Below the pieces are notes generated by a model that saw only the letters and a program-made list of their open reading frames with translations, had not been told where the DNA came from and ran no database searches. A stretch of DNA of 64,000 bases from Streptomyces diastaticus subsp. diastaticus (lineage in GTDB: Bacteria; Actinomycetota; Actinomycetes; Streptomycetales; Streptomycetaceae): positions 1,397,501-1,461,500 of the forward strand of contig NZ_BLLN01000002.1 of the NCBI RefSeq assembly GCF_011170125.1, read 5' to 3'. This document shows, piece after piece, positions 1 to 64,000 of the stretch. The position numbers and the translations under genes were made by a program. How positions within the stretch are numbered: the first letter of the stretch is position 1; each line of letters starts with the position of its first letter.

Positions 1-1128
1 ACCCCGCGCGCCACCAAGCAGCTGGTGGCGATGGGCATCGACATCTCCGAAGAGGCCGGCTGGTTGCGGAACAAGGGCCTGCGCATCATCGGCGGCGGCC
101 ACCGCCTCCAGCTCGACTGGCCGGATCTCGCCTCCTTCCCGGACTACGGACTGGTCCGCAAGCGCGACGACTTCGACGAGCAGCTCGCCCACCAGGCCCA
201 GAAGGCCGGCGCCCGCCTCCACGAGCGGTGCAACGTCGGCGCCCCCGTCACCGACCCGCGCACCGGCCGCATCGTCGGCGTCGAGGCCAAGCTCGGCGTG
301 GAGAAGACCCCGGTCACCTTCCACGCCCCGCTGGTCGTCGCCGCCGACGGCAACTCCACCCGCCTCTCCCTCGCCATGGGCCTGCACCGCCGCGAGGACC
401 GGCCGATGGGTGTCGCCGTCCGCACGTACTTCACCTCGCCCCGGCACGACGACGACTACCTGGAGTCCTGGCTGGAGCTGTGGGACAAGCGCGGCCCCGG
501 CCCGGACCGGCTGCTGCCGGGCTACGGCTGGGTCTTCGGCATGGGCGACGGCACCTCCAACGTCGGCCTCGGCGTCCTCAACACCTCCGCCTCCTTCAAG
601 GAGCTGGACTGGCGCGAGGTGCTGAAGGCGTGGACCGCCTCCATGCCCGAGGAGTGGGGCTACACCGAGGAGAACATGACGGGCCCGATCCGCGGCGCCG
701 CCCTCCCGATGGCCTTCAACCGCCAGCCGCACTACACCAAGGGCCTGCTCCTGGTCGGCGACGCGGGCGGCCTGGTCAACCCGTTCAACGGCGAGGGCAT
801 CGCCTACGCCATGGAGTCCGGGCAGATCGCGGCCGACGTCATCGTCCAGGCCCACGCCCGCACCACCCCGGCCCAGCGCGAGCGCGCCCTCCTCGGCTAC
901 CCCAAGGTCCTCAAGGAGACCTACGGCGGCTACTACTCCCTGGGCCGCGCCTTCGTGAAGCTCATCGGCAACCCGAAGGTCATGAAGCTCGCCACCGAAC
1001 GCGGCCTGACCCACCCGGTGCTGATGCGCTTCACCCTGAAGATGCTGGCCAACCTCACCGACCCCACCGGCGGCGACGCGATGGACCGCGTCATCAACGG
1101 CCTGACCAAGGTCGCGCCGAAGGCGTAG
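1..1128 (+). CDS. geranylgeranyl reductase family FAD-dependent oxidoreductase, 5'-truncated by the window edge
   Basis: FAD-dependent enzyme of the geranylgeranyl/digeranylgeranyl reductase family, which saturates isoprenoid double bonds. The frame is open to base 1, so the N-terminal Rossmann FAD motif lies outside the window and the Met at 25 is internal. Visible parts are the mid-protein segment VVAADGNSTR and the second FAD motif GDAGGLVNPFNGEG near 760-800, followed by a helical C-terminal cap. Since a complete complex I and a long-chain polyprenyl synthase follow, partial saturation of the menaquinone tail (a MenJ-like role) is the most plausible job, but membrane-lipid reduction is possible. 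It converges on the NlpC/P60 gene and shares its terminator. Confidence 0.88.
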   Translation, partial: TPRATKQLVAMGIDISEEAGWLRNKGLRIIGGGHRLQLDWPDLASFPDYGLVRKRDDFDEQLAHQAQKAGARLHERCNVGAPVTDPRTGRIVGVEAKLGVEKTPVTFHAPLVVAADGNSTRLSLAMGLHRREDRPMGVAVRTYFTSPRHDDDYLESWLELWDKRGPGPDRLLPGYGWVFGMGDGTSNVGLGVLNTSASFKELDWREVLKAWTASMPEEWGYTEENMTGPIRGAALPMAFNRQPHYTKGLLLVGDAGGLVNPFNGEGIAYAMESGQIAADVIVQAHARTTPAQRERALLGYPKVLKETYGGYYSLGRAFVKLIGNPKVMKLATERGLTHPVLMRFTLKMLANLTDPTGGDAMDRVINGLTKVAPKA

Positions 1129-1162
1129 CCGCGGTGCGGGGCGACCCGCACACACAGCGGAA

Positions 1163-1190
1163 GGCCCGCCTCCCCTCGGGGAGGCGGGCC
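1163..1190. terminator. bidirectional hairpin terminator
   Basis: A 12-13 bp perfect G+C-rich stem with a tiny loop lies between the convergent reductase (ends 1128) and NlpC/P60 gene (ends 1224). Its symmetry suits termination from both sides. There is no long T-tract, as is common in Streptomyces. Confidence 0.8.
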
Positions 1191-1223
1191 CTCGCGCGTT
1201 CTGGGGACGGGGGTACTGCTAGC

Positions 1224-2069
1224 TCACAGGACGCGGACCGCGCCGTCGGCCGGGTAGCCGGAGAGGTCCTGGATGACGACGCCCTTGCCGGGGTTGGCGG
1301 CGTCGAGGTACTGGCCGTTCCCGATGTACACACCGGTGTGGTAAGCCGAGCCCTGGCCACCCCAGTAGAGGATGTCGCCGACCTGGAGGTTGGAGGTGCC
1401 GACCTGGGTGCCGGCGGTCGACTGCTCCTGCGAGGTGCGCGGGAGGTCCACGCCGACCTGCTTGAAGGCGGCCTGGACGAGGCCGGAGCAGTCCCAGGAG
1501 TTGGGGCCGGTGCCGCCCATGACGTAGGCGTCGCCGACCTGCGCCTGGAGGAAGCTGATGACCGAGGCGACGGAGCCGCTGGCCGGGGCCGGGGCACTCT
1601 GGGCCGGGGCGGCGGCGGTGGAGCCGGAGGAGGACGTGGCGGCGGCGGTCTGCACGCCGGACAGGTCGGTGCGCTCGGCGCCGCGTGCGGCACGCTCGGC
1701 GGCGGCGCGCTCCTCGGCCGCCTTCTTCTCGGCGGCGGCCTCGGCCTTCCTCTCGGCCGCCTTCTGCGCCTTCTTGGCGTCCTTCACGGCCTTCTCGGCC
1801 GCGGTCTGCTGCTCGGCGCGGTACTGGTAGGCGTCGGCGGCCTGCTGCGTCGCCTCGGCGGACAGGGCCGCCTTCGAGGTGAGGGCCGCGGTCAGCGTGG
1901 GCATCTCGACGGTCTCGGTGACCGGTTCGGCGGCCGTGGCGGCGTTGGCGCTGCCGGCGACCGCGATGGTGCTGAGGACTCCACCGGCGACTCCGGCCCG
2001 CAGCGCCATGGTCGACGTGCTGCGGCGGCGGGGCTTCCGGTGGCTGCGTATGGGAGCGGAGTGGGACAT
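1224..2069 (-). CDS. secreted NlpC/P60 (C40) peptidoglycan endopeptidase
   Basis: A 281-residue cell-wall hydrolase predicted to cut stem peptides of peptidoglycan. Residues 1-20 are basic, 21-43 form a hydrophobic export signal with a likely cleavage after ANA, and about 70-133 form an Ala/Glu/Lys-rich coiled coil. A Ser/Ala/Pro linker leads to the C-terminal NlpC/P60 domain (about 168-281). The catalytic Cys is C194 (WDCSGLVQ) and the His is H244 (AYHTGVYIG). The third polar residue lies in LDAANPG and is less clear. The architecture matches the RipA-like hydrolases of Streptomyces. The gene is divergent from nuoA across about 820 bp. A MtrA-like repeat sits about 250 bp upstream. Confidence 0.9.
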   Translation of the reverse strand: MSHSAPIRSHRKPRRRSTSTMALRAGVAGGVLSTIAVAGSANAATAAEPVTETVEMPTLTAALTSKAALSAEATQQAADAYQYRAEQQTAAEKAVKDAKKAQKAAERKAEAAAEKKAAEERAAAERAARGAERTDLSGVQTAAATSSSGSTAAAPAQSAPAPASGSVASVISFLQAQVGDAYVMGGTGPNSWDCSGLVQAAFKQVGVDLPRTSQEQSTAGTQVGTSNLQVGDILYWGGQGSAYHTGVYIGNGQYLDAANPGKGVVIQDLSGYPADGAVRVL

Positions 2070-2315
2070 GGGACAAGCGCTATCAGGGCCGTCCGGTTAC
2101 CCACAAGAAACGTGGGGTGCGCCACAGCTGTCCGTTTTGCCCGCCGAACGGGCGGCGCACGGCCCCTTATTGACGCCACAACGGGCAAATCGGGCCGTCG
2201 TGATCATGCGTGTGATCACTGGTTTTCCGCGTTACGCCCGAATTGCCCACGGCATACCACCGCAGCGGGTCGTTGGCCAAGCCCCGGATTCGGCCGTCGG
2301 CGGCGACGTGGCGCA
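2070..2315 (-). promoter_or_regulatory. long, structured leader of the NlpC/P60 gene
   Basis: No gene is visible between the hydrolase start (2069) and the direct repeat at 2316. On the gene's strand three hairpins can be drawn: GTGCGCC at 2117-2123 pairs with GGCGCAC at 2154-2160, enclosing an inner hairpin at 2139-2153, and a CCCAC/GTGGG hairpin spans about 2100-2116. The palindrome GTGATCAC at 2212-2219 recurs at 2628-2635 on the nuo side. Some Streptomyces cell-wall hydrolase genes carry a c-di-AMP (ydaO) riboswitch, but I could not match its conserved core here. Confidence 0.3.
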
Positions 2316-2332
2316 GGTCACGGAACGGTCAC
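2316..2332 (-). promoter_or_regulatory. MtrA-like direct repeat upstream of NlpC/P60
   Basis: On the hydrolase strand GTGACC occurs twice with an 11-bp period (GTGACC, five bases, GTGACC). MtrA response regulators of actinobacteria bind direct repeats of GTRAC-type hexamers one helical turn apart, often upstream of cell-wall hydrolase genes. The match is by eye. Distance to the start codon is about 250 bp. Confidence 0.45.
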
Positions 2333-2751
2333 CGCGTCAGTTGCGTCCCGCGCGCTCGTGAACGCGTGCACGTGCCGCGGCGGGGAGGGGCTCCGGCCCC
2401 CCGTGGGGGCCCCCGTGGGGGTGCGGTGGCGATGAGTCCGCTTTCCGCCGGTCCGTCCCGGCCGGCCCGCGGGTCGGCCGGAGTTCCCGACTCCACTTGC
2501 GTGGGTCCGCGGAGGCGGCCTGTCCCTATATCAAGCCGTGACGTCCATCGCAAAGTTGCTCCGCGCGGATGATCTTGCTAGCGAAACCGCCTCTCACCTG
2601 CTCCGATGATCGAAGATGTCACCTCTGGTGATCACTCGGGTGCTTCGCGTGTGAAGATCACCGCTCATCCGACTTCATGATCCTTCGTCAGGTGGTGGAG
2701 ATCACAAAGACGTTGGTGACCCCCGTGTCGCAGATCACAGGGCGGCAGGCA

Positions 2752-2757
2752 TAGGAT
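2752..2757 (+). promoter_or_regulatory. putative nuoA -10 box
   Basis: TAGGAT resembles a Streptomyces housekeeping -10 hexamer and would place the transcript start near 2764, about 127 nt before nuoA. No good -35 hexamer is seen at the standard distance, so the promoter may need an activator or use another sigma factor. Confidence 0.4.
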
Positions 2758-2773
2758 GCGGGGCAGTTGGGCT

Positions 2774-2789
2774 TGTGAACTGCCTCACA
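2774..2789. promoter_or_regulatory. Rex operator (ROP) of the nuo operon
   Basis: TGTGAACTGCCTCACA matches the Streptomyces Rex site TGTGAACNNNTTCACA at 12 of 13 fixed positions. It lies about 10-25 nt downstream of the start predicted from the -10 box at 2752, a suitable place for a repressor roadblock. Rex senses the NADH/NAD+ ratio and releases DNA when NADH is high, which fits control of an NADH dehydrogenase. Confidence 0.75.
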
Positions 2790-2890
2790 TGTTCGCGATC
2801 TTCGTGGGCACGTCAGGTGGATCAGGCGGAATCGCCGAGCGGCCCACGTCGCCGAATGCAGTCAGTGCCGACTGAGAGGAGCGAGGAGCG

Positions 2891-3250
2891 GTGAACGCGT
2901 ATGCGCCCATCCTCGTACTGGGAGCCCTGGGGGCGGCCTTCGCGGTCTTCTCCGTGGTCATGGCCACCCTGATCGGACCGAAGCGGTACAACCGGGCCAA
3001 GCTCGAAGCCTACGAATGCGGCATCGAGCCGACCCCGACTCCGGCCGGCGGTGGGCGATTTCCCATCAAGTACTACCTGACGGCGATGCTCTTCATCGTC
3101 TTCGACATCGAGATCGTCTTCCTTTACCCCTGGGCCGTGAGCTTCGACGCCCTGGGGCTTTTCGGGCTCGTCGAGATGCTCCTCTTCGTGCTCACCGTCT
3201 TCGTCGCCTACGCCTACGTCTGGCGCCGCGGCGGCCTGGAATGGGACTGA
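2891..3250 (+). CDS. nuoA: NADH-quinone oxidoreductase subunit A
   Basis: A 119-residue membrane subunit of complex I with three transmembrane helices (about 5-28, 60-85, 90-112). Its conserved loop carries the family signature YECGIEP, next to the quinone site formed with NuoH, NuoB and NuoD. The GTG start at 2891 follows a purine-rich GAGAGGAGCGAGGAGC stretch. It is first of the 14-gene operon and is separated from nuoB by 51 nt, the largest spacing before the nuoG/nuoH junction. Confidence 0.96.
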   Translation: MNAYAPILVLGALGAAFAVFSVVMATLIGPKRYNRAKLEAYECGIEPTPTPAGGGRFPIKYYLTAMLFIVFDIEIVFLYPWAVSFDALGLFGLVEMLLFVLTVFVAYAYVWRRGGLEWD

Positions 3251-3301
3251 ACCGCACGCCCACGAGGGATCACGAGGGATAGAGGGGTCTGAGAGCCACC
3301 C

Positions 3302-3856
3302 ATGGGACTCGAAGAGAAACTTCCGAGCGGCTTCCTGCTCACCACCGTCGAACAGGCAGCGGGCTGGGTACGCAAGTCGTCCATGTTCCCGGCCACGTTC
3401 GGCCTCGCCTGCTGCGCCATCGAGATGATGACGACCGGCGCCGGCCGCTACGACCTGGCCCGGTTCGGCATGGAGGTCTTCCGCGGCTCGCCCCGGCAGG
3501 CGGATCTGATGATCGTCGCCGGGCGGGTCAGCCAGAAGATGGCACCCGTACTGCGCCAGGTCTACGACCAGATGCCCAACCCCAAGTGGGTCATCTCCAT
3601 GGGCGTCTGCGCGTCCTCGGGCGGCATGTTCAACAACTACGCGATCGTCCAGGGCGTCGACCACATCGTCCCCGTCGACATCTACCTCCCGGGCTGCCCG
3701 CCGCGACCCGAGATGCTCGTCGACGCGATCGTCAAACTCCACCAGAAGGTGCAGAGCTCCAAGCTCGGCGTCAACAGGGAGGAGGCGGCCCGCGAGGCGG
3801 AGGAAGCCGCCCTCAAGGCGCTGCCCACCATCGAGATGAAGGGGCTGCTGCGGTGA
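3302..3856 (+). CDS. nuoB: NADH-quinone oxidoreductase subunit B
   Basis: A 184-residue peripheral subunit holding the terminal 4Fe-4S cluster N2, which passes electrons to quinone. The expected ligands are present: adjacent C37 and C38 (FGLACCAIE), C103 ([10 protein letters not shown]) and C132 (PGCPPRPE). The C-terminal tail is rich in Glu and Ala. The ATG start has only a weak Shine-Dalgarno sequence. The stop overlaps the nuoC GTG (GTGA), so translation is probably coupled. Confidence 0.97.
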
Positions 3857-4608
3857 GCGACAACCACCAGGAGCCCGAGGAGCGGCGCGAGGACTCCGCC
3901 CTCCCGGCCGCCCGCCGCGGGAACGACGACGTCATCGGCGTCCGCCGGGGCATGTTCGGCGCCAAGGACACCGGCGACACCAGCGGGTACGGCGGCCTCG
4001 TCCGCACCGTCGCGCTGCCCGGCCCGGCCACCCGGCCCTACGGCGGCCCGCGTGCGCGCGAGGGGTACGGCGTCTTCGACGAGATCGCCGACGAGCTGGA
4101 AGGCGCCCTCGACGAGCAGGGCCTGCTGCCGGAGAACGCCATCGACCGCACCGTGGTCGACCGCGGCGAACTCACCTTCCACATCGAGCGCGAGCACCTG
4201 CTGCGCGTCGCCCGCACCCTGCGCGACGACCCGGCGCTCCGGTTCGAGCTGTGCACCGGGGTCAGTGCCGTGCACTACCCCGAGGACAAGGGACGCGAGC
4301 TGCACGCCGTCTACCACCTGCGCTCGATCACCCACAACCGGCTGATCCGGCTGGAGGTCTCGGCCCCCGACGCCGACCCGCACGTCCCCTCGCTGGTCTC
4401 CGTCTACCCGACCAACGACTGGCACGAGCGCGAGGCCTACGACTTCTTCGGCCTCATCTTCGACGGTCACCCCGCGCTGACCCGGCTGATGATGCCCGAC
4501 GACTGGCAGGGCCACCCGCAGCGCAAGGACTACCCGCTCGGCGGCATCGCCGTCGAGTACAAGGGCGCCCAGATCCCGGCACCCGACCAGCGGAGGTCGT
4601 ACAGCTGA
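3853..4608 (+). CDS. nuoC: NADH-quinone oxidoreductase subunit C
   Basis: A 251-residue 30-kDa-type subunit of the peripheral arm. The family signature lies near the C-terminus: [19 protein letters not shown], then [11 protein letters not shown]. Residues 1-60 are a charged extension typical of actinobacterial NuoC. The start is GTG at 3853, overlapping the nuoB stop; the frame is open further upstream, but only this position gives the GTGA junction and the normal length. It ends in TGATG, which starts nuoD. Confidence 0.95.
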
Positions 4609-5987
4609 TGAGCACTTCCCACCCCCGGCAGGAGGCCGGGCACGCAGCCACCGCCGAGGAGGACGCGGTCGGCTACTCGGCCGGGCGCGAGACCACCGAG
4701 GGCACCGTCTACACGGTGACCGGCGGCGACTGGGACGAGATCGCCGAGGCCGCGGCCAAGTCCGACGACGAGCGCATCATCGTCAACATGGGCCCCCAGC
4801 ACCCGTCCACCCACGGCGTGCTGCGGCTGATCCTGGAGATCGACGGCGAGACCGTCACCGAGGCCCGCTGCGGAATCGGTTACCTGCACACCGGCATCGA
4901 GAAGAACCTCGAGTACCGGACCTGGACGCAGGGCACCACATTCGTCACCCGCATGGACTACCTGACGCCCTTCTACAACGAGGCGGCCTACTGCCTCGGC
5001 GTGGAGAAGCTCCTCGGCATCGAGGACCAGGTGCCCGACCGCGCCTCCGTGATCCGCGTCCTGCTGATGGAGCTCAACCGGCTCTCCTCGCACCTGGTGG
5101 CCATCGCCACCGGCGGCATGGAGCTCGGCGCCACCACGATCATGATCTACGGCTTCCGCGACCGCGAAGTGGTCCTGGACATCTTCGAGCTGATCACCGG
5201 CCTGCGGATGAACCACGCGTTCATCCGCCCCGGCGGCCTCGCCCAGGACCTCCCGGCCGGCTCCCTCGACCAGGTCCGCGAGGCGGTCAGGACGCTCCGC
5301 CAGAACATCGACGAGTACGACAAACTCGCCACCGGGAACCCGGTGTTCCAGGGCCGCATGAAGGGCATCGGGCACCTCGACCTGGCCGGCTGCATGGCGC
5401 TCGGCATCACCGGGCCCGTGCTGCGCTCCACCGGCCTCCCGCACGACCTGCGCAAGACCGACCCGTACTGCGGCTACGAGACGTACGACTTCGAGGTGCC
5501 GACCGCCGACACCTGCGACTCCTACGGCCGGTTCCTCATCCGGCTCGCCGAGATGCGCGAGTCGCTGAAGATCGTCGAGCAGTGCCTCGACCGCCTCCGC
5601 GAGCCCGGCGAGGTCATGGTCTCCGACAAGAAGATCGCCTGGCCCGCGCAGCTCGCCCTCGGCCCCGACGGCCTCGGCAACTCCCTCGACCACATCAAGA
5701 AGATCATGGGCACCTCGATGGAGTCCCTGATCCACCACTTCAAGCTGGTCACCGAGGGCTTCCGGGTCCCGCCCGGCCAGGCGTACGCCGCCGTCGAGTC
5801 GCCCAAGGGCGAACTGGGCGCGCACGTCGTCTCCGACGGCTCCACCCGCCCCTACCGGGTCCACTTCCGCGACCCGTCCTTCACCAACCTCCAGGCCGTG
5901 GCGGCCATGTGCGAAGGCGGCCAGGTCGCCGACGTCATCGTCGCCGTCGCGTCCATCGACCCCGTGATGGGAGGCGTCGACCGGTGA
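4608..5987 (+). CDS. nuoD: NADH-quinone oxidoreductase subunit D
   Basis: A 459-residue 49-kDa-type subunit that forms the quinone-binding cavity with NuoB. It contains the hallmark [11 protein letters not shown] near residue 65, the conserved [10 protein letters not shown] and [11 protein letters not shown] segments, and the C-terminal [14 protein letters not shown] region and conserved terminal Arg. About 55 acidic residues precede the core. The start overlaps the nuoC stop (TGATG). This is the only nuoD in the window, which matters because the second nuo cluster has none. Confidence 0.97.
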
Positions 5988-6865
5988 CCGCCACACCGCC
6001 CAGCCCCTCGGTGGCCCTGGGCATGCCCCAGCTCCCCGCCCCCGCGTACCCGGCCGAGACCCACGCCCGGCTCAAGGCCGACGCCGAGGCGATCATCGCC
6101 CGCTACCCGGACTCCCGCTCCGCGCTGCTGCCGATGCTCCACCTCGTCCAGTCCGAGGAGGGGTACGTCACCCGGACCGGCATGGCCTTCTGCGCCGAAC
6201 TCCTCGGCCTGACCACCGCCGAGGTCACCGCCGTCGCCACCTTCTACACGATGTACCGGCGCAAGCCCTCGGGCGACTACCAGGTCGGGGTCTGCACCAA
6301 CACGCTCTGCGCCGTCATGGGCGGCGACGCCATCTTCGACGAGCTGAAGGAGCACCTCGGCGTCGGCAACGACGAGACCACCGAGGACGGCAGGATCACC
6401 CTGGAGCACATCGAGTGCAACGCGGCGTGCGACTACGCGCCCGTGGTGATGGTGAACTGGGAGTTCTTCGACAACCAGACGCCCGACTCCGCCAAGCGCC
6501 TCGTCGACGACCTCCGCGAGGGCCGCACCGTCGAGCCCACCCGGGGCGCGCCGCTGTGCACCTACAAGGAGACCGCGCGCATCCTCGCCGGCTTCCCCGA
6601 CGAGCGGCCGGGCGCGGTCGAGGCCACCGGCGGCGCCGGGCCCGCCTCGCTGATCGGCCTGAAGCTCGCCAAGGGCGAACTGCCGCAGCAGCGGGTCGTC
6701 CACCCGCGCGGCCAGGACGGCGCCGACGCCCCCGACGCCACCGGCCACGCCCCCTCGCCCGCCGGACACCTCAGCTCACACGACGCGCCGCAGCAGACCG
6801 CGCCCGCCGACCCGGAGAACCCGGCCGGTCCGGTCACCGGCGACGGCTCCGAGGAGGGGAAGTGA
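5984..6865 (+). CDS. nuoE: NADH-quinone oxidoreductase subunit E
   Basis: A 293-residue 24-kDa-type thioredoxin-fold subunit carrying 2Fe-2S cluster N1a of the NADH module. The ligand pairs are visible as CTNTLC and CNAAC. After the conserved core (to about residue 185) runs a roughly 100-residue Ala/Pro/Gly-rich tail that looks disordered; most homologues are shorter. The GTG start overlaps the nuoD stop. Confidence 0.95.
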
Positions 6866-8214
6866 TGACGGTGGCCACCGAGATGAACCAGACCAGCCCC
6901 GACAAGCTGCTCGCTCCGGTCCTCTCCGCCTTCTGGGACCAGCCCGAGTCCTGGACCCTGGAGACCTACCGCCGCCACGACGGCTACGAGGGCCTGCGAA
7001 AAGCCCTCGCGATGAGCCCCGACGACCTCATCGCGTACGTGAAGGACGCCGGGCTGCGCGGCCGGGGCGGCGCCGGCTTCCCCACCGGGATGAAGTGGCA
7101 GTTCATCCCGCAGGGCGACGACAAACCGCACTACCTCGTCGTCAACGCGGACGAGTCCGAGCCCGGCACCTGCAAGGACATCCCGCTCCTCTTCGCCAAC
7201 CCGCACTCCCTCATCGAAGGCATCGTGATCGCCTGCTACGCGATCCGCTCCAGCCACGCCTTCATCTACCTGCGCGGCGAGGTCGTCCCCGTCCTGCGGC
7301 GCCTGCACGAGGCGGTCCGCGAGGCCTACGCGGCCGGATACCTCGGCAAGGACGTCCTCGGCAGCGGACTCGACCTCGAACTCACCGTGCACGCGGGCGC
7401 CGGCGCCTACATCTGCGGCGAGGAGACCGCCCTCCTCGACTCGCTCGAAGGCCGTCGCGGCCAGCCGCGCCTGCGGCCCCCCTTCCCCGCCGTGGCCGGC
7501 CTCTACGCCTGCCCCACCGTGGTGAACAACGTCGAGTCGATCGCGTCGGTTCCCGCCATCCTCCAGCAGGGCAAGGAGTGGTTCCGCTCGATGGGCAGCG
7601 AGAAGTCCCCGGGCTTCACGCTCTACTCGCTCAGCGGCCACGTCGCCGGACCCGGCCAGTACGAGGCGCCGCTCGGCATCACCCTGCGCCAGCTCCTCGA
7701 CATGAGCGGCGGCATGCGCCCCGGCCACCGCCTCAAGTTCTGGACCCCCGGAGGCTCCTCCACCCCGATGTTCACCGACGAGCACCTCGACGTCCCCCTC
7801 GACTACGAGGGCGTCGGCGCCGCCGGCTCCATGCTCGGCACCAAGGCGCTCCAGTGCTTCGACGAGACCACCTGCGTGGTCCGCGCCGTCACCCGCTGGA
7901 CGGAGTTCTACGCCCACGAGTCCTGCGGCAAGTGCACCCCCTGCCGCGAAGGGACGTACTGGCTCGTCCAGTTGCTCCGCGACATCGAGGCCGGCAAGGG
8001 AAGGATGGCCGACCTCGACAAGCTGAACGACATCGCCGACAACATCAACGGCAAGTCCTTCTGCGCGCTCGGCGACGGCGCGGCGTCCCCCATCTTCTCC
8101 TCGCTCAAGTACTTCCGCGACGAGTACGAACAGCACATCACCGGCAAGGGCTGCCCCTTCGACCCCGCGAAGTCGACGCTCTGGGCGGACCAGCACCTGG
8201 AGGCCAAGGCATGA
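6865..8214 (+). CDS. nuoF: NADH-quinone oxidoreductase subunit F
   Basis: A 449-residue flavoprotein subunit that binds NADH and FMN and carries 4Fe-4S cluster N3. It shows the glycine-rich segment [13 protein letters not shown], the FMN/NAD segment [14 protein letters not shown], and the cluster motif [13 protein letters not shown] with the distant Cys in SFCALGDGA. The start overlaps the nuoE stop (TGATG). The next gene, nuoG, overlaps its stop as ATGA. Confidence 0.97.
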
Positions 8215-10739
8215 CCGTGACGACCGGCGCCGCACCCGGCACCCCGGCCGGGGTGCCGCCCGAGGACCTGGTGACGCTCACCATCGACGGCATCGAGATC
8301 TCCGTGCCCAAGGGCACCCTGGTGATCCGCGCCGCCGAACTCCTCGGCATCGAGATCCCGCGCTTCTGCGACCACCCGCTCCTCGACCCGGCCGGCGCCT
8401 GCCGCCAGTGCATCGTCGAGGTGGAGGGCCAGCGCAAGCCGATGGCCTCCTGCACCATCACCTGCACCGAGGGGATGGAGGTCCGCACCCAGCTCACCTC
8501 GCCGGTCGCCGAGAAGGCCCAGCGCGGGGTGATGGAGCTGCTCCTCATCAACCACCCGCTGGACTGCCCCGTCTGCGACAAGGGCGGCGAGTGCCCGTTG
8601 CAGAACCAGGCGATGCAGGTCGGCGACCCCGACTCCCGCTTCGAGGGGAGGAAGCGGACCTACGAGAAGCCCGTCCCCGTCTCCACCCAGGTCCTGCTGG
8701 ACCGGGAGCGGTGCGTGCTCTGCGCCCGCTGCACCCGCTTCTCCCACCAGATCGCGGGCGACCCGATGATCGAGCTGATCGAGCGGGGCGCGCTCCAGCA
8801 GGTCGGCACCGGCGAGGGCGACCCCTTCGAGTCGTACTTCTCCGGCAACACCATCCAGATCTGCCCGGTCGGTGCCCTCACCTCGGCCGCCTACCGGTTC
8901 CGCTCGCGCCCCTTCGACCTGGTCTCCTCGCCCAGCGTCTGCGAGCACTGCGCCGGGGGCTGCGCCACCCGTACCGACCACCGCCGGGGCAAGGTCATGC
9001 GGCGGCTCGCCGCGGAGGACCCCGAGGTCAACGAGGAGTGGATGTGCGACAAGGGGCGGTTCGGCTTCCGCTACGCCCAGTCGCCCGAACGCCTCACCCA
9101 GCCCCTGGTCCGCTCTAAGAACGGCACCCTGGAGCCGGCCAGCTGGCCGGAGGCGCTTCAGGCCGCCGCACGCGGGCTCGACGCCGCCCGCGGCCGCGCC
9201 GGAGTCCTGACCGGCGGCCGCCTCACCGTCGAGGACGCGTACGCGTACAGCAAGTTCGCCCGGGTCGCGCTCGACACCAACGACATCGACTTCCGGGCCC
9301 GTCCGCACAGCGGTGAGGAGGCCGACTTCCTCGCCTCGCAGATCGCCGGACGCGGCCGCGACCTCGACGGCGGCGGCCTCACCTACGCCGACCTGGAGCG
9401 GGCGCCCGCCGTCCTGCTCGCCGGGATCGAGGCCGAGGAGGAGGCGCCCGGCGTCTTCCTGCGGCTCCGCAAGGCGTGGCGCAAGCACGGCCAGCGCACC
9501 TTCGCGCTCGCCACCCACACCACCCGCGGCCTCACCAAGGCGGGCGGCACCCTGCTGCCCGCCGCCCCCGGCACCGAGACCGAGTGGCTCAAGGCGCTCG
9601 GCACCGGCTTCGGTCTGGAGGGCGTGGGCCAGGAGGCGGGCGAGGCGCTGCGCGCGGAGGGCTCGGTCATCGTCGTCGGCGAACGCCTCGCCACCGTCGA
9701 GGGCGGCCTGACCGCCGCCGTCCGCGCCGCCGCCGCCCTCGGTGCCCGCCTCGTGTGGATCCCGCGCCGGGCCGGGGAGCGCGGCGCCGTCGAGGCCGGG
9801 GCGCTGCCCTCGCTGCTGCCCGGCGGCCGCCCGGCCACCGACCCGCGCGCCCGCGACGAGGTCGCCGCCGCCTGGGGCGTGGCCGAACTCCCGCCCCGCT
9901 ACGGCCGCGACACCGGGCAGATCGTCGAGGCCGCCGCCTCCGGCGAGCTGACCGCGCTGCTGGTCGGCGGCGTCGAGATCGCCGACCTGCCCGACCCGGC
10001 CCGCGCCCGGCAGGCCCTGGACCGGGCGGAGTTCGTGGTCTCGCTGGAACAGCGGCCCTCCGAGGTGACCGAGCGCGCCGACGTGGTGCTTCCGGTCGCC
10101 GCCGTCGCCGAGAAGTCCGGCACCTTCCTCAACTGGGAGGGCCGCGCCCGGATGTTCGAGGCGGCGCTCAAGCCCGAGCAGATGACCCGCCGCCTCGCCC
10201 CCGGCGACCTGCGCGTCCTGCACATGCTGGCCGACGCGGTCGCCGAGGCGGACGAGACGGGCCGCGGCGAACTGGGGCTGCCCGACGTCCGGGCCGCCCG
10301 CCGCGAACTGGACCGGCTCGGCGGCTGGGACGCCCGCCCCTCGCGCCCCGCCGTCCCGCCGGAGGCACCGGCCGGGGCCGCGCTGCCCAGGCCCGCCGTC
10401 GGCGAGGCCGTCCTCGCCGGGCACCGGATGCTGCTCGACCAGGGCCTCCTCCAGCGCGGCGACGAGGCGCTGGCCGGGACCCGGCACGCCGCCCCGGCCC
10501 GGCTCTCCGCCGCCACCGCCACCGAGATCGGGGCGGAGGACGGCGCCGTCCTCACCGTGGCGGGACCGGCCGGCAGCGTCGACCTGCCGCTGCTCGTCAC
10601 CGACATGCCCGACCGGGTGGTCTGGCTGCCGCTCAACTCCACCGGTACCGGGGTGGCCTCGGACACCGGGGCCGTCCCCGGCGAGCTGGTGCGGATCGCG
10701 CCGGCCGCCGCGGCCCCGGCGGAAGTGGAGGAGTCGTGA
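8211..10739 (+). CDS. nuoG: NADH-quinone oxidoreductase subunit G
   Basis: An 842-residue 75-kDa-type subunit carrying several clusters. The N-terminal ferredoxin-like domain has [15 protein letters not shown] and a later Cys (2Fe-2S). It is followed by the His/Cys segment [15 protein letters not shown], a CVLCARC motif with a distant CPVGAL, and an N7-like CEHCAGGC. The rest is the molybdopterin-oxidoreductase fold, which holds no cofactor in complex I. The stop lies inside GTGA, the possible start of the small frame that precedes nuoH. Confidence 0.96.
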
Positions 10740-10915
10740 CCCCGTCCGTCGTCCCGGCGCGGGAGCCGTACGCCGCAGGCCGGGGGGCGCCCCCGGCCCG
10801 GGGCCCGCGCTCCCTGCCGGGGAACCCTGAGCGCACCGGAGGTGCCGACGTGTCCGCAAGCCCCGTCCACCGCGCCCGCTCCGCGCGCGCCGCAGCCCGG
10901 GGGGTGGCGGCGTGA
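10736..10915 (+). CDS. possible small frame coupling nuoG to nuoH
   Basis: The 172-nt gap between nuoG and nuoH is one open frame. Its GTG at 10736 overlaps the nuoG stop, and its TGA at 10913-10915 overlaps the nuoH GTG. Inside the frame, GGAGG at 10839-10843 is ideally spaced before a GTG at 10850, which would give only 21 residues (Ala/Arg-rich). I recognise no family. It may be a non-functional coupling frame that carries ribosomes across the gap rather than a working protein. Confidence 0.3.
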
Positions 10916-12288
10916 CCGGAATCCTGCTGGCGGCCGAGGACCTCTCGATGTTCGGCCGCGACCCGTGGTGGCTGGTCCTCGTCAAGGCGGTCTTCTGCTT
11001 CGCCTTCCTGCTGCTGACGGTGCTGTTCGCGATCGTCTGGGAGCGCAAGGTCGTCGCCTGGATGCAGCGCCGCATCGGCCCCAACCGGGCCGGTCCCTGG
11101 GGGATGCTCCAGTCACTGGCCGACGGCGCCAAGCTGATGCTGAAGGAAGACGTCGTCGTCAAACGCGCCGACAAGGTCGTGTACGTGCTGGCGCCGATCG
11201 TCGCCGCGATCCCCGCCTTCATGGCGTTCGCGGTGATCCCCTTCGGCCCCGCCGACAACCAGGTCTCGATCTTCGGCCAGCGCACCACGATGCAGCTGAC
11301 CGACCTGCCGATCGCGCTCCTCTACATCCTCGCGGTCGCCTCGATCGGCATCTACGGCATCGTGCTGGCCGGCTGGTCCTCCGGTTCGACCTACCCGCTC
11401 CTCGGCAGCCTGCGCTCCTGCGCCCAGATGATCTCCTACGAGATCGCCATGGGCGCCGCCTTCGCCTCGGTCTTCCTCTACTCCGGCTCGATGTCGACCT
11501 CGACCATCGTGGAGTCGCAGGCCGACCGCTGGTACATCGTGCTGCTGCCGGTCTCCTTCCTCATCTACATCGTGACGATGGTCGGCGAGGTCAACCGGGC
11601 CCCCTTCGACATGCCGGAGTCCGAGGGCGACCTGGTCGGCGGCTTCAACACCGAGTACTCGTCGATCAAGTTCGCGATGTTCATGCTCGCCGAGTACATC
11701 AACATGGTGACCGTCTCGGCGGTGGCGGTGACGCTCTTCCTCGGCGGCTGGCGGGCGCCCTTCCCCGTCACCGCCTTCTGGGAAGGGGCCAACCAGGGGT
11801 GGTGGCCCATGCTCTGGTTCACCCTCAAGCTGCAACTGCTGCTCTTCCTCTTCATCTGGCTGCGCGGCACCCTGCCCCGGGTCCGCTACGACCAGTTGAT
11901 GAAGCTCGGCTGGAAGGTGCTCATCCCGGTCTCCGTGGTGTGGCTGATGCTGGTCGCCACCGTGCGGACGCTGCGGAACGAGAACATGCCGTTCGCCGAC
12001 ATCGCCCTGTACGTCTTCGGCGGGCTGATCTTCCTGCTGCTGCTCTCCTTCGTCATCGACTTCTACCGCGACCGCCGCGACAAGGAGCGCGAGGCCCAGG
12101 AGGGCGCCCAGGAGCCCGCGTTCGACCCGATGGCCGGGGGCTACCCGGTGCCGCCGCTGCCCGGTCAGGCCCTGCCACCGGTACCCAGGCGGCCCGCGCG
12201 CGGCGAGCGGGAGCTCGTTGTCAGTGGCGCGCCGGACACTGTGAGTGACCGTGGTGACACGGAAGGAAAGGAGGCGTCCGATGACTGA
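10912..12288 (+). CDS. nuoH: NADH-quinone oxidoreductase subunit H
   Basis: A 458-residue membrane subunit that docks the peripheral arm and forms the mouth of the quinone channel. About eight transmembrane helices span residues 15-390. Family segments include [26 protein letters not shown] and [19 protein letters not shown] hydrophilic tail of about 65 residues follows the last helix, as in other actinobacteria. The GTG at 10912 overlaps the stop of the preceding small frame and has a poor ribosome site of its own. Confidence 0.95.
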
Positions 12289-12979
12289 GGGAGCCAATCA
12301 GTCGGACCAGGGGTTCCAGAACCCCGTCGCGGGCTTCGGCGTGACCTTCAAGGCCATGTTCAAGAAGCGGCTGACCGAGCAGTATCCGGAGCAGCCCAAG
12401 ACGACGGCGCCCCGCTTCCACGGCCGCCACCAGCTGAACCGGCATCCGGACGGGCTGGAGAAGTGCGTCGGCTGCGAGCTGTGCGCCTGGGCCTGTCCGG
12501 CCGACGCCATCTACGTCGAGGGCGCGGACAACACCGACGAGGAGCGCTACTCGCCCGGCGAGCGGTACGGCCGCGTCTACCAGATCAACTACGCCCGCTG
12601 CATCCTGTGCGGCCTGTGCATCGAGGCGTGCCCCACCCGGGCGCTGACGATGACCAACGAGTTCGAACTGGCCGACTCCACCCGCAAGGACCTGATCTAC
12701 ACCAAGGACCAGCTCCTCGCCGGACTGACCGAGGGCATGGTCGACTCCCCGCACGCGATCCACCCCGGCACCGACGAGCAGGACTACTACCGGGGCCTGG
12801 TCACCGAGGCCGCCCCCGGCACCGTCCGCCAGGCGGCCGTCTCCAGGGGCGAGCCCGCGGTGGTCGACAGCGAGCCGGTCGCCCCGGCCGAGGGCGCTCC
12901 GGCGGCCCCGGCCCCGGCCGCCTCACCCGCCGCCTCGGCCGGATCGGCCGCCAAGCCCGGGCAGGAGGGACAGGGATGA
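12281..12979 (+). CDS. nuoI: NADH-quinone oxidoreductase subunit I
   Basis: A 232-residue ferredoxin-like subunit with two 4Fe-4S clusters (N6a, N6b) that link NuoG to NuoB. Both binding motifs are intact: [12 protein letters not shown] and [12 protein letters not shown]. Residues from about 180 onward are an Ala/Pro tail. The ATG at 12281 is chosen over an upstream in-frame GTG because GGAAAGGAGG precedes it at good spacing. It overlaps the end of nuoH by 8 nt, and its stop overlaps the nuoJ ATG. Confidence 0.96.
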
Positions 12980-13791
12980 GCCTGCTCGCCGCCTCCGTCA
13001 CCTCCACCGGCGAGGCCGTCCAGTTCTGGATCCTCGGCACGGTCGCCGTCCTCGGCGCCCTGTCGACGGTCCTGATGAAGAAGGCCGTGCACAGCGCGCT
13101 CTGCCTGGCCGCCACCATGATCGTCCTGGCCGTCTTCTACCTGGCCAACGGCGCGTACTTCCTCGGCATCGTGCAGATCGTCGTCTACACCGGCGCGATC
13201 ATGATGCTCTTCCTCTTCGTGGTCATGCTGGTCGGCGTCAGCGCCGCCGACTCGCTGAAGGAGACCCTGAAGGGCCAGCGCTGGCTGGCCGCCCTCGCCG
13301 CCCTCGGCTTCGGCATCCTGCTGATCGCCGGCATCGGCCAGGTCGGCATCAGCCAGTTCAACGGACTGGCCGCCGCCAACGCGGGGGGCAACGTCCAGGG
13401 CCTCGCCGCCCTGATCTTCACCAAGTACGTCTTCGCCTTCGAGATCACCGGTGCCCTGCTCATCACCGCCACGGTCGGCGCGATGCTGCTCACCCACCGG
13501 GAGCGCACCGAACGAGCCTCCAGTCAGCGGGAGCTGGCCCAGAAGCGGGTCCGCGAGAACACCCACGTGCCGCCGCTGCCCGCCCCCGGTGTCTACGCCC
13601 GGCACAACGCCGTGGACATCCCCGGCCTGCTCCCGGACGGCACCCCGTCCGAGCTGACCGTCAACAGGACGCTGCGCGAGCGCGGCCAGATCCGGGACGT
13701 CTCCCAGGAGGCCCTCGACGACCTCAAGGCGCTGGAGCAGCGCTCCGCCGAGCGTCTGGGCCGTGACCGGGAGGAGGAGAACGCCCAGTGA
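12976..13791 (+). CDS. nuoJ: NADH-quinone oxidoreductase subunit J
   Basis: A 271-residue membrane subunit with five transmembrane helices in the first 170 residues. It contains the conserved [18 protein letters not shown] helix, whose pi-bulge region takes part in coupling quinone chemistry to proton movement. A roughly 90-residue charged C-terminal tail makes it longer than the E. coli protein. Coupled at both ends by ATGA and GTGA overlaps. Confidence 0.95.
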
Positions 13792-14087
13792 ACCCCGTCA
13801 ACTACCTCTACCTCGCGGCGCTGCTGTTCACCATCGGCGCCACCGGCGTCGTCGTCCGCAAGAACGCCATCGTCGTCTTCATGTGCGTCGAGCTGATGCT
13901 CAACGCCTGCAATCTTTCGCTCGTCGCCTTCTCCCGCATGCACGGCAACCTCGACGGCCAGATCCTCGCCTTCTTCACGATGGTGGTCGCCGCCGCGGAG
14001 GTCGTGGTCGGGCTCGCGATCATCGTGTCGCTGTTCCGTGCCCGCCATTCGGCCTCGGTCGACGACGCCAGCCTGATGAAGCTGTAA
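13788..14087 (+). CDS. nuoK: NADH-quinone oxidoreductase subunit K
   Basis: A 99-residue subunit with three transmembrane helices, related to MrpC of cation/proton antiporters. The conserved buried acidic residues of the proton path are in [14 protein letters not shown] and [11 protein letters not shown]. The GTG start overlaps the nuoJ stop. A 14-nt gap containing AAGGGG precedes nuoL. Confidence 0.96.
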
Positions 14088-14101
14088 GGGGTCGCTGAAT
14101 C

Positions 14102-15997
14102 GTGGAGAACCTGATTGCGCTGCTCGTCGCGGCGCCCCTGCTGGGAGCCGCCGTGCTCCTCCTCGGCGGCCGTCGCCTGGACGGCGCCGGCCACCTGCTC
14201 GGCACCGTGATGGCGGCCGCCTCGTTCGGCCTCGCCGTGGTGCTCTTCACCGACATGCTGGGCCGCCCGGGCGACGACCGGGCACTGCACCAGCACCTGT
14301 TCAGCTGGATCCCGGTGGGCGGCTTCCAGGCCGACATCGCCTTCCAGCTCGACCAGTTGTCGATGACCTTCGTCCTGCTGATCACCGGCGTCGGCACCCT
14401 GATCCACGTCTACTCCATCGGCTACATGGAGCACGACGAACGCCGCCGCCGCTTCTTCGCCTACCTCAACCTCTTCCTCGCGGCGATGCTCCTGCTGGTC
14501 CTCGCCGACAACTACCTCCTGCTGTACGTCGGCTGGGAGGGCGTCGGTGTCGCCTCGTACCTGCTGATCGGGTTCTGGCAGCACAAGCCGAGCGCGGCGA
14601 CGGCGGCGAAGAAGGCGTTCCTGGTCAACCGCGTCGGCGACGTGGGCCTCTCCATCGCGATCATGCTGATGTTCACCACCTTCGGCACCTTCGCGTTCGG
14701 CCCCGTCCTCGCCTCCACCGGCGAGACCGGCGAGGGCAAGCTGACCGCCATCGCCCTGATGCTGCTCCTGGCCGCCTGCGGCAAGTCGGCCCAGGTGCCG
14801 CTCCAGTCCTGGCTGGGCGACGCGATGGAGGGCCCGACCCCGGTCTCCGCCCTGATCCACGCGGCGACCATGGTCACCGCCGGCGTCTACCTCATCACCC
14901 GCTCCGGCGCGATCTTCAACGCCGCCCCCGACGCCCAGACCGTGGTCGTCGTGGTCGGCGCGGTGACGCTCCTCTTCGGTGCGATCGTCGGTTGCGCCAA
15001 GGACGACATCAAGAAGGCGCTCGCCGGCTCGACCATGTCGCAGATCGGCTACATGGTCCTCGCGGCCGGACTCGGCCCGATCGGCTACGTCTTCGCGATC
15101 ATGCACCTGGTGACGCACGGCTTCTTCAAGGCCGGGCTCTTCCTCGGCGCCGGCTCGGTCATGCACGGCATGAACGACGAGGTCGACATGAGGAAGTACG
15201 GCGGCCTGCGGAAGTACATGCCGGTCACCTTCGTCACCTTCGGCCTCGGGTACCTGGCGATCATCGGCTTCCCCGGCCTCTCCGGCTTCTGGTCCAAGGA
15301 CAAGATCATCGAGGCGGCCTTCGCCAAGGGCGGGGCCGAGGGCTGGATTCTGGGCGCGGTCACCCTGCTGGGCGCCGCCCTCACCGCGTACTACATGACG
15401 CGCGTGATGCTGATGACCTTCTTCGGCGAGAAGCGCTGGCAACCGGACGCCCAGGGGAACGAACCCCACCCGCACGAGTCCCCGAAGTCCATGACGATCC
15501 CCATGATCGTGCTCGCCTTCGGCTCGGTCTTCGCGGGCGGACTCTTCAGCTTCGGTGACTCCTTCATCAAGTGGCTGGAGCCGGTCACCGCCTTCGAGCA
15601 CGGCCACTCGCCGCTCAGCGCCGCCGTCGTCACCTCGGCGACCGTGGTGGTCCTGCTGATCGGCGTCGCGCTGGCCTGGCTCCAGTACGGCCGCAAGCCG
15701 GTGCCGGTGGTCGCGCCGCGCGGCTCGCTGCTCACTCGGGCGGCCCGCCGCGACCTCGGCCAGGACGACTTCAACCACGTCGTCCTCGTCCGCGGCGGCG
15801 AGCACCTGACCCGCTCCCTGGTCTACGTCGACCACACCCTGGTCGACGGCGTGGTCAACGGCACGGCCGCCTCCGTCGGCGGCCTCTCCGGCCGGCTGCG
15901 CAAACTCCAGACGGGTTACGCCCGTACGTACGCGGTCTCCATGTTCGGGGGTACGGCGGTGCTCATCGCCGCGACCCTGCTGATGAGGGCGGTCTGA
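14102..15997 (+). CDS. nuoL: NADH-quinone oxidoreductase subunit L
   Basis: A 631-residue antiporter-like proton-pumping subunit. Key features are the helix-5 Glu in [16 protein letters not shown], the helix-7 Lys in [19 protein letters not shown], and the [15 protein letters not shown] segment. The C-terminal part should form the long lateral helix along NuoM and NuoN. The GTG start is set by the AAGGGG site and by alignment of the first helix ([17 protein letters not shown]). Confidence 0.96.
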
Positions 15998-16002
15998 TAC
16001 CG

Positions 16003-17604
16003 ATGTCGTTTCCCCTGCTGACAGCGACGGCCGCGCTCCCGGCGATCGGCGCGATCGTGACGGCCGCCGTCCCGGCGGCCCGCAGCCGCTCCGACGGCGA
16101 CGGACCACGGGGCTCCGGCACGGCCAAGGCCGTGGCGCTGCTCTTCTCCGTGGCCACCTTCGTCCTCGCGATGACGGTCCTGATCCGCTTCGAGCCCGGC
16201 GGCGCCCGCTACCAGCTCACCGAGTCGTACGACTGGATCCCCGCCTTCGGCGTCCGCTACGAACTGGGCGTCGACGGCATCGGGGTGGCGCTGATCGCGC
16301 TGACCGCCCTGCTGATCCCGTTCGTCATCCTCGCTGGCTGGCGCGACGCGGACCACCTGGAGAACAGCTCCAAGCGGTGGCGCCCCACACAGGGGTTTTT
16401 CGCGCTGATCCTCATGGTCGAGGCGATGGTGATCCTCTCCTTCGAGGCCACCGACGTCTTCCTCTTCTACCTGTTCTTCGAAGCCATGCTGATCCCGATG
16501 TACTTCCTCATCGGCGGCTTCGGGGACCGGGCGAGCGGCACCGACGAGGCGCAGGCGGCCACCCAGCGGTCGTACGCGGCGGTCAAGTTCCTCCTCTACA
16601 ACCTGGCCGGCGGCCTGATCATGCTGGCGGCCGTCATCGGGCTGTACACGGTGGCAGGCAGCTTCTCGCTCAGTGAGATCGCCCAGGCCCGCGCCGACGG
16701 CACGCTGGAGATGGCCGCCTCCACCGAGCGGTGGCTCTTCCTCGGCTTCTTCTTCGCCTTCGCGGTCAAGGCGCCGCTCTGGCCGCTGCACACCTGGCTG
16801 CCCAACGCCATGGGGGAGGCCACCGCCCCCGTCGCGGTCCTCATCACGGCCGTGGTCGACAAGGTCGGCACCTTCGCGATGCTCCGCTTCTGCCTCGGCC
16901 TCTTCCCCGAGGCCAGCAAGTGGGCGACGCCGGTGGTGCTGGTCCTCGCCCTGGTCTCGATCATCTACGGCGCGCTGCTCGCCGTCGGCCAGCGCGACAT
17001 CAAGCGGCTGGTGGCGTACGCCTCCATCTCGCACTTCGGCTTCATCATCCTCGGCATCTTCGCCATGACCAGCCAGGGCCAGTCCGGCGCCACCCTCTAC
17101 ATGGTCAACCACGGCCTGTCGACGGCGGTGCTGATGCTGGTCGCGGGCTTCCTGATCTCTCGGCGCGGCTCGCGGCTCATCGCCGACTACGGCGGCGTCC
17201 AGAAGGTGGCCCCGGTCCTCGCCGGGACCTTCCTGGTCGGCTCGCTGGCGACGCTCTCGCTGCCCGGACTCGCCCCGTTCGTCAGCGAGTTCCTGGTCCT
17301 GGTCGGGACCTTCACGCGCTACCCGGTGATGGGCGTCATCGCCACCGTCGGCATCGTCCTCGGCGCGCTCTACAGCCTGGTGCTCTACCAACGCACCATG
17401 ACCGGCCCGGTCAAGCCCTCCGTCTCGAAGATGCCCGACCTCAAGGTGCGTGAACTGGCCGTCATCGGCCCGCTGATCGCGCTCCTGTTCTTCCTCGGCG
17501 TCTACCCGAAGCCGCTGACGGAACTGGTCGACCCGGCGGTCGGCCACACCCTCTCCGACGTACAGCAGAAGGACCCGAAGCCCGACGTGGAGGCGGCCAA
17601 GTGA
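16003..17604 (+). CDS. nuoM: NADH-quinone oxidoreductase subunit M
   Basis: A 533-residue antiporter-like proton-pumping subunit with about 14 helices. It retains the helix-5 Glu in FFEAMLIPMYFLIGG and the helix-7 Lys in VKAPLWPLHTWLPNA, with the later Lys in VVDKVGTFAMLRF. The ATG at 16003 lies 5 nt after the nuoL stop; the frame is open upstream, but only this start gives a normal first helix. The stop overlaps the nuoN GTG. Confidence 0.96.
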   Translation: MSFPLLTATAALPAIGAIVTAAVPAARSRSDGDGPRGSGTAKAVALLFSVATFVLAMTVLIRFEPGGARYQLTESYDWIPAFGVRYELGVDGIGVALIALTALLIPFVILAGWRDADHLENSSKRWRPTQGFFALILMVEAMVILSFEATDVFLFYLFFEAMLIPMYFLIGGFGDRASGTDEAQAATQRSYAAVKFLLYNLAGGLIMLAAVIGLYTVAGSFSLSEIAQARADGTLEMAASTERWLFLGFFFAFAVKAPLWPLHTWLPNAMGEATAPVAVLITAVVDKVGTFAMLRFCLGLFPEASKWATPVVLVLALVSIIYGALLAVGQRDIKRLVAYASISHFGFIILGIFAMTSQGQSGATLYMVNHGLSTAVLMLVAGFLISRRGSRLIADYGGVQKVAPVLAGTFLVGSLATLSLPGLAPFVSEFLVLVGTFTRYPVMGVIATVGIVLGALYSLVLYQRTMTGPVKPSVSKMPDLKVRELAVIGPLIALLFFLGVYPKPLTELVDPAVGHTLSDVQQKDPKPDVEAAK

Positions 17605-19250
17605 ACGCAAACGCCGTCCACACCCTGTGGACAAGCGCGGCGGCCGACCCGATCTCCAAGATCCCGTCGCCGACCATCGAGTACGCCCAGCTCGCCCCCG
17701 TGATGATCGTCATCGGGGCGGCGGTCATCGGCATCGTCGTGGAGGCGTTCGCCCCGCGCCGGGCCCGCTACCACCTCCAGCTCTGGCTGACCGTGGTCGC
17801 GCTCGGCGCCGCCTTCGCCTCCGTCGTCGCCCTCGCGGTCGGCGGGTACGCCACCACCAAGCAGACCAGTGTCGCGATGGGCGCCCTCGCGGTGGACGGG
17901 CCCGCGCTCTTCCTCCAGGGCGTCATCCTGCTCTCCGGCGTGCTGGCCGCCTTCACCTTCGCCGAGCGCCGCCTGGACCGGGCGAACGGCAAGCGCGTCG
18001 ACTCCTTCGTGGCGCAGGCCGGAGCCGTTCCCGGCAGCGAGGCCGAACAGGCCGCCGTCAAGGCGGGGTTCGCCACCACCGAGGTCTTCCCGCTGATGCT
18101 CTTCGCGGTCGGCGGCATGATCGTCTTCCCCGCCGCCAACGACCTGCTGACCCTCTTCATCGCGCTGGAGGTCTTCTCCCTCCCGCTCTACCTGATGTGC
18201 GCCCTGGCCCGCCGCAGGCGGCTCATGTCGCAGGAGTCGGCGGTCAAGTACTTCCTCCTCGGCGCCTTCTCCTCCGCCTTCCTCCTCTTCGGCATCGCCC
18301 TGCTCTACGGCTACGCGGGCTCCGTCTCGTACGCCGTGATCGCCGACGTGGTGGACGGCACGCTGATCAGCTCCGACCCGGTCCTCGCCGAGACGATGGG
18401 CAACGACGCGCTGCTCCTCATCGGCATGGCCCTGGTCCTGATGGGCCTGCTCTTCAAGGTCGGCGCCGTCCCGTTCCACATGTGGACGCCCGACGTCTAC
18501 CAGGGCGCCCCGACCCCGGTCACCGGCTTCATGGCCGCCGCCACCAAGGTCGCCGCCTTCGGCGCCCTGCTCCGGCTGCTCTACGTGGTGCTGCCCGGTA
18601 TGCGCTGGGACTGGCGGCCGGTGATGTGGGGCGTGGCCATCGCCACCATGGTGGTCGGCGCGGTCGTGGCCGTCACCCAGACCGACGTGAAGCGGCTGCT
18701 GGCGTACTCCTCGGTGGCGCACGCGGGCTTCATCCTCGCCGGCGTGATCGCCGCCACCCCGGCCGGTGTCTCCTCCGTCCTCTTCTACCTCGCCGCCTAC
18801 TCCTTCGTGACCATCGGCGCCTTCGCGGTCGTCACCCTGGTGCGGGACGCCGGGGGAGAGGCCACCCACCTCTCCAAGTGGGCGGGGCTCGGCCGGCGCT
18901 CCCCGCTGGTCGCCGCGGTCTTCGCGGTCTTCCTGCTGGCCTTCGCCGGAATCCCGCTGACCAGCGGCTTCTCGGGGAAGTTCGCGGTCTTCTCGGCGGC
19001 GGCCGAGGGCGGGGCCGGGGCCCTGGTGATCATCGGTGTCCTCTCTTCCGCCGTCGCCGCGTTCTTCTACGTCCGGGTGATCGTCCTGATGTTCTTCAGC
19101 GAGCCGCGCGCCGACGGGCCCACCGTCACCGTGCCCTCGCCGCTGACCATCAGCGTGATCGGCGTGGGTGTCGTGGTCACGGTGGTGCTCGGCGTCGCAC
19201 CGCAGTACTTCCTGGACCTGGCCGGTCAGGCGGGCGTCTTCGTCCGCTGA
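17601..19250 (+). CDS. nuoN: NADH-quinone oxidoreductase subunit N
   Basis: A 549-residue antiporter-like proton-pumping subunit, last gene of the operon. Conserved pump residues are visible: Glu in FIALEVFSLPLYLMCAL and Lys in LLFKVGAVPFHMWTPDVYQG. An insert of about 35 polar residues (110-150) separates two N-terminal helices. A perfect Streptomyces-type DnaA box (TGTGGACAA) lies within its first codons at 17626-17634. A strong hairpin follows 42 nt after the stop. Confidence 0.96.
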   Translation: MNANAVHTLWTSAAADPISKIPSPTIEYAQLAPVMIVIGAAVIGIVVEAFAPRRARYHLQLWLTVVALGAAFASVVALAVGGYATTKQTSVAMGALAVDGPALFLQGVILLSGVLAAFTFAERRLDRANGKRVDSFVAQAGAVPGSEAEQAAVKAGFATTEVFPLMLFAVGGMIVFPAANDLLTLFIALEVFSLPLYLMCALARRRRLMSQESAVKYFLLGAFSSAFLLFGIALLYGYAGSVSYAVIADVVDGTLISSDPVLAETMGNDALLLIGMALVLMGLLFKVGAVPFHMWTPDVYQGAPTPVTGFMAAATKVAAFGALLRLLYVVLPGMRWDWRPVMWGVAIATMVVGAVVAVTQTDVKRLLAYSSVAHAGFILAGVIAATPAGVSSVLFYLAAYSFVTIGAFAVVTLVRDAGGEATHLSKWAGLGRRSPLVAAVFAVFLLAFAGIPLTSGFSGKFAVFSAAAEGGAGALVIIGVLSSAVAAFFYVRVIVLMFFSEPRADGPTVTVPSPLTISVIGVGVVVTVVLGVAPQYFLDLAGQAGVFVR

Positions 19251-19291
19251 CCCCGCGCGGACCGGGCCCCGGCCCGGCCGCCCCCGCACAC

Positions 19292-19337
19292 CGCCGCCGC
19301 CCGGTGCGCCTCCCCCGGAGGGCGCCGGGCGGCGGCG
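19292..19337 (+). terminator. terminator of the nuoA-N operon
   Basis: A 13-bp perfect stem (CGCCGCCGCCCGG with its complement), extended by further weaker pairs, lies 42 nt after the nuoN stop and before recQ. No T-tract follows. Confidence 0.75.
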
Positions 19338-19376
19338 TCCGCCCCTTGCGGCGCCCCGCGGACGGGCCCGCGCGCG

Positions 19377-19456
19377 TGTGGACAACTCCGTCACCCTCGT
19401 CGCCCGCTCACGTCCGCGCAGCTCACCGCCGGTGTGACCGAGGGACCTGTGGACAA
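19377..19456 (-). promoter_or_regulatory. pair of DnaA boxes between nuoN and recQ
   Basis: TTGTCCACA, the G+C-adapted DnaA box of Streptomyces, occurs on the minus strand at 19377-19385 and 19448-19456 in the same orientation, 71 bp apart. They sit just upstream of recQ. Two more perfect copies are at 17626 and 44357. Confidence 0.5.
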
Positions 19457-19574
19457 CTTCCCGGGCTGTCCCTCCGGCCCCCTACGCTGGAGGGCAGTCT
19501 CAGGGACCACACGTGGCCCAGGGCACCGCAGGGAGCGGACGGGCACACGAGCGAGGGGCACGGGGCACGGAGCG

Positions 19575-21653
<2,079 letters not shown>

Positions 21654-21658
21654 GCGAG

Positions 21659-21700
21659 CCGCGCCGGCCGGGCGGCTCCGCTCCGGCCCGGCCGGCGCGG
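21659..21700. terminator. bidirectional terminator between recQ and fumarylacetoacetase
   Basis: A 14-bp perfect stem (CCGCGCCGGCCGGG with its complement) with a 14-nt loop lies between the convergent genes ending at 21653 and 21710. Confidence 0.8.
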
Positions 21701-21709
21701 CGCCGGCCC

Positions 21710-22936
21710 TCAGAGGGCCGGCACGACCCTGCCCCGGACCTCGCCCAGCCCCACCGGTACGCCGAGGGCCCCGGGCGCCCAGGCCCGCAGGACGACCTCG
21801 TCGCCGTCCTGGAGGAAGGTGCGCTCCCCGCCGGCCAGCGCCAGCGGCTTCTCCCCGTTCCAGGTCAGCTCCAGCAGCGAGCCGAGCTGGTCCGCCTCGG
21901 CACCGCTGACGGTTCCCGAGCCGTAGAGATCACCGGTGCGCAGGGAGGCGCCGTTCACGGTGGTCTGCGCCAGCATCTGCGCGGCGGTCCAGTACATGCT
22001 GGTGAAGGGCGGCTCGGAGACCACCTGGCCGTTGACCTCCACGCTGATCCGCAGGTCGTACCCGCCGGGCTCGGCCGAGGAGTCGTCCAGGTAGGGCAGG
22101 AGCGCCTCGTCACGGGCGGGTGGCACGGTCCGCGCCGTCTCCAGCGCCTCCAGCGGTGTCACCCAGGCCGACACCGAGGTGGCGAAGGACTTGCCGAGGA
22201 AGGGGCCGAGAGGCACGTACTCCCACGCCTGGATGTCCCGGGCCGACCAGTCGTTGAGCAGGCAGAGCCCGAAGACGTGCTCCCGGTACGCCTCCAGCGG
22301 CACGGCGCGTCCCCGCTCGGAGCCGACGCCGACGACGAAGCCGACCTCCGCCTCGATGTCCAGCTTCACCGAGGGGCCGAACACCGGCGCGGGGTCGGTG
22401 GGTGCCTTCCGCTGGCCGCGGGGCCGCGCCACGTCCGTGCCGGAGACCACCACCGTCCCGGAGCGGCCGTGGTAACCGATGGGCAGGTGCTTCCAGTTGG
22501 GGGTGAGCGGGGTGGGGGAGTCGGGGCGGAAGATGCGGCCGACGTTGGAGGCGTGGTGCTCGCTGGCGTAGAAGTCGACGTAGTCACCGACCTCGAACGG
22601 CAGGTGCAGTTCCACCGCGGTGAGGGGGTGGGCGTGCCGTTCCACGGCCGGGTGGCGGGCCGGGTCGGTGACCCAGGTGGTGAGCGCCTCGCGCACCCGC
22701 GTCCAGGTCGGCCGGCCGGCCGCCAGCAGGGGGTTCAGCGTCGGGCCGGACAGCAGGGCGGCGTGCGGGGAGCCCAGCTCCGTGGCGAGGGCACCGGTGT
22801 CCAGGACGTGGTCGCCGAGGCGGACGCCGACACGGCGGGGCGTCCCGCCCGTCGAGAAGACACCGTACGGAAGGTTGTGCGGACCGAAGGGGTGGCCTTC
22901 GGGGAGGGCGAGCGGGAGCGGGGTGGGCTCGGGCAT
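21710..22936 (-). CDS. fahA: fumarylacetoacetase
   Basis: A 408-residue hydrolase that splits 4-fumarylacetoacetate into fumarate and acetoacetate, the last step of tyrosine and homogentisate catabolism. An N-terminal SH3-like domain is followed by the FAH fold. Active-site and metal residues recognisable from the family are the Asp in YVDFYASEHHASNVG with the catalytic His, the two Glu in LDIEAEVGFV, and the Asp in LLNDWSARD. The ATG at 22936 begins the conserved N-terminus; the frame stays open upstream into non-coding sequence. No other tyrosine-pathway gene is adjacent. Confidence 0.93.
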   Translation of the reverse strand: MPEPTPLPLALPEGHPFGPHNLPYGVFSTGGTPRRVGVRLGDHVLDTGALATELGSPHAALLSGPTLNPLLAAGRPTWTRVREALTTWVTDPARHPAVERHAHPLTAVELHLPFEVGDYVDFYASEHHASNVGRIFRPDSPTPLTPNWKHLPIGYHGRSGTVVVSGTDVARPRGQRKAPTDPAPVFGPSVKLDIEAEVGFVVGVGSERGRAVPLEAYREHVFGLCLLNDWSARDIQAWEYVPLGPFLGKSFATSVSAWVTPLEALETARTVPPARDEALLPYLDDSSAEPGGYDLRISVEVNGQVVSEPPFTSMYWTAAQMLAQTTVNGASLRTGDLYGSGTVSGAEADQLGSLLELTWNGEKPLALAGGERTFLQDGDEVVLRAWAPGALGVPVGLGEVRGRVVPAL

Positions 22937-23456
22937 CTGGGTGCGGCCTCGCTTTCCGTGCGATCGGTCGGTGAGCACACGGGGCACCGGCGCCCCGGGA
23001 ACCGGGCCGCACGGAAGCCGTGGGCTGGGCCACACGTTACGTGCGCCGCCCCTGCCGGGGGAGGGGCGGCAGGGGGCGGGAGGGGGTCGGCAAGCGTGGG
23101 TCCGGTCGTCTGCCGCGCGTCGACGACGGCCTCAGGCACCGGCCGGGCTCCATGGGGCCGGGTCTGGTCGCCCGCCGTGTGGCAGAGGCGGTCTCGCGTG
23201 CCGGCCGGGTTGGCCAGAGCGGGGTCCTGGGCGCTGGTTGTGCGGCAGAGGCGCTCTCGCGTCCGGCCGCGCTGAGCGTGGGGCTGGTGCCTCCGGGCGC
23301 CCCGCGCGGCAGAGGCGGCCTCACGCGCCCGCCCTGCTGGGAGCGGGGGCGCGGCTCAGGCCGAGGTGCCGATCGTGCGTCGGCGTGGGCGCACGCGGGG
23401 CCGGGCGGGTCGGCTCCGTCCGGGCGCGGCGGGGTGTCGGGCGAGATGGGGCGGGG
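22937..23456. other. 520-bp intergenic region with degenerate tandem units
   Basis: No convincing gene is present. Three degenerate copies of a GGCAGAGGCG-led unit start at 23181, 23244 and 23308, a period of 63-64 bp. An open frame across 23020-23475 has no recognisable protein and merely reflects the G+C content and the repeats. Confidence 0.4.
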
Positions 23457-23615
23457 TCACTCCTCACGTTCGTAGTCCGCTTCCGCCACCTCCTCGCCGA
23501 GGTCGTTCTGGGCGGCGGTGTACAGGTCGTGCACGAAGGCGCGCGCCCGGTTCTCCTCGATGCCGGGGGCGGTGTCGCGCAGACGGTCGGTCCAGGTGTC
23601 TATCGGGTCGCTCAT
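23457..23615 (-). CDS. small acidic hypothetical protein
   Basis: A 52-residue acidic protein starting MSDPIDTWTDRLRDTAPG and ending in an acidic helix (EEVAEADYEREE). It probably forms two short helices. I do not recognise the family. The ATG at 23615 begins a well-formed product, while extension upstream in the same frame runs through the ABC transporter terminator. It lies downstream of the exporter genes on the same strand but behind that terminator, so it may have its own promoter. Confidence 0.6.
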   Translation of the reverse strand: MSDPIDTWTDRLRDTAPGIEENRARAFVHDLYTAAQNDLGEEVAEADYEREE

Positions 23616-23706
23616 ACTTCCAGCAGACAACGCCCGCCCCGCCCTCGCCACCCGAACGGCCCCTTCCCGCCCTCCCACGGCCACGGACTCCGAGGCCCGC
23701 CCGACG

Positions 23707-23749
23707 CCCGCTCCGGCCCCGCCCCGGCGGGCCGCGGGGCCGGAGCGGG
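23707..23749 (-). terminator. terminator of the ABC exporter operon
   Basis: A 14-bp perfect stem (CCCGCTCCGGCCCC with its complement) begins 10 nt after the permease stop on the minus strand. Confidence 0.75.
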
Positions 23750-23758
23750 GTGGGGCCG

Positions 23759-24598
23759 TCAGCGGCCCAGGTTCCGGAACCGCTTGACCGCCGACGGGAG
23801 GAACACCGCGACGAGGAAGACCGGCCAGGCCACCGCGAGGAGCCCCGCGTTGGCCGCTGCCCAGGAGCCACCGGACACGCCCGGATCGCCGGACAGGCCG
23901 CGCACCGCGGTGGCCGTCGCCGACATCGGGTTCCACTCCACGAGGGCCCCCAGCCATGGCGGCATCGACGCGGGCGAGGCGATGGCGTTGGAGAGGAAGG
24001 CGGCCGGCCAGACCAGGATCTGCACCGCCTGCACCATCTCGGGTCTGCCCGCGACCATCGCCAGGTGGACGCCGATCCACAGCATCGCGAACCGCAGCAG
24101 CAGCAACAGGCCCACCGCGCCCGCGAAGGAGGTGAGCCCTCCGTGCCAGCGCCAGCCGATCGCGTATCCGACGGTGATCAGCACGGCCAGGCCGACCACC
24201 GACTGCGCCATGTCGGCGACGCTCCGCCCGACCAGGAGCGCGCCGTCGGTCATCGGCATCGAGCGGAACCGGTCGACGACGCCCTTGCCGAGGTCCTGGG
24301 TGACGGCGAGCATCGTCGCCTCCAGGCCGAAGGCCATGGTCATGGTGAACATGCCGGGCACCAGGTAGGGGGTGAAGTCCCCGTCGACGCCCCGCCCGCC
24401 GCCGATCAGGTGGCTGAACATCAGCAGCATCATCACCGGGAAGACCAGCCCGACGACCACCTGCGCGGGCCGGCGCCTCCAGTGCGCCAGTTCGCGCCGG
24501 GTCATCGTCCAGGAGTCGGCCACCGCCCAGCTCAGCTTCGAGCCGGTGGCGGGTGCCGTGGCCACCCCGGACAGGGCCGTGTCGTCGGTCGCGCTCAC
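23759..24598 (-). CDS. DrrB-type ABC-2 transporter permease
   Basis: A 279-residue membrane protein with six transmembrane helices, partner of the ATPase encoded just upstream. The central segment [21 protein letters not shown] and the [19 protein letters not shown] segment are typical of the daunorubicin-resistance DrrB family and related antibiotic or lipid exporters. The GTG at 24598 overlaps the ATPase stop (GTGA), so the two are translationally coupled. The substrate cannot be told from the sequence. Confidence 0.9.
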
Positions 24599-25530
24599 GC
24601 GGCGTCCCCCTTCGTCAGGTGCATGAAGACCTCGTCGAGGCTCGGCCGGCGCACCGCGACGTCCTCCGCCTCGACGCCGGCCGCCTCCAGGGCCCGCAGG
24701 GTCCCGGTCAGTGCGGCCATCCGGTCGCCGACCGAGGCGCTGACCCGCCGCCGGTCCTCGTCCACCACCACGTCGCCGGTGAGGAGCGAGGCGGCCCGGG
24801 CCAGCTGGGCCGGGTCGCGCACGACCACGTCGACGCGGTCGCCGCCGGTCCTGGTCTTCAGCTCGTCCGCCGTGCCCTGGGCGATGACCTTGCCGTGGTC
24901 GATCACCGCGATCCGGTCGGTGAGCTGGTCGGCCTCCTCCAGGTACTGGGTGGTCAGCAGGACGGTCGTCCCGCCGTCGACCAGGGACCGCACCGCGTTC
25001 CACACCTCGGTGCGTCCCCGGGGATCGAGCCCGGTCGTGGGCTCGTCCAGGAAGAGCACCCGCGGCCGGGGGATGAGGGACGCCGCCAGGTCGAGCCGGC
25101 GCCGCATACCGCCGCTGTACCGCTTGACGGCCGTGTCGCCGGTGTCGGTGAGCTCGAACCGGGCCAGCAGTTCGTCGGCCCGGGCGCCGGCGCGCCGCGC
25201 GCCGAGGTGGTGGAGGCGGCCGAACATCTCCAGGTTCTGTCGTCCGCCGAGTTCCTCGTCGACGGCGGCGTGCTGCCCGAGCAGCCCGATCCTCGTACGC
25301 GCCTCGTCGGGCCGGGCCCGTACATCGACGCCCGCCACCTCGACCCGCCCCTCGTCCGGACGGAGCAGCGTGGACATGATGCGTACGGCCGTGGTCTTGC
25401 CGGCGCCGTTGGGCCCGAGCAACCCCTGCACCGTCCCGGCCCGCACTGTGAGATCGAGGCCGTCCAGGGCGTTTCTGTCCTTGTACCTCTTCCGCAGACC
25501 TTCGACGACGATCGCCGGATCATCAGGCAC
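24595..25530 (-). CDS. DrrA-type ABC transporter ATP-binding protein
   Basis: A 311-residue ATPase energising the DrrB-like permease. Walker [10 protein letters not shown] at 39-47, Q-loop [10 protein letters not shown], signature [12 protein letters not shown], Walker [14 protein letters not shown] and the switch TTQYLEEAD are all present. A C-terminal domain of about 80 residues follows, as in DrrA. The GTG start at 25530 is the first gene of a two-gene operon whose promoter is flanked by two matching palindromes. No regulator gene lies next to it. Confidence 0.92.
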
Positions 25531-25549
25531 GACGCCCCCCGAGGATGAG

Positions 25550-25565
25550 TAGTAAAGCTTGACTA
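25550..25565. promoter_or_regulatory. operator 1 of the ABC exporter operon
   Basis: TAGTAAAGCTTGACTA is an imperfect 16-bp palindrome (arms TAGTCAA/TTGACTA with one mismatch, 2-bp centre) between promoter and start codon. It shares its pattern with the site at 25606. Confidence 0.6.
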
Positions 25566-25583
25566 GTTGCTGGCGCGCCTCGC

Positions 25584-25612
25584 ACGGTAAGGCCTCGCGG
25601 GCGATTAGTCAA
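25584..25612 (-). promoter_or_regulatory. promoter of the ABC exporter operon
   Basis: On the minus strand TTGACT (25612-25607) and TACCGT (25589-25584) are separated by exactly 17 bp, a good housekeeping-type promoter for the G+C-rich host. The -35 hexamer lies inside operator 2. Confidence 0.65.
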
Positions 25613-25621
25613 ACTTGAATA
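25606..25621. promoter_or_regulatory. operator 2 of the ABC exporter operon
   Basis: TAGTCAAACTTGAATA is a 16-bp palindrome with one mismatch (arms TAGTCAA and TTGAATA, 2-bp centre). It covers the -35 hexamer and lies 56 bp centre to centre from operator 1. Size and symmetry suit a TetR- or MarR-family dimer. Confidence 0.6.
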
Positions 25622-25951
25622 GCGGTTCCGCGCCGGCCGGTGGCGCGCCGCGACGCGGTCCGCCCCGGCCCCGCCGGGGCCCGAGGCCGCCCGGTGCGGC
25701 CGGCGGCCCACCGAAGCCCGGCCACCCTCAAGGCCGACTCCGACGCCTGAAGCCTCCTCGGCGGGTGGCGGACGACCACGGTCCGGCCGCTCCCGAGGCG
25801 GCCGGGGCGCCCCCCGGCCCCGGGCCGGCCCCCGGTGGCCCGCGCGGCCCCCGGCCCCGCACGGTGGACACCCAACCCCCCGCCCCGCCAGGGAAATCAG
25901 AGCGTGCCGGGGTGGCGCGTGCCAGGGGCTTATCTCCGTATCGTGGGGATC
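25622..25951. other. G+C-rich intergenic region before the HAD phosphatase
   Basis: 330 bp of very G+C-rich sequence between the exporter promoter and the phosphatase ATG. I see no gene, repeat or clear promoter. GGGGAT just before the ATG may serve as the phosphatase ribosome site. Confidence 0.4.
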
Positions 25952-26950
25952 ATGGCCCTCCCCTCCGCACACCCGTCTCCCCCGCCTGGCGCGGCGCCAC
26001 CTCTGGACCAGCCGCAGGCGGGACCGGCGCCCGCCGCGGCGCTGCCCCTCGCCCCTCCGCACGCGGGCGCGGGCCTGGCGCCGGCCCGCGCCCGGCCGGG
26101 GCCCGTCTCCGGGCAGGTGTTCCCGTCGGAGCCGCGTGGCCTGGGCGGGCGGCGGCGGACGTACGCCCTGGTCGCGACCGATCTGGACGGGACGCTGCTG
26201 CGAGCCGGGGACCAGGTGTCGGCGCGCACCCGGGCCGCGCTGGAGCTGGCACGGGGAGCCGGGGCGCGGCACATCGTGGTGACCGGGCGGCCCGTGCCGG
26301 GGGTGCGAGGGCTGCTGGCCCGGCTCGGGTACGACGGGATCGCGGTCTGCGGCCAGGGCGCCCAGGTCTACGATGCGGCCGGCGGCCGCATGCTGAGCGC
26401 CCTGACCCTGGACCGGGAGACCGCCGCCACCGCGCTCGGCAAGATCGAGGCGGAGACGGGCGCCCTCTTCGCCGCCGTCGACCAGGACGGCACCGACGGC
26501 CACACGCTGATCGAGCCCGGTTACCGCATGGCCCACCCGACGCTGCCCGCCCGGCCGGTCCCGCACCGCGACTCCTTGTGGGAGCGGCCGATCGCCAAGG
26601 TCCTGATCCGCCATCCGGAGCTGACCGACGACGAACTGGCCGCCGCCGCCCGCTCGGTGGTGGACGGCCTCGCCACCGTCACGATGGCGGGACCGGGCAC
26701 CGTCGAACTCCAGCCGCTCGGCGTCACCAAGGCCACCGGCCTCGCCCGGGCCGCCGCCCAGCTCGGCCTGGGCGAGGCCGACACCCTCGCCTTCGGTGAC
26801 ATGCCGAACGACGTGCCGATGCTGCGGTGGGCCGCCCACGGCGTCGCCATGGCCAACTCGCACGCGGAACTCCTCGCCGTCGCCGACGAGATCACCGTCA
26901 GCAACGAGGAGGACGGCGTGGCCCGGGTCCTGGAACGCCTCTACGGCTGA
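25952..26950 (+). CDS. Cof-type HAD-IIB family phosphatase
   Basis: A 332-residue haloacid-dehalogenase-superfamily hydrolase, probably a sugar-phosphate or cofactor phosphatase. Motif I is ATDLDGTLL with D77 and D79, motif II is VVTGRP, and motif IV is GDMPNDVPML. The substrate cap (type IIB) lies between motifs II and III. The first 69 residues are Pro/Ala-rich and probably unstructured. The ATG at 25952 is taken because GGGGAT precedes it. The gene's 3' end overlaps the next gene on the opposite strand by 10 bp. Confidence 0.88.
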   Translation: MALPSAHPSPPPGAAPPLDQPQAGPAPAAALPLAPPHAGAGLAPARARPGPVSGQVFPSEPRGLGGRRRTYALVATDLDGTLLRAGDQVSARTRAALELARGAGARHIVVTGRPVPGVRGLLARLGYDGIAVCGQGAQVYDAAGGRMLSALTLDRETAATALGKIEAETGALFAAVDQDGTDGHTLIEPGYRMAHPTLPARPVPHRDSLWERPIAKVLIRHPELTDDELAAAARSVVDGLATVTMAGPGTVELQPLGVTKATGLARAAAQLGLGEADTLAFGDMPNDVPMLRWAAHGVAMANSHAELLAVADEITVSNEEDGVARVLERLYG

Positions 26951-27429
26951 CCGGCGGCCGGACCCGGCGTCCCCGGAGCCTCGTCCAGGTCCCCGCTCTC
27001 CTCCACCACCGCCTCGCAGGCGTCGCAGAGGGTGAGCCAGAGTCGGCGGGTGCGGCGCAGCCGGGCGGGGGCGGAGCACCTCTCGCAGAGGCTCTCGCTG
27101 CGGGCCGTGGTGACGTCGAGCAGCTCGTGCAGCCGGGCGTGCTCCTCGGGCGTCCAGCTCCGTTCGCCCGGCCGCCACGGGCGGGGGAACGCCTGGAAGG
27201 AGAGCCGCCCGTACTTCTGCTTCACCGCGAGGAGTTCGTAGGCGGGGAACTCGGCGGCTATCCGGCGGTGGCAGTCGAGGACCAGGCGCCGCCAGCCAGG
27301 GCCTATCGCGAACCGCCCGCCGGGGACGCGCAGCCGTGGCCGGAGCACGTCCAGGGCCGAGGCCGGGGGTGGGACGGGCGGTCCGGTCGCCTCGTCAGGA
27401 CCGGGCGGCTGGTGCCCCAGTACCGTCAT
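26941..27429 (-). CDS. hypothetical protein with a C-terminal four-cysteine zinc-ribbon-like motif
   Basis: A 162-residue protein of unrecognised function. The first 45 residues are Pro-rich. The middle (about 50-90) looks globular with segments GPGWRRLVLDCHRRI and AVKQKYGRLSFQAFP. The C-terminal part has CERC and CDAC about 20 residues apart, a possible zinc site. A strong GAGGAGG ribosome site precedes the ATG at 27429. It is convergent with the phosphatase, with the two stops overlapping by 10 bp. Confidence 0.75.
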   Translation of the reverse strand: MTVLGHQPPGPDEATGPPVPPPASALDVLRPRLRVPGGRFAIGPGWRRLVLDCHRRIAAEFPAYELLAVKQKYGRLSFQAFPRPWRPGERSWTPEEHARLHELLDVTTARSESLCERCSAPARLRRTRRLWLTLCDACEAVVEESGDLDEAPGTPGPAAGQP

Positions 27430-27712
27430 CCCTGCCTCCTCGGGGCGTCGCGCCGCCGTCACACGCCGACGGCATGTGCGGGACATCACTCGATGACAGT
27501 GTGCACGGTGCTTGACGCGGGGGAAGGGCCGGGGCGCGATCCGGACCCCGGTCGACCGGGAACGGGCGGTATCGTCCCCGTTCGGGCGGCCTCCGGGACG
27601 TGCCGGGTGGCCCGGGGCCGGCCCGCCCGTGCCCGCCTCCCGTGCGGAGGCTTCCTGTTCACGCCGTACGGGGGCCGCGCCGCACGGCGGTCTTCGCCCG
27701 AGAGGAGTCGCC

Positions 27713-28561
27713 GTGGCCACGGAGGAGGGGCCGGTTGTTTCCGGCCGGAGGCCGCCGCCCGCACCGTTCCCGCCGGTGGTCTGGATCGGTGGGCCGCCCG
27801 GCGCGGGCAAGAGCACCCTGGCCCGGGCGCTCGCCCACCGTCTGGGCCTTCGGCTCTACCAGAGCGACACCCTGACCTGGGACCACCGTGACCGCGCCCG
27901 GGCCGCGGGCCATCCGGCCGCGATCCGCTGGGAGGCGCTCGACCTCGGCGAGCGCTGGTCGGCCCCGCCCGCCGAACTCCTCGCCATGTCCCTGCACGCC
28001 GAACGCGGCGCGATGATCGCCGACGACGTACGGGCGCTGGGGCGCGGCCCGCTGACCGTGGTGGAGGGGACGCCGGTCACCCCGGACACCGTGCCGGACC
28101 CGGCCCGCGCGGTGTGGCTGATGCCCTCGCCGGAGCTCCAGCGCAGTCGGCTCGCCGAGCGCGGTCTGCCCGCGGGCGTCCACACGCTGTACACGTTGCT
28201 CCTCGCCGACATCGCGGCCCGCGTCGAGGCGCACGGCCTCGCCGGCCGCGTCGTCACGGTGACCCCCGACGCGACCCCCTCCGACACCCGCACCGCCGCC
28301 GAGGCCCTGCTCGCCGGAGCCCTCGCCGACGGCCCCGTGGCGGCGACCGCGGCCGAGCGCCAGGCCCTGCGCCGCGCGGAGAACGAGGCGGTGGCCGCCC
28401 AGTACCGCGCCCACCTCGCCCGTCCCTGGACCACCGGCGACCCGCGGACCGCGCCCGTCACCCTGACCTGCGAGTGTGCCGAGCCCAAGTGCACCGCCCG
28501 GCTCACCCTCCCGTTCGGCGCCTTCCCGCCGGCCAGCGGCGCGCCGCTGCGGTGCCACTGA
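27713..28561 (+). CDS. P-loop NTPase, kinase-like, with a cysteine-rich C-terminus
   Basis: A 282-residue protein. Walker A GGPPGAGKSTLARAL lies at 27-41 after a Pro-rich start, followed by QSDTLTWDHRDR, which resembles the nucleotide-kinase and AAA-like small-molecule kinase layout. The C-terminus carries TCECAEPKCTARLTLPF and a final Cys-His, a possible metal site. The GTG at 27713 is preceded by GAGAGGAG; the frame is open upstream, but those codons look non-coding. The substrate is unknown. Confidence 0.75.
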   Translation: MATEEGPVVSGRRPPPAPFPPVVWIGGPPGAGKSTLARALAHRLGLRLYQSDTLTWDHRDRARAAGHPAAIRWEALDLGERWSAPPAELLAMSLHAERGAMIADDVRALGRGPLTVVEGTPVTPDTVPDPARAVWLMPSPELQRSRLAERGLPAGVHTLYTLLLADIAARVEAHGLAGRVVTVTPDATPSDTRTAAEALLAGALADGPVAATAAERQALRRAENEAVAAQYRAHLARPWTTGDPRTAPVTLTCECAEPKCTARLTLPFGAFPPASGAPLRCH

Positions 28562-28593
28562 CCGCGGCCCGGCCGGTGCGCTGCGGGCCGCGG
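28562..28593. terminator. bidirectional terminator
   Basis: A 9-bp perfect stem (CCGCGGCCC with its complement) and 14-nt loop fill the 39-bp gap between the convergent P-loop gene and the CocE-type hydrolase gene. Confidence 0.6.
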
Positions 28594-28600
28594 TGCCCGG

Positions 28601-30643
28601 CTATCCGGCCGTACGCGGAATCCGCCGCTCCCACGTGCGGTGGAAGATCACCTCGCCGCCCTCGGAGCAGGTCAGCTCGTTGCTGGTGAGGAAGTCCCCG
28701 GCGTCGCAGGTGATCTCGGAGCGGGTGCGGACCTCGGTGTCCCAGGCCAGTTCCGGGCGGCGCAGCCGGACCGTCCAGGAGGAGCGGGTGGTGGCGCTGA
28801 GCGGGTCGTCGTCGGTGATCGTGTACTGCTCCAGGGCGTCCTCGTGGAACTCCAGGCCGTCCGGGTAGATCCGGGTGCCGCCGTACCGGGGGTCGACGTC
28901 CAGGCGCCAGGTCCTGGCGGCCACGTCGTGGACGACGAGGCGTTCGGGCCGCCGGCCGGCGGGGTCCTCGGGGGCCGGGTGGATCACGGCGAGCGGCTCG
29001 GCCTGCTCGGGTTCGGCGAAGGCGATGGTGGCGTCCAGCGCCCGGTCCCCGGCGCCCCGCACCGGCAGTTCGAGACCGCTGCCCGCCGGGTCCAGGGTGA
29101 ACCCGTCCTCGGAGCCGGGCTGCGGCCAGATCCACGGCCAGTACGCGGAGGAGACGGCGAGCCGGATGCGGTGGCCGGGCGGGAAGGCGTGGCCGATGCC
29201 GTTCAGCTCGAAGGTGACGTCCTCGGTGTCGCCGGGCCTCCACGGGGCGACCTTGTCGCGGCCGTACCGGGCGGAGAGGTTGAGGACGCCCCGGGTGACC
29301 AGGGTCGAGGAGCCGTCCGGCGCGACGTCGCAGAGCCGGGCGATGACCTGGCCGCGCGGGCTGGGACTGGTGAGGCGGAGCCGGACGCGGGGGCGGCCGA
29401 GGATCTGGAGCCGCTCGTCCACGGCGAACTCGAAGGCGGCCGAGTTGGCGTCCTCCTCACGCTGGTCGGGCGGCAGGTCGGCGTCGTTGCCGAAGGGGAA
29501 GTACCGGCCGGCGGCGAGCCCGGTGTGCTGCGGGGAGCGGACCAGGAGCGGCTCGCCCTGGAAGGCGTACTCGACCGGGGTGACGTACGGCGAGGGCCAG
29601 GCGGGGTCGCCGACCCAGTGGCCCTCCAGCTCCGGGTAGACGGTGGCGGGCGGGTGGGACTCGCTGATCCAGGAGCGGAGCTTGGGCTCGTTCATGACGC
29701 CGCTGTCCTTGCCCTTGAGGTGCTGGTCCCACCAGCGCAGCGTCTCCTGGAGGAAGCCGATCGCGGGGCCCGGCGGCAGGCCCCGGTCCGGGTACTGGTG
29801 CGACCAGGGTCCGATGAGGCCGCGTACCTGGTCGTCGGGGAGGTGGCGGACCAGTCGCAGCACGGTGTCGCGGTACGGGTCGTGCCAGCCGCCGACCGCC
29901 AGCACCTTCGCCTTGATCGCCGAGTAGTCCTCGCTGACGCTGCCGTGCCGCCAGTAGGCGTCGCGGGTCTGGTGGTCGAGCCAGGTGTGGATGAACGGGT
30001 CGACCGCCTCCAGCCGCTTCAGCCACATCCCGCGCCAGTCGGTCCCCACATACTCCGGGTCCGGCGGGCGGGAGACGAAGGCCAGCATGGTGGAGGCCCA
30101 GGCGTGCATGTCGACGGCGAGGACGGAGCCGCCCATGTAGTGCACGTCGTTGTCGTACCGGTCGTCGGCCGAGCAGACGGTGACGATCGCCTTCAGCGGC
30201 TCGGGGGCGAGCGCGGCGATCTGGAGCGAGTTGAAGCCGCCCCAGGAGATGCCGAACATGCCGACCCTGCCGTTGCACCAGGGCTGCTCGGCGAGCCAGT
30301 GGACCACCGCGACGCCGTCCGCCAGCTCGGTGGCGTCGTACTCGTCGCCGGGCAGCCCCTCGCTGTTGCCGTGGCCGCGCACGTCGACGCGGACCGAGGC
30401 GTAGCCGTGGCCCGCGTACCAGGGGTGGCGCTGCTGGTCGCGAGGGGCGGTCCAGTCGGTGACCCGGTAGGGCAGGTACTCCAGGAGGGCGGGGACCGGC
30501 TCGTCGGTGACCGGCCGCCAGATCCGGGCGTACAGGTGGGTGACCTCGGAGCCGTCGGCTCCGGGGCGGCCGGTCGGCAGCGGGATGCGGACGTCCTCGC
30601 GGACCGTCCGGTACGGCAGACCGGTGGCGATGTGCAGGGACAT
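28601..30643 (-). CDS. CocE/NonD family hydrolase (X-Pro dipeptidyl-peptidase-like)
   Basis: A 680-residue serine hydrolase. The N-terminal alpha/beta-hydrolase domain has the nucleophile in GISWGGFNSL (S133), a likely acid in VGGWHDPYRD and the His in GPWSHQYPD. The C-terminal half is the jelly-roll domain of X-Pro dipeptidyl-peptidases and cocaine-esterase-like enzymes. It is 41 nt downstream of a peptide transporter on the same strand, so peptide hydrolysis after uptake is a reasonable role; ester hydrolysis is an alternative. No signal peptide is seen, so it acts in the cytoplasm. Confidence 0.87.
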   Translation of the reverse strand: MSLHIATGLPYRTVREDVRIPLPTGRPGADGSEVTHLYARIWRPVTDEPVPALLEYLPYRVTDWTAPRDQQRHPWYAGHGYASVRVDVRGHGNSEGLPGDEYDATELADGVAVVHWLAEQPWCNGRVGMFGISWGGFNSLQIAALAPEPLKAIVTVCSADDRYDNDVHYMGGSVLAVDMHAWASTMLAFVSRPPDPEYVGTDWRGMWLKRLEAVDPFIHTWLDHQTRDAYWRHGSVSEDYSAIKAKVLAVGGWHDPYRDTVLRLVRHLPDDQVRGLIGPWSHQYPDRGLPPGPAIGFLQETLRWWDQHLKGKDSGVMNEPKLRSWISESHPPATVYPELEGHWVGDPAWPSPYVTPVEYAFQGEPLLVRSPQHTGLAAGRYFPFGNDADLPPDQREEDANSAAFEFAVDERLQILGRPRVRLRLTSPSPRGQVIARLCDVAPDGSSTLVTRGVLNLSARYGRDKVAPWRPGDTEDVTFELNGIGHAFPPGHRIRLAVSSAYWPWIWPQPGSEDGFTLDPAGSGLELPVRGAGDRALDATIAFAEPEQAEPLAVIHPAPEDPAGRRPERLVVHDVAARTWRLDVDPRYGGTRIYPDGLEFHEDALEQYTITDDDPLSATTRSSWTVRLRRPELAWDTEVRTRSEITCDAGDFLTSNELTCSEGGEVIFHRTWERRIPRTAG

Positions 30644-30684
30644 GGCGGGGGACCTCGCAGGGGGTGTTCGCGTGGGGGCGCGGG

Positions 30685-32232
30685 TCAGTGGACGGGGTGC
30701 ATGGTGCGGCGCAGCCAGGGCGCGGCGGCGATCACGGCGAGACCGGCGACGACGGCGATGGAGCCGTTGACACCGAAGTAGGCGGGATGGGAGACCTCGC
30801 CGTAGAGCCGCACGACCTGGGACTGGATGCCGTTGGCGGCGGCCAGTGAGAGGAACCAGAGCGCCATGGTCTGGCTGGAGAAGGCGGCAGGCGCCAGCTT
30901 GGTGGTGGCCGACATGCCGGAGGTCTCCAGCAGGATGTCGCCGAGCCCGAGCAGCAGGTACGAGCCGACGATCCACCAGGCGGCCATGCGGTAGGTGTCG
31001 TCGGCGTGACCGGAGGTCGGCAGCACCATCAGCAGGAAGGAGAGCCCGCCGAGGACCACTCCGAGGGCGATCTTGTTGGAGGCGTGGGGCTGCCGCCTCC
31101 CCATCCGCGCCCAGACGGCGGCGACCACCGGCGCCAGCAGCACCTCGAAGGCGCCGAGCGCGGAGGCGTACCAGCTGGCCGGGAAGGTGAAGCCGAGGAT
31201 CTCGGTGCGGGCGTTGGTGGATGCCAGCAGGATCATCGTCGAGTACGCCTGGAAGAGGATGAAGTTGAAGACCACCGAGGCGAGGAAGAGCACGACGTAC
31301 GGTCGCAGGCGACCGCGTTCCGCCGGGGTGACCCGGGGGCTCTTGAACATCACCCAGAAGTAGGCGACCGGCGCCAGCACCGAGATCAGGGTGAGCGCGT
31401 CCACGAACCGGCTCAGCGTCAGCCAGCCGGCGAGGCTCAGCAGGCCGGCGAGGACGGCGAGGGCCACCAGGCCGCCGGCGATGAGCAGCACCGCCCGGCG
31501 CATCGCCGTCGGGGGCAGCGCGAACTCGGCGGCGTGCTTGCGCCCCGCGAGGTGGCGGCGGCCCAGCACGTACTGGACGAGACCGAGGGTCATGCCGACG
31601 GCGGCGGCCGAGAAGCCCCAGTGCCAGCCCTGGTGCTCGCCGAGCCAGCCGGTGATCAGCGGACCCAGGAAGGCGCCGATGTTAATGCCCATGTAGTAAA
31701 GGGCGAAACCGGCGTCGCGTCGCTCGTCGTCGGTGCGGTAGAGCTTGCCGACCATGGTGGCGACGTTCGGCTTCAGCAGACCGGTGCCGGCGCTGATCAG
31801 ACCGAGACCGGTCCAGGTCATGGCGTCGGTGGGGACCGCCATGGAGTAGTGGCCGAGCGCGATGAGGACGCCGCCCCACAGCACCGCCCGGTACGAGCCG
31901 AGCATACGGTCGGCGAGCCAGCCGCCCGCCACCGAGACGAGGTAGACCATCGTTCCGTAGGCGGCGGAGACCGAGGCGGCGGTGCCCGGGTCCATGCCCA
32001 TGCCGCCGCCCGCGACGGTGTCGGCGAAGAACAGGACGAGGATCGCCTGCATACCGAGGAAGGAGAACCGCTCCCAGACCTCCAGCCCGGAGAGGGTCGC
32101 GAGCCCTCTCGGCTGGCCGAAGAAGGCCGTGTCGTCCTGGGGCGGTGGCGCGTCCTCGGGGGGCGGCTCGCCGTCCGCGACCGGCGGGGGCCGTCGGGTT
32201 CGGTCGTCGTCTGCTGGGTTGTCGCTGGGCAC
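30685..32232 (-). CDS. POT/PTR family proton-dependent oligopeptide transporter
   Basis: A 515-residue membrane protein with about 14 helices that imports di- and tripeptides with protons. The first-helix motif LEVWERFSFLGM corresponds to the ExxERF proton-coupling motif, and ALYYMGINIGAFLGP is the PTR2 signature. Residues 1-45 are a charged, Pro-rich cytoplasmic tail. The GTG at 32232 is chosen over an upstream ATG because the tail already covers the expected length. Probably co-transcribed with the CocE-type hydrolase. Confidence 0.92.
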   Translation of the reverse strand: MPSDNPADDDRTRRPPPVADGEPPPEDAPPPQDDTAFFGQPRGLATLSGLEVWERFSFLGMQAILVLFFADTVAGGGMGMDPGTAASVSAAYGTMVYLVSVAGGWLADRMLGSYRAVLWGGVLIALGHYSMAVPTDAMTWTGLGLISAGTGLLKPNVATMVGKLYRTDDERRDAGFALYYMGINIGAFLGPLITGWLGEHQGWHWGFSAAAVGMTLGLVQYVLGRRHLAGRKHAAEFALPPTAMRRAVLLIAGGLVALAVLAGLLSLAGWLTLSRFVDALTLISVLAPVAYFWVMFKSPRVTPAERGRLRPYVVLFLASVVFNFILFQAYSTMILLASTNARTEILGFTFPASWYASALGAFEVLLAPVVAAVWARMGRRQPHASNKIALGVVLGGLSFLLMVLPTSGHADDTYRMAAWWIVGSYLLLGLGDILLETSGMSATTKLAPAAFSSQTMALWFLSLAAANGIQSQVVRLYGEVSHPAYFGVNGSIAVVAGLAVIAAAPWLRRTMHPVH

Positions 32233-32659
32233 GTCGCCTGCTTCCGCTCGTACGGGCAGCCAGGGCCGGGCGGGTGCGGCCCGGGCTGCGTGCCAGGGTG
32301 ACAAACGGGGTGAAGGGCGGAGAGAAGGGGGTCGGACGGCGGTCGGGGCGGCCGGTGCGGTCGCACGGGGCATTTGCGAACATACCGGTCACCGGGGCTG
32401 GATGCCCGGGGGGCGGCGCGGGCGCGTCCCGGGCGTGCCCGCGCCCGTCCGGGGGCGACGCGTGACGGGCGATTCGACGGGCAGGCGCTCACGGTGATCG
32501 AAAGCAGACCGGATACGCTGACGTGAGCGCCGACGGCGACACATCGACAAACACTGGTGTTCGATCGACAATCGCCAGCGGCGCCGGGAAGACCGGTGCC
32601 GCCGGCGGACCGGGCCGACCGGGCGATCCGGGCACCATCAGCAGACAGGAGACCCCCTC
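32233..32659. promoter_or_regulatory. divergent control region of the peptide transporter and polyprenyl synthase
   Basis: 427 bp without a gene. GGATACGCTG at 32511-32520 offers a -10-like TACGCT for the synthase. It is bracketed by a perfect 10-bp inverted repeat, GGCGCTCACG (32484-32493) and CGTGAGCGCC (32522-32531). A 12-bp palindrome AACACTGGTGTT lies at 32550-32561 in the probable leader. The binding proteins are unknown. Confidence 0.4.
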
Positions 32660-33670
32660 GTGACCGTCGTCGGGCCGTTCGGGCTGAGCGTGCGGGACCA
32701 GGCACTCGAAGCCGATGTCCAGGCCGGAATGACGGCTGTCGAGGCCGGTCTCCTGGAGGCCACCAAGAGCGAGGTCTCCTTCATCACGGATGCCGCGCAG
32801 CACCTGGTGAAGGCCGGCGGCAAGCGTTTCCGCCCGCTCCTGGTGATGCTCGCCGCGCAGTTCGGTGACCCGGACGCGCCGGGCATCGTCCCCTCCGGCG
32901 TGGTGGTCGAGCTGACCCACCTGGCCACGCTCTACCACGACGACGTCATGGACGAGGCCGACGTGCGCCGCGGAGTGCCCAGCGCCAACGCCCGCTGGGA
33001 CAACTCGGTGGCCGTCCTCACCGGTGACTTCCTGTTCGCCCGCGCCTCCCACATCCTCGCCGACCTCGGCCCCGAGGCCGTCCGCGTCCAGGCCGAGGCG
33101 TTCGAGCGGCTGGTCACCGGCCAGATCATGGAGACCGCGGGCCCGCGCGACGGCCGCGACCCGGTCGACCACTACCTCGACGTCATCGGCGGCAAGACCG
33201 GTTCGCTGATCGCGGTCGCCGGGCGGTTCGGCGCGATGATGTCCGGCGCCGACGAGCGCGTCATCGACGTCCTCACGCAGTACGGCGAGCGCCTCGGCGT
33301 CGCCTTCCAGCTCGCCGACGACGTCCTCGACATCGCCAGCGACAGCCACGAGTCGGGCAAGACCCCCGGTACCGACCTCCGCGAGGGCATCCCCACCCTC
33401 CCCGTCCTCCTGCTGCGCGACCGGGCCCGCCGCGAGTCCCGCCCCGAGGACCTCGCCCTGGTCGCCCTCCTCGACTCCGACCTGTCCGACGACGCCCGAC
33501 ACGCCGAGGCCCTGGCCGCGATGCGCGCCCACCCGGCACTGGAGCAGGCCCGCCGCGAGACCGTCCGGTACGCCGAGGAGGCACGCGCCGCCCTCACCCC
33601 GCTGCGCGAGTGCCCGGCCAAGGCCGCCCTGACCGAACTCTGCGACGCGGTGGTGCACCGGGCGGGCTGA
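32660..33670 (+). CDS. long-chain trans-polyprenyl diphosphate synthase
   Basis: A 336-residue all-helical isoprenyl diphosphate synthase that adds isopentenyl units to make the menaquinone side chain. The first Asp-rich motif is DDVMDEAD, preceded by LATLYH; a small Ala sits at the chain-length position five before it, which favours long products. The second motif is DDVLDI. KAGGKRFRP and GQIMET are conserved substrate-binding segments. The GTG at 32660 has AGGAGA about 10 nt upstream. Nonaprenyl length would suit a Streptomyces menaquinone-9. Confidence 0.92.
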   Translation: MTVVGPFGLSVRDQALEADVQAGMTAVEAGLLEATKSEVSFITDAAQHLVKAGGKRFRPLLVMLAAQFGDPDAPGIVPSGVVVELTHLATLYHDDVMDEADVRRGVPSANARWDNSVAVLTGDFLFARASHILADLGPEAVRVQAEAFERLVTGQIMETAGPRDGRDPVDHYLDVIGGKTGSLIAVAGRFGAMMSGADERVIDVLTQYGERLGVAFQLADDVLDIASDSHESGKTPGTDLREGIPTLPVLLLRDRARRESRPEDLALVALLDSDLSDDARHAEALAAMRAHPALEQARRETVRYAEEARAALTPLRECPAKAALTELCDAVVHRAG

Positions 33671-33892
33671 CGCCCCGTCGGCCCCGAGCGTCCCCTACGG
33701 GTCGTTCCTCCCGGAGTCCGCCCGCCGTCATCCTCCAGCGGTACACCGGGTTGAGCCCCGGGGCTGACGCGTCGCGGCCTCCGTTTTGGTCAGATGGTGG
33801 AAGACCGCTCCTTGCCCCGACCGGGTGAGCGCGCCAGGCGCCGCAGGGCGCGAGCGGACACCGAGTACCACCGCGACCACGGAGGAAGCGCC

Positions 33893-35161
33893 ATGGCACC
33901 GAACGATTCCGCTACGAGCCCCACCGCCCCCGCCGGACAGCGCGGGCCCGCCCGGCTCGCCGCCCGGTACGGCGTGCCGGTCGCCGTCATCGGCGTGGCC
34001 GCCGTCACCATCGGCCTGGTCCCCGCGCTCGCCGCGAGCGGCGACCCGGACCTGCCCGAGGTCACCGCCCAGGAGCTGGTGGAGAAGATCGCCGCCTCCG
34101 AGACCGACCGGTTCTCCGGCACCGTCAAGGTCTCCGTCGACCTGGGGCTCCCCTCCTTCGGCGGCCTCGACCTCTCCGAACTGGCCGGCAGCCTCGGCGC
34201 CGAGGGCGAGGGCGGCAAGGGCGGCACCACCGCCACCCCCGAGGAGAAGCTGACCTCGCTGGCCTCCGGCACCCACACCCTGCGCGTCGCGGGCGACGGC
34301 CCCGACCGCCAGAAGCTCACCTTCGTGGACGGCGCCGACGAGTACAGCCTCATCCGCGACGGCGAGCAGGTCTGGGCCTACGACGGCTCCACCGGCGAGG
34401 CCCTGCACACCAGGGGCGAGTCCGGCGGCACGGCCAAGGGCGACCGCCCGGCCGACGACCACGCCTCCGGCATGTCCCCGAAGGAACTGGCCACCCAGGC
34501 GCTGGACGCCGCCGACGAGACCACCCGCGTCACCGTCGACGGCACCACCAGCGTCGCGGGCCGCGACGCCTACCAGCTCGCCCTCAGCCCCAAGGACTCC
34601 GGCTCCACCGTCAAGGCCGTCCGCATCGCCGTGGACGCCGAGACCGGCACCCCGCTGAAGTTCACCGTCGCCCCGGCCGGCGGGGGCAAGGCCATCGTCG
34701 ACGCGGGCTTCTCCAAGATCGACTTCGCCCGCCCGGCCGCCGGCACCTTCGCCCCGCCGAAGGACGCCAAGATCACCGAGTCGGACCGACTCGGCCCGCG
34801 CGAGGCGCCCGGGAGCGGCGACCACGCCAAGGCCCCGAAGGACGCCGAGGCCGCCCTGAACTCCCTCCCCGGCCCCCTCGCCGGCCTCGCCTCGGCCGAC
34901 GGCACCGAGGTCCACGGCAAGGGCTGGGCCTCGGTGGCCGAACTGACCTTCCCCGAGGGCGAGGGCCTGCCGACCGGCGGCTCCGGCTCAAACGCCCCCG
35001 CCGGCCTCTCCCTCGACTCCCTCGGCAAGAAGGTGAAGGGCGACTTCGGCACGGGCACCCTCTTCTCGACCCGTGTCGTCAACGCCCTGGTCACCGAGGA
35101 CGGGCGGGCGTTCGTCGGGGCGGTGACCCCGGAGAAGCTGATGGAGGTGGCGGGGAAGTAG
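33893..35161 (+). CDS. LolA/DUF2092-like membrane-anchored protein
   Basis: A 422-residue exported protein. A basic N-terminus and one hydrophobic helix (about 24-46, VPVAVIGVAAVTIGLVPAL) anchor it. The outer domain looks like the LolA/LppX beta-sheet fold that binds lipid or acts as an envelope sensor; segments such as RQKLTFVDGADEYSLIRDG and WAYDGSTGEALH fit that fold. GGAGGAAG precedes the ATG at 33893. It is downstream of the polyprenyl synthase with a 222-bp gap, so co-transcription is uncertain. Confidence 0.72.
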   Translation: MAPNDSATSPTAPAGQRGPARLAARYGVPVAVIGVAAVTIGLVPALAASGDPDLPEVTAQELVEKIAASETDRFSGTVKVSVDLGLPSFGGLDLSELAGSLGAEGEGGKGGTTATPEEKLTSLASGTHTLRVAGDGPDRQKLTFVDGADEYSLIRDGEQVWAYDGSTGEALHTRGESGGTAKGDRPADDHASGMSPKELATQALDAADETTRVTVDGTTSVAGRDAYQLALSPKDSGSTVKAVRIAVDAETGTPLKFTVAPAGGGKAIVDAGFSKIDFARPAAGTFAPPKDAKITESDRLGPREAPGSGDHAKAPKDAEAALNSLPGPLAGLASADGTEVHGKGWASVAELTFPEGEGLPTGGSGSNAPAGLSLDSLGKKVKGDFGTGTLFSTRVVNALVTEDGRAFVGAVTPEKLMEVAGK

Positions 35162-35202
35162 GGCCCCGGCGGGTAGCTGACCTCGCGCCTGCATGTGGCG
35201 AG

Positions 35203-35243
35203 GCCCCGCCCTTCGACTCCGGCTCGGAGCCGAAGGGCGGGGC
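35203..35243. terminator. bidirectional terminator
   Basis: A 13-bp perfect stem (GCCCCGCCCTTCG with its complement) continues into a 5-bp inner stem and is followed by TTGCTCGT. It separates the convergent LolA-like and VOC genes. Confidence 0.85.
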
Positions 35244-35320
35244 TTGCTCGTGCGGCACGGGCCAGGCCCCGGAAACTCCTGTGCCCGTACCTCGCGGGCA
35301 CAGGCCTCCAGGGACGCCCC

Positions 35321-35803
35321 CTAGTGCACGCAGAACTCGTTCCCCTCCGGGTCCCGCATGACCACCCAGGTGCCCCCGGCCTCCGCCACCTCCCGCTCCA
35401 CCGTCGCCCCCAGTTCCGTCAGGCGCCGGACCTCGGACTCGCGGGGGCGTCCGCCGGAGTGGAGGTCGATGTGGAGGCGGTTCTTGGCGGACTTGGGTTC
35501 GGGGACGCGCTGGAAGAGGATGCGGCGGCCCTCGCCGGCGCCGGTCTCCTCGTCGACCGGGTCCTCGGGGTGGCGTACGGCGATCAGGTCGCGCCAGGCG
35601 CGGCGGCCCTGGAACTCGACGGTGGCCTCCTCGGGGGCGCCGCCGAAGCTGAGGACGCGCGCGATCAGGGCGTCGTTGTCCTCGATGGCGTAGCCGAGCG
35701 CCCCCGACCAGAAGAGGGCCTGGGCGTGCGGGTCGTGGGCGTCGACGACGAGTTTCCAGTGGACGGGGGTGACGGGCGTGGCGGGTGGGGTCGGGGAAGT
35801 CAT
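35321..35803 (-). CDS. VOC (glyoxalase/bleomycin-resistance fold) family protein
   Basis: A 160-residue protein of two beta-alpha-beta-beta-beta units. The first unit begins WKLVVDAHDPHAQALFW; the second contains RLHIDLHSGG and ends VVMRDPEGNEFCVH, typical of actinobacterial VOC proteins annotated as glyoxalase-like. The His and Glu positions that could bind metal are present, but the substrate cannot be inferred. ATG at 35803. Confidence 0.85.
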   Translation of the reverse strand: MTSPTPPATPVTPVHWKLVVDAHDPHAQALFWSGALGYAIEDNDALIARVLSFGGAPEEATVEFQGRRAWRDLIAVRHPEDPVDEETGAGEGRRILFQRVPEPKSAKNRLHIDLHSGGRPRESEVRRLTELGATVEREVAEAGGTWVVMRDPEGNEFCVH

Positions 35804-35948
35804 GCGGTCATTCAAGCGCCGGGGGGCGGCGGGGGAGGGGCGAACACGGTGAACGGGCGCGCACGGGGAGCCCAGGCGGCTCCGGGGTACCGTTCGGGCA
35901 GCCGCCGTGGCAGGTCCCGGCGCCCGGGGGAGCAAGGGGGGGGCAGCC

Positions 35949-36350
35949 GTGCGGGACGACGGCGTGGCGGGCGGTGTGGTCCCGGACGGACGCGCGGCAG
36001 GGGGCGAGCGACGGTGGGCGTGGCCCTTGACCGTGGCCGCCAACCTCTGCCTGGGGGTGGTCGGACTCGTCCCCTTCTTCCTCCTCATGCTCTTCCTCAT
36101 CAACTTCCCGCTCGCCGCGCTCGGTCTCACCAGCCGCGAACCGACCGAGAACGACGGCATGTTCCCGTGGGCGGTGGTCCTCACCCCGCTGCTCCTCGGC
36201 CTCTGCGCCCTGTGGTTCCTGGCCAACCTGGGGCTCAGGAACCTCACACCTGCCGAGCACGCCCGCCGCCACTGGTGGCTCGCGGCCTTGCTGACCAGCG
36301 CCCCCGCTCTCTCCCTGCCGGTGGGGGCGCTGGTCAGCGGCTCGTTCTGA
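35949..36350 (+). CDS. hypothetical integral membrane protein
   Basis: A 133-residue protein with a 22-residue polar start and three to four hydrophobic helices (about 25-55, 72-97, 110-130). No family is recognised. The GTG at 35949 follows an AAGGGGGGGG stretch, a good ribosome site; an ATG 42 nt upstream lacks one. It converges on the ABC-F gene with only 3 bp between stops. Confidence 0.7.
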   Translation: MRDDGVAGGVVPDGRAAGGERRWAWPLTVAANLCLGVVGLVPFFLLMLFLINFPLAALGLTSREPTENDGMFPWAVVLTPLLLGLCALWFLANLGLRNLTPAEHARRHWWLAALLTSAPALSLPVGALVSGSF

Positions 36351-36353
36351 GGG

Positions 36354-38036
<1,683 letters not shown>

Positions 38037-38171
38037 GGGTGTCCCTGGGATGCGTACGGACCGTGGGCGCGGAAGAGCGCGTTCCGGCAGGCCCGGGCGT
38101 GCCGGCGGACATCCCCGCCTCAGGGTGGCGGACGCGCGGCTCAGCTCACGGGGCGCGGAACGCGCTCGCGC
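38037..38171 (-). promoter_or_regulatory. putative attenuator leader of the ABC-F gene
   Basis: Between the leader peptide and the ABC-F ATG the transcript carries GAGCGCGTTCC (38167-38157) and its exact complement GGAACGCGCTC (38085-38075), an 11-bp long-range stem starting 4 nt after the leader stop codon. Inside lie smaller hairpins, including CCGGCA with TGCCGG. A ribosome stalled on the leader peptide would cover the first arm and free the second. AGGGA precedes the ABC-F ATG. Confidence 0.6.
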
Positions 38172-38204
38172 TCAGCGGAAGTAGTAGTACGAGTACATAC
38201 GCAT
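38172..38204 (-). CDS. leader peptide MRMYSYYYFR upstream of the ABC-F gene
   Basis: A 10-residue frame with five aromatic residues, four of them Tyr, ends 135 nt before the ABC-F start. Short leader peptides that stall drug-bound ribosomes control resistance ABC-F and erm genes. A -10-like TAGCCT ends 6 nt before the ATG, which would make the transcript start at or next to the ATG (a leaderless leader). A second in-frame ATG is codon 3. No other role is apparent. Confidence 0.7.
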   Translation of the reverse strand: MRMYSYYYFR

Positions 38205-38210
38205 GAGGCC

Positions 38211-38241
38211 AGGCTAACGGGGCCGGGCCGGACGCCGCCAA
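38211..38241 (-). promoter_or_regulatory. tentative promoter of the ABC-F leader
   Basis: On the minus strand TTGGCG (38241-38236) and TAGCCT (38216-38211) are 19 bp apart. The spacing is long, so this is tentative. Confidence 0.35.
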
Positions 38242-38284
38242 CGGTTTCTCGCGGGCGGCCCACCTGTAGCCTCCGTCCGGCCGC

Positions 38285-39364
38285 TCAGAGCCGGGGCGCG
38301 GGGTCCTCGGCGGCGGCCACGGTCTCCGGGCCGGGTGCCGCCTCGACGGAACCGGAAGCCGCGGGCTGCTCGGCCGCCGGTGCCGCGGCCTGCGGAAGCC
38401 GGTCCGCCAGCTCGGCGGCCCGGGCGCGGTTGCGGTGGGCGGTGCGGAAGGCGTCCCAGGTCAACAGGGTCAGCGCCAGCCAGACCAGGCCGAAACCGGC
38501 CCAGCGCTCCGGCGGCATCTCCTCCTTGAAGTAGAGGACGCCCAGCACGAACTGGAAGACCGGCGCCAGGTACTGGAGCAGCCCCAGCGTGGAGAGCGGC
38601 ACCCGGATCGCCGCCGCGCCGAAGCAGACCAGCGGCACCGCCGTCACCACGCCGGTCAGCGCCAGCAGCACCGCGTGCCCGCCGCCCGCCGTCCCGAAGG
38701 TCGACTCGCCGCGCGCGCCGAGCCACAGCACGAAACCGAGCGCCGGCAGGAACTGGATCGCGGTCTCGGCCGCCAGCGACTCGACACCGCCGAGGTTCAC
38801 CTTCTTCTTGACCAGGCCGTAGGTCGCGAAGGAGAAGGCCAGCACGAGGGAGATCCAGGGCGGCTGCCCGTAGCCGAAGGCGAGGACCAGCACCGCGGCG
38901 AGTCCCGTGCCGACCGCCGCCCACTGGACGGGGCGCAGCCGCTCCTTCAGGAGCAGCACCCCCATGGCGATGGTCACCAGCGGATTGATGAAGTAGCCGA
39001 GCGACGCCTCGACCACGTGGTTGCTGTTGACCGACCAGATGTACAGGCCCCAGTTGACGGTGATCACGGCCGCCGCCACCGTCACGAGGCCGAGCCGGCG
39101 CGGCTGGCGCACCAGCTCGCCCGCCCAGCTCCAGCGACGCAGCACCACCAGCACGATCCCCACCACGGCCAGCGACCAGACCATGCGGTGGGCCAGGATC
39201 TCCCCGGCCCCGGCGGGCTTCAGCAGCGGCCAGAAGAGCGGCACGAGGCCCCACATGCTGTACGCGGCGACGCCGTTGAACAGCCCGGCCCGGGCCGAGA
39301 GGGCGCCCGCCGTCGCCTCCGGTGGCGCGGGCGGCGCGGGTGCGGTGGACGACGACGGCTTCAC
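38285..39364 (-). CDS. rarD: RarD-type EamA family transporter
   Basis: A 359-residue membrane protein of the drug/metabolite transporter superfamily with ten helices in two EamA repeats. The RarD subfamily is indicated by GVAAYSMWGLVPLFWPLL, AHRMVWSL, NWGLYIWSVNSNHVVEASLGYFINPL and VPLVCFGAAA. A disordered Ala/Pro tail of about 55 residues follows. The GTG at 39364 gives a normal N-terminus. It is divergent from a HxlR regulator 77 bp away, which may control it. The substrate is unknown. Confidence 0.9.
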   Translation of the reverse strand: MKPSSSTAPAPPAPPEATAGALSARAGLFNGVAAYSMWGLVPLFWPLLKPAGAGEILAHRMVWSLAVVGIVLVVLRRWSWAGELVRQPRRLGLVTVAAAVITVNWGLYIWSVNSNHVVEASLGYFINPLVTIAMGVLLLKERLRPVQWAAVGTGLAAVLVLAFGYGQPPWISLVLAFSFATYGLVKKKVNLGGVESLAAETAIQFLPALGFVLWLGARGESTFGTAGGGHAVLLALTGVVTAVPLVCFGAAAIRVPLSTLGLLQYLAPVFQFVLGVLYFKEEMPPERWAGFGLVWLALTLLTWDAFRTAHRNRARAAELADRLPQAAAPAAEQPAASGSVEAAPGPETVAAAEDPAPRL

Positions 39365-39436
39365 GGGCCCCTCCTGCGGCGACGCGGCCGACTGTCCAGC
39401 GCGGCCCTGAGCCGAATGTAGCGCCGCACGCCCGGG

Positions 39437-39470
39437 CTGTCATGTCCGTACCGCGATACGGTCCTGACAG
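39437..39470. promoter_or_regulatory. 34-bp inverted repeat over the hxlR start
   Basis: Arms CTGTCATGTCCGTA and TACGGTCCTGACAG match at 11 of 14 positions around a 6-bp centre. The left arm contains the proposed ATG at 39442. It is a probable operator, perhaps for autoregulation by the HxlR protein. Confidence 0.55.
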
Positions 39471-39861
39471 TCCGGGCGAGGAGTTCCGGTGCGCGACCCG
39501 CCTGATGTGCGCCCCCCGCTCGATCCTGGAGCACGGCACCAGTCGCTGGGGTGTGCTGGTGCTGATCGCGCTCGCCGAGCGCTCCTACCGCTTCAGCGAA
39601 CTGCGGCGGGCCGTCGACGGCGTCAGAGAGAAGATGCTCACCCAGACCCTCCAGACCCTGGAGCGGGACGGCATCGTCCACCGCGACGCCCACCCGGTGA
39701 TTCCGCCGCGCGTCGACTACTCCCTCACGCCGCTCGGCCAGGAGGCCGCCGGCCTCGTCCGATCCCTGGCCCGCTGGACCGGCGAACGTCTCACCGGCGT
39801 GGAGGCGGCCAGGCGGGAGTACGACGCGCGGCGTGAGGCCACAGGCAAGCGTCGCGGATGA
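39442..39861 (+). CDS. HxlR family winged-helix transcriptional regulator
   Basis: A 139-residue DNA-binding protein. The HxlR core begins at about residue 22 (MCAPRSILEHGTSRWGVLVL), followed by the recognition region YRFSELRRAVDGVREKMLTQTLQTLERDGIVHR and the wing PRVDYSLTPLGQ. The start is uncertain: ATG 39442 lies inside the inverted repeat and has no ribosome site, while ATG 39505 would give 118 residues, still enough for the domain. Divergent from rarD. Confidence 0.82.
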   Translation: MSVPRYGPDSPGEEFRCATRLMCAPRSILEHGTSRWGVLVLIALAERSYRFSELRRAVDGVREKMLTQTLQTLERDGIVHRDAHPVIPPRVDYSLTPLGQEAAGLVRSLARWTGERLTGVEAARREYDARREATGKRRG

Positions 39862-39906
39862 GTGGCCCCGGGCGCCTGCGCGCGGCCTGACCCCCGCTCC
39901 ACGCCG

Positions 39907-39944
39907 ACGGGCCGGGGCGCGCCGATCGGCGCGCCCCGGCCCGT
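39907..39944. terminator. perfect palindromic terminator
   Basis: A 38-bp perfect palindrome (19 bp per arm, centre GATC) lies between the convergent hxlR-type gene and korB. Confidence 0.85.
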
Positions 39945-39990
39945 GCCAGGTGGGGTGGGGGTGCCGCGGCCCGGCCGCGGCACCCGCGCG

Positions 39991-41076
39991 TCAGCCCGCG
40001 ACCGTCCAGGTGTCGTTGCCCGTGAGCAGCGCGGACAGGTCGCCCTCGCCCTGCCGCTCGACGGCCTCGTCCAGCTGGTCGGACATGAGCGTGTCGTAGA
40101 CCGGCCGGTCGGCGCTGCGGAAGACACCGATGGGCGTGTGGTGCAGCGTGTCCGGGTCGGCCAGCCGGGAGAGGGCGAAGGCGGTCGTCGGCGAGGCGTT
40201 GTGCGCGTCGTGGACGAGGATGTCCGCCTCGTTCTGCGGCGTGACGTCGACCACCCGCAGGTCGCCGGTGGCCGCGTCGCGGACGACGCCCTTGGCGTGG
40301 TCCACGCCGAAGCGGATGGGCTTGCCGTGCTCCAGACGGATCACGGCCTCCTCCGCCTGCTGCTTGTCCTTGAGGACCTCGAAGGCGCCGTCGTTGAAGA
40401 TGTTGCAGTTCTGGTAGATCTCCACCAGCGCCGTGCCCGGGTGGTCGGCGGCGGCCCGGAGCACCTCGGTGAGGTGCTTGCGGTCGGAGTCCACCGTGCG
40501 GGCGACGAACGAGGCCTCGGCGCCGATCGCCAGCGACACCGGGTTGAACGGCGCGTCCAGCGAACCCATCGGCGAGGACTTGGTCAGCTTGCCGACCTCG
40601 GAGGTGGGCGAGTACTGGCCCTTGGTCAGCCCGTAGATCCGGTTGTTGAAGAGGAGGATCTTGAGGTTGACGTTGCGGCGCAGCGCGTGGATCAGGTGGT
40701 TGCCGCCGATCGAGAGCGCGTCGCCGTCACCGGTGACCACCCAGACGGACAGGTCGCGGCGCGAGGTGGCCAGACCGGTCGCGATGGCCGGGGCGCGGCC
40801 GTGGATGGAGTGCATCCCGTAGGTGTTCATGTAGTACGGGAAGCGCGAGGAGCAGCCGATGCCGGAGACGAAGACGATGTTCTCCTTCGCCAGCCCCAGC
40901 TCCGGCATGAAGCCCTGGACGGCGGCGAGGACCGCGTAGTCACCGCAGCCCGGGCACCAGCGGACCTCCTGGTCGGACTTGAAGTCCTTCATGGACTGCC
41001 TGGCCTCGCTCTTGGGCACCAGCGACAGCGACTGGAAGGAGCGAGGGGCGTCCGCGGCTGTGGTGGCGTCAGCCAT
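39991..41076 (-). CDS. korB: 2-oxoacid:ferredoxin oxidoreductase subunit beta (2-oxoglutarate type)
   Basis: A 361-residue thiamine-diphosphate subunit that oxidatively decarboxylates a 2-oxoacid, probably 2-oxoglutarate, and reduces ferredoxin. The TPP motif runs from GDGDALSIGG to LLFNN. Cys residues in WCPGCGDY, GIGCSSR and NCNIFND can bind the 4Fe-4S cluster. SIHGRAPAIATGL is also conserved. The ATG at 41076 overlaps the korA stop by 8 bp, so the pair is coupled. KorAB is an oxygen-tolerant alternative TCA step in actinobacteria and a source of low-potential electrons. Confidence 0.93.
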   Translation of the reverse strand: MADATTAADAPRSFQSLSLVPKSEARQSMKDFKSDQEVRWCPGCGDYAVLAAVQGFMPELGLAKENIVFVSGIGCSSRFPYYMNTYGMHSIHGRAPAIATGLATSRRDLSVWVVTGDGDALSIGGNHLIHALRRNVNLKILLFNNRIYGLTKGQYSPTSEVGKLTKSSPMGSLDAPFNPVSLAIGAEASFVARTVDSDRKHLTEVLRAAADHPGTALVEIYQNCNIFNDGAFEVLKDKQQAEEAVIRLEHGKPIRFGVDHAKGVVRDAATGDLRVVDVTPQNEADILVHDAHNASPTTAFALSRLADPDTLHHTPIGVFRSADRPVYDTLMSDQLDEAVERQGEGDLSALLTGNDTWTVAG

Positions 41077-43057
41077 CGAGGGCCTCCTTGAGCGCGGTGG
41101 CGAGCTGCTCGGCCTTGAAGGGCAGGCCGGTCACCTGGGTGAAGGACTGGGCGTCGACGAGGTACTTGGCGCGGATCAGCGAGGCGAGCTGGCCGAGGTT
41201 CATCTCCGGGACGACGACCTTGTCGTACCGCTTCAGGATCTCGCCGAGGTTCTTCGGGAACGGGTTGAGGTGGCGCAGGTGCGCCTGGGCGACGTACTCG
41301 CCGTCGGTCCGCATACGGCGCACGGCCGCCGTGATCGGGCCGTAGGTCGAACCCCAGCCGAGGACCAGCAGGCGGGCGCCGCCCGAGGGGTCGTCGACCT
41401 CGATGTCCGGGACGTCGATGCCGTCGATCTTGGCCTGGCGGGTGCGGACCATGAACTCGTGGTTGGCCGGGTCGTAGGAGATGTTGCCCGTGCCGTCCTG
41501 CTTCTCGATGCCGCCGATGCGGTGCTCCAGGCCGGCGGTGCCGGGCACGGCCCACGGGCGCGCCAGCGTCTCGGGGTCGCGCTTGTACGGCCAGAAGACC
41601 TCGGTGCCGTCGTCCTGGGTGTGGTTCGGGCCGGTCGCGAACGGGGTGCGCAGGTCGGGCAGGGTGTCGGTGTCCGGGACGCGCCACGGCTCGGAGCCGT
41701 TGGCCAGGTAGCCGTCGGAGAGCAGGAAGACCGGCGTGCGGTACTCCAGCGCGATCCGGGCCGCCTCGATCGCCGCGTCGAAGCAGTCGGCCGGGGTCTG
41801 CGGGGCGATGACCGGGACCGGCGCCTCGCCGTTGCGCCCGTACATCGCCTGGAGCAGGTCGGCCTGCTCGGTCTTGGTGGGCAGGCCCGTGGAGGGGCCG
41901 CCGCGCTGGATGTCGACGATGAGCAGCGGCAGCTCCAGGGAGACCGCCAGGCCGATCGTCTCCGACTTCAGCGCCACACCGGGGCCGGAGGTCGTCGTCA
42001 CCGCGAGCGACCCGCCGAAGGCGGCGCCCAGCGCGGCGCCGATCCCCGCGATCTCGTCCTCGGCCTGGAAGGTCCGCACGCCGAAGTTCTTGTGCTTCGA
42101 CAGTTCGTGCAGGATGTCCGAGGCCGGCGTGATCGGGTACGAGCCGAGGTAAAGCGGCAACTGGGCCTGTCGGCCGGCGGCGACGAGGCCGTAGGAGAGC
42201 GCCAGGTTCCCCGAGATGTTCCGGTAGGTGCCGGTGGGGAAGGCCGCCGCGGCGGGGGCGACCTCGTAGGAGACGGCGAAGTCCTCGGTGGTCTCGCCGA
42301 AGTTCCACCCCGCGCGGAACGCGGCGATGTTGGCCGCCATGATGTCCGGCTTCTTGGCGAACTTCGACTTCAGGAACTTCTCGGTGCCCTCGGTGGGGCG
42401 GTGGTACATCCACGACAGCAGCCCGAGCGCGAACATGTTCTTCGAGCGCCCGGCGTCCTTGCGGGAGAGGTCGAACTCCTTCAGCGCCTCGACCGTCAGC
42501 GTGGTCAGCGGCACCGGGTGGACGCTGTAGCCGTCCAGGGAGCCGTCCTCCAGCGGGGACTGGGCGTACCCCACCTTCTGCATCGCGCGCTTGGTGAACT
42601 CGTCGGTGTTGACGATGATCTCCGCGCCGCGCGGCACGTCGGCGATGTTGGCCTTCAGCGCCGCCGGGTTCATCGCGACCAGGACGTTCGGGGCGTCGCC
42701 CGGGGTGAGGATGTCGTGGTCGGCGAAGTGCAGCTGGAACGAGGAGACGCCCGGCAGGGTGCCTGCGGGGGCCCGGATCTCGGCCGGGAAGTTGGGCAGC
42801 GTGGAGAGGTCGTTGCCGAAGGAGGCCGTCTCGGAGGTGAAACGGTCACCGGTCAGCTGCATACCGTCGCCGGAGTCGCCCGCGAAGCGGATGATCACCC
42901 GGTCCAGCTTGCGGACCTCCTTGGCCTCGGTCTGCTGTCCGGCATCCGGTGACGGACCGGACGCGCCGTCCTGACCGGCGCCCGGCAGCGGCGGCCGCTG
43001 TTCGGCGACAACGGCGCCGTCGGCCTGCTCGGCTGTGCTACTGACCTGGCTGGTCAC
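41069..43057 (-). CDS. korA: 2-oxoacid:ferredoxin oxidoreductase subunit alpha (gamma-alpha fusion)
   Basis: A 662-residue partner of KorB. After about 50 low-complexity residues, the gamma domain (about 55-240, RVIIRFAGDSGDGMQLTGD) is fused to the alpha pyrimidine-binding domain, which begins near LYLGSYPITPASDILHEL and contains the conserved Glu in FQAEDEIAGIGAALG. A C-terminal transketolase-like domain follows. The GTG at 43057 is preceded by GAGGA; a short upstream extension is possible. A 7-bp inverted repeat about 90 bp upstream may be an operator. Confidence 0.92.
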   Translation of the reverse strand: MTSQVSSTAEQADGAVVAEQRPPLPGAGQDGASGPSPDAGQQTEAKEVRKLDRVIIRFAGDSGDGMQLTGDRFTSETASFGNDLSTLPNFPAEIRAPAGTLPGVSSFQLHFADHDILTPGDAPNVLVAMNPAALKANIADVPRGAEIIVNTDEFTKRAMQKVGYAQSPLEDGSLDGYSVHPVPLTTLTVEALKEFDLSRKDAGRSKNMFALGLLSWMYHRPTEGTEKFLKSKFAKKPDIMAANIAAFRAGWNFGETTEDFAVSYEVAPAAAAFPTGTYRNISGNLALSYGLVAAGRQAQLPLYLGSYPITPASDILHELSKHKNFGVRTFQAEDEIAGIGAALGAAFGGSLAVTTTSGPGVALKSETIGLAVSLELPLLIVDIQRGGPSTGLPTKTEQADLLQAMYGRNGEAPVPVIAPQTPADCFDAAIEAARIALEYRTPVFLLSDGYLANGSEPWRVPDTDTLPDLRTPFATGPNHTQDDGTEVFWPYKRDPETLARPWAVPGTAGLEHRIGGIEKQDGTGNISYDPANHEFMVRTRQAKIDGIDVPDIEVDDPSGGARLLVLGWGSTYGPITAAVRRMRTDGEYVAQAHLRHLNPFPKNLGEILKRYDKVVVPEMNLGQLASLIRAKYLVDAQSFTQVTGLPFKAEQLATALKEALDG

Positions 43058-43530
43058 GGAACTGGTCCTCCCGTCGGGGCAGTGTGGTCTCCCCGCCACG
43101 GGGCAGGGACAGCGGGGGAAGCGCCGGCCCGTCGGCTCTCCCGGGGACCACCCTACGTCGGTAAGGGTGGCCTTCCTCGGGTTGCTCGCATGATGGACGG
43201 GCAGGTGAGACGGCTTCCCGAGGCACTTTGTATGGATATGTAAGCATCCGCGCTTCCGTTCGCGCCTCCGCGCTCCGGCGCGCGACTCGTTCTTTCGTCC
43301 CAGGCGGGATCAGCCCCGGCGCCCGGCTGGGTCAGCCCCGGAGACTAGGCCGTCCGACTGCCCGACTGCCCGACTGCCCGACTGCCCGGCCGCTCCGGAC
43401 GGCCCCCGGCCCACCTCGCCGAGGCTGGGCCGTCCGCCACCGGGGAAGGCGCGGTGGAAGGCGCGGTGTGCCGGGCCTTCCCGGCGGCGGCCGGGCACAC
43501 GGCCGTGGTCAGGAACCGGACAGCCGGCGG
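43058..43530. promoter_or_regulatory. korA upstream region
   Basis: 473 bp between korA and the response regulator stop. CCACCCT (43148-43154) and AGGGTGG (43164-43170) form an inverted repeat about 90-115 bp before korA. An AT-rich patch at 43228-43243 may hold the korA promoter. Four perfect copies of the octamer GACTGCCC lie at 43356-43387. No gene is seen. Confidence 0.4.
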
Positions 43531-44205
43531 TCAGGAATTCAGGTACGTCAGCACCGCCAGGACTCGGCGGTGGTCGCCGTCGCTCGGGGAGAGGCCGAGC
43601 TTCTGGAAGATGTTGCTCACATGCTTCTCGACCGCGCCGTCGCTCACCACCAGCCGACGGGCGATCGCGGCGTTGGTCCGGCCCTCCGCCATCAGCTCCA
43701 GCACCTCCCGCTCCCTGGGGGTGAGGACCGCCAGCACGTCCTGCTTGCGGCTGCGGCCCAGCAGCTGGGCCACCACCTCCGGGTCGAGGGCCGTGCCGCC
43801 GCTCGCCACCCGCACCACCGCGTCCACGAACTCCCGGACCTCCGCCACGCGGTCCTTCAGCAGATAGCCGACCCCCCTGGTCTCACCTGCCAGCAGCTCC
43901 ACCGCGTACTGCTCCTCCACGTACTGCGAGAGGACCAGGACCCCCACCCGGGGGTGGGTCTGCCGCAGCAGCACCGCCGCCCGCACCCCCTCATCCGTAT
44001 GGGTGGGAGGCATCCGCACGTCGGCGACCACCACGTCCGGCAGGCTCCCCTCCGCCGCCAGCTCGTCGATGGTCTTCAGGAGGGCCTGCGCGTCCCCCAC
44101 CCCCGCGACGACCTCGTGCCCCCGGTCGGTGAGCAGCCGCGTCAGCCCCTCCCGCAGCAGCACCGAATCCTCCGCGATGACCACCTTCACCTTGTCCTCC
44201 ACCAC
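43531..44205 (-). CDS. NarL/LuxR-family response regulator
   Basis: A 224-residue regulator. The receiver domain has acidic-pocket residues VVIAEDS, the phospho-acceptor Asp in VVVADVRMPP, a Thr/Ser switch at VLVLSQY and the Lys in YLLKDRV. The C-terminal LuxR helix-turn-helix runs from LTPREREVLELMAEG to AVEKHVSNIFQKLGL. The GTG at 44205 is chosen because GGGAG lies upstream; GTG 44226 is an alternative. It presumably answers to the two kinases upstream on the same strand, but two strong hairpins separate it from them. Confidence 0.9.
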   Translation of the reverse strand: MVEDKVKVVIAEDSVLLREGLTRLLTDRGHEVVAGVGDAQALLKTIDELAAEGSLPDVVVADVRMPPTHTDEGVRAAVLLRQTHPRVGVLVLSQYVEEQYAVELLAGETRGVGYLLKDRVAEVREFVDAVVRVASGGTALDPEVVAQLLGRSRKQDVLAVLTPREREVLELMAEGRTNAAIARRLVVSDGAVEKHVSNIFQKLGLSPSDGDHRRVLAVLTYLNS

Positions 44206-44570
44206 ACCCGCTCCCTGCACACCCACGGCCTACGCCCCCCGGGTCGTCCTGGTCCTGCCGGACCGCCGCGGCCTCGTGCCCCGGCGAGGGGTACAGCATC
44301 CCAGGGATCGCCGAAACGCGTCGGCGGGCGGCCGGAACAGTGGATGGCGGGGCGGTTGTGGACAACTTCCTCGCTCGTGCGGGTGAACGGACCGGGCCCA
44401 GGCGTCGCAGAGTCCCGGCGCCGGGACGGGTCCGCTCGGCGAGGCCACGGCAGGCGGCCTCCGGCATCGGGGCGGCCCCCGTCCTCGCGGCCGAGCCGGC
44501 GCGTCGGCCGGGCGTCTGGCCGGCCGGCCAGACGCCACCGCTCCGCAGGCCCGCGCGGGGCCCTCCCGGT
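44206..44570 (-). promoter_or_regulatory. upstream region of the response regulator
   Basis: 365 bp with no gene. It contains the terminator hairpins of the upstream kinase and a perfect Streptomyces DnaA box (TTGTCCACA on the minus strand, 44357-44365). The regulator promoter must lie here, but I cannot assign hexamers. Confidence 0.35.
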
Positions 44571-44581
44571 TCAGGAGGGCC
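44511..44581 (-). terminator. double terminator after the second kinase gene
   Basis: The first hairpin (44559-44581) is an 8-bp stem whose loop holds the kinase stop codon. The second (44511-44536) is a 26-bp perfect palindrome, GGCGTCTGGCCGG and its complement. Together they should stop transcription before the response regulator gene. Confidence 0.75.
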
Positions 44582-45917
44582 GCCAGGGGATCTCCGCGGT
44601 GGCGGTGGTGCCGGACCCGGCCGGGGAGTCGACCACCAGGACGCCGTCGACCGCGTCCATCCGCCGCGCCAGGGCGGTCAGCCCCGTACCGGCCTGCGGG
44701 GCGGCGCCGCCCAGGCCGTCGTCCGAGACCTGGAGCATCAGCCGGTGGCCGGAGCGCCAGACGTCGACCCGCGCCGAGCGTGCCTGGCTGTGCCGGCTGA
44801 CGTTCTGGAGCAGTTCGGAGACGGCGAAGTACGCGATGCCCTCCACCGCCGGGGCGGGCCGCGCCGGCAGATCCACCTCGACCCGGACCGGCACCGGGCA
44901 GCGCGCGGCGAGCGCCGAGAGCGCCGGGTCCAGGCCCCGGTCGGTGAGGATCGCCGGGTGAATGCCCCGGGCGAGCCCCCGCAGCTCCTGGAGGACCGCC
45001 TTCACCTCGCCGTGCGCCGCCGCCACGAGGCGGGCCGCGCTCTGCGGGTCCTTCTCCAGCTCGGCCTTGGCCAGCCCCAGCTCGGCCTCCAGACCCTGGA
45101 GCCGGGCCTGCGCCCCGTCGCGGAGCTCACGCTCGATCCGCCGCAGGTCCGCCGCGGCGGTGTCGACCACGGCGCCCCGGTCCGACTCCAGCTCGACCAC
45201 GCGGTTCTCCAGCCGCGACGGCCCGAGCAGCTCCGCCACCATCAACCGGTCGACCGAGGCCAGCCCCCGGATCAGCCACGGCACGAGCAGTGTCAGCGCG
45301 AGCCCCACCACACTGGCCAGGGCGATCTCCGGCGGGCTGTCGAGGTAGACCTGCCGGTCGCCGTCGCCGTAGAGCTGGATTCCCGGGATGTCGGCGTACC
45401 GGGGGAAGACCCACTGCCACAGCGGGTACGTCAGCATCGCCCAGCCGTACGCCCAGACGGGGAGGACGAGGCAGAAGGCGAACACCGCCCACGGGAAGTG
45501 CAGGAGGGTGTAGAGCAACTGGCGCCAGGACTCCCCGCTCCTGAGCACCGAGGTCATCCACCCGAGCACGCCGGGCTTCCGTCTCCGCACCGGCTGCGGC
45601 TCCGCCACGCGCAGGCCCAGCAGCGCCCGCGCCCTCGCCCGCTCCAGCACCCCGACGCCCCGGCACCCGGCGAGCCCCAGGGCCAGTACCGGGACGCCGA
45701 TGAAGGTGACCAGCAGGCCCGTGCCGAGCGCCAGTGCCGTCACCGCGTAGACGAAGGTGGCGGTGGCGATCGGCAGGTTCAGCAGGAGGTGGGCGAAGTC
45801 TCCCCAGGTACGGGCCGCGAAGGGGGCCGCCAGCACCTGCGGGACCCGGCGCCGCCCGGACCCGGGCCGCACGGGGCTCCCCTGGTACTCGTGCTCGTGC
45901 CCGTGCTCGGTGGTCAT
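44571..45917 (-). CDS. sensor kinase-like protein lacking the phospho-acceptor histidine
   Basis: A 448-residue membrane protein, paralogue of the next kinase upstream. The N-terminal half is a four-helix putative sensor domain. The dimerisation helix reads RIERELRDGAQARL: the invariant His of the HisKA_3 family is Arg (codon CGC, one transition from CAC). The ATPase domain looks complete: N-box SELLQNVSRHS and G-box segments DDGLGGA and GTGLTALARR. It could still transphosphorylate a partner or act as a pseudokinase. ATG at 45917 has GAGGAAAGAGG upstream. Confidence 0.87.
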   Translation of the reverse strand: MTTEHGHEHEYQGSPVRPGSGRRRVPQVLAAPFAARTWGDFAHLLLNLPIATATFVYAVTALALGTGLLVTFIGVPVLALGLAGCRGVGVLERARARALLGLRVAEPQPVRRRKPGVLGWMTSVLRSGESWRQLLYTLLHFPWAVFAFCLVLPVWAYGWAMLTYPLWQWVFPRYADIPGIQLYGDGDRQVYLDSPPEIALASVVGLALTLLVPWLIRGLASVDRLMVAELLGPSRLENRVVELESDRGAVVDTAAADLRRIERELRDGAQARLQGLEAELGLAKAELEKDPQSAARLVAAAHGEVKAVLQELRGLARGIHPAILTDRGLDPALSALAARCPVPVRVEVDLPARPAPAVEGIAYFAVSELLQNVSRHSQARSARVDVWRSGHRLMLQVSDDGLGGAAPQAGTGLTALARRMDAVDGVLVVDSPAGSGTTATAEIPWRPS

Positions 45918-46155
45918 CCGTCCGCCTCTTTCCTCGACCCCGCACATCGCCCGGTCGTCCGGCCGCGCCGCCGTGAGCGGCGACTCCACCAGAGTCGCCG
46001 CTCACGCAGGCCGGGGCCATGGAGCGGGCGGGGGTCCTGGTACGGGGGTTTCCCCTACCGCCGGACAGGTGCGGACCGCAGGGCGCACCACGGGCGCGGC
46101 GGCCCGCCCGGAGTGAGGCCGGGCGGGCCGCCGTGTTCCGCGGGAGGTGCGACCG
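45918..46155 (-). promoter_or_regulatory. hairpin-rich spacer between the two kinase genes
   Basis: After the first kinase gene a 15-bp stem (46097-46111 with 46119-46133) forms a terminator. A second hairpin with a 13-bp perfect stem (45973-45985 with 45993-46005) lies about 55 nt before the second kinase ATG. Between them GGTACGGGGGTTTCCCCTACC is nearly symmetric and resembles the palindrome before nuoA2. The second kinase gene is therefore probably transcribed separately. Confidence 0.5.
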
Positions 46156-47361
46156 TCAGCCGCCTTCGGCGGCGGGACGGGCGCGCCAGGGCAGCTCGGC
46201 CGTGGCCACCGTCGGCCCGCCGGCGGGGGAGCCGACCGTGAAGACGCCGTCCACGGCGTCCAGCCGCTCGGCGAGCCCGGCCAGCCCACTGCCGCCGTCC
46301 AGCCGCGCGCCGCCGCGCCCGTCGTCCTCCACCCGCAGCAGAAGCCGGTCGCCGGAGCGCCATACGTCGACCGAGGCGGTGCGCGCCCGGCTGTGCTTGC
46401 TGATGTTCTGGAGGAGCTCGGAGACGGTGAAGTAGGCGATGCCCTCGATGGCGGCCGCCGGACGCTCGGGCAGCTCCACCGTGGCCCGCACCGGCACCGT
46501 GCACCGTGCGGCGAGGGAGGAGAGCGCGGCGCCCAGCCCCCGGTCGGTCAGCACCGCCGGATGGATGCCGCGGGCGAGGTCCCGCAGCTCCTGGAGGGCC
46601 AGCTTGACCTCGCCGTGCGCCTCGTCGACCATCGCGGCCACCGTCGCGTCGGCCGTCCCCTCGGCCAGCTTCTCCTTCGCCAGCCCCAGCCCCATGGCGA
46701 GGTTGACCAGCCGTGCCTGCGCCCCGTCGTGCAGGTCCCGCTCGATCCGCCGGAGGTCCGCCGCGGCCGTGTCGACGACCACGCCCCGGTCCGACTCCAG
46801 TTCGGCGATCCGCTTCTCCAACTCGTCGGAGGGGGAGAGCAGTCCGCGCACCATCGCCCGGTCGGCGTCGCTCAGCAGCCGGATGAGGAACGGCAGCACC
46901 GGCCACAGCACCAGCAGCCCGACCAGCGTCACCGAGAAGGTGAGGACGCCCCAGGGCAGCCGCACCAGCGAGAAGAGCATCGCCCGCCAGCCGACCGGGT
47001 CCGACAACGCCTGCCACAGCCCGGCCAGGAACCCGGCGCCACGCCGCCGCGGCAGCGGACTGGGCTCCTCCACCCGCACCCTCAGCAACGCCCGCGCGCG
47101 CCCCCGCTCGAACCGTCCGAGCAGCCGCGCCCCGCCGAGCGCCACCGCGAGCAGCGGCAGGCCGATCACCGTGACGGCCAGGCCGCCGCCGAGCGCGAGC
47201 GTGGTCACCGCGTAGACGAAACCGACGATGGTGCACGGCAGGTTGGCCAGGAGGTAGCTGACCTCCCGCCAGGTCTGCCCCTCCATGGCGAGGAGCCGGG
47301 GGCGGGGCGGTGTCGGCTCGCCGGAGGGGCCGGGGGCGCTCTCGATGGTCGGTGTGCTCAT
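46156..47361 (-). CDS. NarL-type sensor histidine kinase
   Basis: A 401-residue membrane kinase. Residues 1-190 form a putative four-helix sensor domain without a large extracellular part, suggesting it senses something in or near the membrane. The HisKA_3 motif is intact: RIERDLHDGAQARL carries the phospho-accepting His. The ATPase domain has SELLQNISKHS, EDDGRGGA and GSGLAGLAERL. It is divergent from nuoA2, 217 bp away, with a 12-bp perfect palindrome between them. Confidence 0.92.
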   Translation of the reverse strand: MSTPTIESAPGPSGEPTPPRPRLLAMEGQTWREVSYLLANLPCTIVGFVYAVTTLALGGGLAVTVIGLPLLAVALGGARLLGRFERGRARALLRVRVEEPSPLPRRRGAGFLAGLWQALSDPVGWRAMLFSLVRLPWGVLTFSVTLVGLLVLWPVLPFLIRLLSDADRAMVRGLLSPSDELEKRIAELESDRGVVVDTAAADLRRIERDLHDGAQARLVNLAMGLGLAKEKLAEGTADATVAAMVDEAHGEVKLALQELRDLARGIHPAVLTDRGLGAALSSLAARCTVPVRATVELPERPAAAIEGIAYFTVSELLQNISKHSRARTASVDVWRSGDRLLLRVEDDGRGGARLDGGSGLAGLAERLDAVDGVFTVGSPAGGPTVATAELPWRARPAAEGG

Positions 47362-47422
47362 GTCTGACAGGGTCCCCCGTCACGGGGGCGCCCCGCCATG
47401 AGGTGCGCCGGTCGCCGTGCCG

Positions 47423-47434
47423 GGGGTTAACCCC
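47423..47434. promoter_or_regulatory. 12-bp perfect palindrome between the kinase gene and nuoA2
   Basis: GGGGTTAACCCC lies in the divergent region, 62 bp before the kinase start and about 145 bp before nuoA2. It may bind the response regulator and so link the two-component system to the second nuo cluster. Confidence 0.45.
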
Positions 47435-47486
47435 ACCCTCCTCAGGTCCGTGGGCGTTCCGGGCCCGCCCGGGGCCGGACGGCTGC

Positions 47487-47514
47487 TTACGGCATCTTTA
47501 GCAGGCCCTAGACT
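47487..47514 (+). promoter_or_regulatory. putative nuoA2 promoter
   Basis: TAGACT at 47509-47514 is a good -10 hexamer; TTACGG at 47487-47492 is a weak -35 at 16-bp spacing. The transcript would start near 47521, about 58 nt before the ATG. Confidence 0.45.
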
Positions 47515-47578
47515 CCCGTGCGTACGGATCGTCGGACGCGAGGCGTCCCGGAACAGGGCGCGGGAGAGAGGTCGTCGC

Positions 47579-47962
47579 ATGACGGTGCTCGCCGGGGAGT
47601 ACTTCCGGTCGTACTCGGTCGTCGGCCTGCTCGCCGTTCTCGGTGTGCTGTTCGTCGCCGTGGCCTTCGGCGCGGGCCGGCTGCTGCGGCCGGCTGTCCC
47701 CACGCCGGAGAAGCTGCTCACCTACGAGTGCGGCGTCGACCCCGTCGGCGAGGGCTGGGCCCACACCCAGGTCCGCTACTACGTCTACGCCTTCCTGTAC
47801 GTGATCTTCGCCGTCGACTCGGTCTTCCTCTTCCCCTGGGCGACGGTCTTCGCCGAGACCGGGTACGGGGCGACGACGCTCGTGGAGATGTTCATCTTCC
47901 TGGGCTTTCTGACCATCGGCCTGCTCTACGCATGGAAGAAGGGCGTCCTCACATGGACGTGA
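47579..47962 (+). CDS. nuoA2: NADH-quinone oxidoreductase subunit A paralogue
   Basis: A 127-residue three-helix membrane subunit. The conserved loop YECGVDP and the segment [23 protein letters not shown] are clear. It is the first gene of the second, incomplete complex-I cluster. The ATG at 47579 is placed by homology and length; the frame is open further upstream. It overlaps nuoB2 by 10 nt. Confidence 0.93.
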
Positions 47963-48603
47963 CACCCCCCGCAACCGGCCAGGGCCAGGCCCCCGCGCCC
48001 GGCCCCGTGGCGCTGCCCGAGCCCCAGCGGCTCGGCGGGCTCGCCCGCCTGGCCCCCGCCCCGATGAAGGTGGTCCTCAACTGGGGCCGCCGCTACAGCC
48101 TGTGGGTCTTCAACTTCGGACTCGCCTGCTGCGCCATCGAGTTCATCGCCGCCTCGATGGCCCGCCACGACTTCATGCGCCTCGGCGTCATCCCCTTCGC
48201 GCCCGGGCCGCGCCAGGCCGACCTGATGGTCGTCTCCGGCACCGTCACCGACAAGATGGCCCCGGCCGTCAAGCGGCTCCACGAGCAGATGCCCGAACCG
48301 AAGTACGTCATCTCCTTCGGCGCCTGCTCCAACTGCGGCGGCCCCTACTGGGACTCGTACTCCGTCACCAAGGGCGTCGACCAGATCATCCCCGTCGACG
48401 TCTACGTGCCCGGCTGCCCGCCCCGGCCCGAGGCGCTGCTCCAGGGCATCATCAAGCTCCAGGAGAAGATCGCCCGGGAATCGCTCGGCGAGCGGTACGG
48501 GCACCGTGCCGAACGCCCCTCGACGGCCGCCCTGACCAGCGGCCTCGTGACCCCGCCGCCCGCACCGGGCACGGCGGCCGAGGCCGGAGGGGAGGGCCGG
48601 TGA
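47953..48603 (+). CDS. nuoB2: NADH-quinone oxidoreductase subunit B paralogue
   Basis: A 216-residue cluster-N2 subunit. All four ligands are kept: C59 and C60 (FGLACCAIE), C125 ([10 protein letters not shown]) and C155 (PGCPPRPE). It has a Pro-rich N-terminal extension of about 35 residues and a short Ala/Pro tail. An intact N2 site argues that the second complex really transfers electrons to quinone. The stop overlaps the nuoC2 GTG. Confidence 0.94.
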
Positions 48604-50135
48604 CCGGCTGGCTCCCGCGACCCGCCGACACCCTCTTCGGACCGGACGCCCGGGCCGGGGAGTCCTACGGAGTCCTGACCGTGGACGTGCCCGCGGAGAG
48701 CTGGACCGGCGCCCTGCGCACCGCCCGCTCCGTCCTCGGCTGCACCTTCTTCGACTGGCTCAGCGCGGTCGACGAGCCCGGCACCGGCTTCCTGGTCTCC
48801 GCCCACCTGGTCGCCCTGGCGCCGGTACGCAGGCTGCTGCTGCGCACCACCGTGCCGCACGAGGCACCGGTACTGGAGAGCGCCGTCGAGGTGTTCGCGG
48901 GCGCGGCCTGGCACGAGCGGGAGACGCACGAGATGTTCGGCGTCGCCTTCACCGGACACCCCGCGCTGGAGCCGCTCCTGCTGCCCGAGAACTTCGAAGG
49001 CCACCCCCTGCGCAAGGACTTCGTCCTCGCCGCCCGCGTCGCCAAGGCGTGGCCCGGCGCGAAGGAACCCGGCGAGGGCCCCGACCACGCCGGCCCCAAG
49101 CGCCGCCAGATGCTCCCGCCCGGCGTCCCCGACCCCAACGAGTGGGGCCCGCTCAAGGGAACCCTCCCCGCCGCCCCCGCCCGGCCGGCACGCCGTGCCG
49201 CCACCGCAGACGGGACCCGCCCGCCCCGCCGCACCCGTACCACGACCGAGGGCTCGGCCTCACAGGGCCCCGCCGCCTCCGCGTCCGGGGCCACGCCGAC
49301 GACCTCCGGGGCCCCGGAGGCACCCGCCCGCCCGCGTCGCGACCGGTCGGCGTCGCAGGGCTCGGCCTCGCAGCAGGCGGCCGGGCCGCAGCAGCCGGCC
49401 GACCTGCCGCCTGCGGCTGCCGATACGCCGGGTGCCTCAGCGGCGCCCGGGGCGTCCGCGCGGTCCGCGGTCGAGGGGCAGGCCCAGGCACCCGCCCGCC
49501 CGCGTCGCGACCGGTCGGCGTCGCAGGGCTCGGCCTCGCAGCAGGCGGCCGGGCCGGCCGAGTCCGGGAAGCCGGCGGGGGCCCCTGCGCCGTCGGAGGC
49601 CGTTCCGCCGCCGGAGCGGACCTCCGGGCCGACGGCCGCCCCGGAGCCCTCCGAGCCCCAGTCCCCGGCGTCCGAGAGGCCCGAGGCCCCGGAGGCCCCC
49701 GCCGACCCGTCGCCGGAGGCACCCGGCCGCCCGGCCGCCCGGCCGCGTCGCAACCGCTCGGCCGCCGACGGTTCGGCCTCGCAGCAGCGGCCGCCCGTCT
49801 CGGGCAGCCGCCCCGCCCGCGCGGGCAGTTCGGACGCCCCCTGGCACCACGCCCGCCCGGCACACGAGGAGGCCCCGCCCGTGGAGCGGTCCTCGGACGA
49901 GCCCCGGCCGGGCGAGGCGGCAACGGAACCGACGGAGTCCCCCACCCCGGATCCCGGCCCCGAGGCCGGCGGGAGCCAGGGCTCCGAAGCGCGGGCGCCC
50001 GGGACCCCGGCCTCCGAGGGCCCCGCCTCACGGGAGGACGGGCAGGCCCCGCCCGGCCCCGGCCCCGGCCGAGACACACCCGACGGCCACGACGGTCCCG
50101 ACGACGCCACACCCACCGGAGGCGACCCCGCATGA
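48600..50135 (+). CDS. nuoC2: NuoC paralogue with a 300-residue repetitive disordered tail
   Basis: A 511-residue protein. Only the first 200 or so residues are NuoC-like: the signature [18 protein letters not shown] is followed by [12 protein letters not shown] near 130-147. The rest is Ala/Pro/Ser/Arg/Glu-rich with repeats built on [20 protein letters not shown]; two copies come from a 71-bp perfect DNA repeat. It is not a NuoCD fusion, because no NuoD motif occurs. GTG at 48600 overlaps the nuoB2 stop, and its stop overlaps the nuoH2 ATG. The tail's role is unknown. Confidence 0.9.
49318..49556 (+). repeat. 71-bp perfect direct repeat inside nuoC2
   Basis: Bases 49318-49388 and 49486-49556 are identical over 71 bp, 168 bp apart. 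Both are read in the same frame (168 is a multiple of 3), so each gain or loss of a unit would keep nuoC2 in frame. A third, diverged relative encodes [16 protein letters not shown] near 49740. Confidence 0.9.
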
Positions 50136-51100
50136 ACGACGTACTCGACGTCGCGCTGCGTCTGCTCGTCCTCCTCGTCGCCTTCCTGATGCTGCCGCTC
50201 GTCGTCGGGCAGGCCGAGCACAAGACGATGGCGCACATGCAGGGGCGGCTCGGCCCCATGTACGCGGGCGGGTTCCACGGCTGGGCGCAGCTCATGGCCG
50301 ACGGGGTCAAGTTCGTGCAGAAGGAGGACATCGTCCCGGCCGAGGCCGACCGGCGGGTCTTCCAGCTCGCCCCGGCCGTGGCACTCCTGCCGTACCTGCT
50401 GGTCCTTGCGGTGCTGCCGGTCGGCCCGGGGGAGTCCGGCTCCGGTGTCCATGTCGACGCGGGCGTCTTCTTCGTCCTCGCCGTGATGGGCGTCGGCGTG
50501 CTCGGCTCGCTGATGGGCGGCTGGGCCTCGGCCAACAAGTACTCGCTCCTCGGCGGCCTGCGCACCGCAGCCCAGCTCCTCGCGTACGAGCTGCCGATGC
50601 TGCTGGCGGCGGCCTCGGTGGCCATGGCGGCCGGCACCGTCTCGCTCAGCGGGATCCTCGACGGCTTCCAGTGGTGGTGGCTGCCGTGGCAGATCGTCGG
50701 CGCCGTCGTCTTCTTCGTGGCGGGGCTCGCCGAGCTCCAGCGGCCGCCGTTCGACATGCCGGTGGCCGACTCGGAGATCATCTTCGGCGCGTACACCGAG
50801 TACACCGGTCTCCGGTTCGCCTTCTTCCTGCTCGCGGAGTACGCGGGCATCGTGATCCTCTGCGGCCTCACCACGGTGCTGTTCCTGGGCGGCTGGCACG
50901 GGCCGTGGGGAGCCGACGGGCTCGGCTGGGTGTGGACGCTGCTGAAGACCGCCGTGCTGGCCTTCGTGGTGATCTGGCTGCGGGTCAGCTTCCCCCGGAT
51001 GCGGGAGGACCAGCTCCAGAAGCTCGCCTGGACCACCCTCGTCCCGCTCGCCCTCGCGCAGATCGCGCTCACCGGCATCGTGAAGGTGGCGATCCAGTAG
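50132..51100 (+). CDS. nuoH2: NADH-quinone oxidoreductase subunit H paralogue
   Basis: A 322-residue, eight-helix membrane subunit. Family segments EHKTMAHMQGRLGPMYAGG, AYELPMLLAAASV and LQRPPFDMPVADSEIIFG are present. It lacks the long C-terminal tail of NuoH1. It directly follows nuoC2, at the place where D, E, F and G stand in the complete operon. The stop is immediately followed by nuoI2. Confidence 0.94.
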   Translation: MNDVLDVALRLLVLLVAFLMLPLVVGQAEHKTMAHMQGRLGPMYAGGFHGWAQLMADGVKFVQKEDIVPAEADRRVFQLAPAVALLPYLLVLAVLPVGPGESGSGVHVDAGVFFVLAVMGVGVLGSLMGGWASANKYSLLGGLRTAAQLLAYELPMLLAAASVAMAAGTVSLSGILDGFQWWWLPWQIVGAVVFFVAGLAELQRPPFDMPVADSEIIFGAYTEYTGLRFAFFLLAEYAGIVILCGLTTVLFLGGWHGPWGADGLGWVWTLLKTAVLAFVVIWLRVSFPRMREDQLQKLAWTTLVPLALAQIALTGIVKVAIQ

Positions 51101-51712
51101 ATGACCCCGTCCCAGCAGCCCTCCGGCCGCCACTTCCCCGGCTCCGGCCTCGCCAGGGGCCTCGCCGTCACCCTGCGGACGATGACGAGGAAGACCGTCA
51201 CCGCCCGGTACCCGGACGTCGAGCCCGACCTGCCGCCGCGCACCCGCGGGGTCATCGGCCTGTTCGAGGAGAACTGCACGGTCTGCATGCTCTGCGCCCG
51301 GGAGTGCCCCGACTGGTGCATCTACATCGACTCCCACAAGGAGACCGTGCCCCCGGCCGCCCCCGGCGGCCGCGAGCGCAGCCGCAACGTCCTCGACCGC
51401 TTCGCCATCGACTTCTCCCTCTGCATGTACTGCGGGATCTGCATCGAGGTGTGCCCCTTCGACGCGCTGTTCTGGTCCCCGGAGTTCGAGTACGCCGAGA
51501 CGGACATCCGCGACCTCACCCACGAGCGCGACAAGCTGCGCGAGTGGATGTGGACGGTGCCCGCGCCGCCCGCCCTCGTCCCCGGCGCCGAGGAGCCCAA
51601 GGAGTACGCGGCCGCCCGCAAGTCCGCCGACCGCGCCGCGGCCCAGCAGGCCGCCGAAGCCGCCGCGGCCAAGACCGAGTCCGACCGGCCCGAGGACGGC
51701 GAAACCCGATGA
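51101..51712 (+). CDS. nuoI2: NADH-quinone oxidoreductase subunit I paralogue
   Basis: A 203-residue subunit with two complete 4Fe-4S motifs, [12 protein letters not shown] and [12 protein letters not shown]. In ferredoxin-dependent complex-I relatives this subunit is the entry point for electrons, which makes it the probable docking site for a ferredoxin here. The ATG follows the nuoH2 TAG with no gap. The C-terminal tail is Ala/Glu-rich. The stop overlaps nuoJ2. Confidence 0.93.
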
Positions 51713-52440
51713 CCGCCCTGACCACGGCAGCTCTCACCACGGCTGCCCAGACCCCGGCCGGCGCCACCCTCACCACCTGGCTGGCCGCGCCCGCGCAGAC
51801 CGCCGAGGCCGTCCAGCACCGGGGGTTCCTCTCGCCGACCGGGGTCGAGATCGCCTTCCTCCTCGTCGGCCTGGTGACCCTCGGCGCCGCCGTCCTCACG
51901 GTCACCACCCGGCAGCTGATCCACGCCGCCCTCTGGCTGGTCGTCGCGCTCGGCGGCATCGCCGTCGAGTACCTGCTGCTGACCGCCGAGTTCATCGCCT
52001 GGGTCCAGGTCCTCATCTACGTCGGTTCCGTCGTCGTCCTCCTCCTCTTCGGACTGATGCTGACCCGCGCGCCCATCGGCCGCTCCCCGGACACGGACTC
52101 CGGCAACCGGCCCGTCGCCCTCGCCGTGGCGCTGGCCACCGCCGCCACCCTGGTCTGGGTGGTCGCCGACGCCTTCCGCACCACCTGGATCGACCTCGAC
52201 CGAGCCGTGCAGGGCTCCACCGAGGTCACCGGCGCGGCCCTCTTCAGCTCCTGGGTCCTGCCTTTCGAGGCGCTCTCGGTGCTCCTCCTCGCCGCCCTGA
52301 TCGGTGCGATCGTCCTCTCCCGCCGGTCGGGCCACGACGCTCCCGACACGGACGCCGCCGACGCCTCCGCCCGGACCCCGCTTACCGGCGCCCCCGGCCG
52401 CGGCGACGGGGAAACCCCCGGCCCCGAGGGGACCCGCTGA
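51709..52440 (+). CDS. nuoJ2: NADH-quinone oxidoreductase subunit J paralogue
   Basis: A 243-residue five-helix membrane subunit. The key helix [18 protein letters not shown] matches NuoJ. The first 40 residues are a Thr/Ala-rich extension and the last 35 are disordered. ATG 51709 gives the ATGA overlap with nuoI2; its stop shares a base with the nuoK2 ATG. Confidence 0.92.
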
Positions 52441-52868
52441 TGCATCTCGCCTATCCGGCCGTCCTCTCGGCCCTCCTCTTCGCCATCGGCGTCTACGGCC
52501 TCCTCGCCCGCCGCAACGCGATCCTCGTCCTGATGTCCGTCGAGTTGATGCTCAACGCCGTCAACCTCAACCTCGTCGCCTTCGACGTCTGGCTGAGCAG
52601 CACCCTCCGCGACACCCTGCACGGCGGGCAGGCGCTCACCCTCTTCACCGTCGCGCTGGCCGCCGCCGAGATCGGCATCGGCCTCGCGATCGTCCTCCTC
52701 GTGCACCGCAGCCGCGGTACCGCCGACATCGACCGGCTCCGTGACACCGCCGAGCCGGCGGCCGACGACGCCGAGGCAACGGCCGCCGAGGCCGCCCTCG
52801 CCGCCGACGAGGCGGGCACCGCCACCCCGTACGACAGCCCGGCCAAGAAGGCGGGAGCCGCCCGGTGA
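52440..52868 (+). CDS. nuoK2: NADH-quinone oxidoreductase subunit K paralogue
   Basis: A 142-residue, three-helix subunit. Conserved acidic positions are in [20 protein letters not shown] and [14 protein letters not shown] tail of about 40 mainly Ala/Glu/Asp residues makes it longer than NuoK1. The stop lies inside the nuoL2 start overlap (GTGA). Confidence 0.94.
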
Positions 52869-54856
52869 CCACCACGACCCTCGCCATCCTCGTCCCCGTG
52901 CTGCCGCTGCTCGGCGCCCTTGCGGGTCTCGGCCTCGGCCGCGTCGCCCCCGGGTTCGTCCGCCCGCTCGCCGTGCTGCCGCCGCTGGCCGCCACGGTCC
53001 TGGCCGCCCTGGTCGCCACCCGCCAGCACGGCGGGCCCGCCCTGAACGCCGCCACCGAACTCACCCCGACCGGCTCCGTCCCCGTCGAACTCGCCCTGCA
53101 CCTGGACGGCTTCGCCGTGGCCGTCGCCGTGCTGGTCGCCGCCGTCGCGACCTGCGTGCAGATCTACTCGACCGGCTACCTGCGCGAGGACCCGCGCTAC
53201 CCGTCGTACGCCGCGCTCGTCTCGCTCTTCACCTCCGCGATGCTCCTCGTCGTCTACTCCGGCGACCTGATCGTGCTGTTGGTCGGCTGGGAAGTCATGG
53301 GCATCTGCTCGTACTTCCTGGTCGGCCACTACTGGGAGACCCCCGAGGCCCGCTCGGCCTCGCTCAAGGCGTTCCTCGTCACCAAGCTCGGCGACGTCCC
53401 CTTCCTGATCGGCCTCTTCGCGCTCGCCGCCGACACCGGGTCCTTCCGGATCACCCGCATCCTCGACGCGGTCGGCAGTGGTGGCCTGGACCACCCGACC
53501 CTCATCGCCCTGCTGCTCCTCGCCGGAGTCGCGGGCAAGTCGGCCCAGTTCCCCCTCCACATCTGGCTGCCCGACGCGATGGCCGGACCCACGCCCGTCT
53601 CCGCGCTGATCCACGCCGCGACGATGGTCGCGGCCGGCGTCTACTTCGTCGCCCGCCTCCTCCCGGTCTTCGCGGCCTCCGCCGCCGCCCTCGTGGTCCT
53701 CGCGGTGATGGCCGCCCTCACCATGGCCGGATCGGCCCTCGCCGCCCTGGCCCAGGACGACATCAAACGCGTCCTCGCCTACTCGACCATCGGCCAGCTC
53801 GGCTACATGACGGCCGCCCTGGCCGTCGCCGACCGGTCCGCCGCCGTCTTCCACCTCCTGACCCACGGCGCCTTCAAGGCGCTCCTCTTCCTCGCCGCCG
53901 GCGTCCTCATCCACGCCGCCGGGACCAACTCGCTGACCGCCATGGCCCGCACCGGCGCCCTGCGGACCCGCGCCGCCGACGCGTACTGGACGATGACCGT
54001 CGCCCTGCTCGCCCTCGTCGCGCTGCCTCCCTTCAGCGGCTTCTTCTCCAAGGAGGCCGTCCTCGGCGCCGCCGAACGCGCCGCCGCCGGCCACACGGAG
54101 GCAGCCCCCGCCGTCGCGGGCTGGATCGTCCTCACCGCAGGTCTCGCGACCGCCGTCCTCACCGCCGCCTACGCCACCCGGCTGTGGCTGCGCGCCTTCC
54201 ACGGCCACGGCGCCGAACGCCCCGTCGACCGCTCGCAGCCCCTCGTCATGAACGTCGTCCTCTGGGTCCTCGCCGCACCCTCCCTCGCCCTCGGCCTCGC
54301 CTACGGCCTCCTCGGCGACTGGTTCGGCGGAGCCTCGCTCGCGCCCACCCTCACCACCTCCGTCCTCGCCACCGGGCTCGCCCTCGTCGGCGGCCTCGTC
54401 ACCTACGGCACCTGGCGCCACACCACCGCGATGGCCGCCGCCAGGCCGCGCGGCCCCCTGGAGCCCCAGGCGGAGTCCGAGGCGGAGATGGCGGCCGAGG
54501 CCCTCACCGGGCACGCCCCCGCCGGCGGGGACCTCGCCGAACGCCCCGACCCGGCCGACCCGGGCCGCCTCCTGCTGGGTCCGCTCCACCCGCACGCCGC
54601 CGCCGGCTTCCACCTCGACGCCGCGGCCCGGGCCCTCTTCGTCCGCCCGACCCAGGCCGCCGCCAGGCTCGCCGCCTTCCTCGACCGCGAGGTCGTCGAC
54701 ACGTACGTACGCGCCGGCGCCGCCGTGCCCAGGCTGCTCGGGACGATCGTCCGCAAGAGCCAGACCGGCAACGTGCAGACCTACCTCACCGTGCTCTTCG
54801 CCGGTGCTCTCGTCCTGGCGGTAGCCGCCGTCCTCGTCACCGCCGCCGGAGCGTGA
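52865..54856 (+). CDS. nuoL2: NADH-quinone oxidoreductase subunit L paralogue
   Basis: A 663-residue antiporter-like pump subunit. The helix-5 Glu ([15 protein letters not shown]) and helix-7 Lys ([19 protein letters not shown]) are kept, as is [15 protein letters not shown], so proton translocation looks possible. The C-terminal region contains an extra polar stretch (about 530-580) before the last helix. GTG start overlaps nuoK2. Confidence 0.95.
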
Positions 54857-56436
54857 GAGCCGTGCCCGACATCAGAGAACCCGTGCTCCAACTGCTCCTC
54901 GCCGCAGCCCTCGCCGGACCCCTCGTCGGCGCCCTCACCGCCCTGCTGCCCGCTCCGCCCGGCCTCAAGGGGAAGAACCCCGACCAGGCCGTGCTGCGCC
55001 ACGGCGTCGTCGTCACCGGCGCGGTCCTGCTGCTCACCCTGGCCCTCGCCGCCGGGTTCGACCACAGCAGGCCCTCGGTGATGCAGGCCGACACCGACAT
55101 CAGCTGGATCCCCGCCCTCGACGTCCGCCTCCACCTGGGCGTCGACGGCATCTCCCTGCCCTTGCTCGTCCTCACCGCGCTCCTCACCTTCCTCTGCGCG
55201 CTCTACAGCTACTTCCGGCCCCCCACCGGGGCCTCGCCGAAGGCGTTCGTCGCGCTGCTGCTCCTGCTGGAGACCGGCACGCTCGCCACCTTCGCCGTCC
55301 TCGATCTGATCCTGTTCTTCCTGGCCTTCGAGACGGTCCTCATCCCCATGTACTTCCTCATCGCCCGCTGGGGCGGCGCCGCCCGCGAACAGGCGGCGGG
55401 GAAGTTCATCGTCTACACCCTCCTCGGCTCCGTGATCATGCTGCTCGGCCTGCTCCTCATCGGGCTGAAGGCAGGCACGTTCGACATGGTGACGCTCGCC
55501 GCGGACGGCGGGTCGTCACTCTCCGTAACTGTACAGGTTCTCGCCGTCATCGCGGTAGGTCTCGGCCTCGCCGTCAAATCCCCGATGTGGCCGCTGCACA
55601 GCTGGCTGCCCGACGCGCACACCGCCGCGCCCACGGTCGGCTCGGTCCTGCTCGCCGGTGTCCTGCTGAAGATGGGCACCTACGGCTTCGTCCGCATCCT
55701 GCTGCCCGCGACCCCCGACGGGCTCCACGCCTTCGCCCCCTACCTCGGGGCCCTCGCCGCCGTCGGCATCGTCCACGGCTCGCTGGTCTGCCTCTCCCTG
55801 GTCCGCGAGGGCGGCAAGGGCGACCTCAAGCGCCTCATCGCCTACTCCTCCGTCGGCCACATGGGCTTCGTGCTGCTCGGCATCGCCACCATGACGCCCA
55901 CCGGCGTCAACGGCGCCCTCTTCGCCAACATCGCGCACGGCCTCATCACCGGCCTGCTCTTCTTCCTCGTCGGCGCCGTCAAGGACCGCACCGGTTCCAC
56001 CGGCGTCGACGCCCTCGCCGGAGTCGCCGGAGCCGCCCTCTACGGCCGGGCCCCGCGCCTCGGCGCCCTCCTCGCCTTCGCCGCCGTCGCCTCGCTCGGA
56101 CTGCCGGGCCTCGCCGGCTTCTGGGGCGAGATGCTCGCCATGTTCGGCGCCTTCCAGCCCGCCGCCGGACTCAGCCGCGCCGCCTTCCTCGTCTACCTCG
56201 CCCTCGCCGGACTCGGCACCCTGCTCACCGCCGCGTACCTGCTCCTGGTGGTCCGCCGGGTCTGCATGGGCGCCGTCCCCGAGGGGGCCCCGCCGCTCGC
56301 CGACGTCCGGGGGCACGAAGCCGCCACCTGGACCCCGCTCGTCGCCCTGACCGTCCTCGCCGGAGTCTGGCCCGCAGTCCTGCTCGGCCTCACCGACCCC
56401 GCCGTGCAGAAGCTTCTCGCAGGAGGCGCCTCATGA
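54853..56436 (+). CDS. nuoM2: NADH-quinone oxidoreductase subunit M paralogue
   Basis: A 527-residue antiporter-like subunit. Pump residues are kept: Glu in FETVLIPMYFLIARWGG and Lys in VKSPMWPLHSWLPDA, with the later Lys in GVLLKMGTYGF. The GTG at 54853 is chosen for its GTGA overlap with nuoL2; GTG 54862 would shorten it by three residues. The stop overlaps the nuoN2 ATG and AGGAGG precedes that start. Confidence 0.94.
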   Translation: MRAVPDIREPVLQLLLAAALAGPLVGALTALLPAPPGLKGKNPDQAVLRHGVVVTGAVLLLTLALAAGFDHSRPSVMQADTDISWIPALDVRLHLGVDGISLPLLVLTALLTFLCALYSYFRPPTGASPKAFVALLLLLETGTLATFAVLDLILFFLAFETVLIPMYFLIARWGGAAREQAAGKFIVYTLLGSVIMLLGLLLIGLKAGTFDMVTLAADGGSSLSVTVQVLAVIAVGLGLAVKSPMWPLHSWLPDAHTAAPTVGSVLLAGVLLKMGTYGFVRILLPATPDGLHAFAPYLGALAAVGIVHGSLVCLSLVREGGKGDLKRLIAYSSVGHMGFVLLGIATMTPTGVNGALFANIAHGLITGLLFFLVGAVKDRTGSTGVDALAGVAGAALYGRAPRLGALLAFAAVASLGLPGLAGFWGEMLAMFGAFQPAAGLSRAAFLVYLALAGLGTLLTAAYLLLVVRRVCMGAVPEGAPPLADVRGHEAATWTPLVALTVLAGVWPAVLLGLTDPAVQKLLAGGAS

Positions 56437-57971
56437 CCGCGCCGGCCATGGCCGCCCTCGCCCAGCCCGCGCTCGCCGCCCAGGCGCAGCCCGTGGACTG
56501 GCTCGCGATCGCCCCGCCCACGCTGACGGCCGTCCTCGCCCTGGTCGTCCTCGTCGCCGACCTGTTCCTGCCCGAGCACCGCAGACCACTCCTCGGAGTG
56601 ATCACGCTCGGCGGACTCGCCGCCGCCCTGCTCAGCCTGCTGCCCCTCGTCGGCGAGGACCGCGCCACCTTCTGCGTCGCCGCCGAGGCGGGCGGCGCGT
56701 GCAGCTACACCGCGGACGGCTTCACCCTCGTGGTCCAGTTCCTGGTCCTCGGTGGCGCGCTGCTCACCGCCCTGCTCTCGCTCGCCACCGTCCGCGACGA
56801 CCGGCTGCCCGCGGGCGAGTACTGGTTCCTGCTGCTGGCCTCCGCCGCCGGCGCCGCTCTGCTGCCCGCCTCCCGCGACCTCGCCACCCTCGTCATCGCC
56901 CTCGAAGTCGCCTCCCTGCCCGCCTTCGCCCTGGTCGGACTGCGCCGCGGCGAGCGCCGCTCCGCCGAGGCCGCCCTCAAGTTCTTCCTCTCCTCGGTCG
57001 CCGCCACCGCCGTCACCCTCCTCGGCGTCAGCTTCGTCTACGCCACCACCGGCACCCTCCACCTCACCGAGATCGCCGCCCGCCTGCCCGGCGCCGACCC
57101 CCGCCTGCACACCCTGGCCCAGGCCGGCGTCGTCCTCACCCTCGTCGGCTTCGCCTTCAAGGCCGCCGCCGCGCCCTTCCACTTCTGGGTCCCCGACACG
57201 TACACCGGCGCCCCCGTGCCCGTCGCCGGACACCTCTCCGTGGTCGGCAAGACCGCCGGGCTGACCGGCATCGTCCTGGTGACCACTCGCGCCTTCCCCT
57301 CCCACGGTGACGTGTGGGGGCCCCTCCTGGCCGTCCTCGCCGCCGTCACCATGACCGCGGGCAACGTCGCCGCCCTGCGCCAGCGACCCGGCCGCCGCCA
57401 CAGCGCCGTACGCCTGCTCGCGTGGTCCTCCGTCGGCCAGGCCGGCTACCTCCTCGTCCCGCTCGCCGCCGCCGCGTACACCGGCAGCCCCGACGAGGCC
57501 GTCGGCGCCACCCTCGCGTACGCCCTCATGTACGCCGCCGTGAACCTCGGCGCCTTCGCCGTCGTCGCCGTCGTCACCCGTTCCCGCCCGGCCGGGCGCC
57601 TCACCGACCACCGCGCCCTGTACGCCACCCACCCGGCCCACGCCCTCGCCCTCGGCTTCTTCCTGCTCTGCCTGGCCGGGCTGCCGCCTGGGGTCATCGG
57701 CCTCTTCGCCAAGGTGGCGGTCTTCTCGGCCGCCGTCGACGCCGGCCTCGGCTGGCTCGCCGTCGTGATGGCCGCCAACGTGGTCGTCGCCCTCGTCTAC
57801 TACCTGCGCTGGACGGCCCTGCTCTTCCGCCCCGCCGCCGACGGGGCCGCCCTGCCGCGGGCCGTCCCTCGCACGCTGACCGCGACCGTCGCCCTCGCGG
57901 CCCTCATCGGCGTGGCCCTCTCGGGCGCCCCGCAGCTGATCCTCCGGTTCACCGCCACCAGCCTCTTCTGA
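56433..57971 (+). CDS. nuoN2: NADH-quinone oxidoreductase subunit N paralogue
   Basis: A 512-residue antiporter-like subunit, last of the second cluster. Conserved residues are the Glu in VIALEVASLPAFALVGL and the Lys in FAFKAAAAPFHFWVPDTY. It has AGGAGG before the ATG. A hairpin follows 8 nt after the stop. Confidence 0.94.
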   Translation: MTAPAMAALAQPALAAQAQPVDWLAIAPPTLTAVLALVVLVADLFLPEHRRPLLGVITLGGLAAALLSLLPLVGEDRATFCVAAEAGGACSYTADGFTLVVQFLVLGGALLTALLSLATVRDDRLPAGEYWFLLLASAAGAALLPASRDLATLVIALEVASLPAFALVGLRRGERRSAEAALKFFLSSVAATAVTLLGVSFVYATTGTLHLTEIAARLPGADPRLHTLAQAGVVLTLVGFAFKAAAAPFHFWVPDTYTGAPVPVAGHLSVVGKTAGLTGIVLVTTRAFPSHGDVWGPLLAVLAAVTMTAGNVAALRQRPGRRHSAVRLLAWSSVGQAGYLLVPLAAAAYTGSPDEAVGATLAYALMYAAVNLGAFAVVAVVTRSRPAGRLTDHRALYATHPAHALALGFFLLCLAGLPPGVIGLFAKVAVFSAAVDAGLGWLAVVMAANVVVALVYYLRWTALLFRPAADGAALPRAVPRTLTATVALAALIGVALSGAPQLILRFTATSLF

Positions 57972-57979
57972 CCGGTCCC

Positions 57980-58007
57980 GGGCGCGGGCCGGCCGGCCCT
58001 TGCGCCC
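57980..58007 (+). terminator. probable terminator of the second nuo cluster
   Basis: GGGCGC pairs with GCGCCC around an inner GGGCC/GGCCC stem, beginning 8 nt after the nuoN2 stop. Confidence 0.6.
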
Positions 58008-58128
58008 GCGGCCACCGGGAACTGGTGCCGCTCGCCTCGCGTTGACCAGGCAGGGAGGGTCCACTGGGTGAGAAAGACGCACCCGGTCCCCAAGGGCTCC
58101 CCTGCCGCACCATCCTGGAGGGCGTACC

Positions 58129-58989
58129 GTGCACCGCCGGCACAACGGGCTGAAAACCGCCGTACTCCTCGGGGGCCTGTCCGCACTCATCCTCGTCATC
58201 GGCAGCTTCTTCGGCCGGACGGGCCTCTTCGTCGCGCTCCTCGTCGCGCTCGGCACCAATGCCTACGCGTACTGGAACAGCGACAAACTGGCCCTGCGCG
58301 CCATGCGCGCCCGGCCGGTCAGCGAGTTCGAGGCGCCCCAGCTGTACCGCATGGTCCGCGACCTGTCGACGCAGGCCCGCCAGCCCATGCCCCGCCTGTA
58401 CATCTCCCCGACCGACGCCCCCAACGCCTTCGCCACCGGCCGCAACCCGCGCAACGCCGCGGTCTGCTGCACCGACGGCATCCTCCGCCTCCTCGACCAG
58501 CGCGAACTGCGCGGCGTCATCGGCCACGAGCTGAGCCACGTCTACAACCGCGACATCCTCATCTCCTCGGTCGCCGGAGCCCTCGCCTCCGTGATCATGT
58601 TCCTGGTCAACTTCGCCTGGCTGATCCCCTTCGGCCGCTCGGACAACGACGAGGGCCCCGGCCTCTTCGGCATGCTCCTGATCATGCTGCTCGGCCCGCT
58701 CGCGGCCTCCGTCATCCAGCTCGCCATCAGCCGCTCCCGCGAGTACGAGGCCGACGCCTCCGGCGCCCAGCTGACCGGGGACCCACTGGCCCTCGCCTCC
58801 GCCCTGCGCAAGCTGGACGCCGGTACGAAACGGCTGCCGCTCCCCCCGGAGCCCCGCATCGAGACGGCCAGCCACATGATGATCGCCAATCCCTTCCGCC
58901 CGGGTGAGAGCATGTCGAAGATGTTCTCCACGCACCCGCCGATGGCGGAGCGCATCGCCCGACTCGAAGAGATGGCAGGCCGTCGTTGA
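58129..58989 (+). CDS. htpX: HtpX-type membrane zinc metalloprotease
   Basis: A 286-residue M48 protease that degrades damaged membrane proteins. Two N-terminal helices (about 8-50) are followed by the HExxH motif in [13 protein letters not shown], two further helices (about 150-205) and the third zinc ligand Glu in [13 protein letters not shown]. The C-terminal [14 protein letters not shown] is conserved. GTG start at 58129. TTGACC at about 58042 may be its -35 hexamer. Its stop overlaps the yccF-like start, so the two are coupled. Its place after membrane complex genes suits a quality-control role. Confidence 0.94.
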
Positions 58990-59378
58990 AGACCCTTCTG
59001 AACATCATCTGGCTCGTCCTGAGCGGCTTCTGGCTCTTCCTGGGATACCTGCTGGCCGGCGTGGTGCTCTGCATCACGGTCATCGGCATCCCGTTCGGCA
59101 TCGCAGCGTTCCGGATCGGCGTGTACGCCCTGTGGCCCTTCGGCTACTCCGCCGTCGAGCGACGCGACGCGGGCGCCCCGTCCTGCGTGGGGAACGTGCT
59201 GTGGCTGCTGCTGGCCGGCTGGTGGCTGGCGCTCGGCCACATCGCCACCGGCATCGCCCTGTGCGTCACGATCATCGGCATCCCGCTGGGCATCGCCAAC
59301 TTCAAGCTGATCCCCGTCTCCCTCATGCCGCTCGGCCGCGAGATCGTCCGTACGGACCAGCCCTTCGCGGCCCGCTGA
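58986..59378 (+). CDS. yccF: YccF domain membrane protein
   Basis: A 130-residue inner-membrane protein made of two YccF repeats, each with a hairpin of hydrophobic helices: [18 protein letters not shown] and [18 protein letters not shown] are the paired signatures. Function is unknown. The start is TTG at 58986, giving a TTGA overlap with htpX; no better start is available because the first helix begins at once. Confidence 0.87.
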
Positions 59379-59580
59379 GGCCCGCCCGGCGCCGAACCGG
59401 TCCGCAGGGCAACCGCGCGTCCCCGGCTCACGTCCTCCTCTGAGGACGGCGTCCGGGCGCATGGGGAGCGACCACCCGCACGGGGGACCGCGGTGTGTGC
59501 CGCGGAGGGGCCTGCGGTGAAGATCCACGACATGTACCCGCCGGACGCATGAACATGTTTGCGAGAGGCAGGATCACCGC

Positions 59581-59847
59581 ATGGGCATCATCAGCTGGAT
59601 CATTCTCGGCCTGCTGGCCGGAGCAATCGCGAAGATCATCCTCCCCGGTCGCGACCCGGGCGGCTTCATCGGCACCATCCTCATCGGCATCGCCGGCGCC
59701 TTCATCGGCGGCTGGATATCCAGCCGCTTCCTGGACCGCCCCATCGCCAACGAGTTCTTCGACCCCGCCACCTGGGTCTCCGCCGTCGGCGGCTCCCTGG
59801 TGCTGCTCATCGCCTACCGCCTGCTCTTCGGCCACTCCCGCCGCTGA
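59581..59847 (+). CDS. GlsB/YeaQ/YmgE family stress-associated membrane protein
   Basis: An 88-residue protein with three transmembrane helices. Typical family segments are GIISWIILGLLAGAIAKIIL, GFIGTILIGIAGAFIGGW and the final helix. Homologues are small membrane proteins linked to stress response; the molecular role is unknown. An AGGCAGGATCACC stretch precedes the ATG. Confidence 0.9.
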   Translation: MGIISWIILGLLAGAIAKIILPGRDPGGFIGTILIGIAGAFIGGWISSRFLDRPIANEFFDPATWVSAVGGSLVLLIAYRLLFGHSRR

Positions 59848-59852
59848 AACCG

Positions 59853-59886
59853 CCGACGGCCGCCCCCGGACGGGGGCGGCCGTCGG
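59853..59886. terminator. bidirectional terminator
   Basis: A 15-bp perfect stem with a GGAC loop lies between the convergent GlsB-like and yajQ genes. Confidence 0.88.
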
Positions 59887-59913
59887 CGTACGGTCGGTAC
59901 CGCGGAGCGCGGG

Positions 59914-60402
59914 TCAGCGGTAGTTGACGTACTGGAGCGCGAAGTCGAAGTCCTGGTTCTTCAGCAGCGCCTGCACGGCCTGGAGGTCGTCCCGGCTCTT
60001 GGAGCTGACGCGCAGCTCGTCACCCTGCACCTGGGCCTTGACGCCCTTGGGGCCCTCGTCGCGGATGATCTTCGCGACCTTCTTGGCGTTCTCCTGCGAG
60101 ATGCCCTCCTGGATGGAGGCGAAGAGCTTGTACTCCTTGCCCGAGAGCTGCGGCTCCCCGGCGTCCAGGGCCTTCAGCGAGATCCCGCGCTTGATCAGCT
60201 TGGACTGGAAGACGTCGAGGATCGCGTTGACCCGCTCCTCGGAGTTGGCCTCCATCAGGATCTTCTCGCCGGACCAGGCGATCGACGCCCCGACGTTCCT
60301 GAAGTCGTAGCGCTGAGAGATCTCCTTGGCGGCCTGGTTGAGGGCGTTGTCGACCTCCTGCCGCTCGACCTTCGAGACGATGTCGAAACTGGAGTCGGCC
60401 AT
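59914..60402 (-). CDS. YajQ family nucleotide-binding protein
   Basis: A 162-residue YajQ (DUF520) protein with two RRM-like domains. Begins [20 protein letters not shown]; the conserved [10 protein letters not shown] and [23 protein letters not shown]... region match the family. Some homologues bind RNA, tRNA or cyclic di-GMP. AAGGAG lies 10 nt before the ATG. Confidence 0.93.
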
Positions 60403-60613
60403 GTCCTGTGGCTCCTTGCATCGGTGGTGTGCTGGCAACGGTCGTGCAGAAAGGCGGCCGGGGTCCGCCCCCGGCCGCATCCGCAAGACTAGCCACCGCC
60501 GCCACCCGCGGGCCGCGAACAACCGAGTGGCGGACCACCCCCGCACATCAGGTATCGTTTACGTCGTTGCCACGGAGCACCGCCCGAAAGCGGGGCTGCG
60601 GGGCGGCATCCCA

Positions 60614-60695
60614 GGCGGTGTGCCCGAGCGGCCAAAGGGAGCAGACTGTAAATCTGCCGGCTCAGCCTTCCCAGGTTCGAATCCTGGCGCCGCCA
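60614..60695 (+). tRNA. tRNA-Tyr (anticodon GTA)
   Basis: 82-nt class-II tRNA. Acceptor GGCGGTG pairs with CGCCGCC (one G-U), anticodon stem GCAGA/TCTGC encloses CTGTAAA with GTA at 60648-60650, and a long variable arm follows. The T-arm is CCAGG-TTCGAAT-CCTGG. CCA is not encoded. Confidence 0.97.
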
Positions 60696-60705
60696 CACTG
60701 GGTGG

Positions 60706-60751
60706 AGATCCCCTCCGACCTCGCTTAACAGCAGGTCGGAGGGGATCTTTC
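60706..60751 (+). terminator. terminator of tRNA-Tyr
   Basis: A 16-bp perfect stem (60706-60721 with 60733-60748), 11-nt loop, then TTCG and TTT. Classical rho-independent form. The 187 bp after it up to the next gene hold nothing I can identify. Confidence 0.92.
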
Positions 60752-60938
60752 GTTTCCGGGGGCGCCCTCGCGGAGCGCTCGGCCTGTCTCACCGCGTACC
60801 GCTTCGATCCCAGCAGAGATCAGCGCGTCCTCCCCAGACGTTCCCCGGCTGCTCGGGCTCGTGGTTCCCGCCCCGAGCCGTACGGCGGCCGCGCGTGCCG
60901 GGCCGGTGTGCCGTACGGCTCCGGGCGGTGGGTGAAGG

Positions 60939-61595
60939 TCAGTTTCCCGCCACGTCCTTCACCGCGACCGAGGCCGGGGTCTCGCCCGAGATCAGTTCCA
61001 GGGTGAGACCGGCCGTCGCCGGGGTGTCGATCAGTTCGAGCAGGACGCGGGCGACGTCGTCACGGGGGACGCTGCCGCGGCCGGTGGAGGCTTCCAGGCG
61101 GACCTTGCCGGTGCCGGCGTCGTCGGTGAGGGAGCCGGGGCGCAGGACGGTCCAGTCGAGGCCGCGGTGGGCGCGTACGGCGTCGTCGGCGGCGCCCTTG
61201 GCGCGGAGGTAGACGTCGAAGACCTCGTCGCCCGGGTGGTTGGCGTCGGCGGCCATCGAGGAGACCATCAGGAAGCGCCGTACCGAGGCGCGTTCGGCGG
61301 CTGTGGCGAAGAGTTCCGCGCCGTCGCGGTCCATCGTCTCCTTGCGGGCCGCTCCGCTGCCCGGGCCCGAGCCGGCCGCGAAGACCGCCGCGTCGGCGCC
61401 CCGCAGCACCTCGGTGACCTCCTCCACGCTCGCCGACTCCAGGTCGCACAGGACGGCCTGGGCGCCCGCCTCGCGCAGGTCGTCGGCCTGGGCGGGATCG
61501 CGGATCAGTCCTGTCACGTCGTCTCCGCGCGCGGCGAGCAGCCGCTCCAGCCGCAGCGCGATCTTTCCGTGTCCACCAGCGATGACAATGCGCAT
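60939..61595 (-). CDS. NAD(P)-binding Rossmann-fold protein (atypical SDR)
   Basis: A 218-residue atypical short-chain dehydrogenase/NmrA-like protein. The dinucleotide motif is IAGGHGKIALRL at the N-terminus, followed by an acidic-loop segment and VFAAGSG. The catalytic region reads MVSSMAAD with a Tyr in FDVYLRAKGAADD, so a YxxxK-like pair (Tyr, Lys) may exist. LDWTVLRPGSL is typical of the group. The substrate is unknown. It lies 61 nt downstream of an amidohydrolase on the same strand. Confidence 0.87.
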   Translation of the reverse strand: MRIVIAGGHGKIALRLERLLAARGDDVTGLIRDPAQADDLREAGAQAVLCDLESASVEEVTEVLRGADAAVFAAGSGPGSGAARKETMDRDGAELFATAAERASVRRFLMVSSMAADANHPGDEVFDVYLRAKGAADDAVRAHRGLDWTVLRPGSLTDDAGTGKVRLEASTGRGSVPRDDVARVLLELIDTPATAGLTLELISGETPASVAVKDVAGN

Positions 61596-61656
61596 GGTCC
61601 CGACCGTACGCCGGGAGGCGCCGCGGCGCGCGTCCAGCGCCGAACCGGGGCGCGGC

Positions 61657-62910
61657 TCAGGCAGGTTCGGAGCCCGTCCGGCCCTGCCGGGGCAGCCCCG
61701 CGACGGCCGCGGTGGCCGAGTCGCAGTACTCGCGCACCGCGCTGGTGCGGGCGACGACCCGGCCGCGGTGGACGACGATCCGGCTGTACCCGAGCGACAG
61801 TGCCTCGGCGAGCCCCGTCCCGCGCACCGCCAGCAGCTCCGCCGGGAAGCCCGCCTCGATCCGCACGCGGGCCAGCCCGAGCGCCTCGCGGGCGGCGCCG
61901 GCCACCGCCTCGTACGCCTCGTCGGGGCGCAGCCCGTGCCGGGAGGCGAGCAGGTGGGCGGCCTGGAGGGGGTCGCCGCGGCCGACCGGGTTGGCGATGT
62001 CGCGCAGGGCGCCGCTGCCGGCGGTGACCCGGACCCCGGCGGCGCGCAGCAGGTGGACCGGTGTGTCGTGGCCCCTGCGGCGCTCCAGGCCGCCGCAGGG
62101 GCCCTGCGGGAGGCAGACCACGGTGATGCCCGCGGCGGCCAGGGCCTCGGCGGTGCGTCCGGCGACGTCGGCGGGGAGGCGGCCGAGGCCGTCGCAGGGG
62201 CCGATGGTGACGCCGGGGCGCAGCCCGCCCGCCATGGCGGCGAGGCGGGCCAGGCGGACCGGGTCGGAGCCGTCGGTGTGCAGGTCGACGGGGCAGCCGT
62301 GCTGGGCGGCGGCGTCGAGGACGGCCTCGGCGCAGCCGGCCGGGTCCGGGTCGAGGTCCGGGCAGGCGCCGACGACGGAGGCGCCCATCTTGACCGCGTC
62401 GTGGAGCATGGCGAGCCCGTCGGCCCCGGCGACGCCGGTGAGCAGACGGGGCATGGCGACGGCGGTGAGGTCGGTGAGGCCGTGGACGGCCCGTCGCGCC
62501 TGGAGGACGGCCTCCATCGCGCCGAGACCCTGCACGTCGCCGATCCGCACGTGTGAGCGGAGCGCGGTGGCGCCGTGGCCGAGCTGGAGGAGAGCGGCCT
62601 CGGTGGCGCGCCGCTGGACGTCGGCGGGGTCGGGGGAGACGGGGCCGGTGGTGTCGGCGGTGAGGGCGAGGTCGCTGTGGGCGTGCGGTTCGGCGGGGGC
62701 CGGCAGGAGCAGATAGCCCCGCAGGTCGATGCGGGGGCCGGGCGGGGCGAGGCTGCCGGCGGTACCGACGGCCTGGATGCGGCCGCGGCCGAGGCGGACG
62801 TCGACGGTGCGGCCGTCGGTGAGGGTGGCGCCGGTGAGCAGGACGTCGGCGCCGTCGAGGCCGCCGGGGGAGCCGGGGGACGGCGAGGGCTGCGGCTGGC
62901 TGTCGGACAT
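61657..62910 (-). CDS. amidohydrolase related to cytosine deaminase
   Basis: A 417-residue amidohydrolase. Metal ligands are visible as the HxH in AEPHAHSDLALT, the His in CPVDLHTDGSD and the Asp in SGALRDIANP. Compared with CodA-type cytosine deaminases, the Glu after HxD is Gly and the later active-site His region reads GVTIGPCDGLG, so two acid/base residues appear to be lost. It may act on another substrate. The ATG at 62910 follows AGGAGCGCG. The first 20 residues are Ser/Pro-rich. Confidence 0.82.
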   Translation of the reverse strand: MSDSQPQPSPSPGSPGGLDGADVLLTGATLTDGRTVDVRLGRGRIQAVGTAGSLAPPGPRIDLRGYLLLPAPAEPHAHSDLALTADTTGPVSPDPADVQRRATEAALLQLGHGATALRSHVRIGDVQGLGAMEAVLQARRAVHGLTDLTAVAMPRLLTGVAGADGLAMLHDAVKMGASVVGACPDLDPDPAGCAEAVLDAAAQHGCPVDLHTDGSDPVRLARLAAMAGGLRPGVTIGPCDGLGRLPADVAGRTAEALAAAGITVVCLPQGPCGGLERRRGHDTPVHLLRAAGVRVTAGSGALRDIANPVGRGDPLQAAHLLASRHGLRPDEAYEAVAGAAREALGLARVRIEAGFPAELLAVRGTGLAEALSLGYSRIVVHRGRVVARTSAVREYCDSATAAVAGLPRQGRTGSEPA

Positions 62911-63232
62911 CGCGCTCCTGGGGCTCGGGCGGCGGGCGGGCGCGTTCTCTCCCGCGGGGCCGCACCCGTTCGGCCACCGCGGCACGGGCGCGGTGGGGCG
63001 GCGTCACGTTGCGTCGATCAAGATCACACCGTGTGCGGCCGAGCCTAGGCCGCCGCCGGAGCACCATCGAGGAGGAGCGGATAAGTCGTACCGGCGCGGG
63101 CTGCGCCGCCGGGCCGGGGCGGGCGGGACCCGCCGGGACCTGCGAGGACGGTGGGCCGGATGGGCGCCGCCGGGGCGGCCGTGGCCGCGCGCGGGGTGCC
63201 CCGGGCGGCGCGGGCGGGGCACCGAAACGGAT
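62911..63232. other. intergenic region before the tRNA-Thr gene
   Basis: About 320 bp between the divergent amidohydrolase gene and the tRNA-Thr promoter. I see no gene or repeat. A TTGCGTCGATCAAGATCACACC stretch near 63008 may hold the amidohydrolase promoter, but hexamers are not clear. Confidence 0.3.
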
Positions 63233-63262
63233 TTGGGCGTTGGGCGGGTGGGCGTGTAATGT
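63233..63262 (+). promoter_or_regulatory. promoter of the tRNA-Thr gene
   Basis: TTGGGC (63233-63238) and TAATGT (63257-63262) with an 18-bp spacer put the start near 63269, just before the tRNA. Confidence 0.7.
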
Positions 63263-63273
63263 CTTCCTCGCTC

Positions 63274-63346
63274 GCCCCAATAGCTCAGTCGGCAGAGCGT
63301 CTCCATGGTAAGGAGAAGGTCAACGGTTCGATTCCGTTTTGGGGCT
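63274..63346 (+). tRNA. tRNA-Thr (anticodon GGT)
   Basis: 73 nt. Acceptor GCCCCAA pairs with TTGGGGC; anticodon stem TCTCC/GGAGA encloses ATGGTAA with GGT; T-arm AACGG-TTCGATT-CCGTT. CCA is not encoded. A small UUCG hairpin (63363-63380) separates it from tRNA-Met, so the two may be co-transcribed and processed. Confidence 0.97.
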
Positions 63347-63396
63347 CTGGTGTGAAAGGGGTCCCCGCCTTCGGGCGGGGGTCCGGATCACATCGC

Positions 63397-63469
63397 AGCG
63401 GTGTAGCTCAGTCGGTAGAGCAAGCGGCTCATAATCGCTGTGTCACCGGTTCAAGTCCGGTCACCGCTA
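63397..63469 (+). tRNA. tRNA-Met, elongator (anticodon CAT)
   Basis: 73 nt. Acceptor AGCGGTG pairs with CACCGCT; anticodon loop CTCATAA holds CAT; T-arm ACCGG-TTCAAGT-CCGGT. The first acceptor pair is A-T, so it does not have the mismatched end of initiator tRNA. Confidence 0.95.
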
Positions 63470-63474
63470 CGAAA

Positions 63475-63518
63475 AGTAGCCGATTGTGGGGTCGGTCCTT
63501 CGATCGGCTACTCTTTTT
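63475..63518 (+). terminator. terminator or attenuator between tRNA-Met and rpmG
   Basis: A 10-bp stem AGTAGCCGAT/ATCGGCTACT followed by CTTTTTT, one of the few T-tract terminators here. The 3' arm also contains TACTCT with TTGTGG 19 bp upstream, which could be the rpmG promoter. Confidence 0.8.
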
Positions 63519-63560
63519 TGTGCAAGTCCTTTCCATCCGTTCGTCATCAGGAGCACTCAC

Positions 63561-63725
63561 GTGGCTGCCACCGACGTCCGCCCGAAGATCACGCTGGCCT
63601 GCGTGGAGTGCAAGGAGCGGAACTACATCACCAAGAAGAACCGGCGTAACAACCCGGACCGACTGGAGATGAAGAAGCACTGCCCGCGCTGCAACGCGCA
63701 CACCGCGCACCGCGAGACGCGCTGA
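63561..63725 (+). CDS. rpmG: 50S ribosomal protein L33, zinc-binding form
   Basis: A 54-residue ribosomal protein. Two CxxC pairs (CVEC and CPRC) show it is the zinc-binding C+ type, whose synthesis in Streptomyces differs from the zinc-free paralogue made under zinc starvation. The sequence [19 protein letters not shown] is characteristic. GTG start at 63561 follows AGGAGC. Confidence 0.96.
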
Positions 63726-63750
63726 TCAAGGGCTGACTTACCAGGCTCGT

Positions 63751-63788
63751 CCATGAGGCCGCCCCCTTCCGAGGGGGCGGCCTCATGG
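63751..63788 (+). terminator. terminator of rpmG
   Basis: A 16-bp perfect stem with a TTCCGA loop, 25 nt after the rpmG stop. Confidence 0.88.
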
Positions 63789-63880
63789 CGTTCCCGGGTA
63801 CCGCCGCCCGGGGAGCCGGCGCGGGGTGCCAGGATGAGTCGTACGACACAAGTTCCGGCGATCCAGGAGGTATCGGGCCG

Positions 63881-64000
63881 ATGGCGCTCGACCAGTCCTT
63901 CGTGGGGCGGACGTATCCGCCCACCGAGCCCTATGAAGTGGGCCGCGAGAAGATCCGTGAGTTCGCCCGGGCCGTCGGCGACACCAATCCGGTGTACACC
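63881..64000 (+). CDS. MaoC-like (R)-hydratase, N-terminal domain, truncated by the window edge
   Basis: Only 40 codons are visible. MALDQSFVGRTYPPTEPYEV and REKIREFARAVGDTNPVYT match the N-terminal hot-dog domain of the MaoC/HadA-type dehydratases encoded next to rpmG in many actinobacteria. AGGAGG lies 10 nt before the ATG. Confidence 0.85.
   Translation, partial: MALDQSFVGRTYPPTEPYEVGREKIREFARAVGDTNPVYT

Follow-up and report, generated by a model that had tools for sequence, protein, structure and literature searches.

An aromatic leader peptide, predicted to be leaderless, as a candidate anti-Shine-Dalgarno switch upstream of TlrC-like ABC-F genes in Streptomyces

The ABC-F gene considered here lies in a stretch of 64,000 nucleotides from Streptomyces diastaticus subsp. 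diastaticus (the window, in which position 1 is the first letter) and is preceded by a short open reading frame (ORF) for the aromatic peptide MRMYSYYYFR. The leader ORF, its frame, its aromatic run, its spacing from a -10 box, and a covarying complementarity between the leader end and the Shine-Dalgarno sequence (SD) of the ABC-F gene are all shown by comparison with relatives, and folding models predict that the SD opens when the leader is occupied. From these features we infer a leaderless start, translation of the leader, stalling, and induction by a drug. The reading that we favor, with a probability of roughly two in three, is translational attenuation, in which a leaderless ORF would carry an anti-SD in its own codons that is masked by a drug-stalled ribosome.

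The initial annotation had placed the leader at 38204 to 38172, and it is indeed found there on the minus strand, with the codons ATG CGT ATG TAC TCG TAC TAC TAC TTC CGC TGA and, on inspection of the upstream sequence, no SD ahead of its ATG. The upstream RarD gene ends 80 nt before the leader and stands outside the proposed switch (Table 1). The ABC-F ATG is at 38036, with CAGGGA ahead of it. Its product scores 691.2 bits against NF000171 (TlrC/CarA/OleB/SrmB ABC-F), below the curated cut-off of 800, and 399.4 bits against NF000355 (ribosomal protection-like ABC-F), above the cut-off of 380; by these profiles it belongs to the latter family and is a relative of TlrC, CarA, OleB, and SrmB, not a member of their group by the curated cut-off. 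No Rfam family matched within 37900 to 38400 at an E value of up to 1.

Table 1. Features of the leader region and its neighbors in the window.
Feature	Position	Strand	Basis
Upstream gene, EamA-family transporter RarD	38285..39364	-	TIGR00688, 207.5 bits (cut-off 130.15)
WblC/WhiB7-type A-rich block and -35-like element, GAAACC and TGGCGG (putative)	38235..38248	-	sequence against consensus
-10 box TAGCCT, 6 nt 5' of leader ATG	38211..38216	-	sequence and comparison
Leader ORF MRMYSYYYFR, UGA stop, predicted leaderless	38172..38204	-	sequence and comparison
Leader nt 1-9, AUGCGUAUG	38196..38204	-	predicted partner 38058-38050, pair probabilities 0.66-0.99
CGUACGCAU, predicted partner of leader nt 1-9, directly 5' of SD	38050..38058	-	folding
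UCC(G)CUG at leader end, weak candidate anti-SD	38173..38179	-	read from sequence
5' arm of post-stop 12-bp helix, GAGCGCGTTCCG	38156..38167	-	sequence, shuffles
3' arm of post-stop 12-bp helix, CGGAACGCGCTC	38075..38086	-	sequence, shuffles
SD AGGGA of ABC-F gene	38042..38046	-	sequence; similar element in relatives
ABC-F ATPase, 560 aa, TlrC/CarA/OleB/SrmB-like ribosomal-protection type	36354..38036	-	NCBIfam profiles

Relatives were collected in two sets. A relative is encoded at 139 loci, 80 of which were kept; the first 40 of these (L031 to L070), all actinobacterial, were examined and comprise 39 Streptomyces and 1 Kribbella from named genomes, L071 to L110 being loci of other phyla with at most 33% identity. 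A short upstream ORF ending in an aromatic run is present in 37 of the 40, while L058, L060, and L061 (59 to 61% identity) have no aromatic leader and, by eye, another gene ends directly upstream. The second set, from 121 Streptomyces genomes, has 92 ABC-F places, 39 with at least 65% identity and 53 others, and the aromatic leader stands at 38 of the 39 orthologue hits (own gene counted, three partial). The sole hit without it, L143, probably lost its leader by rearrangement because a gene identified by eye as LuxR-like overlaps the beginning of the ABC-F frame (L143/L203). Conservation of the peptide in Streptomyces orthologues, which the first description of this locus named as a check, thus extends to both frame and aromatic run, and its likening of the layout to ribosome-mediated attenuation of resistance genes fits a leader ORF that is conserved in orthologues and predicted to be translated. 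The ABC-F paralogue of the same genome, L002 (53%), has no such leader in its upstream stretch as read.

Joined, the two sets give 75 loci, some genomes occurring in both, with 69 distinct leader-to-gene sequences. Examples of the leaders are MGSYYFFL, MGSYRFYFFR, MRSYYYFR, MFAHYYFL, MHLFFL, and, from Kribbella, MHYLFFV. The typical end is made up of four aromatic residues, one R, L, V, or P, and a UGA, which is the stop codon in all 69. Counting back from the stop, position -2 is F in 69/69, and an aromatic residue is found at -3 in 65/69, at -4 in 62/69, and at -5 in 65/69, with only 8/68 at -6. The last residue is never aromatic (R 31, L 29, V 6, P 3). In a tree of 62 ABC-F proteins like leaders tend to share a protein clade, and the window forms one clade with L033 of S. 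albidoflavus (91% identical).

That the leader is a chance ORF was rejected by a scan of 1,178,230 strand-bases of Streptomyces DNA, made up of the window and 97 loci, many of them holding an ABC-F leader and some coming from the same genome twice. The scan holds 2428 ATG or GTG ORFs of 5 to 14 codons, of which 73 have TAnnnT 5 to 8 nt upstream and 106 are at least 40% aromatic; all 66 that combine both properties encode a peptide found among the listed ABC-F leaders. The leader of the window is accordingly judged real. Three leader patterns of fixed length gave 13 matches in the 121 Streptomyces genomes, 12 of them at known ABC-F places and the thirteenth upstream of a further ABC-F gene matching the S. 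wuyuanensis locus L062, and reversed patterns gave none in the same genomes. With their fixed spacings and lengths the patterns catch 12/39 orthologue places and not the ten-codon leader of the window. In the S. wuyuanensis-like loci (L202 and L062) the leader is kept though the ABC-F coding sequence, by eye, seems to be without an internal segment beyond its first Walker B motif.

The start of the transcript can be predicted from the promoter. A TAnnnT lies 6 to 7 nt ahead of the start codon in 69/69 distinct aromatic leaders and in 12 MGSL-type leaders, described below. No -10 rule was used in finding the 37 leaders of the first set, and every one of them has TAnnnT; a -10 was required by the finding rule for GTG-start leaders, for those without two adjacent terminal Y/F, and for MGSL. 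In S. lividans, one study gives a mean of 6.3 nt from the -10 to the transcript start, with 17% of transcripts leaderless (PMC8079986). All 69 combine a -10 box 5 to 8 nt ahead of the start codon with the lack of an SD, the mark of a leaderless mRNA. The aromatic leader is therefore very probably leaderless, with a predicted transcript start at A38204 in the window, and the leaderless start proposed earlier gains support from this spacing.

The same promoters may be under WblC control. The WblC/WhiB7 consensus is given as GAAAWY, 3 nt, and TKGMNN (PMC7157823), and the criterion applied was GAAAWY 3 nt before TKGMNN followed by 16 to 19 nt to TAnnnT. The window has GAAACC (one mismatch), 2 nt, TGGCGG, 18 nt, and TAGCCT. 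Across relatives an AT-rich block (77 to 86% AT, three columns) occupies the place of GAAAWY in WblC/WhiB7 promoters, and 19 of 81 distinct leaders, a group to which the window does not belong, have exact GAAAWY 5' of the -10, against a mean of 0.6 and a maximum of 3 in base shuffles. WblC control of the leader promoter is possible on this pattern. Separately, an inverted repeat AGACG...CGTCT is seen near or within the promoter in 16 of the 81, mostly of the MAFYFFL-type and MGSL groups (L116, L121, L122, L126, L131, L133, L134, L138, L139, L142, L152, L158, L159, L166, L178, and L182). It looks like a putative repressor operator, perhaps of the TetR kind, added to the attenuator.

What covaries best in these leaders is their end. 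By duplex scoring, the final codons of the leader can pair with the ABC-F SD, in many loci as CUUUCUCUGA/UCAGGGAAAG or near it, and variants of the SD are accompanied by a matching change in the leader at L031 (CUUCCUGUGA/UCACAGGAAG), L035 (CUACUUCCUGU/ACAGGAAGUAG), L055 (UUCCUCUGA/UCAGAGGAA), L139 (CUUCCCCUGA/UCAGGGGAAG), and L138 (UACUUUCUCUG/CAGGGGAAGUA). Leader ends of the R class, CUUCCGCUGA, usually have one bulged G in the SD pairing. At L037 and L046 the SD is altered and the leader unmatched (-4.4 and -6.1 kcal/mol), and the aromatic leader of Kribbella L063 has no clear leader-end/SD pairing by duplex scoring. Read across the alignment, the last residue and the SD change together in several orthologues with the aromatic run constant; comparison thus shows leader ORFs that carry a complement of the SD, a presumed anti-SD, in their own codons, and a complementarity that covaries.

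Cognate leader-end/SD duplexes score -11.28 kcal/mol versus -9.89 (sd 0.22) when leaders are swapped, and 0/5000 swaps among 57 distinct pairs were as good, although such tests overstate significance since relatives share both sides of the pairing. Four of five control pairings also gave low counts of swaps as good, namely leader start/SD (0/2000), leader end/-45..-25 (2/2000), leader end/gene start (71/2000), and post-stop/-75..-20 (67/2000); only post-stop/SD did not (1877/2000). Because relatedness inflates the test, it was redone on a reduced set of 17, made up of one row for each distinct leader end (10, the first met) and seven outlying leaders picked by eye, with cognate pairs at -12.32 versus -9.36 kcal/mol and 0/5000 swaps as good. 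Codon choice points the same way. The codons in use pair more strongly than synonymous recodings of the same peptide, with a mean advantage of 1.56 kcal/mol, and beat the mean in 51/69 leaders (Wilcoxon p 2e-7). The penultimate Phe is encoded by the rare TTT in 19/69 leaders, always before CTC, compared with 2/88 other leader Phe codons and 15/550 in ABC-F genes. From the recoding and TTT results, the last residue therefore seems to be set by the RNA. At -4 and -5, where the aromatic residues lie for the most part beyond the SD pairing and are kept by the different codons UAC, UUC, CAC, and UGG, it seems to be the peptide that counts.

The initial annotation had drawn attention to another element, the repeat GAGCGCGTTCC that starts at 38167, four nt after the leader stop, and that recurs as its exact reverse complement GGAACGCGCTC from 38085, 82 nt further along and before the ABC-F ATG. 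Both copies are as described, and the pairing can be lengthened to 12 bp (38167-38156 with 38086-38075). In dinucleotide shuffles of the 168-nt stretch, inverted repeats of at least 11 bp arise in 16/2000 and of at least 12 bp in 6/2000, so that the repeat is unusual for such GC-rich DNA yet not compelling alone. The post-stop/pre-SD duplex of the window has -37.5 kcal/mol (1/200 shuffles as good), and the whole-leader fold has a z of -2.3 (5/200 as good). Among 81 distinct leaders, only the window and L033 have the repeat sequence, the others differing there; post-stop/pre-SD pairing has a mean z of -0.79, with 16/81 below -2, little above chance. The repeat was therefore rejected as a conserved element; what covaries is the leader end with the SD.

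In the window itself that pairing is weak. UCC(G)CUG (38179-38173) can form 6 bp with CAGGGA (38047-38042) around a bulged G, in the register of the R-class leaders, and duplex scoring picks another register (UUCC/GGGA, and GAGCG with CGC and UC) at -8.2 kcal/mol. The mechanism of the window clade is inferred from its relatives for this reason. Its lock is predicted to consist of leader nt 1 to 9 paired with the 9 nt before the SD, together with the post-stop 12-bp helix; one U-G wobble in the former helix is a C-G pair in L033. With the leader of the window blocked, SD opening falls from 5.1 to 3.9 kcal/mol and that of the initiation region from 12.6 to 10.1, and a ribosome held at the leader start brings the latter to 8.8. 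In L033 a stop-stalled block makes hardly any change (SD 3.6 to 3.8, region 14.1 to 13.6). These small effects and the different predicted pairing suggest that the window clade has a variant or weaker lock.

For the group as a whole, folding gives a signal of RNA structure opened by a ribosome on the leader, yet weak in the window and L033. These are equilibrium folds, which ignore co-transcriptional folding. When the leader is blocked to nine nt past the stop, the mean cost of opening the SD falls from 7.25 to 4.65 kcal/mol over the 69 aromatic leaders, compared with only 7.25 to 7.07 for an equally long control block downstream. Opening of -20 to +14 of the gene falls from 16.8 to 12.9 with the leader block and to 16.5 with the control (p 1e-10). 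The SD cost falls by more than 2 kcal/mol in 31/69 with the stop-stalled block versus 6/69 with the control and 18/69 with a start-stalled block. Leaders ending in L or P reach this fall in 20/32 cases and those ending in R or V in 11/37; the MGSL group does so in 4/12, with none for the control.

Translational attenuation would run as follows. The first nucleotide of the transcript would be the A of the leader AUG or one beside it, and a 70S ribosome would begin the leader without an SD. Under free translation this ribosome would leave at the UGA and the RNA would fold, closing the ABC-F initiation region. In many relatives the last leader codons (F, then L, R, V, or P, then the stop) would pair with the SD, and the post-stop stretch may lengthen the hairpin. 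In the window clade, leader nt 1 to 9 would pair just upstream of the SD, with the 12-bp helix beyond the stop. A ribosome stalled by a drug that binds the tunnel or the PTC, either far into the aromatic run or on the stop codon, would cover the leader nucleotides, and the initiation region would then open for the ABC-F factor to be made. Macrolides seem the likeliest inducers because the protein is TlrC-like and the anti-SD lies at the ORF end, and the more frequent opening by stop-stalled than by start-stalled blocks would likewise favor late-stopping drugs such as macrolides. The ARE4 subfamily, TlrC included, is credited with macrolide and streptogramin B resistance (PMC10201436).

Transcription attenuation remains the main rival, above all for the window. 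The post-stop helix, 12 bp in the window, would here be a terminator that a ribosome stalled at the stop prevents from forming, as in MsrD. The helix is strong for a stretch of this composition, as the shuffles indicate, and its 5' arm, beginning 4 nt beyond the leader stop, falls within the footprint of a ribosome positioned on that codon; a premature terminator is also described for lmrC of Streptomyces lincolnensis (PMC8546547) and a Rho-independent one for msrD (PMC10314930). It sits less well with this that 37900 to 38400 holds no terminator-like hairpin with a T run (0 sites; terminators without a T run are possible) and that, scoring T content alone, an 8-mer with at least 5 T lies between leader and gene in only 10/81 distinct leaders. 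Post-stop pairing is also near chance on average, whereas SD pairing covaries. Since it is the SD pairing that covaries, translational attenuation is the likelier, and we regard control by a terminator as unlikely.

It is also conceivable, if improbable, that the peptide is irrelevant, in that any slow ribosome on a short leaderless ORF would open the SD and the aromatic residues would merely follow from a pyrimidine-rich anti-SD. The last residue (R, L, V, or P) does vary in step with the SD in several loci, and leaders such as MGSL, MGTLLILL, MKS, and MIF have little peptide sequence in common. The aromatic residues at -4 (62/69) and -5 (65/69), which lie mostly outside the pairing and are kept through four different codons, are hard to account for in this way. 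We give still less credence to an amino-acid sensor in which the aromatic codons would read a shortage of Tyr or Phe, like the leaderless trpL, leuL, and ilvL of Streptomyces. Leaderless leader peptides rich in one amino acid do precede biosynthesis and tRNA-synthetase genes in S. lividans (PMC8079986), and WblC attenuation is reported to respond to antibiotics and amino-acid starvation alike (PMC12421871). Here, however, Y, F, H, W, and L all occur at the same position of the run, so that no single tRNA is read, the gene downstream encodes a ribosome-protection factor, and the sister MGSL and outlying MKS leaders have zero aromatic residues.

The MGSL leaders come from the more distant places of the 121 genomes, 51 of 53 of which were fetched (L149 to L199; G073 and the already examined L002 were left out). 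In 12/51 of these loci, which form a second ABC-F subfamily (55 to 58% identical), a predicted leaderless ORF encodes just the peptide MGSL or MGTL. AUGGGUUC is common to this ORF and many aromatic leaders, and the codons of the ORF can pair with the SD at a mean of -13.9 kcal/mol; leader/SD covariation was not demonstrable in this group (538/5000 swaps as good). The remaining 39/51 have no leader by the main rule, which required a -10 for leaders of the MGSL kind; MPHSS in L181 was flagged only by a looser rule and was not accepted. By eye, several of these 39 have an apparent divergent TetR-like promoter, and L002, L154, L155, L163, L169, and L179, distant ABC-F loci with no leader, have an apparent divergent TetR-family gene, several with promoter repeats of the GTTGCGTTA kind. 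This looks like a swap of repressor and attenuator among ABC-F subfamilies.

A search of 197 genomes of the class gave 11 loci from other genera, and leaders were accepted at five: L205 and L212 were flagged by rule, L208 was flagged in part, L216 and L219 were unflagged, and the last three were read by eye. They encode MGTLLFFL, MGTLLILL, MRLYFFL, MKS, and one 14-residue peptide, and the leader-end/SD duplex is -11.4 kcal/mol or lower in all five. MLP in L207 and MSH in L217, though flagged by rule, were not accepted. L219 has a poor -10, and at L208 and L216 the -10 lies 10 nt before the ATG, so that these two perhaps have a very short 5' UTR and are not strictly leaderless. L208 and L216, of a different family, have MGTLLFFL and MGTLLILL with UAA stops and TTGACA promoters, about 140 to 170 nt upstream of the ABC-F gene. 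Adding L209 and L211, which come from the same genus, to the five accepted leaders gives seven, picked by eye from 22 loci; their cognate pairs score -11.56 versus -8.96 kcal/mol for swapped ones, with 35/5000 swaps as good. Leader/SD complementarity 5' of ABC-F genes is thus found in Streptomyces and in genomes of three other families. As a tentative generalization, which we hold at somewhat less than even odds, there may be an actinobacterial class of switches in which a sensor ORF at the 5' end of the mRNA is the anti-SD, whose position sets the drugs sensed. An anti-SD in the first codons (MGSL, MKS, MIF) would answer drugs that stop the first peptide bonds, and one after an aromatic run (the MGSYYFFL type) tunnel binders that stop late.

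Such an arrangement would allow drug specificity to be predicted from where the anti-SD lies in the leader ORF, and the leaders named here are candidate arrest peptides for TlrC-like ABC-F factors that can be put to the test. The same dozen nucleotides would encode both the peptide and the RNA switch, which makes the orthologues ready-made mutants. Tools that search for uORFs with an SD, e.g., uORF4u, may pass over leaderless leaders. Attenuation of ABC-F genes by ribosomes is already known, and so, separately, are leaderless leader peptides. Among the literature matches listed, by their titles and the beginnings of their abstracts, with subscription journals mostly outside, none concerned a leaderless uORF before an ABC-F gene, joined ABC-F attenuation with leaderless leaders, placed an anti-SD in leader codons, or described a leader for TlrC-like ABC-F factors, and a search with six leader sequences found no paper containing them.

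The known systems each share part of this layout. In ermC, masking is done by separate hairpin segments downstream of the leader, unlike in the aromatic leaders. As in the mechanism proposed here, a ribosome stalled on ErmCL frees the SD of the resistance gene (PMC10219788). The leader msrDL is likewise a very short ORF 5' of an ABC-F gene, MsrD, and arrests at its stop codon with a macrolide, but it has a proposed ribosome-binding site, a Rho-independent terminator, and a preference for UAA, whereas the aromatic leaders are predicted to be leaderless, end in UGA in all cases, would mask the SD with leader codons, and have no terminator that was seen. The ARE5 genes lmrC, tiaA, and are5sc are Streptomyces ABC-F genes with short uORFs that answer ribosome-bound drugs; they belong to another subfamily than that of the window, their leaders MLV and MVGDDDISG have ribosome-binding sites, and control is described as by terminator and anti-terminator, with additional translational effects for tiaA (PMC8546547, PMC12421871). 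The leaderless leader ORFs leuL, trpL, and ilvL of Streptomyces also sit on an attenuator but, unlike the aromatic leaders, are read as one-amino-acid sensors before amino-acid or tRNA-synthetase genes (PMC8079986). In cplR of Clostridioides difficile, the uORF MRI stands 5' of an ABC-F gene with an anti-SD element, and the SD is masked in the off state, there by a terminator hairpin (PMC10201436); in the aromatic leaders the anti-SD would be the leader codons themselves, in an ORF predicted to be leaderless.
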